Positions 1 through 37,975 of a stretch of DNA of 37,975 bases are shown here, in pieces. This DNA comes from an uncultured Alphaproteobacteria bacterium (lineage in GTDB: Bacteria > Pseudomonadota > Alphaproteobacteria > Bin95): assembly GCA_937891825.1 (NCBI GenBank), contig CALAHN010000120.1, positions 1-37,975 on the forward strand, written 5' to 3'. Numbering within the stretch: the stretch's first letter is position 1; each line of letters opens with the position of its first letter. A program made the position numbers and the translations under genes. The notes below the pieces were generated by a model. It did no database searches and had not been told where the DNA came from. It saw only the letters and a list, made by a program, of their open reading frames with translations.

Positions 1-413
1 GCCGGCAGCCAGTCGGCCGCCGCGACGGCCATGCCGAGGTTGAAGTCGGCGTCGGAGTCCCGGAATTTTTCGGGGAGCATGGCGCCGGTCAGGACGATGG
101 TCTTGCCCGGCACGTCCGCCAGGGCGGCCGCCGTCCGGCGCATGGTGTCGGTGCCGTGGGTGATGACGATGCGGGTCTCGGGGGCGTCCAGGACGGCCTG
201 GCGGATCGCCGCGCGGTCGGCGTCGGTGATGTCCAGGCTGTCTTTTTGCAGGACCGTCGCCGTCCGCCAGGGCGGCGGGCGTTTGGCGCGGGCGAGCACG
301 GCGGCGAAGCCGGGCGCGCCGATCTTGAAGGCATAGCCGTGGTCGGCCTCGCCTTGCGGATAGTCCTTGTCGATGGTGCCGCCGGTCTGCAGGAAGAGAA
401 GCGCGTTCGCCAT
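1..413 (-). CDS. L-asparaginase-family protein, N-terminal part (cut by window edge)
   Basis: Type I/II asparaginases hydrolyse L-asparagine or related amides using a threonine nucleophile. Reading from the ATG at 413 there are 137 open codons running off the left edge, so the C-terminus is missing. Visible motifs are TGGTIDK at residues 10-16 (Thr13 aligns with the nucleophile), KDSLDI near 57-62 (substrate-binding Ser) and THGTDTM at 85-91 (second catalytic Thr-Asp pair). No signal peptide is seen, so the protein is probably cytoplasmic. The start lies 5 bases beyond the hyuB stop, so it is the third gene of the hyuA-hyuB operon. The family call is secure. The substrate is not known, and the operon suggests an amide or N-carbamoyl compound released upstream. 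Confidence 0.85.
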   Translation of the reverse strand, partial: MANALLFLQTGGTIDKDYPQGEADHGYAFKIGAPGFAAVLARAKRPPPWRTATVLQKDSLDITDADRAAIRQAVLDAPETRIVITHGTDTMRRTAAALADVPGKTIVLTGAMLPEKFRDSDADFNLGMAVAAADWLP

Positions 414-418
414 CTCCG

Positions 419-2140
419 TCAGCCCCGGAGCGCGGCTGTCCCGGCCGGATCGACCTTGCCCGACGGATCGAGCGCCACCTTGTAGATCGCCCGCGCGGCC
501 TCGGCCGTGACGAAGCCCGCGTGCACGTCCGCCGCGACCTTTTCCGGCGCCCGCGTCGCCGCATCGCCGATGCCGCCGCCGCCGGGCATCTCGATGATCA
601 GGCGTTCGCCCGCCGGAATGGTCTGGAAGCCCTTGTTGCGCATCTCCGTCCCGGACGCGAGGCGCAAGCGGCCGTTCGCGCCATTGGCGCCGCCGGAGCG
701 GCCGCGCGGCGGGTAATGCACCCGCTCGAACGTCGCGAAAATGCCGAAGGGCGCGCCCTCGCGGTTTTCTATCTCCATGATCTGGCCAAGGCCGCCGCGC
801 TGACGGCCGGGGCCGCCGCTATCCTGCCGCAACTCCTTCCGCCAGACGACCATCGGCGTGATCGCCTCCGTCGCTTCGACCGGCACATTGCGCACGCCGC
901 TCGGATAGGGCGTCGCGGAGAGGCCGTCCTGCGCGGCGCGCGCGCCGGCGCCGCCGGAATGGAAAGAGTTCACCATGAACGGCGTCGCCTGGCCGGAGCC
1001 GCGCACGGTCATGCCATGGCCGGAGCCCAGCTTGATCGTCCACAAATTCGACGTGCCTTCCGCCGGCACGACGCCGGGCATCGCCTGCTCGATGCAGCCG
1101 AAGACCACGTCGGGGAGCATGTGGCCGATGGTCGAGCGCGCGACGACGGCGGCCGGATGCAGGGCGTTGACGATCGTGTTCTCCGGCGCTGTCACCAGAA
1201 TGGCGTCGAGCGTGCCGGCATTGTTCGGAATCGACGGCGCCACGACGCATTTCACGCCGAAGGCGGTATAGGCCTCCGTGTAGCACATGGGGCAGTTGAT
1301 GCCGCGGTCGGAGACGCCGGACGAACCGTCGAAATCGACCGTGACCACATCGTCGGCGATGGTGAGCGTCGCGACCAGATCGATCGGCTCCTCGTAGCCG
1401 TCGATCCGCATGGCGGCGGTCCAAGTTCCCTTAGGCAGCTTGGCGATGGCGGCGGTCATGCCGTCGCGGCTGGTCTTGATGATGAAGGCGCCGAGATCGT
1501 CCAGACTTTCGAGCGCATATTCCTTCATCATGGCGAGCAGGCGGCGCGCCCCGGTCTCGTTGCAGGCGGCGAGGGCGTAGATGTCGCCTTCGACCTGAAT
1601 CGGCTCGCGGACGTTGGCGCGCACCAGTTTCAGCAGCCATTCCTCCATCTTGCCGTCGCGCATCAGCGGCAGGATCGGGATGTAGAGGCCTTCGTGATAG
1701 ACCTGCCGCCCGTCCGGCGACTGGCCGACGCCGCCGATATCGACCAGATGGCTGGTGCAGGCGAACAGCGCGACCATCTTGCCGTCCTTGTAGCAAGGCG
1801 AGACGACGGTCAGATCGTGCAGATGGCCGGTGCCCATCCAGGGATCGTTGGTGATGTAGCTGTCCCCGGGGCGCATGGTTTCGGCCGGAAACTCGCGCAG
1901 AAAATGCACGACGGCGCGCGCCATCGAGTTGATATGGCCGGGCGTGCCGGTGACCGCCTGGGCCAGCATTTGGCCCTTCAGGTCGAAGACGCCGGCGGAG
2001 ACGTCGCCCGCTTCCCGGGTCGATGTCGAAAACGCGGTGCGAACCAGGGTCTGCGCCTGTTCTTCGACGACCGACAGCAGCCGGTCCCACATCACCTGAT
2101 AGCGGATGCGCGCCATGGCGTCATGTGCGGGTCTGGACAT
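419..2140 (-). CDS. hyuB: Hydantoinase B / oxoprolinase B-type subunit
   Basis: This is the B subunit of an ATP-dependent N-methylhydantoinase, 5-oxoprolinase or acetone-carboxylase-type enzyme, acting in the cytoplasm with HyuA. The 573-aa product matches the usual HyuB length and carries the family motifs PGHINSMA near 67-74 and TNDPWMGTGH near 97-106, with a Gly-rich end (PGGGGIGD). The ATG at 2140 has an AGGAGG ribosome site 9 bases upstream (2150-2155), inside the end of hyuA. The start lies 4 bases after the hyuA stop, so translation is probably coupled. The B subunit is thought to carry out ring opening or amidohydrolysis of the intermediate made by the A subunit. The exact substrate (hydantoin, 5-oxoproline or another lactam) cannot be read from sequence. 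Confidence 0.93.
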   Translation of the reverse strand: MSRPAHDAMARIRYQVMWDRLLSVVEEQAQTLVRTAFSTSTREAGDVSAGVFDLKGQMLAQAVTGTPGHINSMARAVVHFLREFPAETMRPGDSYITNDPWMGTGHLHDLTVVSPCYKDGKMVALFACTSHLVDIGGVGQSPDGRQVYHEGLYIPILPLMRDGKMEEWLLKLVRANVREPIQVEGDIYALAACNETGARRLLAMMKEYALESLDDLGAFIIKTSRDGMTAAIAKLPKGTWTAAMRIDGYEEPIDLVATLTIADDVVTVDFDGSSGVSDRGINCPMCYTEAYTAFGVKCVVAPSIPNNAGTLDAILVTAPENTIVNALHPAAVVARSTIGHMLPDVVFGCIEQAMPGVVPAEGTSNLWTIKLGSGHGMTVRGSGQATPFMVNSFHSGGAGARAAQDGLSATPYPSGVRNVPVEATEAITPMVVWRKELRQDSGGPGRQRGGLGQIMEIENREGAPFGIFATFERVHYPPRGRSGGANGANGRLRLASGTEMRNKGFQTIPAGERLIIEMPGGGGIGDAATRAPEKVAADVHAGFVTAEAARAIYKVALDPSGKVDPAGTAALRG

Positions 2141-2144
2141 GGGA

Positions 2145-4223
2145 TCAGCCCTCCTCTCGGATGAGCACGATATGCCCGCCTGCGTTCACCATCGCGGTGA
2201 AGCCCGGCGGCACGACCGTGGTGGTTTCGTCCTCGACGATCAGCGCCGGCCCGTCGAGCGTCGCTCCGGCTTCCAGATCCAGGCGCTGGTAGATCGACGC
2301 CTGATGGGCGGCGCCGCTGGCTGGGTCGAAGACCGTGCGCTTGCCCTTGGGCGCAGGCGCGGGCCTGGCGGCGACATCGGGGATGCGGTCCGGCGGCGCT
2401 CGATATGTGGCGAGCGCCAGGGTGAAGGTGATCGCCTCGACCTCGAGCTTCGGGATCGTCCGCCCGAAGAGCGCGGCATATTCCTTTGCGAACGCGCCTT
2501 TCAGGGTCTCGGCGTCCTCCGGCCCGTAGTCGCGCGGCTCCAGCGGCACGGCGATCTCGTGGCCCTGGCCCCGGTAGCGCATATAGGCGACGCGCCGCTC
2601 GACCAGTTGCTCCGTCGGCGCGCCCAGGCGCACGACCGCCTCGGCCTCGGCGCGCATCGTCTGAAAGAGCTGGGAGAGGCCGCGGGCGTCGAAATGCTTC
2701 AGCTGCACGAGGCGCGAGCGGGCGACCTCATAGGCGATCGGCGCCGCGAGGAAACCGAAGGCGGAGCCGACGCCCGCGCCCTTCGGCACGATGACCCGGC
2801 GGATGCCAAGCTTCTGGGCGAGGCGCGCCGCATGCAGCGGCGCAGCGCCGCCAAATGCGATCATTGTGCGTCCTTCGGTGTCCTTGCCGTTCTCGACCGC
2901 ATGGACGCGGGCGGCGTTCGCCATGTTCTCGTCGACGATCTCGCCGACGCCGGCCGCCGCCGCGACGGCATCCAGCCCCAGAGGCTTGCCGATATCCCGG
3001 AGGATCGCAGCTTCGGCCGCGACGCCGTCCAGCGTCATCCGGCCGCCCGCGAAATTGCCGGGGTCGATCCGGCCCATGACGAGGTCGGCGTCGGTGATCG
3101 TCGGCAGCGTCCCGCCCCGGCCGTAGGCGACCGGTCCCGGCGCGGCGCCGGCGCTGTCCGGCCCGGCCGTGATGCGCTGCAATTCGTCGAGCCGGGCGAT
3201 CGAGCCGCCGCCGGCGCCGATCTCCACCATGTCGATGACGGGAATGCGCAAGGGCAGGCCGCTGCCTTTCAGGAAACGGTAGGCGCGCGCCACTTCGAAG
3301 CTGCGGGCATATTGCGGCTGGAAATCGTCGATCAATGTCAGCTTGGCCGTCGTGCCGCCCATATCGAACGCCAGCGCCTGGGCTTCGCCGTTCGCCGCCG
3401 CCAGTCCCGCCGCCAGGATCGCGCCGCCAGCCGGGCCGGACTCGACCAGCCTGACCGGCTCCGCCATGGCCGCCTCGACATTCACGACCCCGCCCGCCGA
3501 TGTCATCAGGAGGAGCGGGCAGTCGAGGCCGGCGGTCTTCAGGCCGGATGCGAGCCGTTCCAGATATCCGGCCATCAGCGGCTGCACATAGGCGTTCGCA
3601 AGCGCGGTCGATGTCCGCTCATATTCCCGAATTTCCGGGCAGACCTGGTGGCTGAGCGTGATCGCGACGCCGGGCAGGCCTTCGGCCAGGATCGCGCCGG
3701 CGCGGAGCTCGTGCTCCGGGTTCACGTAGGAATGCAGGAACACGACCGCGAGCGCCGCCACGCCTTCCGCCTCGATCGCCGGGATCAGCGCCCGGACCGA
3801 TGCTTCGTCCAGGGTCAGGAGGACCGACCCATCGGCCGCCATGCGCTCGGTCGCCTCGAAGCGGAGATGGCGCGGCGCAAGCGCCGGCGGCCGCTCCATG
3901 TAGAGATCGTATTGATCGAAGCGGTGCTCGTAGGCGATTTCGACCGCGTCCCGGAAGCCTTTGGTCGTGACCAGCGCGGTCTTGGCGCCCTTGCGCTCGA
4001 TGATCGCATTGGTCGCGAGCGTCGTGCCGTGGATCACCAGCTTGACATCCGAAGGCGCGATCCCGGCGTCGGCGAGGATTTTTGCCGCCCCCTCGATCAC
4101 TGCCTGTTCCGGCGCTTCAGGCGTCGTCAGGAGCTTGTGGGAACGGTGACCGAACGGGCCTTCCAGCGCGAGGTCGGTGAAGGTGCCGCCGATATCGACG
4201 GCCAATCGGATGTCTGTATTCAT
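2145..4223 (-). CDS. hyuA: Hydantoinase A / oxoprolinase A-type subunit
   Basis: This is the ATP-binding subunit of the two-component hydantoinase/oxoprolinase enzyme. ATP is used to phosphorylate the cyclic amide before hydrolysis. The 692-aa product has the N-terminal ASKHA phosphate motif DIGGTFTD at residues 10-17, a second phosphate motif FDMGGTTAK in the middle, IGAGGGSIA, and VESGPAGG. This is the order seen in the Hydant_A_N, Hydantoinase_A and C-terminal beta-rich domains. It is the first gene of the minus-strand operon hyuA-hyuB-asparaginase and is divergent from chvI across 112 bases. The ATG at 4223 has no strong ribosome site, but the protein start matches the family. The role in amide or hydantoin nitrogen salvage is inferred. 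Confidence 0.93.
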
Positions 4224-4281
4224 GGACGGAAAGCAAACACCGTCGCCACAATTCGCGCAAGCGGCGCCGCGTCAACGAATT

Positions 4282-4311
4282 TTGGCCACAATCGGCAGCG
4301 ATCCCTATATT
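4282..4311 (+). promoter_or_regulatory. Candidate sigma70-type promoter for chvI
   Basis: TTGGCC (4282-4287) and TATATT (4306-4311) are separated by 18 bases in the divergent hyuA/chvI region. A start near 4318 would leave a short leader before the chvI ATG. This is a sequence match only. A TTGACG reading on the minus strand (4275-4270) could be the -35 of the hyu operon, but it lacks a convincing -10. Confidence 0.4.
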
Positions 4312-4335
4312 GAACCAATGACATGGAGAAGGTGC

Positions 4336-5040
4336 ATGGATATGTCGCAGCGCGTAGCTCTCGTCGATGACGACCGCAACATCCTGACGTCGGTAGCGAT
4401 GGCGCTTGAGGCCGAGGGCTTCGCGGTCGATTCCTATACCGATGGCGAAGCGGCGCTCAGGGGCATCGGGCAGACGCCCGTCGATCTCGCCGTGCTCGAT
4501 ATCAAGATGCCGCGCATGGACGGCATGGAGCTGCTGCAGAAGTTGCGCGGCCGCACATCCTCGTTGCCGATCATCTTTCTGACCTCGAAGGACGATGAGG
4601 TCGACGAAGTGCTGGGCCTGCGTCTCGGCGCCGACGATTACATCCGCAAGCCCTTTTCCCAGCGCCTGCTGGTCGAGCGTATCCGGACCCTGCTGCGCCG
4701 GGTCGAATTGGGCGAGGAAACCGCCCAGTCCGGCACGGAGCAATTCACCCGCGGCGCCCTCGTCATGGACGGCGCCCGCCATCTCTGCGCGTGGCAAGGC
4801 AAGCCGGTCAATCTGACCGTCACGGAGTTCCTGCTGCTGAAGGCGCTCGCGATCCGGCCGGGCTTCGTCAAGACCCGGGATCAGTTGATGGACGCGGCCT
4901 ACGGCGACAGCATCTATGTCGACGACCGAACCATCGACAGCCACATCAAGCGCCTGCGCAAGAAGCTCCGCGAAACCGATGCGGACTTCAGCCAGATCGA
5001 AACCCTCTACGGCGTCGGCTATCGCTACAAAGCCGAATAG
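4336..5040 (+). CDS. chvI: Response regulator ChvI (OmpR/PhoB type)
   Basis: This is the cytoplasmic DNA-binding response regulator of the alphaproteobacterial ChvG-ChvI envelope/acid-stress system. It is 234 aa. The receiver domain (about 7-120) shows the acidic pocket D11-D13, phosphoacceptor Asp55 in [11 protein letters not shown], Thr83 and Lys105 in RKPF. A winged-helix trans_reg_C domain fills about 135-232, with [11 protein letters not shown] and [19 protein letters not shown]4336 is preceded by GGAG (4325-4328). ATG4342, giving [11 protein letters not shown], is an equally plausible start, whereas the upstream extension to 4177 overlaps the divergent gene and is unlikely. The partner kinase gene follows after 9 bases. 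Confidence 0.93.
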
Positions 5041-5049
5041 CGACGCATC

Positions 5050-6738
5050 TTGCGGGGGGGCCAACTCAAGGGAGATTCCCGCCCCGAGCGGCTGGACCGC
5101 CGGGCGCGCGCCGTCCGCCGCCAGCGACGGCGGCGCTGGTTCTCGCCGCTCGCCCGCGGCATGCTGCTGGTCAATCTGATCGGGCCGGCGGTTCTGGTCA
5201 CGGGCCTGCTCTACCTGGAGGGCTATGAGGCCGAGTTGATCGAAAGCGAGCTCGGCGTCCTGAAAGCCAAGGCGACCCTGGTCGCGGACGCGCTCGGCGA
5301 GACCGCCAGCCGGGAGCGCGACGGCCCGCGCGGCTACGAGGTCGTGCTGGACCAGGAAATCGCCCGGCGCCTGGTCTACCGCTTCGCCAGCCCCGGCGCG
5401 CCGAGGGTTCGATTGTTCCAGCCCGGCAGCGCGCTGCTGGTCGATAGCCGCAAGGTGCTAGGCGCGACCGGGCTGATCGAAGTCGAGCCCCTGCCGCCCC
5501 CCGACCCGGCCAGCGGCGTCGAGCACACCTTCAATCGCATCTACGACCATATCTCGCCGCTCTGGGAGCAGCTGGTGCGCGGCCGCCCGCTCTATCACGA
5601 GCGGCAGGACCAGACGGCGGTCGACTATCCTGAAGCTGTCGACGCGCTCGCCGGCGAGACCTCGGGCATGGTCCGCCGCCTGCCGGACGGGCGCCTGATG
5701 CTGACGGCGGCGGCCCCGACCCGGCGGTTCAAGCAGGTCGTCGGCGCCGTGCTGCTGTCCCACGAGGCCGACCGGGTGGCGGCGGCCGTCAGGAGCGTGC
5801 GCTTCGATATCCTGCGCCTGTTCGCCGGCGCGATGGCGCTGTCCTTTCTCGCGACCCTGTATCTCGCCGGCGCGATCTCCAGGCCGCTGCGGGCGCTGGC
5901 GCAAGCTGCGGACCGGACGCGCGGCCGGACGACGCTGGAACAGGTCATTCCGGACTTTTCCGCCCGCCGCGACGAAATCGGCGATCTTTCGACCGCGCTC
6001 CGGGAGATGACGGATGCGATCCGGGTCCGCATGGTCGCGACCGAACGTTTCGCCGCCGACGTCGCCCATGAGATCAAGAATCCCCTCACGTCGCTGAAAA
6101 GCGCGGTTGAAACCGTGGCTCGCGTCAAGGACGACGAACGCCGCAACCGGCTGCTCGCGGTCATCCAGCATGACGTGCACCGGCTCGACCGGCTGATCAG
6201 CGACATCTCGGACGCATCCCGCCTGGATGCGGAGCTGACCCGCGAGGCGGTCGAGCCGGTCGATCTGGCCGACATGCTGCGCACCCTCGTGGAAATCGAA
6301 ACGACGGCTTTGGAGGAACGGCCGGGGCCGAGCCTCCGGCTCGAGGTCGCGTCCTCGATCCGCGACAGGGCGCTGGTGAACGGCCTTGAGGTCCGGCTGG
6401 GGCAGGTCTTCCGCAATCTGATCGCCAACGCGCGGTCCTTCAGCCCCCCAGGCGGCCGCATCGAACTTCGGCTGGCGGCGCGCGACGGACAGATCGTCGT
6501 TACGGTCGAGGACGAAGGCCCCGGCATCCAGCCCGGCAAGGAAGACGCGATCTTCGAGCGGTTTTATTCCGAGCGGCCGGTCGCGGAAGCCTTCGGCAGC
6601 CATTCCGGCCTCGGCCTGTCGATTTCGCGCCAGATCATGGCGGCCCACGGCGGAACCCTGATCGCGGAGAACCGCCTCGCGCCCGACCGGACCGTGATCG
6701 GCGCCAGATTTACCGCGGCCCTGCCATCCGCCGGTTGA
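5050..6738 (+). CDS. chvG: Sensor histidine kinase ChvG
   Basis: This is the membrane sensor kinase paired with ChvI. From the TTG at 5050 the product is 562 aa. It has an Arg-rich cytoplasmic start, a first membrane segment about 38-60, a periplasmic stimulus-sensing region to about 255, a second membrane segment about 256-278 and a HAMP linker. The HisKA H-box has His340 in VAHEIKNPL. The ATPase domain has its N-box (NLIANARSF), G1 (DEGPGIQ), F-box (FERFY) and G2 (GLGLSIS), so all kinase elements look intact. The start is uncertain because TTG5050 has a poor ribosome site and the first in-frame ATG is 5161. In most relatives hprK follows. Here the next gene is rapZ after 149 bases. Confidence 0.93.
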   Translation: MRGGQLKGDSRPERLDRRARAVRRQRRRRWFSPLARGMLLVNLIGPAVLVTGLLYLEGYEAELIESELGVLKAKATLVADALGETASRERDGPRGYEVVLDQEIARRLVYRFASPGAPRVRLFQPGSALLVDSRKVLGATGLIEVEPLPPPDPASGVEHTFNRIYDHISPLWEQLVRGRPLYHERQDQTAVDYPEAVDALAGETSGMVRRLPDGRLMLTAAAPTRRFKQVVGAVLLSHEADRVAAAVRSVRFDILRLFAGAMALSFLATLYLAGAISRPLRALAQAADRTRGRTTLEQVIPDFSARRDEIGDLSTALREMTDAIRVRMVATERFAADVAHEIKNPLTSLKSAVETVARVKDDERRNRLLAVIQHDVHRLDRLISDISDASRLDAELTREAVEPVDLADMLRTLVEIETTALEERPGPSLRLEVASSIRDRALVNGLEVRLGQVFRNLIANARSFSPPGGRIELRLAARDGQIVVTVEDEGPGIQPGKEDAIFERFYSERPVAEAFGSHSGLGLSISRQIMAAHGGTLIAENRLAPDRTVIGARFTAALPSAG

Positions 6739-6774
6739 AAAGCGGCGGCCGAAGCCCGATACTTGGTTTGTCGC

Positions 6775-6825
6775 CTAGATCGAACCACGCTCAGGCGGTA
6801 ACGCCCGGAAGCGGATATTTGATCT
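6775..6825 (-). repeat. Partial copy of the 105-bp two-hairpin repeat (hairpin 2 arm), inverted
   Basis: Read on the minus strand this segment aligns along its length with the second half of the copies at 12180-12285 and 28099-28205. It shares the GATCAA start, the TATCC stretch, a GGGCGTTACCGCC-like hairpin core and the terminal GATCTAG. The other hairpin is not recognisable in 6826-6887. It lies between chvG and rapZ, where hprK would be expected. Alignment is by eye. Confidence 0.55.
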
Positions 6826-6887
6826 AAAACATAATTTCAGCGCATTTCGGCGTAAGGACGCCGCTAATCCCATAGGGTCTGCAGTTC

Positions 6888-7763
6888 GTGCCCAAGCGAC
6901 CGAATATCATCATCGTCACCGGCATATCGGGAGCCGGCAAGTCAACGGCGCTGCATGCGTTGGAGGACGCGGGCTTCGACGCGATCGACAATCCGCCGCT
7001 GACCGTCCTGCCGGCCTTGATCGAGGCCTGCGAAAACAGCGCCGGCCTCGCGATCGGCGTCGACATCCGCAGTCGGGGCTTCTCGCTTGAGGCGATCAAG
7101 CGCCTGTTGGCGGACTATCCCGGCGCCCGGCTGCTGTTCCTCGACTGCGATCTTGAGGTCGCGATCCGGCGCTTCACCGAAACCCGCCGGCGCCACCCGC
7201 TCGCGGACGCCGGTTCGCCGGTCGAAGGCATCCGCCTGGAACGGGCGACGATGGAGCCTTTGCGCGCCCAGGCGGAACGGGTCATCGACACGTCGCTGCT
7301 CTCGGGCCGGGAACTGCGCCGCCTGATTCAAGCCGGTTTCGGCGGCAACACCGAACGCCATCTCAGCCTGACGCTGGAATCGTTCTCCTTCCCCAAGGGC
7401 GCGCCGCGCGGCGCGGATCTCGTCTTCGACGTCCGCTTCCTGGCCAACCCCCATTATGAGGATGCGCTCAGGCCGCTGACCGGCCTGGACGGCGACGTCG
7501 CCGCCTTTATTCAGCGCGATCCGAACTTCCAGGGCTTCATGGACCGCCTGCAGGACATGCTGATTTATCTGCTGCCGCTTTACGAACTTGAAGGCAAAAG
7601 CTATCTGACGGTCGCGATCGGCTGTACGGGCGGCCGGCATCGATCGGTCGCGGTGACGGAACAGCTTGGCGCCTATCTGGGCGAGCGCGGCTGGCCCGTG
7701 CGCATCGGCCATCGGGAAATCGAGCGGAGGTCACCGATGAACGACGTCGAGGGCGCGGCATGA
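6888..7763 (+). CDS. rapZ: RNase adapter RapZ (YvcJ family nucleotide-binding protein)
   Basis: RapZ-family proteins bind nucleotides and, in enterobacteria, act as adapters guiding RNase E to small RNAs that control glmS. In alphaproteobacteria the role is less defined and the gene sits with PTS regulators. The 291-aa product starts with GTG (AGGG at 6874-6877 upstream). It has a Walker A motif GISGAGKST at residues 12-20 and the C-terminal family signature GCTGGRHRSV. RFLANPHYEDALRPLTG is also conserved. The last four bases overlap the ptsM start (ATGA), indicating translational coupling. Confidence 0.93.
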   Translation: MPKRPNIIIVTGISGAGKSTALHALEDAGFDAIDNPPLTVLPALIEACENSAGLAIGVDIRSRGFSLEAIKRLLADYPGARLLFLDCDLEVAIRRFTETRRRHPLADAGSPVEGIRLERATMEPLRAQAERVIDTSLLSGRELRRLIQAGFGGNTERHLSLTLESFSFPKGAPRGADLVFDVRFLANPHYEDALRPLTGLDGDVAAFIQRDPNFQGFMDRLQDMLIYLLPLYELEGKSYLTVAIGCTGGRHRSVAVTEQLGAYLGERGWPVRIGHREIERRSPMNDVEGAA

Positions 7764-8164
7764 TTGGCGTCGTGCTTGTATCCCATGGAGCGCTGGCCCA
7801 TGAACTCCTGCGCGCGGCGGAGCATGTGGTCGGGCCGATGACCGGCGCCGAAGCCATCGCGATCGGGCCGGACGACGATCCGACCGTGCGGCGCCAGGAC
7901 ATCATGACCGCGGTCAAACGCGCCGACAGCGGCGGCGGGGTCATTGTCCTGACCGACATGTTCGGCGGCACGCCATCCAATCTGGCCATCTCGATCATGC
8001 AGAACGCCCATATCGAGGTGATCGCCGGCTTCAATCTGCCGATGCTGGTGAATATCGCCCAAAGCCGCGAGCGCAACGACCTGAAAGCGTGCGCCGCATC
8101 CGCGGAAGCTGCGGGACGCAAGTATATCCGCACGGCGAGCGCGGTCCTGGGCGACAAGGCGTGA
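7760..8164 (+). CDS. ptsM: PTS mannose-type EIIA protein (PtsM/ManX-like)
   Basis: This is a cytoplasmic phosphocarrier of the regulatory phosphotransferase system. It accepts phosphate from HPr on a histidine and in alphaproteobacteria is thought to act in signalling, since no sugar-specific EIIB/EIIC is encoded nearby. The 134-aa product is a stand-alone EIIA-Man domain. His9 in VLVSHGALA is the phosphorylation site, and LTDMFGGTPSN near 74-84 is the family signature. It overlaps rapZ by four bases and HPr follows immediately. Confidence 0.93.
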   Translation: MIGVVLVSHGALAHELLRAAEHVVGPMTGAEAIAIGPDDDPTVRRQDIMTAVKRADSGGGVIVLTDMFGGTPSNLAISIMQNAHIEVIAGFNLPMLVNIAQSRERNDLKACAASAEAAGRKYIRTASAVLGDKA

Positions 8165-8169
8165 TCGCC

Positions 8170-8445
8170 ATGGCAGGGGCCTACAGGCGCGCTGTCGTCA
8201 TCAGCAACCCGAAGGGCCTACACGCCAGGCCCTCTGCCGCCATCGCCGAACTGGTGAAAGCCTATGACGCCACGGTGCTGGTCGACTGCAATGGCGAGAC
8301 CGAGGAAGCAAGCTCGATCCTCGGCCTGCTGACCCTGGGCGCTTCCCCCGGCGTCGAATTGAGCTTCCACGCGACGGGGCCTGAAGCGCAGCCCGCCGTC
8401 GACGCCATCGTCGCCTTCGTCAACAAGGGCGGCGATACGCTCTGA
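8170..8445 (+). CDS. ptsH: Phosphocarrier protein HPr
   Basis: HPr carries phosphate from EI to EIIA proteins and can be phosphorylated on a serine by HPr kinase. The 91-aa product has the His site at His18 in KGLHARPS and a Ser at Ser49 in ASSILGLLTLG. The 31-residue spacing equals that between His15 and Ser46 in well-studied HPr proteins, so both phosphorylation sites are kept. ATG8170 is preferred. GTG8161 is in frame and overlaps the ptsM stop (GTGA), so it is an alternative start. The kinase gene hprK is not in the cluster. Confidence 0.93.
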   Translation: MAGAYRRAVVISNPKGLHARPSAAIAELVKAYDATVLVDCNGETEEASSILGLLTLGASPGVELSFHATGPEAQPAVDAIVAFVNKGGDTL

Positions 8446-8462
8446 GGCCGCTTTCGGCGGCC
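8446..8462 (+). terminator. Hairpin after ptsH, possible weak terminator
   Basis: GGCCGC and GCGGCC form a 6-bp stem around a TTTCG loop directly after the ptsH stop. No T-run follows, so intrinsic termination would be weak. It may separate the PTS genes from ahcY. Confidence 0.3.
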
Positions 8463-8598
8463 CGTCCTTGCCCTGGCCGCGGGATAGGCTATGTCGCCCA
8501 TATGCACGATGTGTTATATGGTGCAATTCGTCGCCGTCGGCCCTGTCGCCCGCGGTTGTTTTTCGCACTACCCCCACGCTCCAGGAGCCGCTCGCGCC

Positions 8599-9885
8599 AT
8601 GCAGGACTACAAGGTCAAGAATATTTCGCTCGCCGATTATGGCCGGAAGGAAATCGCCATCGCCGAAACCGAAATGCCGGGCCTGATGGCGCTTCGGTCG
8701 GAATTCGGCGCGGCGCAGCCGCTGAAGGGCGCGCGCATCGCCGGCTGCCTGCACATGACCATCCAGACCGCAGTCCTGATCGAAACCCTGAACGCCCTCG
8801 GCGCCGATGTGCGCTGGTCGTCCTGCAACATCTTCTCGACCCAGGATCATGCGGCGGCGGCGATCGCGGCCGGCGGCACGCCGGTCTTTGCCTGGAAAGG
8901 CGAAACCGACGCCGAATACTGGGATTGCGTCGACAAGACGATCGAAGGCCCGAACGGCTGGCGCCCGAACATGCTGCTCGACGACGGCGGCGACCTGACG
9001 GTCGTCATGCATGAGAAGCACACGGCGCTGATGTCCCAGGTCCGCGGCGTTTCGGAAGAAACCACGACGGGCGTCCACCGCCTCTATGAGATGGCGCGTG
9101 CGGGCAAGCTGCTGTGTCCGGCGATCAACGTCAACGACAGCGTGACCAAGTCGAAGTTCGATAACCTCTATGGCTGCCGGGAGAGCCTGGTCGACGGCAT
9201 CAAGCGCGCGACCGACGTCATGCTCGCCGGCAAGGTCGCGGTCGTCTGCGGCTATGGCGACGTCGGCAAGGGCTCGGCCGAAAGCCTGCGCAGCCAGGGC
9301 GCGCGGGTCCTGGTCACGGAAATCGATCCGATCTGCGCCCTGCAGGCGCTGATGGCCGGCTATGAAGTCACGACCGTCGAAGACGTCGTGGCGCGCGCCG
9401 ACATTTTCGTCACGGCGACCGGCAATCGCGACGTCATCACCATCGACCACATGCGCGCTATGAAGGATCGGGCGATCGTCTGCAATATCGGCCATTTCGA
9501 TAACGAAATTCAGGTCGACGCCCTGCGCAACCTGACCTGGCACAATGTCAAGGAACAGGTCGACGAGATCGAGTTCCCGGACGGCAAGCGCATCCTGCTG
9601 CTGGCGGAAGGCCGCCTGGTGAACCTGGGCTGCGCCACCGGCCACCCGTCCTTCGTCATGAGCGCCAGCTTCTCGAACCAGGTCCTGGCGCAGATCGAGC
9701 TTTGGACCAACGCGAACAACTACGAAAACAAGGTCTACGTGCTGCCGAAGCACCTGGACGAAAAAGTCGCGGCCCTGCATCTGGGCCGTCTGGGCGCCAA
9801 GCTGACGAAGCTGTCCGCCGAACAAGCCGCATATATCGGCGTCGACGACGCCGGCCCCTATAAGCCGGACTACTATCGCTACTAG
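8599..9885 (+). CDS. ahcY: Adenosylhomocysteinase (SAH hydrolase)
   Basis: This enzyme reversibly splits S-adenosylhomocysteine to homocysteine and adenosine with tightly bound NAD, relieving product inhibition of methyltransferases. The 428-aa product matches the short bacterial form. Visible signatures are [30 protein letters not shown], the Rossmann loop [10 protein letters not shown] and the C-terminal NAD-contacting KPDYYRY. The start [14 protein letters not shown] at ATG8599 agrees with the family and has AGGAG at 8583-8587. An upstream in-frame extension to 8491 is not family-like. The TAG stop overlaps the first bases of a 163-bp foldback repeat. Linkage to ptsH and a divL-like gene is typical of alphaproteobacteria. 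Confidence 0.96.
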
Positions 9886-10046
9886 CAGGCTGCGGAAAAA
9901 ATCCGTGATGCAGGACGCGCAGGGAAATTGGCGCAATGATCGTGCGGCTTTGAGCGAAGATAGCAGCGCTATCTTGCGAAAAGCTGCGCTAATCAGTGCG
10001 TCGATTTCACAGCGTCATGCGTCGCGCAGATTTTCTGCTGCCTGCT
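9884..10046. repeat. Long imperfect foldback (MITE-like) element after ahcY
   Basis: The two halves are imperfect inverted repeats of about 80 bases each. The left end begins AGCAGGCTGCGGAAAAA and the right end reads, inverted, AGCAGGCAGCAGAAAAT. The centre is a perfect 8-bp stem (9957-9964 with 9968-9975) around a 3-base loop. The extended pairing and absence of coding capacity suggest a degenerate miniature inverted-repeat or foldback element. The ahcY stop codon TAG (9883-9885) includes the first two bases of the left end. Confidence 0.7.
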
Positions 10047-10047
10047 G

Positions 10048-10107
10048 GATCAACCCGCCCTTTGTCGGCATTGCCGTTTCCGCCAAACTGTGGATACGGT
10101 GATCGCC
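10048..10107 (-). repeat. Possible degraded partial copy of the 105-bp repeat
   Basis: The segment starts GATCAACCCGCCC and ends GGATACGGTGATCGCC. This resembles the inverted hairpin-2 half of the 105-bp repeat, which reads GATCAACCCCGC to GGATAAGTTGATCGC. The middle has diverged and contains insertions. It directly abuts the foldback element. The match is weak and made by eye. Confidence 0.35.
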
Positions 10108-10202
10108 TTCAGTAAGCTGGGGCATGGATGCGGCCGCCTGGACGCTCCCGGCTCCCGGCGGTAAACGCGAAGCGGCGGCAGGCGCGAAACGGAGGGGCGG
10201 CG

Positions 10203-12164
10203 ATGGCGGGAGGGGCCGGCGTTATTCTTGGCCTGGCTCTTGCCGTCGCCATGGCGCTTGCGGTCGTCGCCCTGCTGCTGCGGCGCCGCGTGCGCGCCCT
10301 TGAAGCGCAGGCCGCCCATGCCGAAGCCGCCGCGGCGACGCACCGCGGCGCCGAAGCCGCGGAGCGCGCCCGCGCCGAGTTCTACCGGGAAATCCTCGAT
10401 ACCTTGCCGATCCCGATCTGGCGCCGGGCGCAGGATTTGACGCTCTTGTTCGTGAACCGCGCCTACGCCTTCGCCGCCGGCGCGGACTCGCCGGCCGAAG
10501 CCCTGATCGCGGGCAAGGAGATCGGCGCCGACGACGCGGCCAGCCTGGCCCGCCGCGCCCGCAACACCGGCGAGGCGCTCTCCGAAAGCCGGGCGACCAT
10601 CGTCGGCGAGGACCGCGTACTGATCGAAGCGACGGAACGGCCGCTGCCCACGGGCGGACTGGTCGGCGACGGCCGCGACGTCACGGCGCTGATCGCGGCC
10701 CAGGACGAGCAGGCGCGCCTCATCGAGGCCCATGCCGAAGTGCTGGAACGGGTCGGCTCGGCGGTCGCGGTCTTCACGTCGGCGAGGCATACGGCCTTCT
10801 TCAACGCCGCCTTCACCGAACTCTTCGATTTCGAGTCCGAGGTCCTGATCGACATGACCTTGACGGAGATGCTCGAAGACCTGCGCGCCCGGCGCATGCT
10901 GCCGGAAGTCGTCGATTTCCAGGCGTTCAAATCGGCCCGCATGGCGGATTTCCAGCATCTTCTGGATGTGCGCGAGCAATATCTGTACCTGCCCGATGGG
11001 CGGACATTGAAGGAAAGCATCGCGCCGCACCCCCAGGGCGGCCTGATCTACATCTATGACGACGTGAGCGACCGGCTGGCGCTCGAACGCTCCTACAAGA
11101 TGCTCGACCGGGTTCAGCGGCAAACCCTCGACGCCTTGCAGGAAGGCATCGCCGTGTTTGGCGAGGATGGGCGGCTCCGCCTGTCGAACCCCGCCTTCGA
11201 CGCCGTGTTTCTGGCCGAAGGCGAAACCGGCCGCGAGCCCCATGTCAGCCATGTGGCGGACGCCGCCCGCACCGTCCTGACCCAGAAGAGCTGGCGGGAC
11301 GGGCGGGACGATCTGGTGGAATCCGTCACCAATCGCAAATCGACCGTCATCCCCGTCGACACCCGGGACGGCCGGTTACTGGAAATAGCGACGGCGCCCC
11401 TGGCGGACGGCGGCGTGCTGCTGGCGGTCTATGACATCACCGACCGCCTCGCGATCGAGCAGGGGCTGCGCGCCCAGGCCGAAGCCCTGCGCGCCGTCGA
11501 TCGGCTGAAATCCGAATTCCTGGCCGGCATTTCCTACGAACTTCGCACGCCGCTGACCTCCATCCTGGGCTTTGCAGATATGCTGCGAGCCGGAGCGGCC
11601 GGGCCGATTTCGCCCCGGCAGGCCGACTATCTCGACGATATCCTCTCCGCCGCCAACGCCTTCATCGCCATGGTCGACGACATCATCGACGTCGCGGCCA
11701 TCGAGGCCGGCCGCACCAGCCTGGAACGCGCCTCGACGCCCGCCGCCGAGGCGATCGGCGTCGCCGCCTCGGCAGCGGCCGCGCGGATCGCGCCGCTGCC
11801 GCTCAACATCGCGCCGTCCGCCGAATCTGGCCTGATCTTCGACGCGGACCCCGACCGCCTCCGCCAGATCCTGACGCGGCTCATCACGGTCGCGGGGCAA
11901 TATGCTCGGGACGCCGCGACCGTCACCGTCACCGCCAAGAGCGACGGCGACTGGGCCGTCGTCACCGTCACGGTCGGCGACAGCGCGCTGCCGCTCGGCC
12001 TCTCCGCCGGCCTGGAGCCAGCGCGCACGGCCGGCGCCAGCATCGACCTCAATCTCGCAACGCGCCTCGCCCAGGCCCATGGCGGCGACCTGACCGTCGA
12101 GCGCGCCGGCCCCGGCATGCTCCTGGCCCGCTGCCGCCTGCCCAGGGGACGGCCGACGCTGTAG
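10203..12164 (+). CDS. divL: DivL-like PAS-domain tyrosine pseudokinase
   Basis: DivL proteins are alphaproteobacterial kinase-like regulators that bind DivK and control the CckA-CtrA cell-cycle pathway at the membrane. The 653-aa product has an N-terminal membrane helix (about 5-27), a short coiled stretch, PAS-like regions across about 55-420, and a HisKA domain in which the acceptor histidine is replaced: ISYELRTPLTSILGF places Tyr445 where His is normal. The ATPase region is eroded. The N-box position reads RLITVAGQYA without the usual Asn, and no DxGxG or GxGLGL loops are clear. ATG10203 is chosen because GGAGG (10191-10195) lies 7 bases upstream; ATG10128 is an in-frame alternative. Position after ahcY supports orthology to DivL. 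Confidence 0.82.
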   Translation: MAGGAGVILGLALAVAMALAVVALLLRRRVRALEAQAAHAEAAAATHRGAEAAERARAEFYREILDTLPIPIWRRAQDLTLLFVNRAYAFAAGADSPAEALIAGKEIGADDAASLARRARNTGEALSESRATIVGEDRVLIEATERPLPTGGLVGDGRDVTALIAAQDEQARLIEAHAEVLERVGSAVAVFTSARHTAFFNAAFTELFDFESEVLIDMTLTEMLEDLRARRMLPEVVDFQAFKSARMADFQHLLDVREQYLYLPDGRTLKESIAPHPQGGLIYIYDDVSDRLALERSYKMLDRVQRQTLDALQEGIAVFGEDGRLRLSNPAFDAVFLAEGETGREPHVSHVADAARTVLTQKSWRDGRDDLVESVTNRKSTVIPVDTRDGRLLEIATAPLADGGVLLAVYDITDRLAIEQGLRAQAEALRAVDRLKSEFLAGISYELRTPLTSILGFADMLRAGAAGPISPRQADYLDDILSAANAFIAMVDDIIDVAAIEAGRTSLERASTPAAEAIGVAASAAAARIAPLPLNIAPSAESGLIFDADPDRLRQILTRLITVAGQYARDAATVTVTAKSDGDWAVVTVTVGDSALPLGLSAGLEPARTAGASIDLNLATRLAQAHGGDLTVERAGPGMLLARCRLPRGRPTL

Positions 12165-12179
12165 GCAGAAGAAGGCCCA

Positions 12180-12285
12180 TAGAGCAGGGCGCGTCCAGGC
12201 GGACGCGCGGTCCAGGCTCTATCTTATCGATAGAGATCAACTTTTCCCGTTTTTGGCGTTTCCGCCAAAAACGGGGTTGATCTAG
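12180..12285 (+). repeat. 105-bp two-hairpin intergenic repeat, copy A
   Basis: It holds an outer hairpin (AGAGCAGGGCGCGTC against GACGCGCGGTCCAGGCTCT, with inner stem GCGCGTC/GACGCGC) and a second perfect hairpin (CCCGTTTTTGGCG, loop TTT, CGCCAAAAACGGG), ending GATCTAG. By eye it differs from copy C at 11 of 105 positions, including a paired change in hairpin 2 that preserves base pairing. Its terminal CTAG supplies the TAG stop of the minus-strand adenosyltransferase gene. It lies between convergent genes. Confidence 0.85.
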
Positions 12286-12836
12286 CGATTGGCGCCGGGA
12301 ACCCATAGCACGTCCGTCGCGCCGTTCCCGTTCGCCTGGCGGGCCATTTGAAACAACAGGTCGGAGAGGCGGTTCAGATATTTGAGCGCCGGCGGGTTCA
12401 ACGGTTCGACCGCGTTCAAGGCCGTCGCCGCCCGCTCCGCCCGGCGCGTCAGCGCCCGCGCCAGATGCAGATGCGCCGCCCCGGGCGACCCGCCCGGCAG
12501 CACGAAGGAATTCAACGGCGCGAGGGCCAGGTTCAGCGCATCGATTTCCCCTTCAAGCCGGTCCACCTGCGCATCGACCACCCGGAGCGCGCCATCGAGC
12601 CCATCCGGCGTCGAGATATCGGCCCCAAGATCGAAGAGATCGTTCTGAATGCGGGCCAGCGCCGCGTTCGCTTGCCCGTCGACATGCAGCCGGGCGACGC
12701 CGATAGACGACGACGCCTCATCGACCGCGCCGTTCGCGGCGATGCGCAAATCGTGTTTCGGCCGGCGCTCGCCGGTGACGATCGAGGTCATGCCGCCATC
12801 GCCGCCACGGGTATAAATTTTCGTCAGTTTGACCAT
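12282..12836 (-). CDS. Cob(I)alamin adenosyltransferase, PduO type
   Basis: This enzyme transfers the 5'-deoxyadenosyl group of ATP to cob(I)alamin to make adenosylcobalamin, the cofactor of enzymes such as methylmalonyl-CoA mutase. The 184-aa product shows the PduO-family motifs TRGGDGGMTS at 9-18 (ATP binding), RIAANGAVDE at 31-40 and YLNRLSDLLFQMAR near the C-terminus. ATG12836 gives the standard MVKLTKIYTRGGD start. A longer in-frame reading begins inside the neighbouring repeat and is rejected. The gene stands alone, convergent with divL, and is tightly bracketed by two direct copies of the 105-bp repeat: one supplies its stop codon and the other begins 12 bases upstream of its start. 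Confidence 0.94.
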   Translation of the reverse strand: MVKLTKIYTRGGDGGMTSIVTGERRPKHDLRIAANGAVDEASSSIGVARLHVDGQANAALARIQNDLFDLGADISTPDGLDGALRVVDAQVDRLEGEIDALNLALAPLNSFVLPGGSPGAAHLHLARALTRRAERAATALNAVEPLNPPALKYLNRLSDLLFQMARQANGNGATDVLWVPGANR

Positions 12837-12848
12837 TTCGGACTCCCA

Positions 12849-12953
12849 AGAGCATGGCGCATCCAAGCGGACGCGCGGCCCATGCTCTATCTAATTGATA
12901 GCGATCAACTTATCCCGCTTTTGGCGATTCCGCCAAAAGCGGGGATGGTCTAG
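12849..12953 (+). repeat. 105-bp two-hairpin intergenic repeat, copy B
   Basis: This has the same architecture as copy A and the same orientation. The outer hairpin arms are AGAGCATGG and CCATGCTCT, and the second hairpin has CCCGCTTTTGGCG against CGCCAAAAGCGGG with loop ATT. By eye it differs from copy C at 7 of 105 positions. It ends GGTCTAG. It occupies the region immediately upstream of the adenosyltransferase start, so any promoter for that gene lies in or beyond the repeat. Confidence 0.88.
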
Positions 12954-13031
12954 GGGCATCGTTCGGTTCAGCGCTTGGCTATTGCTCGTCCCATACTGGC
13001 GTTTTAGGACGGACGTCGCCATATTCACGCC

Positions 13032-13235
13032 ATGGGAAGATCCGATTGTCTTATTTGGCCAGCTGCGATGGCGTTGCTTTTCGCAGGCTTGGCCGCATGC
13101 GAGCCGACCGTAAAGCTTGCCGCGCCCGATAAGCTGATCGTGATCAATCTGAACGTCAAGATCGAGCGCGAGGTCCGCGTCAAGGTGGAACGGGAGATCG
13201 ACGACGTAATCAGGCAGAATCAAGGGATTTTCTGA
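13032..13235 (+). CDS. ynbE: YnbE-family small outer-membrane lipoprotein
   Basis: YnbE is a small lipoprotein that in E. coli works with the AsmA-like protein YdbH in lipid transport to the outer membrane. The 67-aa product has a signal peptide with lipobox LAAC (lipidated Cys23) and the conserved body KLAAPDKLIVINLNVKIE followed by charged repeats (REVRVKVEREID). The stop and the next start overlap by one base (TGATG), so it is coupled to ydbL. No ydbH is present upstream, where the adenosyltransferase gene and a repeat are found instead. Confidence 0.85.
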   Translation: MGRSDCLIWPAAMALLFAGLAACEPTVKLAAPDKLIVINLNVKIEREVRVKVEREIDDVIRQNQGIF

Positions 13236-13576
13236 TGACCCATATTCGTATCGCCTTCGCTGCATTGCTGGCGCTTGGCGCGGTCCTGTTGACCGCTGGC
13301 CCGGCCGCCGCGATCAGCCTCGAAGCCGCCCGCAGCCAGGGCCTGGTCGGGGAGACCCGATCCGGCTATGTCGCGCCGGTCGTCGCGCCGAGCGCCGAGG
13401 TGCAGGCGCTGATCGAAAGCGTCAACGCCAAGCGCCGGGAAGTCTTTCTGAGCATCGCCGGCAAGAACGGCATCAGCATTGAGGAAGTCGGCGCCATGTC
13501 CTCGGAAAAAGTGATCGACACTTTGCCCGCCGGCGCTTTCTATCAGGGCCCCGGCGGCGGTTGGACGCAACGGTGA
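13235..13576 (+). CDS. ydbL: YdbL-family periplasmic protein (DUF1318)
   Basis: YdbL proteins are small exported proteins encoded with YdbH and YnbE. In E. coli YdbL is thought to modulate the YdbH-YnbE bridge. The 113-aa product has a Sec signal peptide (hydrophobic core about 5-22, likely cleavage after AAA near residue 25) and the DUF1318 body with the conserved segments ARSQGLVGE, VNAKRREVFLSIA and PAGAFYQGPGG. The 3' end overlaps the likely GTG start of the MoxR ATPase gene, tying the two units together. Confidence 0.85.
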   Translation: MTHIRIAFAALLALGAVLLTAGPAAAISLEAARSQGLVGETRSGYVAPVVAPSAEVQALIESVNAKRREVFLSIAGKNGISIEEVGAMSSEKVIDTLPAGAFYQGPGGGWTQR

Positions 13577-14499
13577 CTGGACTTGCGGGCCTGAATGCCG
13601 TCGCCGACGTCAAGACGCTGCTGCGGACCGGCGACTATGTCGCCGACGACAGCCTGTCGACGGCGCTGTTTCTGGCGCTGAAGCTCGGGCGGCCGCTGTT
13701 CCTGGAAGGCGAGGCCGGCGTCGGCAAGACCGAGATCGCGAAAGTGCTGGCGGCGACCCTGGGGCGGCGGCTGATCCGGCTGCAATGCTATGAGGGCCTG
13801 GATATCGCGTCCGCGGTCTATGAGTGGAACTACCAGCGCCAGATGATCGAGATCCGGCTGGCGGAAGCGGCTGGCGATGCGGACCGGGACGCGCTCGACG
13901 CCGGCATCTTCTCCGAACGGTTTCTGATCGAGCGGCCGCTGCTCCAGGCGATGCGGCCCCATGCCGAAGGCCCGCCGGTGCTGCTGATCGACGAGATCGA
14001 CCGCGCCGACGAGCCCTTCGAAGCGTTTCTGCTGGAAGCGCTGTCGGATTTCCAGGTGACCATCCCCGAACTTGGCCCGATCCGCGCGGCCGAGCCGCCG
14101 ATCGTCATTCTGACATCGAACCGCACCCGTGAAATTCATGACGCCCTGAAGCGGCGATGCTTCTATCACTGGGTCGACTATCCCTCCGCCGAACAGGAGC
14201 TGGCGATCCTGGCGCTGAAGGCGCCGGCCGCCAGCCAGGCCCTGGCGCGCCAGGTCGTCGCCTTCGTGCGCAAGCTCCGCAGCATGGACCTGTTCAAGCT
14301 GCCCGGCGTCGCCGAAACCATCGACTGGGCGAACGCGCTGATGCAGTTGAACGCGGCGGCGCTCGATCCGGAGACCGTGTCGAACAGCCTTGGCGTCCTG
14401 TTGAAATATCAGGACGATATCCAGCGCATGGCCGGCAGCGAAGCCAAACGCCTGCTCGATGAGGTGAAAGCGGACCTCAGCCAATCCGCAGGGGGTTAG
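13573..14499 (+). CDS. MoxR-family AAA+ ATPase (CoxD-like)
   Basis: MoxR ATPases act with VWA-domain partners as chaperones that insert metals or cofactors into target enzymes. CoxD does this for the Mo-Cu site of CO dehydrogenase. The 308-aa product has Walker A GEAGVGKT at 46-53, Walker B VLLIDE at 136-141, a sensor-1 region ILTSNRTREIHDALKRRC and the conserved WVDYPS motif. The start is GTG13573, overlapping the ydbL stop (GTGA). TTG13561 is an alternative. The VWA gene follows 7 bases after the stop, which is the expected MoxR-CoxE pair. Confidence 0.9.
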   Translation: MTGLAGLNAVADVKTLLRTGDYVADDSLSTALFLALKLGRPLFLEGEAGVGKTEIAKVLAATLGRRLIRLQCYEGLDIASAVYEWNYQRQMIEIRLAEAAGDADRDALDAGIFSERFLIERPLLQAMRPHAEGPPVLLIDEIDRADEPFEAFLLEALSDFQVTIPELGPIRAAEPPIVILTSNRTREIHDALKRRCFYHWVDYPSAEQELAILALKAPAASQALARQVVAFVRKLRSMDLFKLPGVAETIDWANALMQLNAAALDPETVSNSLGVLLKYQDDIQRMAGSEAKRLLDEVKADLSQSAGG

Positions 14500-14506
14500 C
14501 GGGCCA

Positions 14507-15760
14507 ATGACGGCGAATGGCCGAACAGACCGCGACAGTGGCGACGGCGGCCGCCTGCCGGAAGCGATCGCGCATTTCGTCCGCGCGCTCCGGCGGGCGG
14601 GCCTGCCGCTCGGTCCCGCCCACGCCATTCGCGCGACCGAGGCCGTTCAGGCGATCGACATCGCCGATCGCGCGCAATTCTACTGGGCCCTGCATGCGGC
14701 CCTGCTGACAGCGCCGGAGCAGCGCCTGATCTTCGATCAGGCATTCCACATCTACTGGCGCAGCCCCGATTACCTTGAGCGCATGATGGCCATGCTGCTG
14801 CCCTCGCTCCATGCCGAAAGCGACGCGAAGGGCCCGCCGCCGCCGCAGCGCATCGCCGACGCCTTCCAGCCCTCCGCCCCGGACGCCCCGCCGCCCCAGC
14901 CGGTCGAGCGGAAGGTCGAGGTCGATATGCGGCTGGTCTGGTCGGACCAGGAAACGTTGAAGACGACGGATTTCGAAACCATGTCCGCCGCCGAGGTCGA
15001 GGCCGCGAAACGCGCCATCGCCCGGCTCAGGCTGCCGTTGCAGACCGTCGCGACCCGACGCTACCGGACCGACCCCGACGGCGCGCGAGCCGATCTTAGG
15101 CGCACCCTGCGCCAGCAATTGCGCGGCGGCCCCGCCGGCATTCCGCTGGCGCGGAAAGCCGCCGTCCGCCGCCCGCCGCCACTGGTGGCGCTTTGCGATA
15201 TCTCCGGCTCCATGGCGCGCTATTCCAGGATGCTGCTGCATTTCCTGCATGCGGTCAGCGCCGCCCGCGACCGGACGCACAGCTTCGTCTTCGGCACGCG
15301 GCTGACCAACATCACCCGGCAATTGCGCGGCCGGGACGTCGATCTGGCGCTCGACCGGGTCGCGAAAAGCGTGACCGACTGGGAGGGCGGCACGCGCATC
15401 GGCGAATGCCTGCATCGCTTCAATGTCGATTGGTCCAGGCGCGTTCTGGGCCAGGGCGCGGTCGTGCTGCTGATTACCGACGGCCTGGACCGGCAGACCG
15501 ACGACAGCCTTGCGCTGGAAGCCGAGCGCCTTGGCAAATCCTGCCGAAGATTGATCTGGTTAAACCCGCTATTGCGCTATGATGGCTTCGAGCCGAAAGC
15601 GAGAGGCGTCCGTGCGATCCTGCCGCATGTGGACGAATTCCGCGCAACGCATAATCTTGAAAGCCTGGAAGCGCTGGCCTTGGCGCTCAGCCAGCCGGCC
15701 AGGGCCAGAGCCAGCAGAGGAGCCGAAGAATGGCGAATGCAAGCACGGTCGGGACGATAG
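14507..15760 (+). CDS. CoxE-like VWA-domain protein
   Basis: This is the VWA partner of the MoxR ATPase, belonging to the family of CoxE, which matures molybdenum hydroxylases. The 417-aa product has an N-terminal helical region, a Pro-rich linker near 107-145, and a C-terminal VWA domain with the metal-ion adhesion motif DISGS at 231-235. Further motifs are EGGTRIGECL and LLITDGLDR. No membrane segment is seen, so it is cytoplasmic. The last 31 bases overlap the following XdhC gene. Confidence 0.9.
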   Translation: MTANGRTDRDSGDGGRLPEAIAHFVRALRRAGLPLGPAHAIRATEAVQAIDIADRAQFYWALHAALLTAPEQRLIFDQAFHIYWRSPDYLERMMAMLLPSLHAESDAKGPPPPQRIADAFQPSAPDAPPPQPVERKVEVDMRLVWSDQETLKTTDFETMSAAEVEAAKRAIARLRLPLQTVATRRYRTDPDGARADLRRTLRQQLRGGPAGIPLARKAAVRRPPPLVALCDISGSMARYSRMLLHFLHAVSAARDRTHSFVFGTRLTNITRQLRGRDVDLALDRVAKSVTDWEGGTRIGECLHRFNVDWSRRVLGQGAVVLLITDGLDRQTDDSLALEAERLGKSCRRLIWLNPLLRYDGFEPKARGVRAILPHVDEFRATHNLESLEALALALSQPARARASRGAEEWRMQARSGR

Positions 15761-16086
15761 GGCCCGCCGAGACTGACGAAATTCTGGCCCAGGCGGTCGC
15801 CTGGCGCCGGGCCGGCAAGGCCGTCGCATTGGCGACGGTCGTCTCGACCTGGGGCTCGAGCCCGCGCGCTGTCGGCTCGCAACTGGCCGTGAATTCCGAC
15901 GGGGCCTTCCTGGGGTCGGTCTCCGGCGGCTGCATCGAGGGCGCCGTCGTCACCGAAGCGCTCGACGCCATCGCCGACGGCAAGCCGCGCCTGCTGGATT
16001 TCGGCGTGACCGATGCGGCCGCATGGGAAGTCGGCCTGGCCTGCGGCGGCAAGGTCGAGGTTTTTGTGGAACGGATCGAGGGATGA
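15730..16086 (+). CDS. XdhC/CoxI family protein, N-terminal-type (short)
   Basis: XdhC proteins bind molybdenum cofactor and help sulfurate and insert it into xanthine dehydrogenase-like enzymes. This 118-aa product corresponds only to the N-terminal XdhC_CoxI domain, with VSTWGSSPRAVGSQLAV and GSVSGGCIEGAVV, including the conserved Cys of SGGCIE. The Rossmann half is encoded by the next gene, which overlaps by four bases (ATGA). A split XdhC is known in other proteobacteria and is probably functional rather than a frameshift, because each half has its own start. Confidence 0.9.
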   Translation: MANASTVGTIGPAETDEILAQAVAWRRAGKAVALATVVSTWGSSPRAVGSQLAVNSDGAFLGSVSGGCIEGAVVTEALDAIADGKPRLLDFGVTDAAAWEVGLACGGKVEVFVERIEG

Positions 16087-16784
16087 AAAGCCATACGCTC
16101 GACCGGCTGGCGACGCTCGCCGCGACCAAGCAGGCCCATGCCCGCGTCGTCCGCATCTCTGACGGCCGCGAGACACTGGTGCGCCCGGACCGGGTCGAGG
16201 GCGACCTGGATGCGCCCAGCGATGTCATCCAGGCGGCGCGCGCGGCGCTGCGCACCGACGCTTCCGGCATGGTCGCGAGCGGGAACGATCGGTATTTCAT
16301 CCACGTCCACAATCCGCCCCGACGGATGATCGTCGTCGGCGCGGTGCACATTTCCCAGCCGCTCGCGACCATGGCGGCGCTGGCCGGGTTCGACGTCACT
16401 GTGATCGACCCGCGCGGCGCCTTCGCGACCGCCGAACGCTTCCCTGGCGTCGCCTTGCTGGACGACTGGCCGGACGAGGCGATGGCGAAGCTCGGCCCCG
16501 ATAGCCGCACCGCCGTCGTCACCCTGACCCATGACCCGAAGATCGACGATCCGGCTCTGATCGCGGCGCTCCGTTCGACCGCCTTCTACATCGGCGCGCT
16601 CGGCAGCCGGAAGACCCATGGCGGCCGGCTTGAACGCCTCGCCGCGGCCGGGTTCGACGCGCGCGCGCTCGCACGGATCAACGGGCCGATCGGCCTCAAC
16701 CTTGGCGGCCGCGCGCCGGCGGAGATCGCGTGCGCCATCCTGGCCCAGGCGATCCAGACGCTGCATCTCGGCGGGGCAAAATGA
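16083..16784 (+). CDS. XdhC family protein, C-terminal Rossmann-type
   Basis: This is the partner half of the split XdhC/CoxF-type maturation factor. The 233-aa product has a Rossmann fold starting RMIVVGAVHISQPLA (81-95) and VIDPR (107-111), followed by VTLTHDPKIDDPAL and the signature YIGALGSRKTHGGR. The C-terminal GRAPAEIACAI motif is also typical. The start ATG16083 overlaps the previous stop and the stop overlaps the next start (ATGA at both ends). Longer in-frame readings upstream overlap the first half and are not needed. Confidence 0.9.
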   Translation: MKSHTLDRLATLAATKQAHARVVRISDGRETLVRPDRVEGDLDAPSDVIQAARAALRTDASGMVASGNDRYFIHVHNPPRRMIVVGAVHISQPLATMAALAGFDVTVIDPRGAFATAERFPGVALLDDWPDEAMAKLGPDSRTAVVTLTHDPKIDDPALIAALRSTAFYIGALGSRKTHGGRLERLAAAGFDARALARINGPIGLNLGGRAPAEIACAILAQAIQTLHLGGAK

Positions 16785-18451
16785 TCTTCGGCAGGACGCC
16801 GGTCGGGGAAGCGGTCGGGGCCTATCTGGCCCACATCGTCCGCCTGCCCGATGGCGCGCTGAAAAAAGGCCGCCTCCTCGAACAGGCGGAGGTCGACCGC
16901 CTGCTGAGCGCCGGCGTGACTGAGGCGACCGTCGCCCGCCTGGAGGCCGATGACGTCCACGAAGATGTCGCCGCCGCGCGGCTGGCGGCGGCGCTCGTCG
17001 GCGAAGGCCTGAAAGCCAGCGCTGCCTTCACCGGCCGGGTCAACCTGATCGGTCAGACGGCGGGCGTGCTGCTCCTGGACGCCGCGCGCATCGACGCCAT
17101 CAACGCCATCCACGAAAGCGTGACGGTCGCGACGCTGGCGCCCTATCACGCCCTGGCCGCCCGGCAGATCGCCGCCACGATCAAGATCATCCCGTTCGCC
17201 GCGCCCGAGGCGGCGGTCCAGGCAGCGGAGGCGATCGCCCGGGACCGGGGGCCGGTCCTGCGGCTGGCCGCATATCGCCCGTTCAAGGCGGCGCTGATCC
17301 AGTCGACCCTGCCCTCGGTCAAGGCAAGCGTGCTCGACAAGACCGTCGATGTGATGACCCGGCGCCTGGAGGCCCTGGGCGGCCGGCTGGTCGGGGAATG
17401 GCGCGCCGATCACGACAGCGCCGCAGTATCCGGCGCCATCGCCGAGGCGGATGCGGCCGAGGCCGATATCCTGTTGATCGCAGGCGCGTCGGCGATCGTC
17501 GACCGGGCCGACGCCCTGCCCGCCGGGCTTGAGGCGGCAGGCGGCAGAACGCTGCATTTCGGCATGCCGGTCGACCCGGGCAACCTGATCATGCTGGGCG
17601 AGCGCGCCGGCAAGCCGGTAATCGGCCTGCCCGGCTGCGCCCGCTCGCCGAAGTTGAACGGCTTCGACTGGGTGCTGCAGCGCTTCGCCGCCGGCGTGCC
17701 CGTTACGCCGAAGGACATTCAGGCCATGGGCGTCGGCGGGCTTCTGGCGGAAATCGGCGCCCGGCCCCTGCCAAGGGCCACGGCGACCCGGCCCGACCCG
17801 GCGCCGGACGGCCCGAGCGCGCCCAAGATCGCCGGCATGGTGCTGGCCGCCGGCCAGTCCAGGCGCATGGGAACCGCGAACAAGCTGCTGGAGGCCGTCG
17901 GGGGCAAGCCGATGGTCGCGGCGGCCGTCGAAGCCGCGCTCGGGGCCGACGTCACCTGCGTCACCGTCGTCACCGGCCACGAAGCCGGGCGGATCGAAGC
18001 GGCGCTCAAGGACTATCCGGTGCGCTTCGTGCACAACGCCGACTTCGACCAGGGCTTGAGCGCCTCCCTGAAGACCGCCGCCCGCGCCGCGCCGGAGGGC
18101 GTCGACGGCGTAATCGTCCTGCTTGGCGACATGCCCGGCGTCACGTCGGCCCATGTCGACCGCCTGATCGCCGCCTTCAACCCGCTTGAGGGGCGCGCCA
18201 TCTGCGTGCCGACCTGGGGCGGCAAGCGCGGCAATCCCGTGCTGTGGGCGGCGCGCTACCTGGAAGAGATGCAAAGCCTGGAAGGCGATGTCGGCGCGAA
18301 GCCGCTGATCGGCCAGAATGAGGACATGCTGTGCGAAGTCGAAATGCCGGACCCGGCGGTGCTGCGCGATATCGATACCCCGGCCGCGCTTGCCGAAATC
18401 CGGGCGGAATCGACAGAAAAGCGCGAAAACCGGCCCGCCGGAGCGGAATAG
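16781..18451 (+). CDS. Fused molybdopterin-binding / molybdenum cofactor cytidylyltransferase
   Basis: The 556-aa product joins two modules. Residues 1 to about 345 resemble molybdopterin-binding proteins of the MoeA/MogA fold, with NLIGQTAGVLLLDAARIDAI and a Gly-rich end GLPGCARSPKLNG. From about residue 350 there is a MobA/MocA-type nucleotidyltransferase with the NTP loop MVLAAGQSRRMGTANKLL, metal-binding GDMPGV, and GNPVLW. Such fusions convert Mo-molybdopterin to the cytosine dinucleotide form used by xanthine dehydrogenase and CO dehydrogenase families. It is the last gene of the overlapping MoxR-CoxE-XdhC-XdhC set. Whether CTP rather than GTP is used is inferred from the family and context. 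Confidence 0.88.
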   Translation: MIFGRTPVGEAVGAYLAHIVRLPDGALKKGRLLEQAEVDRLLSAGVTEATVARLEADDVHEDVAAARLAAALVGEGLKASAAFTGRVNLIGQTAGVLLLDAARIDAINAIHESVTVATLAPYHALAARQIAATIKIIPFAAPEAAVQAAEAIARDRGPVLRLAAYRPFKAALIQSTLPSVKASVLDKTVDVMTRRLEALGGRLVGEWRADHDSAAVSGAIAEADAAEADILLIAGASAIVDRADALPAGLEAAGGRTLHFGMPVDPGNLIMLGERAGKPVIGLPGCARSPKLNGFDWVLQRFAAGVPVTPKDIQAMGVGGLLAEIGARPLPRATATRPDPAPDGPSAPKIAGMVLAAGQSRRMGTANKLLEAVGGKPMVAAAVEAALGADVTCVTVVTGHEAGRIEAALKDYPVRFVHNADFDQGLSASLKTAARAAPEGVDGVIVLLGDMPGVTSAHVDRLIAAFNPLEGRAICVPTWGGKRGNPVLWAARYLEEMQSLEGDVGAKPLIGQNEDMLCEVEMPDPAVLRDIDTPAALAEIRAESTEKRENRPAGAE

Positions 18452-18526
18452 CGGAGCAGAGGGTCTTCCAAGGGGGACGGGAATGCTTTAGAAGGCCCCG
18501 TTCGGGCGGCGCGGCGGCGCAGTTCG

Positions 18527-18611
18527 GCGGGCGTGGCGGAATTGGTAGACGCGCCAGATTTAGGTTCTGGTGGCTTAGGCTGTGGGGGTTCGAGTCCCTT
18601 CGCCCGCACCA
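18527..18611 (+). tRNA. tRNA-Leu (anticodon UAG)
   Basis: An 85-base cloverleaf: acceptor arm GCGGGCG (18527-18533) pairs with CGCCCGC (18601-18607), then discriminator A and an encoded CCA. The anticodon stem CCAGA/TCTGG closes the loop TTTAGGT, giving anticodon TAG, which reads CUN leucine codons. A long variable arm (GTGGCTTAGGCTGT region) and GGTTCGAGTCC T-arm fit a class II tRNA-Leu. It lies just upstream of tig, a common alphaproteobacterial order. Confidence 0.97.
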
Positions 18612-18660
18612 CTGACGCAACTCCTTTCAACCGTCTCGCACATAAGCGGATCGAAGTAAT

Positions 18661-20004
18661 ATGCAGGTTACGGAAACCCTTTCCGAGGGCTTGAAGCGCG
18701 AATTCCAGATGACCCTGACGGCCGACGAGATCGCCGCGGCGGTCGAGGCGCGTCTCGTCGAAATGGCCCCCTCAGTGAATTTGCCGGGGTTCCGGCCGGG
18801 CAAGGCGCCGGTCAAGATCCTGCGCCAGCGGTTCGGCAAGGCCGTGCTTGGCGAAGCGATCGACGTCAAGGTCCGCGAAAGCCTGCAGTCGGCGTTCGAG
18901 GATCGCGGCGTCACGCCGGCGCTCGAGCCCGAACTGGATTTCGGCGAATACAAGGACGGCGACGACCTGAATTTCACGGTGAAGGCCGAAATCCTGCCAG
19001 AGATCGAGCCTGTCGATTTCTCGACGCTCGAACTGGTGCAGCTTGAAGTCGCGGCGAAGGACGAGGACGTTCAGGCGGAGCTCGACCGCTTCGCCGAAGC
19101 CATGCGCGAGACCGCCGACGTCACGGAGCCGCGCCCCGCGGTCAATGGCGACGTCGTCGTGATCGATTTCGTCGGCAAGGTCGATGGCGAGGAATTCGCC
19201 GGCGGCTCCGCCGAAGGCTATCAACTGGAATTGGGCGCGGGCGCCTTCATTCCCGGCTTCGAGGAGCAGCTTCTCGGCCTCGCGCCCGGCGAGGAGAAAG
19301 CCGTCAACGTCACGTTCCCGGCCGACTACGGCGCCGAGAACCTGGCCGGCAAGGACGCGGTCTTCGACGTGAAGCTGACCGGCCTGAAGGAAAAGGCGCC
19401 GGCCGTGATCGACGACGCCCTGGCCCAGAAGGTAGGCATGGACGATCTCGCGACCCTCAAGACCCAGATCGCCGGCCGCATCACCGGCTCCTATGCCCAG
19501 GCGGCGCGGGCCAAGATGAAGCGGGAGCTGTTCGACAAGCTTGACGCCGCCCACACCTTCGACGCGCCGCCGACCATGGTCGAGCGCGAATTCGAACAGA
19601 TCTGGGGCGAGGTCAAGCAGCAGCTTGAAGGCGAAAACGCCGAGGAAGTCCGCGAAGGCAAGACCGACGAAGAGCTGGAAGCGGAATACAAGGCGCTTGC
19701 GGCGCGGCGCGTCCGGCTGGGGCTGCTGCTGGCGGAGATCGGCAAGCGCAACAATATTCAGATCAGCCAGGACGACATCAGTCAGGCGGTTCGGGCCCAG
19801 GTGCAGAATTTTCCCGGCCAGGAACAACTTGTTTACGAATACTATCAGAAGAATCCCCAGGCGCTTGGACAGCTCCAGGCGCCGATCATGGAAGAGAAGG
19901 TCGTCGACTTCATCCTGGAGCTGGCCAAGGTCGAGAAGCGGCCCGCCACGCCGGACGATCTCGCGGAAGAGGCTGACGCGAAGTCCGACGCTGCGGCCAG
20001 TTGA
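18661..20004 (+). CDS. tig: Trigger factor
   Basis: This is a ribosome-associated chaperone that meets nascent chains at the exit tunnel and has peptidyl-prolyl isomerase activity. The 447-aa product has the ribosome-binding signature GFRPGKAP at 43-50, an FKBP-type PPIase domain at about 160-245 (GDVVVIDFVGKVDGE and GAGAFIPGFEEQLLG), and a helical C-terminal substrate cradle ending in an acidic Ala-rich tail. Length and domain order are standard. It heads the tig-clpP-clpX-lon quality-control group. Confidence 0.97.
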   Translation: MQVTETLSEGLKREFQMTLTADEIAAAVEARLVEMAPSVNLPGFRPGKAPVKILRQRFGKAVLGEAIDVKVRESLQSAFEDRGVTPALEPELDFGEYKDGDDLNFTVKAEILPEIEPVDFSTLELVQLEVAAKDEDVQAELDRFAEAMRETADVTEPRPAVNGDVVVIDFVGKVDGEEFAGGSAEGYQLELGAGAFIPGFEEQLLGLAPGEEKAVNVTFPADYGAENLAGKDAVFDVKLTGLKEKAPAVIDDALAQKVGMDDLATLKTQIAGRITGSYAQAARAKMKRELFDKLDAAHTFDAPPTMVEREFEQIWGEVKQQLEGENAEEVREGKTDEELEAEYKALAARRVRLGLLLAEIGKRNNIQISQDDISQAVRAQVQNFPGQEQLVYEYYQKNPQALGQLQAPIMEEKVVDFILELAKVEKRPATPDDLAEEADAKSDAAAS

Positions 20005-20045
20005 CCTTTGGGCGGAACGCCGCCACCTCTCGACCTGCATATTCA

Positions 20046-20071
20046 CCGGACGGATCGCCCGATTCGTCCGG
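20046..20071 (+). promoter_or_regulatory. Stable hairpin in tig-clpP intergenic region
   Basis: CCGGACG (20046-20052) and CGTCCGG (20065-20071) pair, and the inner bases extend the stem with one G-U pair to a small loop. It lies 26 bases before the clpP start and just ahead of GAGAGGAG (20076-20083). With no T-run it is unlikely to be a terminator. It could be an mRNA processing or stability element. Confidence 0.35.
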
Positions 20072-20097
20072 ACCCTGAGAGGAGCCAATAAGCCGAT

Positions 20098-20754
20098 ATG
20101 ACCGCGTATGATCCCTTCATGGGCGCCGCCGCGTCCAACGCCTCGACCATGAATGCCCTGGTGCCGATGGTCGTCGAGCAGACCAACCGCGGCGAGCGGG
20201 CCTATGATATCTACTCCCGTCTCCTCAAGGAGCGGATCATTTTCCTGACCGGTCCGGTCTATGACGAAGTCTCGTCATTGATCTGCGCGCAATTGCTGTT
20301 CCTGGAAGCCGAAAATCCCGACAAGGAAATCAGCTTCTACATCAATTCGCCGGGCGGCGTCGTGACAGCCGGCCTCGCGATCTACGACACGATGCAATAT
20401 ATCCGCGCGCCGGTTGCGACGATCTGCATCGGTCAGGCTGCGTCCATGGGGTCGCTGTTGCTGGCGTCCGGCGCGCCGGGCAAGCGCTTCTGCCTGCCGA
20501 ATTCCCGGGTGATGGTGCATCAGCCGTCCGGCGGCTTCCAGGGCCAGGCGACCGACATCGAAATTCATGCCCGCGAGATCCTCAGCCTGCGCAAGCGCCT
20601 GAACGAGATTTACGTCAAGCATTGCGGCCAGAAGCTGAAAGCCGTCGAAGACGCCCTGGAGCGCGATCGCTTCATGTCCGGCGCCGAAGCGAAGGACTTC
20701 GGCCTGATCGACGAAGTGATCGTCGAGCGCGCGCAGCCGAAGGACAGTGCGTAG
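20098..20754 (+). CDS. clpP: ATP-dependent Clp protease proteolytic subunit ClpP
   Basis: This is the tetradecameric serine protease barrel that degrades substrates unfolded by ClpX or ClpA. The 218-aa product has the catalytic triad Ser116 (GQAASMGS), His141 (MVHQPSGG) and Asp190 (ERDRFMS). The Ser-His and His-Asp spacings of 25 and 49 match E. coli ClpP. Its N-terminus is somewhat longer than many relatives, and an internal Met near residue 18 could also serve. AGGAG lies 14 bases upstream of ATG20098, which is long. clpX follows after 179 bases, so separate regulation is possible. Confidence 0.96.
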
Positions 20755-20770
20755 CTGAAACGCTTTAAGC

Positions 20771-20813
20771 CGCTTGCGTTTCGCGAAATTTACCTTTCTT
20801 TGGGACGCAAGCG
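20771..20813 (+). terminator. Inverted repeat between clpP and clpX
   Basis: CGCTTGCGT (20771-20779) and ACGCAAGCG (20805-20813) are perfect 9-bp inverted arms around a 25-base pyrimidine-rich loop containing CCTTTCTTT. It may terminate clpP transcripts or stabilise them, or be a binding site. No T-run follows the right arm, so the terminator call is tentative. Confidence 0.35.
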
Positions 20814-20933
20814 CGCTAACTTGCCGGGACGAACTGCTGTCGAAGCCCCTCTAGAACGCCCGGGACGCCGTTTTACAGGTCTTGACAGTGCGATTACACT
20901 GGGATTCGCGTTCCGAGACCGATGGGATATCGC

Positions 20934-22211
20934 ATGAGCAAATCTGCTGGCGGCGATTCGAAAAACACGCTCTATTGCTCGTTCTGCGGGAAGAGCCAAC
21001 ACGAAGTCCGCAAGCTGATCGCCGGACCGACGGTCTTCATCTGCGACGAATGCGTCGAGTTGTGCATGGACATCATTCGCGAGGAGCACAAAAGCAGCCT
21101 CGTGAAATCCAGCGACGGCGTGCCGACGCCCGCGGAAATCTGCGGCGCGTTGAACGATTATGTCATTGGGCAGCACCGCGCCAAGCGCGTGCTTTCGGTC
21201 GCGGTGCACAATCACTACAAGCGGCTCAATCACGGCGCAAAGTCCAGCGACCTCGAAATCGCGAAGTCCAACGTGCTGCTGATCGGGCCGACCGGCTCCG
21301 GCAAGACGCTGCTCGCCCAGACCATGGCGCGCATGCTGGACGTGCCCTTCACCATGGCCGACGCCACCACCCTGACCGAAGCCGGCTATGTCGGCGAGGA
21401 CGTCGAGAACATCATCCTGCGCTTGCTGCAGGCGGCCGACTACAATGTCGAGCGCGCCCAGCGCGGCATCGTCTATATCGACGAAGTCGACAAGATCAGC
21501 CGGAAGTCGGACAATCCCTCGATCACGCGGGACGTGTCGGGCGAAGGCGTCCAGCAGGCGCTGCTGAAGATCATGGAAGGCACCGTCGCATCCGTGCCGC
21601 CGCAAGGCGGGCGCAAGCATCCCCAGCAGGAATTCCTCCAGGTCGATACGACCAATATCCTGTTCATCTGCGGCGGCGCCTTCTCCGGCCTTGAGCGGAT
21701 CATTTCCGCCCGCGGCAAGGGCACCGCGATCGGCTTCGGCGCCGACGTGCGCTCGCCGGACGAACGCCGCCACGGCGAGGTTCTGGCCGAGGTCGAGCCC
21801 GAGGATCTGCTGAAATTCGGCCTGATCCCGGAATTCGTCGGCCGCCTGCCGGTGCTCGCCACCTTGAGCGATCTCGACATTCCCGCCCTTGTGGAAATCC
21901 TGACCAAGCCGAAGAACGCGCTGGTGAAGCAATATCAGCGCCTGTTCGACATGGAGGACGTGAAGCTGACCTTCACCGACGACGCGCTGGAAGCCGTCGG
22001 CGAGAAGGCCATTCTCCGCAAGACCGGCGCGCGCGGCCTGCGCTCCATCCTGGAAGAAATCCTGCTGGAGACCATGTACGAGCTTCCGGGCCTTGAAGGC
22101 GTCGATGAAGCCGTGGTCAACCGGGAAGTCGTCGAGGGCCGGGCGAAGCCGCTTTACGCCTATTCGGAAAGCAAGGCGGAAAAACCGGCCAAGCCGGACA
22201 TGGCCTCCTAA
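20934..22211 (+). CDS. clpX: ATP-dependent Clp protease ATP-binding subunit ClpX
   Basis: This is the hexameric AAA+ unfoldase that feeds ClpP. In alphaproteobacteria it also degrades cell-cycle regulators such as CtrA. The 425-aa product has a zinc-binding domain with Cys15, Cys18, Cys37 and Cys40, Walker A GPTGSGKT at 118-125, pore loop GYVGED at 151-156, Walker B IDEVDK at 182-187, and the C-terminal arginine-bearing GARGLRSI sensor-2 motif. ATG20934 gives the usual MSK start. ATG20922 lies in frame four codons upstream and cannot be excluded. Confidence 0.97.
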
Positions 22212-22297
22212 CGCCAGCGCGCGCACGGCCCCGCATGGATGATTATGCGCTCAATCGTTGCGTTCTGTGCAAAGATGAAGCGTCCACGTCCGCGAAC

Positions 22298-22330
22298 CCC
22301 TTGATTTTTGCCGCAACCGCGCCACTTAAA
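22298..22330 (+). promoter_or_regulatory. Candidate heat-shock (sigma32-like) promoter for lon
   Basis: CCCTTGAT (22298-22305) and CCACTTAAA (22322-22330) are separated by 16 bases, about 65 bases ahead of the lon start. This is close to the CTTGA / CCA-type alphaproteobacterial heat-shock pattern. lon is commonly under sigma32. The match is by eye and would need transcript mapping. Confidence 0.35.
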
Positions 22331-22395
22331 CGATCTATTATCCGCATGCGTGCGATGATGTCTGTCGCACGATTGAATTTGGAGATCGCCTGACA

Positions 22396-24801
22396 ATGCC
22401 CAGCGCGAAAGTCTATCCGGTCCTCCCGCTCCGCGACATCGTGGTTTTCCCGCACATGATCGTGCCGCTGTTCGTCGGTCGGGAAAAATCCGTCCGCGCG
22501 CTTGAGGAAGTCACGACCGGCGACGGCCGCATCCTGCTGACAGCCCAGCTTGACGCCGGCGTCGACGATCCGGCCGCCAGCGACATCTACACGGTCGGCA
22601 CCGTCGGCTCGATCCTGCAGCTCCTGAAGCTGCCCGACGGCACCGTGAAGGTGCTGGTCGAAGGCGGCGAGCGGGCGCGGATCTCGAACTATACCGACCA
22701 GGGCGAATATGTCGAAGCCGAGGCCGAGCTTCTGGGCGACGGCGGCGAGGAAGCGACGCCCGAGTTGAAGGCGCTGGCCCGCACGGTCATCGCCCAGTTC
22801 GAAAGCTATGTGAAGCTCAACAAGAAAATTCCGCCCGAAGTTCTGGTCTCGGTCAATCAGATCGACGAGCCGTCGAAGCTTGCCGACACGATCGCCGCGC
22901 ATCTCGCCCTCAAGATTCCGGAAAAGCAGGATCTGCTCGAAACGGTCAGCGCCAAGGCGCGGCTGGAGCGGGTCTTCGCCCTGATGGAAGGCGAGATCGA
23001 CGTGCTTGAGGTCGAAAAGCGTATCCGCGGCCGGGTCAAGCGCCAGATGGAGCGCACCCAGCGCGAGTACTATCTGAACGAACAGATGAAGGCGATCCAG
23101 CGCGAGCTGGGCGACGGCGAGGACGGCAAGGACGAAACCGCCGAGCTCGAAGAGCGCCTGGGCAAGCTGAAGCTTTCGGCCGAAGCCAAGGAAAAGGTTC
23201 AGGCGGAGATCAAGAAGCTCCGCAACATGAGCCCGATGTCAGCCGAAGCGACGGTCGTCCGGAACTATCTGGATTGGATCGCCTCGATCCCGTGGAAAAA
23301 GCCGTCCCGCGTCAAACGGGACCTCAACGGCGCCGAAGCGGTGCTGGACGAAGATCACTACGGCCTCGGCAAGGTCAAGGAACGCATCCTCGAATATCTC
23401 GCGGTGCAGACCCGGACCCGCAAGGTCAAGGGCCCGATCCTCTGCCTCGTCGGCCCGCCCGGCGTCGGCAAGACCTCCCTCGGCCGCTCGATCGCCCGGG
23501 CGACCGGCCGGACGTTCGTGCGCATGTCGCTCGGCGGCGTTCGCGACGAAGCGGAAATCCGCGGCCATCGGCGGACGTATATCGGCTCGATGCCTGGCAA
23601 GGTCATCCAGGGCATGAAGAAGGCGAAGAGCTCCAACCCGCTCTTCCTGCTCGACGAGATCGACAAGCTCGGCAACGACTGGCGCGGCGACCCCTCCTCC
23701 GCCCTGCTGGAAGTGCTGGACCCGGAGCAGAACAGCACCTTCGCCGATCACTATCTGGAGGTCGATTACGACCTTTCCGACGTGATGTTCGTGACGACGG
23801 CGAATTCGCTCAACATGCCGCGTCCGCTGCTGGACCGCATGGAGATCATCCGCATCCCCGGCTACACCGAGGATGAGAAGGTTGAGATCGCGAAGCGCCA
23901 TCTGATCACGAAGCAGATGAAGAACAACGGCTTGAAGGACGGCGAGTGGTCGATCACCGACGACGCCCTGAAAGATCTGGTGCGCTACTACACCCGTGAA
24001 GCCGGCGTCCGGAACCTGGAGCGCGAGATCGCCAACCTGACCCGGAAGGCCGTGCGCGAAATCGTCGGCGACGCCAAGGACGGCATCAAGGTCACCCGCC
24101 GCAATCTCGACAAGTATGCAGGCATCCGGAAGTTCCGTTACGGCAAGGCCGAAGAGGAAGACCTGGTCGGCGTCGTGACCGGCCTCGCCTGGACGGAAGT
24201 CGGCGGGGAGCTCCTGTCGATCGAATCCGTGGTGATGCCGGGCAAGGGCAACGTGACCCATACCGGCAAGCTCGGCGACGTGATGCAGGAATCGGTTCAG
24301 GCGGCGCGCAGCTTCCTGCGCTCGCGCCTGCTGCGCTACGGCGTCAAGCCGGCCGACTTCACGAAGCTGGATATCCATGTCCACGTGCCCGAAGGCGCGA
24401 CGCCGAAAGACGGCCCGTCCGCCGGCGTCGCCATGTGCACGTCGATCATCTCCGCGCTGACCGGGATTCCGATCCGGGCGGACGTGGCGATGACGGGCGA
24501 GATCACGCTTCGCGGCCGGGTGCTGCCGATCGGCGGCCTGAAGGAAAAGCTGCTGGCGGCGCTCCGCGGCGGCCTGAAGACCGTGATCATCCCAAAGGAC
24601 AACGAAAAAGACCTTGCAGATATTCCGGACAATGTGAAGAAGGCCCTGCAGATCGTGCCGGTCGACACCGTCGACCAGGTGCTGGAGCGAGCCCTGACTC
24701 GCATCCCGACCCCGATCGAATGGACCGAAGCCGAAGCTGCCGCCGAAGCCGAGGCCCAAAAGCAGAAGGAAACTGCCGCCGCCGGCGTCGTCGCGCACTG
24801 A
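22396..24801 (+). CDS. lon: ATP-dependent protease Lon (LonA type)
   Basis: This is a soluble hexameric AAA+ serine protease that removes misfolded and regulatory proteins. The 801-aa product has the N-terminal LON substrate domain (about 5-200, starting [21 protein letters not shown]), a coiled region, Walker A GPPGVGKT at 353-360, Walker [10 protein letters not shown], and the protease domain with the catalytic dyad Ser675 ([10 protein letters not shown]) and Lys718 ([10 protein letters not shown]). The dyad spacing of 43 equals that of E. coli Lon. A C-terminal acidic Ala/Glu-rich tail is present. The hupB gene that commonly follows lon is absent; a transporter gene follows instead. Confidence 0.97.
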
Positions 24802-24811
24802 TATCGCTACG

Positions 24812-24919
24812 TGGAGCAAGCAGCCGTCGCGCTGCTTGCTCCATATGTGCGACAGCGCCGAACGGGGCATTCAAATCGCCTGCCGATAGGCGTTTCCGCC
24901 GAAGCGCGGTTTGATCTAG
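24812..24919 (+). repeat. Diverged probable member of the two-hairpin repeat family
   Basis: This segment after lon opens with a perfect 12-bp hairpin (GGAGCAAGCAGC, 6-base loop, GCTGCTTGCTCC). It ends with GGCGTTTCCGCC followed by a GGTTTGATCTAG end nearly identical to that of copy A. Overall span (108 bases) and design match the 105-bp copies, but the first hairpin differs in sequence. The first hairpin may also serve as a lon terminator, though no T-run follows. Confidence 0.5.
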
Positions 24920-24958
24920 GCTGGAGCAAGAATCGCTTCCAGAACCGTTTTGGCGCCC

Positions 24959-26221
24959 ATGCAAAATCGTATCGACAAGTCGCTTTCCGTGGAGAGCGGC
25001 TATAGCTGGCTTGTGGCCGTGGCCTCGCTCGCGACGCTTGCGCTCGCGATGGGGGCCAACTATCTGGCCATCGTTTCCGTCCCGTTTTTCGAGGCGGATA
25101 TGGGCTGGTCCCGCTCCGCCGCGACCTCGGTCTATTCCGCGACGACGCTTGGGGCCGGCGTCGGCGGCATCGTCATGGGCTATTATGCCGGCCGGATGGG
25201 CGTGCAGGCGGCGCTGAGCGTCGCCGCGACCTCGATCGTCGTCGGCTGCATCCTCGTCGCCCTCGCCGACAGCTTGCAGGGGCTCCTGATCCCGGCCTTT
25301 ATCTTCATCGGCATGCTGGGCATGGGCACCGGCTTCTCGCCCCTGATCGCCAATGTCACGCTGTGGTTCGACCGCAATCGCGGCCTCGCCATCGCCGTCG
25401 TCGCCTGCGGTCAAACGGTCGCCGGCGGCATCTGGAATGTGACGTTCGAGCCATTGCTGGTCGAGTATGGCTGGCGGATCGTCTATGTCGGCTACGGGCT
25501 GTTCGCCGCCGCCTGCATCGTGCCGTTGAGCTTCGTCCACCGTCGACCGGCGCCGGAATTGCAGCGCATCCGCACGGCGGCGCTGGCCGGCGGCCCGCCG
25601 CCCGTGCGCACGACGCCCGACATCAACCCGAACCTGTTGAGCTTGCTGCTCGGCGTCGCCATCATCGGCTGTTGCGTCGCCATGTCGATGCCGGTCGCCC
25701 AGATGGTCGCCTATTGCTCGACGCTGGGCTACGGCACCGCGACCGGCGCGAAGATCGCGTCGCTGTTGCTGATCTGCTCCGGCGTCAGCCGCCTGGGCTT
25801 CGGCCTGATCTCCGACCGGATCGGCGGCTTGAACACCATCCTTGTCGGCGCGTCGATGCAGGCGGCGGCCCTGTCGCTGTTCATCTTCTTCGACGGCCGC
25901 GACCAGCTCTTTCTGATCTCGGCCCTGTTCGGCCTGGTGTTCGGCGGCATCGTTCCGGCATATGGCCTCGCGGTCCGGGAACTGTTCCCGGCCCAGGATG
26001 CGCAGAAGCGGACCGGCATCGTCTATTTCTTCGGCTATATCGGCATGGGCGGCGGCGGGTTGATCGGCGGCATCGTCTATGACGTGACGCTGAACTATCC
26101 GACGGCGTTCGCAGTCGGCGTCGCGTTCAATCTGGTCAATATCGCCCTGATCCTGTTCATCAAGGGCCTGGCGCGCGCCCGCATGCCGGCGCCGGCGCCT
26201 GTGACGGTCGTCGCCGCATGA
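24959..26221 (+). CDS. Major facilitator superfamily transporter
   Basis: This is an inner-membrane secondary transporter, probably of an organic acid or similar small molecule. The 420-aa product has about 12 hydrophobic segments, the cytoplasmic loop-2 like motif YYAGRMG and a loop-8 counterpart LISDRIGG, and the DMGWSRS segment common in oxalate/formate-antiporter-like and monocarboxylate-type MFS proteins. ATG24959 is chosen over TTG24950. The stop overlaps the start of the crotonase gene (ATGA), so transporter and enzyme are likely co-translated and the substrate may be a precursor of an acyl-CoA. Substrate unknown. Confidence 0.88.
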   Translation: MQNRIDKSLSVESGYSWLVAVASLATLALAMGANYLAIVSVPFFEADMGWSRSAATSVYSATTLGAGVGGIVMGYYAGRMGVQAALSVAATSIVVGCILVALADSLQGLLIPAFIFIGMLGMGTGFSPLIANVTLWFDRNRGLAIAVVACGQTVAGGIWNVTFEPLLVEYGWRIVYVGYGLFAAACIVPLSFVHRRPAPELQRIRTAALAGGPPPVRTTPDINPNLLSLLLGVAIIGCCVAMSMPVAQMVAYCSTLGYGTATGAKIASLLLICSGVSRLGFGLISDRIGGLNTILVGASMQAAALSLFIFFDGRDQLFLISALFGLVFGGIVPAYGLAVRELFPAQDAQKRTGIVYFFGYIGMGGGGLIGGIVYDVTLNYPTAFAVGVAFNLVNIALILFIKGLARARMPAPAPVTVVAA

Positions 26222-27039
26222 CCTTCGAGACGCTTGCGCTGGAGCGGGAAGGCGCCGTTCTGCGCCTGACGCTGAACCGGCCCGAACGCCGGAACGCCAT
26301 CACCTTCCAGATGATGCGGGACCTGACTTCCGCCTTCCAGGCGATCGCTCGGGACCGCAGCCTTCGCGTGCTGGTCCTGCGCGGCGCCGGCGGCCACTTC
26401 TGCGCTGGCGGCGATCTCGGCCACATGCTGGCCCCGCCTGACGAAACCGGTCCCGACCCAGTCGCCGGGGCGTACCGGCGCATGGGTGAGGCGCTCCGGG
26501 CATTGGAAGCCCTGCCCCAGGCTGTCGTCGCGGTCGTCGAAGGCGCCTGCGTCGGCGGCGGGCTGGGCATGGCCTGCGCCTCAGATTTGGTGATCGCGCG
26601 GGACACGGCGAAATTCGGCATGCCCGAATCGCGCGCCGGCTTCATCCCGAGCCAGATTCTGCCGACCGTGGTCAAGCGCATCGGCCAGGGTCAGGCGTTC
26701 CGTCTGGCGGTCTCCGCCCGGGTCATCGACGGGGTCGAGGCGCAGCGGATCGGCGTCGTGCACGATCTCGCGCGCACGGACGACGCCCTGGAAGCCCTGC
26801 TCAGGGCCGCGCTCCAGGACCTCGCCTGGGCGGAGCCAGCGGCGGTCGGCGAAATCAAGCGCCTGATCCGGCTGATCGCGACCGCGCCCCAGGAGATCGC
26901 GCTCGACGATGCGGCCGCCACGATATCCCGGCTGCTCGCAAGCCCCGAAGCGGCGGAAGGCATCCGGGCCTTTCAGGAAAAGCGGCCGCCGCTCTGGGCA
27001 GAGCCGCAGAGCGAGATCGACGCCAAAGGGCGACCGTGA
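26218..27039 (+). CDS. Enoyl-CoA hydratase/isomerase family protein (crotonase)
   Basis: Crotonase enzymes act on acyl-CoA thioesters through an oxyanion hole. The 273-aa product has the oxyanion segments FCAGGDL at 61-67 and GGGLG at 113-117. The catalytic glutamate that follows GGG-x in classic hydratases is Gly117 here, while the second acidic residue is kept (Glu137 in MPESRAGF). The following IPSQILPTVVKRIG resembles the IPAQIAP motif of glutaconyl-CoA-hydratase-like members such as AtuE, so a branched or terpenoid acyl-CoA substrate is possible but unproven. It forms a two-gene unit with the MFS transporter and is convergent with znuA, one base apart. Confidence 0.9.
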   Translation: MTFETLALEREGAVLRLTLNRPERRNAITFQMMRDLTSAFQAIARDRSLRVLVLRGAGGHFCAGGDLGHMLAPPDETGPDPVAGAYRRMGEALRALEALPQAVVAVVEGACVGGGLGMACASDLVIARDTAKFGMPESRAGFIPSQILPTVVKRIGQGQAFRLAVSARVIDGVEAQRIGVVHDLARTDDALEALLRAALQDLAWAEPAAVGEIKRLIRLIATAPQEIALDDAAATISRLLASPEAAEGIRAFQEKRPPLWAEPQSEIDAKGRP

Positions 27040-27040
27040 G

Positions 27041-28000
27041 TCAGGCGGGGCCAGCGCAGGCCCTGACAGCCGCCGCGAGAGCCCGCATCAGCGCCGGGTA
27101 GAGGTCTGCCCCCGGCGGCAGCTCGGCCCCCAGCGGGTCAAGCGCGGCGATCCTGGCGCCGCTGCCCTCGACCGCGACATCCGCCAGCTTGCGGTCGAAC
27201 TGCGGCTCGATGAAGACGCAGGCCGCCTGGCTTGCGCGCAGGCGGGCGCGCACGTCCAGCATGCGGCGGGCGCTTGGCAGCGCTTCCGGGCTGATCGCGA
27301 CGGACCCGACCGCGTTCAAGCCGAAGCGCCGTTCGAAATACTGATAGGCGTCATGGAACATGATCAACGGCTGGGTCCGGACGGGCGCCAGGACCGCGTC
27401 GATCTCGGCCACAAGGGCCTGCATCTCATCCTGAAACGCCGCGGCGTTCGCTGCATAGCGCGCGGCGTTGCCGGGATCCGCTTCCGCCATCGCCGCGGCG
27501 ACGGCCGCCGCCATCCGGGCCGCATTCAGCGGATCGAGCCAGATATGGGCGTCGTCGCCTGCATGGCGGTGGTCGTCGTCATGGGGCGCGCCGAGTTCGC
27601 GCCCGTGTTCCCGCCCATGGCCGCCATGGCCCGCCGCCGCCCAGGCCCCGCCTTCCCGATAGGGATAGAGCATGAGGCCCGGACTATGGATCAGCGCGAC
27701 GATGCGGGCGTCGAAGCCGACCGTCCGCAGCGGCCGTTCCAGGAACGCCTCAAGCCCCGGCCCGACCCAGAAGACCGCAGCCGCGCCCGCCAGCGCCTGC
27801 GCATCCGACGGGCGGAGGGCGAAGGCATGGGGCGAAGCGCCGGGCGGCGTCAGCAGCCTGGGGGTTCCGACGCCCGCCATGACGCGCGCGACGATGCTGT
27901 GCACCGGCGCAATCGAGGCGACGACCGCCGGCGCGGCATGAACCGCGCTGGCGGCTGCGAGAACAAACGCTGCCAGGAGCGCGGAAACAATGGGGCGCAA
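27041..28000 (-). CDS. znuA: Zinc ABC transporter substrate-binding protein ZnuA
   Basis: This is a periplasmic high-affinity Zn2+-binding protein that delivers zinc to ZnuB. The 319-aa product has a signal peptide (cleavage near 22-23), the three histidine ligands typical of ZnuA (His58 in ASPHAF, His152 in HIWLDP, His215 in FHDAYQYFE), Asp287 in LDPLG, and a His/Asp-rich flexible loop at about 125-150 that marks zinc rather than manganese binding. The gene is alone. znuB, znuC and zur, usually divergent or adjacent, are absent from the window. A Zur-like palindrome lies 36-50 bases upstream. Confidence 0.92.
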   Translation of the reverse strand: MRPIVSALLAAFVLAAASAVHAAPAVVASIAPVHSIVARVMAGVGTPRLLTPPGASPHAFALRPSDAQALAGAAAVFWVGPGLEAFLERPLRTVGFDARIVALIHSPGLMLYPYREGGAWAAAGHGGHGREHGRELGAPHDDDHRHAGDDAHIWLDPLNAARMAAAVAAAMAEADPGNAARYAANAAAFQDEMQALVAEIDAVLAPVRTQPLIMFHDAYQYFERRFGLNAVGSVAISPEALPSARRMLDVRARLRASQAACVFIEPQFDRKLADVAVEGSGARIAALDPLGAELPPGADLYPALMRALAAAVRACAGPA

Positions 28001-28034
28001 GCGAACCTGCCTGTCATATCGGGCGATCGCTATA

Positions 28035-28051
28035 GTGTTATATCATAACAA
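28035..28051 (-). promoter_or_regulatory. Zur-box-like operator upstream of znuA
   Basis: The sequence TGTTATATCATAACA (28036-28050) is a near-perfect palindrome with TGTTAT and ATAACA arms, which fits the Zur consensus of gammaproteobacteria and alphaproteobacteria. Its position 36-50 bases ahead of the znuA start suits repression of the promoter when zinc is plentiful. Confidence 0.75.
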
Positions 28052-28098
28052 CACAAAAGCCAATCCGACGCCGCCAGGCCGGTCGCGGTCCGCTCGAT

Positions 28099-28201
28099 CT
28101 AGAGCATGGCGCGTCCAAGTAGACGCGCGGTCCATGCTCTATCTTATTGATAGCGATCAACTTATCCCGCTTTTGGCGATTCCGCCAAAAGCGGGGTTGA
28201 T

Positions 28202-28205
<4 letters not shown>
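28099..28205 (+). repeat. 105-bp two-hairpin intergenic repeat, copy C
   Basis: This copy is bounded by CTAG on both sides. The outer hairpin AGAGCATGG/CCATGCTCT encloses GCGCGTC/GACGCGC. After TTATTGATAGCGATCAACTT comes a perfect hairpin CCCGCTTTTGGCG, loop ATT, CGCCAAAAGCGGG, then GTTGATCTAG. The terminal CTAG provides the TAG stop of the minus-strand LLM oxidoreductase gene. It lies between that gene and the znuA operator. Confidence 0.88.
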
Positions 28206-29242
<1,037 letters not shown>

Positions 29243-29381
29243 CGCTTCGATCCTTCGCGCCAGAGTTTCGGTTCGCCCGGAATGTTACGGGGACCTGATC
29301 GCGGCGCAAGAGCCCGCCCTTGCCTTCCGAGCCAAGGTGCGGCTGAATCCGGCTGAATTCCGAAACCAAAAGGCCCTCCGC

Positions 29382-30548
29382 ATGGATTTCCGTTTTACCG
29401 AGCAGCAACAGCAGATTCGCGACGCCATCTGGAAACTCTGCGAGAATTACGGGCCGGACTACTGGCTGGACCGCGACAACACCGGCGAGTACCCGGAGGA
29501 CTTCTATCAGGCGCTCGCCAAGGATGGCTGGCTCGGCATCGCCATGCCGGAGGAATACGGCGGCTCGGCGCTCGGGATTTCCGAAGGCTGCGTCCTGATG
29601 GAGGCGATCGCCGAATCCGGCGCCGGCCTTTCGGGCGCATCGGCGGTCCACATAAACATCTTCGGGCCGCATCCGCTGGTGAAGCACGGCACCAAGGAAC
29701 AGAAGGATCGCTTCCTGCCGCCCCTGATCGCCGGCAAGGAAAAAACCTGCTTCGGCGTGACTGAGCCCAATGCCGGCCTGAACACCGCCGCGATCACCAC
29801 GAAGGCCGAGAGGACCAAGACCGGCTACATCGTCCACGGCCAGAAGATGTGGACGACGACCGCCCAGCGCGCCGACAAGATCCTGCTGCTCGCCCGGACG
29901 ACGCCGAAGGATCAATGCAAGCGGAATTTTGACGGCATCAGCTTGTTCTACACCGATCTGGACCGCAACAAGATCGAAGCCCGCGAGATCGCTAAGATGG
30001 GCCGGAAGTGCGTCGACACCAACGCGCTTTTTATCGACGGGCTGGAAGTGCGGGAGGAAGATCGGATCGGCGAGGAAGGCCGCGGCTTCTATTATCTGCT
30101 CGACGGCCTGAACCCGGAGCGCTGCCTGATCGCGGCCGAGGCCATAGGCATCGGCCGGGTCGCCTTGAAGCGCGCCGCCGACTATGCCCGCGAGCGCGTC
30201 GTTTTCGGTCGGCCGATCGGCCAGAACCAGGGCATCCAGCATCCGCTTGCGGATAGCTGGGCGAAGCTGGAGGCGGCGCGGCTGCTGACCTACAAGGCGG
30301 CATGGCTCTACGATTCGAAGGAGCCCTGCGGCGGCGAGGCGAACGCGGCCAAGTATCTGGCGGCCGAGGTCGGCTTCGAAGCTTGCGAACGCGCCGTGCT
30401 GACCCATGGCGGCATGGGCTACGCCAAGGAGTTCCACGTCGAGCGGCTGTTCCGGGAAATCATGATCGCGCGGATCGCGCCGATCAGCCGCGAGCTGGTG
30501 CTGTCCTATATCGGCGAACGGGAGCTTGGGCTGCCGAAAAGCTACTGA
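29382..30548 (+). CDS. Acyl-CoA dehydrogenase
   Basis: This is a FAD-dependent alpha,beta-dehydrogenase of acyl-CoA thioesters. The 388-aa product has the helical N-domain (EEYGGSALGISEGC), the FAD/substrate segment CFGVTEPNAGLNTA (123-136), KMWTTTAQ in the beta domain, and the C-terminal signature HGGMGYAKEFHVERLFRE. A likely catalytic base is Glu246 in LNPER, the position used in isovaleryl-CoA dehydrogenase-like members, and the usual C-terminal glutamate is absent. ATG29382 gives a standard MDFRFTEQQQ start. An upstream in-frame reading to 29337 is not family-like. Substrate unknown. Confidence 0.92.
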   Translation: MDFRFTEQQQQIRDAIWKLCENYGPDYWLDRDNTGEYPEDFYQALAKDGWLGIAMPEEYGGSALGISEGCVLMEAIAESGAGLSGASAVHINIFGPHPLVKHGTKEQKDRFLPPLIAGKEKTCFGVTEPNAGLNTAAITTKAERTKTGYIVHGQKMWTTTAQRADKILLLARTTPKDQCKRNFDGISLFYTDLDRNKIEAREIAKMGRKCVDTNALFIDGLEVREEDRIGEEGRGFYYLLDGLNPERCLIAAEAIGIGRVALKRAADYARERVVFGRPIGQNQGIQHPLADSWAKLEAARLLTYKAAWLYDSKEPCGGEANAAKYLAAEVGFEACERAVLTHGGMGYAKEFHVERLFREIMIARIAPISRELVLSYIGERELGLPKSY

Positions 30549-30560
30549 GGCTCTGACGGG

Positions 30561-32042
30561 TCAGGCGGCGACCTTGATGGCTTGTCCGGGCAGCGTCACC
30601 GTCGCCCGGACGCCCTTGCCCTCTTCGCTCTCGAGGGCGAAGGCGCCGTGCTGGCCCTCGATCAGGCGCTTGACGAGATAGAGCCCGAGGCCCGTGCCGC
30701 TTTCGCGCGCGGCATGCTGGTTCTTCGCCTGGGAGAAGGGCTGCATCAGCTTCGAAATCTCGCCGGCCGGGATGCCGACGCCGGTATCCTGGACGACCAG
30801 ACGGACGCCGCCCCGGTCTCCCCGGCCCAGGCTGACCGTCACCGCGCCGCCGCTTGGCGTGAACTTGACCGCGTTCGAGAGCAGGTTCAGCAGAACCTGC
30901 GTCAAGGCGCGTTCGTCGCCGATCGCGTTCTGCAGGCCGGGTTCGACATCGACCGACAAGACGACGCCCGCGCGCTCGACGCGCTCCTCCATCATCAGCA
31001 CGGCCTGGTCGACCACATCGGCCAGCGAAACCGGCTCCTCCGCCAGTTCCAGCTGGCAGGATTCGATCCGGCTGATGTCGAGAATGTCGTTGATCATGTC
31101 GAGGAGATGCCGGCCGCTGGACTGAATATCCCGGGCGTACTCGACATATTTCCGATTGGCGATGCGCCCGAACAGTTCGTCGGCGATCACCTCGGAAAAT
31201 CCGATGATGGCGTTGAGCGGCGTCCGCAGCTCATGGCTCATGGTCGACAGGAACTCCGACTTCGCCATGTTCGCCGCTTCCGCCGCCTTCGACGCCCGTT
31301 CAAGCTGTTCGGCGATCAGCGCCCGCTCGGTCACGTCCTGGCCGGCGCCGCGATAGCCGATGAAGCGGCCCTTCCGGTCGTATAGCGGCTTGCCGCTCAA
31401 GGAAAAGCATCGCCGGCCGTTCGGCGCATTGACCCAATAGGAGAAAGCGTGAAATGCCCGGCGGGCGATCAGATCCGCCATGTGCCCGCTGATATCGCCG
31501 CCGACCTGATGCTTGCGCAGAAGGTCCGTGCGGCGCGACCCGATCAGATCCTGTTCGTCGAAACCCGTCAACTCATAGGCCCGGCGGGAGAGGAACGTGT
31601 AGCGATGCTCGATGTCGGTTTCCCAGATCCAGTCGGCGCTGACCTCAAGCACATCGGTGAAGCGTTCAATGGCGAGATGCAGCGCCTGATCCGCCTTGAT
31701 GCGGCCAGCGGCCAGAAGCCCGGCGCCGAGCAGCGCCACCACGGACCCGCCGCGCGCCGCAAGCACCAGGGCCACGTCGGACAGATCGTCCATGCCGAAC
31801 GCGCCGCCGATGGCGACGAAGGCGGCGCCGACGAAGGCGCACAGGATCGGGCCCGGCGCCCAGGTCAGCCAGAGACAGGGAAACGCCATGCCGAGATAAG
31901 CGATCGCGATCACGTCGCCCGTATCCAGGAGCAGATCTGCCCCGAGGATCAGCGCGCCGTAGATGATCGCTGCTGCGATAACGATTACCTGGTTCAACAC
32001 CAGCTTGCTCCCGCGGCAAAAAGGTTTCGCGAAGGTATACAT
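30561..32042 (-). CDS. Orphan membrane PAS-domain sensor histidine kinase
   Basis: The 493-aa product has three or four N-terminal membrane segments (about 15-115), a PAS domain at about 122-245 (FTDVLEVSADWIWETD to QDVTERALI), then HisKA with His270 in MSHELRTPLNAIIGFSE, and a complete ATPase domain with the N-box LLNLLSNAVKFTP, G1 DTGVGIP and G2 GTGLGLYLV. All elements needed for autophosphorylation are present, in contrast to the DivL-like protein at 10203. No response regulator is adjacent, so the partner is elsewhere. The gene is convergent with the acyl-CoA dehydrogenase. The signal is unknown. Confidence 0.92.
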   Translation of the reverse strand: MYTFAKPFCRGSKLVLNQVIVIAAAIIYGALILGADLLLDTGDVIAIAYLGMAFPCLWLTWAPGPILCAFVGAAFVAIGGAFGMDDLSDVALVLAARGGSVVALLGAGLLAAGRIKADQALHLAIERFTDVLEVSADWIWETDIEHRYTFLSRRAYELTGFDEQDLIGSRRTDLLRKHQVGGDISGHMADLIARRAFHAFSYWVNAPNGRRCFSLSGKPLYDRKGRFIGYRGAGQDVTERALIAEQLERASKAAEAANMAKSEFLSTMSHELRTPLNAIIGFSEVIADELFGRIANRKYVEYARDIQSSGRHLLDMINDILDISRIESCQLELAEEPVSLADVVDQAVLMMEERVERAGVVLSVDVEPGLQNAIGDERALTQVLLNLLSNAVKFTPSGGAVTVSLGRGDRGGVRLVVQDTGVGIPAGEISKLMQPFSQAKNQHAARESGTGLGLYLVKRLIEGQHGAFALESEEGKGVRATVTLPGQAIKVAA

Positions 32043-32077
32043 CCGGCCGCCATGGTTAACGTGAGGTTACCGACCTC

Positions 32078-33349
32078 CTACCCTCTTCGCCGCCGTTTGG
32101 CCCCCGCGCCTGAGAGCAGGGCCAGCACCGCCGCCGCCTTGCATGCCGCGCCGACGGCCAGCACCGGACCATAGCCGCCGAACTGGCCGGCGAGCACGCC
32201 GTAGAACACCGGCCCGAACGCCGAACAGAACTGGATCGCCGTACCGGCGACCCCATAGATCGCGCCGAATGCGTCCGCGCCGAACTCCCGGCGCACGACA
32301 ATCGGCGACAGCGTCGTGATCTGGCCAAGGCAGAAGCCATAGATCAAGCTGATCGGCACAAGCGCCTGCGGCGTCGGCCAAAGGGCGAACGCCACGAGGA
32401 CGACAGCCTGAACGGCGAAGACGCCGATCGTGTAGCGCCGGGGATCGACCCGGTCGATGGCGCGCGCGAGCGCCAACCGGCCAAGCAGCCCCGCAAGCCC
32501 GGTCGCGCCGACCAGAAAACCCGCGCCTTGCGGGCCGAGCATCGGCGCCGCGATCACATAATGGTGCGTCAGAAACCCGACCTGGGCCAACAACCCGATC
32601 GCGAACCCAAGCGCCACGCTCCAGAGCGCATAACTTCTGAGCGCCGCCCCGCGCGCGGACCCCCTGGCCGCCGGCGCGGCGGCCGCCGCGACATCAGGAC
32701 TCCCCGCCGGCGCCCCGTCCCGTTCCAGTCCAAGCGCCGCCGGCCGACGATGCCGCAATACGACCGCCGTCATCGGCAGCAGGACCGCGACCATCGTCAA
32801 AGCCGCCCAGAGCGTCGCGTCGGCGAAGCCCAGCCAGCCGATCGCCAGGACGAGCGCCGGCACGCCCAGCATCGCGCCGAAGCTCGCGCCGGTCAGCGCG
32901 AGCGCAATGCTGCGGCCCTGATGCCGTTCGAACCAGGGCGCGACCGTGGCGCTCAGCCCCGTCACCGACATCGTGCCATAGCCGACGCCCATGCAGATGA
33001 ACGCGGCATACAATTGCCAGAGCGCAGTCAAGCGCCCGACGCCGGCGACGCCGAGCGCCAGCATCATCACGCCGAACAGGATCACCGGCCGCGGCCCCCA
33101 ACGGTCGATCGCCGCGCCGATGGCCGGCAGGCAGACCGCGTTCGTCAGGTAGAAGACAGTCAGCGCCGAGGCGACAAGCGCCGTCGGCCAGCCATGGCCG
33201 TCGCCGATTTCCTTCAGGTAGACGCTGCCGCCAAAGACCCCAAGGCCCCAGGTAAAAACCGCCGCGACAAAGCAGACCCCGACAACACGCCAGCCGTAGA
33301 ACATGCCCTTGCGCCCCCGGATCAGCCCGCTCCCAGGCGGAAAGGCCAT
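32078..33349 (-). CDS. Major facilitator superfamily transporter (OFA/monocarboxylate-like)
   Basis: This is an inner-membrane transporter with about 12 membrane segments. The 423-aa product has the start region MFYGWRVVGVCFV typical of oxalate/formate-antiporter-like MFS proteins, the loop motif AAIDRWGPRPV and a matching loop ARAIDRVDPRR. A cytoplasmic Ala-rich linker at about 215-235 separates the halves. The reading from ATG33349 adds 15 residues before the MFYGW Met (33304), which may be the true start. It is a different subtype from the transporter at 24959. Substrate unknown. Confidence 0.87.
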   Translation of the reverse strand: MAFPPGSGLIRGRKGMFYGWRVVGVCFVAAVFTWGLGVFGGSVYLKEIGDGHGWPTALVASALTVFYLTNAVCLPAIGAAIDRWGPRPVILFGVMMLALGVAGVGRLTALWQLYAAFICMGVGYGTMSVTGLSATVAPWFERHQGRSIALALTGASFGAMLGVPALVLAIGWLGFADATLWAALTMVAVLLPMTAVVLRHRRPAALGLERDGAPAGSPDVAAAAAPAARGSARGAALRSYALWSVALGFAIGLLAQVGFLTHHYVIAAPMLGPQGAGFLVGATGLAGLLGRLALARAIDRVDPRRYTIGVFAVQAVVLVAFALWPTPQALVPISLIYGFCLGQITTLSPIVVRREFGADAFGAIYGVAGTAIQFCSAFGPVFYGVLAGQFGGYGPVLAVGAACKAAAVLALLSGAGAKRRRRG

Positions 33350-33383
33350 TCCGACCGGCGCGTCTGCGATTGAGATTGACCGA

Positions 33384-34172
33384 TCAGGAAGTCGGGCGTT
33401 CGGGCGACGCGATCGGATGGCGGGCGCGCCAGTCAGCCGCCCAGGCTTTGACGCCTTCCATAACCGCTGTCTTCGCGGGATCGGATTTCACCGTCTCCCG
33501 GAGGAAAGCTTCCGGCGGCCAGGGTTTGCCGTCCGGCGCGCCCAGGAGCAGATCCGCGTTCCAAAGAAACTCCACATAGTCGCGCCGGTCATAGAGCGGC
33601 TTCTGCGCAAACCGCGCGCCGACCATCGTCGGGGCCAGATACAGGCCGTTGGCTTTTGCATAGGCGTTCAGCGCCTCGACCGTCCAATGGGCATCGCCCT
33701 TGAGGCCCATGCTGAAACTGCGCACATGCCAGCAATCGACCCGGGTATTGCTGGTGAAATTGTACCGATCGCCTGTGTTTTCCCGCACCTCCGCGCTATA
33801 GACGCGGGGATTTTCCGTCGTCAGGCAGCCTTTGTATTGGCTCCAACGGTCCTGATAGCGATATTTCCGCTGCACATAGACGACCGCGACGCGATCGATC
33901 ACTTGCCCCGTCACGCTGACGAGCACGGAGAAGGTTTCCGGGGCTGCGTGATCGGAATTCGTGGTGTCCGTCCGGGTTTTGACAAGCCGCCACTCGCCCG
34001 GAGGCAAAGCGAAAACCCGGTCATGGGATGTATAGGACCCTCGAAACGCCTGCGGGGCGGCCGCCGGCTGCGCGCCGCTCGTTGCGGCAGGCGCGCCGCT
34101 GTCGGATGTCGTCTGGCAGCCCGTGGCCGCCAGCAGTCCAAGGATCATCAGCACAGGAATGGTCATTCGCAT
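33384..34172 (-). CDS. Uncharacterised lipoprotein paired with a FecR-domain protein
   Basis: I do not recognise a functional family. The 262-aa product has a lipoprotein signal peptide with lipobox AATGC (lipidated Cys19), a low-complexity Ser/Ala-rich linker to about residue 42, and a beta-rich body with many aromatic residues. The body includes four cysteine-containing or Trp-rich segments (KGCLTTEN and RVDCWHVRSFSMGLKG may form a disulfide). The start overlaps the stop of the preceding FecR-domain gene by one base (TGATG), so the two are co-translated. The lipid anchor suggests an outer- or inner-membrane face in the periplasm. Confidence 0.8.
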   Translation of the reverse strand: MRMTIPVLMILGLLAATGCQTTSDSGAPAATSGAQPAAAPQAFRGSYTSHDRVFALPPGEWRLVKTRTDTTNSDHAAPETFSVLVSVTGQVIDRVAVVYVQRKYRYQDRWSQYKGCLTTENPRVYSAEVRENTGDRYNFTSNTRVDCWHVRSFSMGLKGDAHWTVEALNAYAKANGLYLAPTMVGARFAQKPLYDRRDYVEFLWNADLLLGAPDGKPWPPEAFLRETVKSDPAKTAVMEGVKAWAADWRARHPIASPERPTS

Positions 34173-34951
34173 CAGTAGTCTCCGTCGCCGCCGAAGTCGG
34201 CGGTAGTTGACATGGCGGGCGCGGCAGCGCTCGCCGCCGCCGCCGCGGCGGCGTTGCCGGCGATTGCTTGCGCCGTCGTCGGCATCGTGAGCGCCGGGGG
34301 CGCGACTGTCGCCAAAGCGACGTTTAAAGCCGCGACGACCGCTTGCTGGGCCGGCGACGCCGGCGCTGGCGGGCTTGGCGGATCGTTCGGCCCGGATATC
34401 GTCGAGGCGAAGCCGGCCGGAACCACGACCGCGGCGCCGGCCGTATTGGCGAACGTCACAGACCCCGTTTCGACGACGACCGTCGAACCGCCCGCCGCGT
34501 CATGGCCCAGGACGAAGACTGTGCCGCGCACGCCGATAATCGCGAACGGCGTGCGGACGCCATAGCTTTTCGCTTGCATCTTGCCCGTCACGAACCGCAT
34601 GGCGCCGCGCGCCAGGTTCACCGTCATCTCGCCCGTACCGGACGCCGGCGCATAGACGAAGCGATCGATCCCGACAGCGGCGTTCGCGCCGATGTTGATC
34701 ATCGTGCCGTCGTCAAACCGGTTGACGTTCGCGCTGAGCGCTCCGGTGCGGACCTGGCCGCCGAACTGGACGCGGTCATCGACGGCGACCCGTCTGGGCG
34801 GCAAAGTCGGCAGGCTGAACTCCACGACATTCGCCGCGACCGTCGCGGTCGCGACATCCTGCCCGACGGTTTGGGCATAACCCGGCGCCGCCGCGCCGCC
34901 AGCCGCCACGAAGGCGGCCGCAAGTGTTATCCGATGTATATGCGCACGCAA
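34172..34951 (-). CDS. Exported FecR-domain protein with Ala-rich tail
   Basis: FecR domains are beta-rich modules. Many stand-alone members are exported proteins of unclear function rather than sigma regulators. The 259-aa product has a signal peptide (cleavage near AQ at 26-27), a FecR domain about 50-160 (RVQFGGQVRTGALS, DGTMINIGANAAV, TPFAIIGVRGTVF, VETGSVTFAN) and a low-complexity Ala/Pro-rich tail ending DFGGDGDY. The start is TTG34951, supported by GGGAGGG (34958-34964) 6 bases upstream. No sigma factor or TonB receptor is adjacent. It is coupled to the lipoprotein gene. Confidence 0.85.
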   Translation of the reverse strand: MRAHIHRITLAAAFVAAGGAAAPGYAQTVGQDVATATVAANVVEFSLPTLPPRRVAVDDRVQFGGQVRTGALSANVNRFDDGTMINIGANAAVGIDRFVYAPASGTGEMTVNLARGAMRFVTGKMQAKSYGVRTPFAIIGVRGTVFVLGHDAAGGSTVVVETGSVTFANTAGAAVVVPAGFASTISGPNDPPSPPAPASPAQQAVVAALNVALATVAPPALTMPTTAQAIAGNAAAAAAASAAAPAMSTTADFGGDGDY

Positions 34952-34967
34952 GGCGAACCCTCCCTGT

Positions 34968-36395
34968 TCAAATCGAGAAGCCGGCGGTTTTCGACTCCAG
35001 ATATTCCTCGATGCCCTCGTGTCCGCCCTCGCGGCCGAGGCCGGAGGACTTCATGCCGCCGAAGGGCGCGGCGGCCGAAGTCGGGTTGATGTCATTCACC
35101 CCGATGATCGCAAAATCCAGGCCCTCGACGGTGCGGAGCGCCTTCGCGAGATTGTTGGTATAGACATAGGCCGCGAGGCCGTAGGCCGTGTCGTTCGCCA
35201 TCGCCATCACGTCGTCATCGTCATCGAACGGCACGATCGCCGCCACGGGGCCGAAGGTTTCCTCCCGGTAGATCAGCATGTCGGGCGTGACGTCGGCGAG
35301 CACGGTCGCCGCGTAGAAATGGCCGCGGTCGAGGCCGTTATCCAACAGCCGATGGCCGCCGCACATGACCCGCGCGCCCTTGGCGCGGGCGTCTTCGACC
35401 TGCCGCTCGACCTTGGCGACGGCGGCTTCATTGACCAGCGGGCCGATGCCGACGCCTTTCTCCAGGCCATTGCCGGCGCGGAGCTTCTCGACCCTGCCTG
35501 TCAGCTCTTCCGTGAACGCGGCGGCCGCGTCCTTGTGGACGAACATCCGGTTCGGGCTGATGCAGGCCTGCCCTGTGTTCAGGAACTTGACGAGGCTGGC
35601 GCCCTTGGCGGCATGGGTCGGGTCGGCATCCTGCCAGACGATGAAGGGCGCATGGCCGCCAAGCTCCATCGATATCCGCTTGAGGTTCTGACCGGCCTTG
35701 CCGGCCAGCAGCTTGCCGACGGCCGTCGACCCGGTGAAGGTGATTTTCCGCACCCGGGGATCGCTGGTGAATACGTCGCCGATGGGCTTCGGGTCGAGCG
35801 CGGTCACCAGATTGACGACGCCCTTCGGCACGCCCGCTTCTTCCAGGATCTTGAATACGGCAATGGCGCAGAGCGACGTCGCCTCGGCCGGTTTCAGCAC
35901 GACCGTACACCCGGCCGCAAGCGCCGGCGCCAGCTTCCGCGTCAGCATCGAGATCGGATAATTCCAGGGCGTGACCGCCGCGACGACGCCGACGGGCGCC
36001 TTGAAGATGATGAAGCGCTGGTCGCCGCGCGGCCCCGGGATCGTCTCGCCGTAGACGCGCTTGGCTTCCTCCGCGTACCAGAGCAGGAAGTCGGCGGCAT
36101 ATTGGGTTTCGTTTTCGGCCGCGCGCAGCGGCTTGCCCTGCTCCGTGGTCATCAGCTTGGCGAGTTCGGCCTTCCGCTCGATCATCAAGCTCCAGGCCTT
36201 GTAGAGAATGGCGGACCGTTCATAGGCAGTCCTGCCCGCCCAACCGGCGAAGGCCGCATCGGCGGCGGCGATGGCGTCCAGCGCATCGCCGGCGCCGCCA
36301 TCGGGCACGCTGTCGATCACGTCGCCGGTCGCCGGGTTCAAACTGTCGAAACGCTTGCCGGATTTCGCCGCGCGCCATTCGCCGTTGATGTACAT
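34968..36395 (-). CDS. NAD(P)-dependent aldehyde dehydrogenase, succinate-semialdehyde type
   Basis: This enzyme oxidises an aldehyde, probably succinate or glutarate semialdehyde, to the acid. The 475-aa product has Asn145 (PWNYP), the cofactor-binding TGSTAVGK near 221-228, catalytic Glu244 (MELGGHAPF) and nucleophile Cys278 (GQACISPNR), with the family C-terminal motif PFGGMKSSGLGREGG. These match the GabD-like group, where ELGGHAPF and GGMKSSG are typical. ATG36395 is preferred over the ORF extension to 36467, which is not family-like and crosses the 3' end of the next gene region. It lies 43 bases after the enolase-family gene and may form an operon with it. Confidence 0.9.
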   Translation of the reverse strand: MYINGEWRAAKSGKRFDSLNPATGDVIDSVPDGGAGDALDAIAAADAAFAGWAGRTAYERSAILYKAWSLMIERKAELAKLMTTEQGKPLRAAENETQYAADFLLWYAEEAKRVYGETIPGPRGDQRFIIFKAPVGVVAAVTPWNYPISMLTRKLAPALAAGCTVVLKPAEATSLCAIAVFKILEEAGVPKGVVNLVTALDPKPIGDVFTSDPRVRKITFTGSTAVGKLLAGKAGQNLKRISMELGGHAPFIVWQDADPTHAAKGASLVKFLNTGQACISPNRMFVHKDAAAAFTEELTGRVEKLRAGNGLEKGVGIGPLVNEAAVAKVERQVEDARAKGARVMCGGHRLLDNGLDRGHFYAATVLADVTPDMLIYREETFGPVAAIVPFDDDDDVMAMANDTAYGLAAYVYTNNLAKALRTVEGLDFAIIGVNDINPTSAAAPFGGMKSSGLGREGGHEGIEEYLESKTAGFSI

Positions 36396-36438
36396 GGGGG
36401 AAAAGTCTCTCCGTTCTGATTGCGGGGATCGGCCGTGC

Positions 36439-37608
36439 CTATTTCGGCTGCGCGATCTCCCGGACAAAGTCCTGATCGATGGTGACGCCGAGCCCCGGCC
36501 TCTCGGGGATTTCTACCTGACCGTCGACCACAGGGAAATCCTCCTCGACCAGATCGTGCAGCAAGGGATTATGGCCAAGGCTGTATTCGACGATGAAGCC
36601 CGATGTCGACGAAGCCAGGACATGCAGGCCGGCCGCGAACCCAAGCGCGCCCGTCCAGAGATGCGGCGCGAACCCGAGGCCCCAGGCGGACGCCAGCGCG
36701 CCGATGCGGACCGCTTCCGTGACGCCGCCTGCGATCGCCAGGTCCGGCTGCAGAATGTCGGCGGCGCGGACTTCGACGATGTCGCGGAAATCGAAGCGGG
36801 TGAACTCGCTCTCGCCGGCGGCGATCGGGATATCGGTCATGGCGCGGACTTCCGCCATGCCGCGCTTGTCGTCGCCGGTCACCGGCTCCTCGAACCAGGC
36901 GACGCCCACATCGGCGACGCCATTGGTGAAGCGCTTGGCTTCCGCGACCGTCCAGGTGCCGTGGGCGTCGCACATGATGTCGATATCGGGGCCGAGGGCG
37001 TCGCGCGCCGCATGCACGCGCTCGATCGAATGGCGCACGGTTCCGTCCTGGCTGCCGACGCGCATCTTGACCGCCTTGAAATTGCCCCGGTCGATGAAGC
37101 TTTGCAATTCCGCGCCGATCTCCGCCGTCGGCTTCCAGCCGCCCGATGCATAGGCCGGAAACCGGTCCTTCCGCTTGCCGCCCAGAAGCCGGTGTAGCGG
37201 CGCGTCGAGCGCCTTGCCCGCGATATCCCAGAGCGCGATATCGATGCCGCCCAAGGCCGCGACCGTCAGCCCGCGCCGGCCCATCACGGGAAAGCCGTGG
37301 CCCCGGTCGATGGCGAAATGGGCGCGGCTGCCGTTGTAGCAGATGTCCCAGATGCGGGAGATCTGGCGGGCGTCCTCGCCGATCAGCAGCGGCGCAAGCT
37401 CCCGTTCGATCAGCGCGACCAGGGCCGCGCAGTTGGCCTGGCTGCCGACGGCGGCTTTCGCCTCGCCGTAGCCGACCAGTCCGTTTTCGGTCTCGACCCG
37501 GACCAGGGTCGTGTCGAAGGACGTCATCCGCCTGAAATCGGACACATGCTGCCGTTCGGCCGGGATCGGCGCCCGGAGCCATGTCGCATCGATTTTTGCT
37601 ATCCGCAT
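36439..37608 (-). CDS. Enolase-superfamily (mandelate racemase/muconate lactonizing) dehydratase-like protein
   Basis: Members abstract a proton alpha to a carboxylate and stabilise an enolate with Mg2+. Many are acid-sugar dehydratases. The 389-aa product has the N-terminal capping domain and a TIM barrel with Lys181 in VKMRV (second position Arg183 rather than the usual Lys), metal ligands Asp214 (CDAHGTW), Glu240 (WFEEP) and Glu266 (AGESE), and His316 (PHLW) as the probable second base. ATG37608 is supported by GGGAGG 6 bases upstream. With the downstream aldehyde dehydrogenase it suggests a short catabolic operon for a sugar acid. Substrate unknown. Confidence 0.88.
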   Translation of the reverse strand: MRIAKIDATWLRAPIPAERQHVSDFRRMTSFDTTLVRVETENGLVGYGEAKAAVGSQANCAALVALIERELAPLLIGEDARQISRIWDICYNGSRAHFAIDRGHGFPVMGRRGLTVAALGGIDIALWDIAGKALDAPLHRLLGGKRKDRFPAYASGGWKPTAEIGAELQSFIDRGNFKAVKMRVGSQDGTVRHSIERVHAARDALGPDIDIMCDAHGTWTVAEAKRFTNGVADVGVAWFEEPVTGDDKRGMAEVRAMTDIPIAAGESEFTRFDFRDIVEVRAADILQPDLAIAGGVTEAVRIGALASAWGLGFAPHLWTGALGFAAGLHVLASSTSGFIVEYSLGHNPLLHDLVEEDFPVVDGQVEIPERPGLGVTIDQDFVREIAQPK

Positions 37609-37975
37609 TGAGCGCCTCCCGCTTCGACTACGCGAAGAATGCCCCGGCCGGGCGCCCTTGGGCAACATCGGCCCAAACAGCGGCGCTGCCCGTAATCGCG
37701 TCGCAGGCCATGTTTGCGCGCTACCGGAGCCAAGGATGTGTGACGTCGGCTACAATGACGTGACAACACTGAACCCGGGCGATACCTTGAACGTAGTTAA
37801 AATCAGATCGATTGGAGAAATGCGTTACTAGGCATCAGCTCTAACCTTCTGTTTATGGTTTGGAATCAGGCTGTTACTGTGATGCAGAAGACAATTCTGA
37901 AATCGCGCGCGTTACACTTCATGTAATACCAGCCTGCGGTGAGGCAGACTCATTTTCGGGATTCCCAAAGCGTTC
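37609..37975. other. Intergenic region at the right edge, no convincing gene
   Basis: This 367-base stretch includes the leader of the enolase-family gene. From about 37730 it becomes visibly richer in A and T than the coding DNA. The only open frames (for example 37511-37831) are short, run mainly over the start of the minus-strand gene and resemble no family. It may hold promoters for the minus-strand gene and for a gene beyond the edge, but I see no clear element, hairpin or repeat copy. Confidence 0.6.

Follow-up and report, generated by a model that had tools for sequence, protein, structure and literature searches.

An alphaproteobacterial DivL ortholog without recognisable ATP-site motifs as a candidate catalysis-free scaffold

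Introduction

Does DivL need a nucleotide in order to signal? The question has so far been argued from mutants of C. crescentus. According to the available excerpts of the study describing it, the DivL of this species keeps all motifs of the CA domain and binds TNP-ATP weakly, at 57 uM (PMC4211667). The same excerpts and those of a commentary (PMC5361649) report that the protein has no kinase or phosphatase activity, that it binds DivK~P and that its CA domain is dispensable. Natural losses of the catalytic part are also on record, as far as the accessible passages of the respective papers go. Brilli et al. described DivL without a kinase domain, always in the absence of DivK (PMC2877005). The Rhodobacter Osp paper describes a short DivL without kinase domain in Rhodobacterales, where DivK is lost, as well as a long DivL with degenerate HK/CA domains after DivK loss in Oceanicella and Albimonas; one Roseobacteraceae species with a short DivL has DivK, which was ascribed to transfer (PMC9430884). 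In addition, the DvlL of Wolbachia/Anaplasmataceae is without a catalytic domain, and the passages available of the Wolbachia paper report no DivK homolog (PMC4426382).

The locus analyzed here lies in a window of 37,975 nucleotides (the whole stretch of DNA that was analyzed) from an uncultured alphaproteobacterium. A preliminary description had proposed that it encodes a DivL-like protein with Tyr in place of the phospho-accepting His and with an eroded ATPase domain, working only as a binding scaffold. We refer below to genomes, loci and families by our own handles (G, L and f numbers, respectively) where they need to be told apart.

Results and Discussion

The gene and its neighborhood

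The features of the gene are collected in Table 1. Its extent and start had been correctly placed before: the ATG follows a GGAGG at a spacing of 7 bases, and a Met near the aligned start position is also found in the protein of a neighbour genome. The N-terminal hydrophobic stretch forms the beginning of one helix (residues 5-67) in the DSSP assignment of the model. In the H-box, SEFLAGISYELRTPL, residue 445 is Y, in agreement with the proposal of a Tyr at the phosphoacceptor position of an otherwise good H-box.

Table 1. Positions of the divL gene, its parts and its upstream neighbor in the window.
Feature	Position	Strand	Evidence
ahcY, neighbor upstream of divL	8491..9885	+	TIGR00936, 636 bits; synteny
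GGAGG, predicted ribosome-binding site of the 10203 ATG	10191..10195	+	Sequence; inferred
divL ortholog, 653 aa	10203..12164	+	Sequence, Pfam, PDB and genome comparison
N-terminal hydrophobic stretch (~residues 5-27), probable membrane anchor	10215..10283	+	Sequence and model DSSP
Three PAS domains (~residues 61-160, 180-290, 307-418)	10383..11456	+	Pfam PAS_7 (87 bits) in three stretches; model secondary structure
DHp helical hairpin (~residues 430-505)	11490..11717	+	Pfam HisKA, 59 bits; residue table vs C. crescentus DivL; model helices 413-462, 471-501
Tyr445 codon, replacing the phospho-accepting His (= Tyr550 of C. crescentus DivL)	11535..11537	+	Sequence, alignment
Eroded CA (ATPase-fold) domain, residues 508-650	11724..12152	+	HATPase_c below cut-off; CA fold kept in model; congener dN/dS
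Val563, replacing the N-box Asn	11889..11891	+	Alignment
Expected G1 DxGxG site: GDSALPLGL, no motif; no recognisable F-box afterwards	11976..12002	+	Alignment; model pLDDT <50 at residues 597-612
G2 remnant GASIDLNL instead of GxGLGL	12033..12056	+	Alignment

Further upstream (5050-8445, +), genes for ChvG, RapZ and EIIA-man stand in succession with an ORF at 8089-8445 that we take to be HPr-like from its GLHARP motif. In other alphaproteobacteria an HPr kinase gene sits at the ChvG/RapZ position; here the gap between the two genes is 149 bases only, and thus there is no room for it.

Orthology to DivL

With the window protein as query, matches at 1e-30 or better were obtained in 31 of 60 genomes (its own included), many of them near full-length and some partial. 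A sequence search of the PDB placed DivL of C. crescentus (4q20) second, behind the GacS kinase 7z8n. Against 4q20, the 124 motif-intact orthologs of the survey described below scored a median of 163 bits (107-203) and eight other kinases of the same genome as the window 34-106 bits. For the DHp region alone, the window protein reached 53 bits and those eight kinases 8-52, with one of them (L108) nearly level at 52 bits. For the whole DHp-CA region the window protein scored 63 bits, below six of the eight, because its CA domain is eroded. Of eight other genomes checked, six have ahcY adjoining divL (L113, L114, L116, L117, L119/L012 and L129); it was not found next to divL in L118, nor in L115, whose divL runs up to the end of the contig. 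Among the 17 other matches to the window protein in its own genome, the best paralog scored 96 bits, versus 748 bits for the ortholog of G001. A search of further genome contigs returned three distant matches only (23-26% identity) and no DivL.

The architecture is likewise that of DivL, namely several PAS domains followed by DHp and a CA domain that scores below the Pfam cut-off with its fold kept in the model. The acceptor is the Tyr expected of DivL; it is carried by 135 of the 151 scorable DivLs and is thus not there by chance. It could be argued that the protein is a different PAS histidine kinase, of the PleC, DivJ or PdhS type, which acquired its Tyr independently, as DivJ and PdhS models are among its NCBIfam matches. 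Both models score far below their cut-offs, and the orthologs share long-range similarity over three PAS domains, the ahcY synteny and the Tyr, so that, with the paralog and 4q20 scores given above, another kinase family was rejected as hardly credible at all. A closer likeness to such a family had been named beforehand as the result that would speak against DivL, and it was not found. The proposed identity is borne out by the long-range similarity, the synteny and the anchor to 4q20, and the window gene is a DivL ortholog, orthologous to the named DivL rather than to the other kinases.

Loss of the ATP-site motifs and predicted structure of the CA domain

Alignment with relatives confirmed that the ATPase domain lacks the N-box Asn and the G1/G2 loops (Val563; no DxGxG after the strand VTVTV; GASIDLNL), and no F-box was recognisable in the CA domain. 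The protein therefore has none of the N, G1 and G2 motifs required of an active class I histidine kinase, and Tyr445 stands where such a kinase requires the H-box His. HATPase_c scored 23.8 bits, below the Pfam cut-off of 26.4; it scored 100.6-104.5 bits in four intact DivLs and, among kinases of the own genome, 74 bits in CckA, 79 in ChvG, 96 in the kinase at 30561-32042 and 95-105 in five others. As for other eroded DivLs, the score was 18.2 bits in L009, the domain was absent in L211, and five more passed the cut-off with 34-38 bits, indicating a less complete erosion. The span from N-box to G2 measures 49 residues in the window protein, where intact DivLs have a median of 57 (54-69); this shortening is not common to its congeners, since L009 has 59 residues. 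The N-box and G1 losses are common to the same-genus L009 and L010, and the G2 loss is also found in L009; in L010 the contig breaks off ahead of G2, which was scored as missing. From these motifs, the window protein is inferred to no longer bind ATP.

A frameshift, or motifs hidden in another forward frame, was also considered and rejected. Between 11880 and 12164, all three forward frames were free of G1, G2 and N-box patterns, and divL contains no internal stop, its frame being open to the last CA strands.

Modeling of the C-terminal domain had been suggested as a check. An AlphaFold2 model from 23 sequences (mean pLDDT 84.4, pTM 0.39) predicts a retained CA fold and leaves the segment of the ATP-site loop unsure, given block means of pLDDT of 77-91 for residues 511-590, 44-72 for 591-620 and 73-89 for 621-650 (68-77 for the DHp blocks) and, in a second look, tied top Foldseek matches to 7z8n_A (Z 19.6) and 4q20_B (Z 19.4; 215 residues, rmsd 5.0). 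When the entire model was searched against the PDB with Foldseek, long multi-domain chains with large rmsd came out on top, and the identity of the protein was not drawn from this search.

The CA fold retained in the model, together with the purifying selection on this domain in congeners (see below), may also be read as a sign that the pocket of the domain has been remodelled and continues to take up a nucleotide or some other small ligand as an allosteric signal; weak TNP-ATP binding (57 uM) is indeed reported in the excerpts for the C. crescentus protein (PMC4211667), whose motifs are intact. However, the N-box Asn and DxGxG are absent from the window protein, L009 and L010, as is GxGLGL from the window protein and L009, and we regard such binding as unlikely. 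Our analysis is best read in terms of a scaffold that would sense DivK for CckA and do so without a nucleotide.

Selection on the eroded domain

The erosion is common to G001 and G003, and a comparison of the two gave dN/dS values of 0.02, 0.008 and 0.03 (the three PAS domains), 0 (DHp) and 0.087 (CA; 97 codons compared, as L010 is cut), with 0.26 for the first 60 N-terminal residues. CA dN over total dS had a median of 0.16 (0.02-0.61) in 12 same-genus pairs of eroded DivLs, two of which reach 0.45 and 0.61, and of 0.205 in intact pairs (47 of 54 pairs with finite dS); the ratio of CA to PAS dN was 1.79 in eroded versus 1.28 in intact pairs (p 0.12), the pairs being not independent (one genus accounts for 6 of the 12 eroded ones) and many dS values being near saturation. 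Column entropy was higher in eroded than in intact DivLs for DHp (1.33 and 1.73 vs 0.79 and 1.19) and CA (2.11 vs 1.57), and slightly so for PAS. Constraint on the eroded DivLs is thus relaxed, though not gone, and their CA domain is still selected.

A pseudogene was rejected on the basis of dN/dS and synteny. Given its open frame, the erosion common to congeners and a CA dN/dS of ~0.09, the window divL does not look like a frameshifted gene or a pseudogene.

The fact that the CA domain is kept and constrained after the loss of its ancestral ligand motifs might alternatively mean that the remnant now serves as a module for binding another protein, such as CckA or a polar scaffold. Yet the CA columns of eroded DivLs are more variable than those of intact ones, and simple structural packing on DHp accounts equally well for the constraint; a new module is therefore a doubtful explanation in our opinion, and a binding scaffold with a passive CA domain appears the likeliest function to be read from the sequence.

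Recurrence among DivLs

A search with the eroded window protein at E <= 1e-55 matched 196 of 386 genomes, its own included. The survey comprised 155 loci, namely 100 among the matches listed, 26 new loci and 29 from the search of 60 genomes; listed matches in G287, G272, G233 and G200 were left out. Five rows were dropped, because the frame stops before a scorable DHp-CA (L036, L037, L147) or because of an N run (L174) or a contig end (L207). The 150 remaining loci and the window protein make up a scored set of 151 DivLs from 150 genomes, in which G078 gives two rows and L035 (G006) lacks part of its N-terminus owing to a contig end.

N, G1 and G2 were all kept in 124 of the 151 DivLs; one was lost in 3, two in 12 and all three in 12 (L010 included). 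Those with at least two losses, here called eroded, amount to 24 of 151 DivLs in 13 of 75 families. On a tree of the PAS-DHp columns built by a quick method, the eroded label requires 13 changes, at least seven of them forced by well-supported (starred) branches, a count that is rough because of long branches: of the seven rows flagged for them, five are eroded (L035, L246, L031, L250 and L021), and their placement is unsure. Shuffled labels required 22.5 changes on average, and in none of 500 shuffles was the number as low as the observed 13.

The acceptor residue was Y in 135 DivLs, H in 6, F in 3 and R in 2, with V, S, C, E and G once each. A test for a link between CA erosion and Tyr loss gave no support for one (median p 0.25 over 7 independent pairs). 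A His acceptor combined with the loss of all three CA motifs was seen in L229 and L232 (G351 and G282, family f89). L028, L192, L205 and L215 have His together with intact CA motifs and, judging from these residues, could be active kinases or reversions. G078 carries two DivL-like genes (L133 and L155), both with intact CA motifs. In G053, a 990-aa frame (L118, 8102-11071, -) joins a DivL with partly eroded CA and a Ser acceptor to a C-terminal P-loop part, presumably TsaE-like.

DivK and its docking residues

DivK, called by sequence match at E <= 1e-32 irrespective of its single-domain state, was matched in 21 of 24 genomes with eroded DivL, 112 of 123 with intact DivL and 1 of 3 with partial loss (eroded vs intact, Fisher p 0.70). 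Taken with the tree, this suggests that ATP-site loss has been repeated in Alphaproteobacteria, mostly without loss of DivK. All five docking residues expected of DivL are identical in the window protein: R448, P450, T452, D492 and A498 of its DHp correspond to R553, P555, T557, D595 and A601 of C. crescentus DivL, counted from Tyr550 in the alignment of the two. Where C. crescentus DivL has Y562, the window protein has F, a residue that every one of the 124 intact DivLs surveyed also carries. Another residue stands in for the docking Arg (R553; R448 here) in 5 of the 16 genomes that lack DivK and in 1 of the 134 that have it (p 4e-5, a value that ignores kinship, two of the five belonging to one genus and two to one family). 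Among the genomes with an eroded DivL, three have no DivK match (G034, G257 and G391), and these are also the only ones to lack the docking Arg. To judge from its residues, then, the window protein is a DivL in which the ATP-site motifs alone are lost, with DHp, docking residues and DivK kept.

The CckA-CtrA pathway in the genome and its order

CckA, ChpT, CtrA and DivK, expected alongside DivL, are all found in the own genome. CtrA scored 406 bits (curated cut-off 350) and DivK matched 1m5t at E 4.6e-47, with PleD beside it; ChpT passed the cut-off of PF10090 and lies under those of the NCBIfam models, and CckA had NF046020 as its best model (573 bits, under the 1000-bit cut-off). Across the order, DivL, CckA and ChpT occur together in the same four of 14 genomes (G000, G001, G003 and G006, the own one included), all of which have DivK. 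CtrA is present in G000 and G006; G001 has only a fragment of it close to the end of a contig, and no CtrA was found in G003, which is 83% complete and whose CckA is a C-terminal piece only (75% identical, two stops in the match).

In the other ten genomes, comprising G002 and G004 of the same genus and eight of genus g2, no match to the window protein was found at 1e-30, and a DivL profile search gave matches to the kinase part only, in four of them (1e-41 to 1e-44). ChpT and CckA were not found in these ten, nor was a CtrA over the curated cut-off; within one family, the CtrA phosphorelay thus seems to have been lost in its entirety. The absence of DivL from so many relatives, and the greater variability of eroded DivLs, might be taken to mean that divL itself is decaying towards loss. 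However, since ChpT and CckA are also missing there, DivL goes with the whole pathway, and genomes that keep the pathway have a DivL with an open frame and under constraint; progressive decay is accordingly very improbable.

A working model and its relation to known DivLs

We thus favor, with a probability of roughly 0.77, the view that the window gene encodes a functional DivL ortholog acting as a catalysis-free signaling scaffold. The protein would be anchored in the membrane and would dimerise through the DHp hairpin, the DHp face that includes Tyr445 would dock DivK or its phosphorylated form, and the PAS domains may relay the state of DivK to CckA, by homology to C. crescentus, with CckA feeding ChpT and CtrA; the steps from DivK binding onward are modeled on that species. 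The CA domain, its ATP site lost, would persist beside DHp as a selected, passive structural module, folded as predicted by the model.

The resemblance to C. crescentus DivL, as far as the excerpts describe it, covers the PAS-DHp-CA layout, the Tyr for His, the docking residues and the DivK-CckA-ChpT-CtrA genes (4q20; PMC4211667), whereas the window protein has none of the N, G1, F and G2 motifs that the former keeps along with its weak TNP-ATP binding. With the short Rhodobacterales DivL and the Wolbachia/Anaplasmataceae DvlL it shares the natural loss of a catalytic part (PMC2877005, PMC9430884, PMC4426382); those have lost the kinase part, and the passages available report no DivK for them, while here DHp and the predicted CA fold stay and DivK is present. 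The long DivL of Oceanicella and Albimonas is similar in that its HK/CA domains are described as degenerate but recognisable (PMC9430884). There the degeneration is reported to have followed DivK loss, in contrast to the 21 of 24 eroded genomes here in which a DivK match is kept.

The preliminary description had seen in this locus an extension of the dispensability of DivL catalysis to natural loss of ATP binding. Loss of the catalytic part as such is already in print, in the passages of the three papers just cited; what can be added is the recurring loss of the ATP motifs with DivK kept. No report of the latter was found in the main texts of the mostly open-access papers covered by our literature search, some of them available in part, and its occurrence in several lineages appears to be new.

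On a broader scale, we consider it somewhat better than an even bet that ATP sites have been lost many times independently in Alphaproteobacteria with DivK and the docking face kept, that the co-evolution of DivK with DHp-CA described in the literature really concerns the DHp docking face, and that CA is a nucleotide-free structural or regulatory element, possibly with a lid so remodelled as to expose the Tyr to DivK~P. DivLs with DivK and the docking residues but without ATP motifs are natural separation-of-function variants, through which the need of DivL for a nucleotide becomes testable beyond C. crescentus mutants, and they suggest that the docking helix pair, and not the ATPase pocket, co-evolves with DivK.
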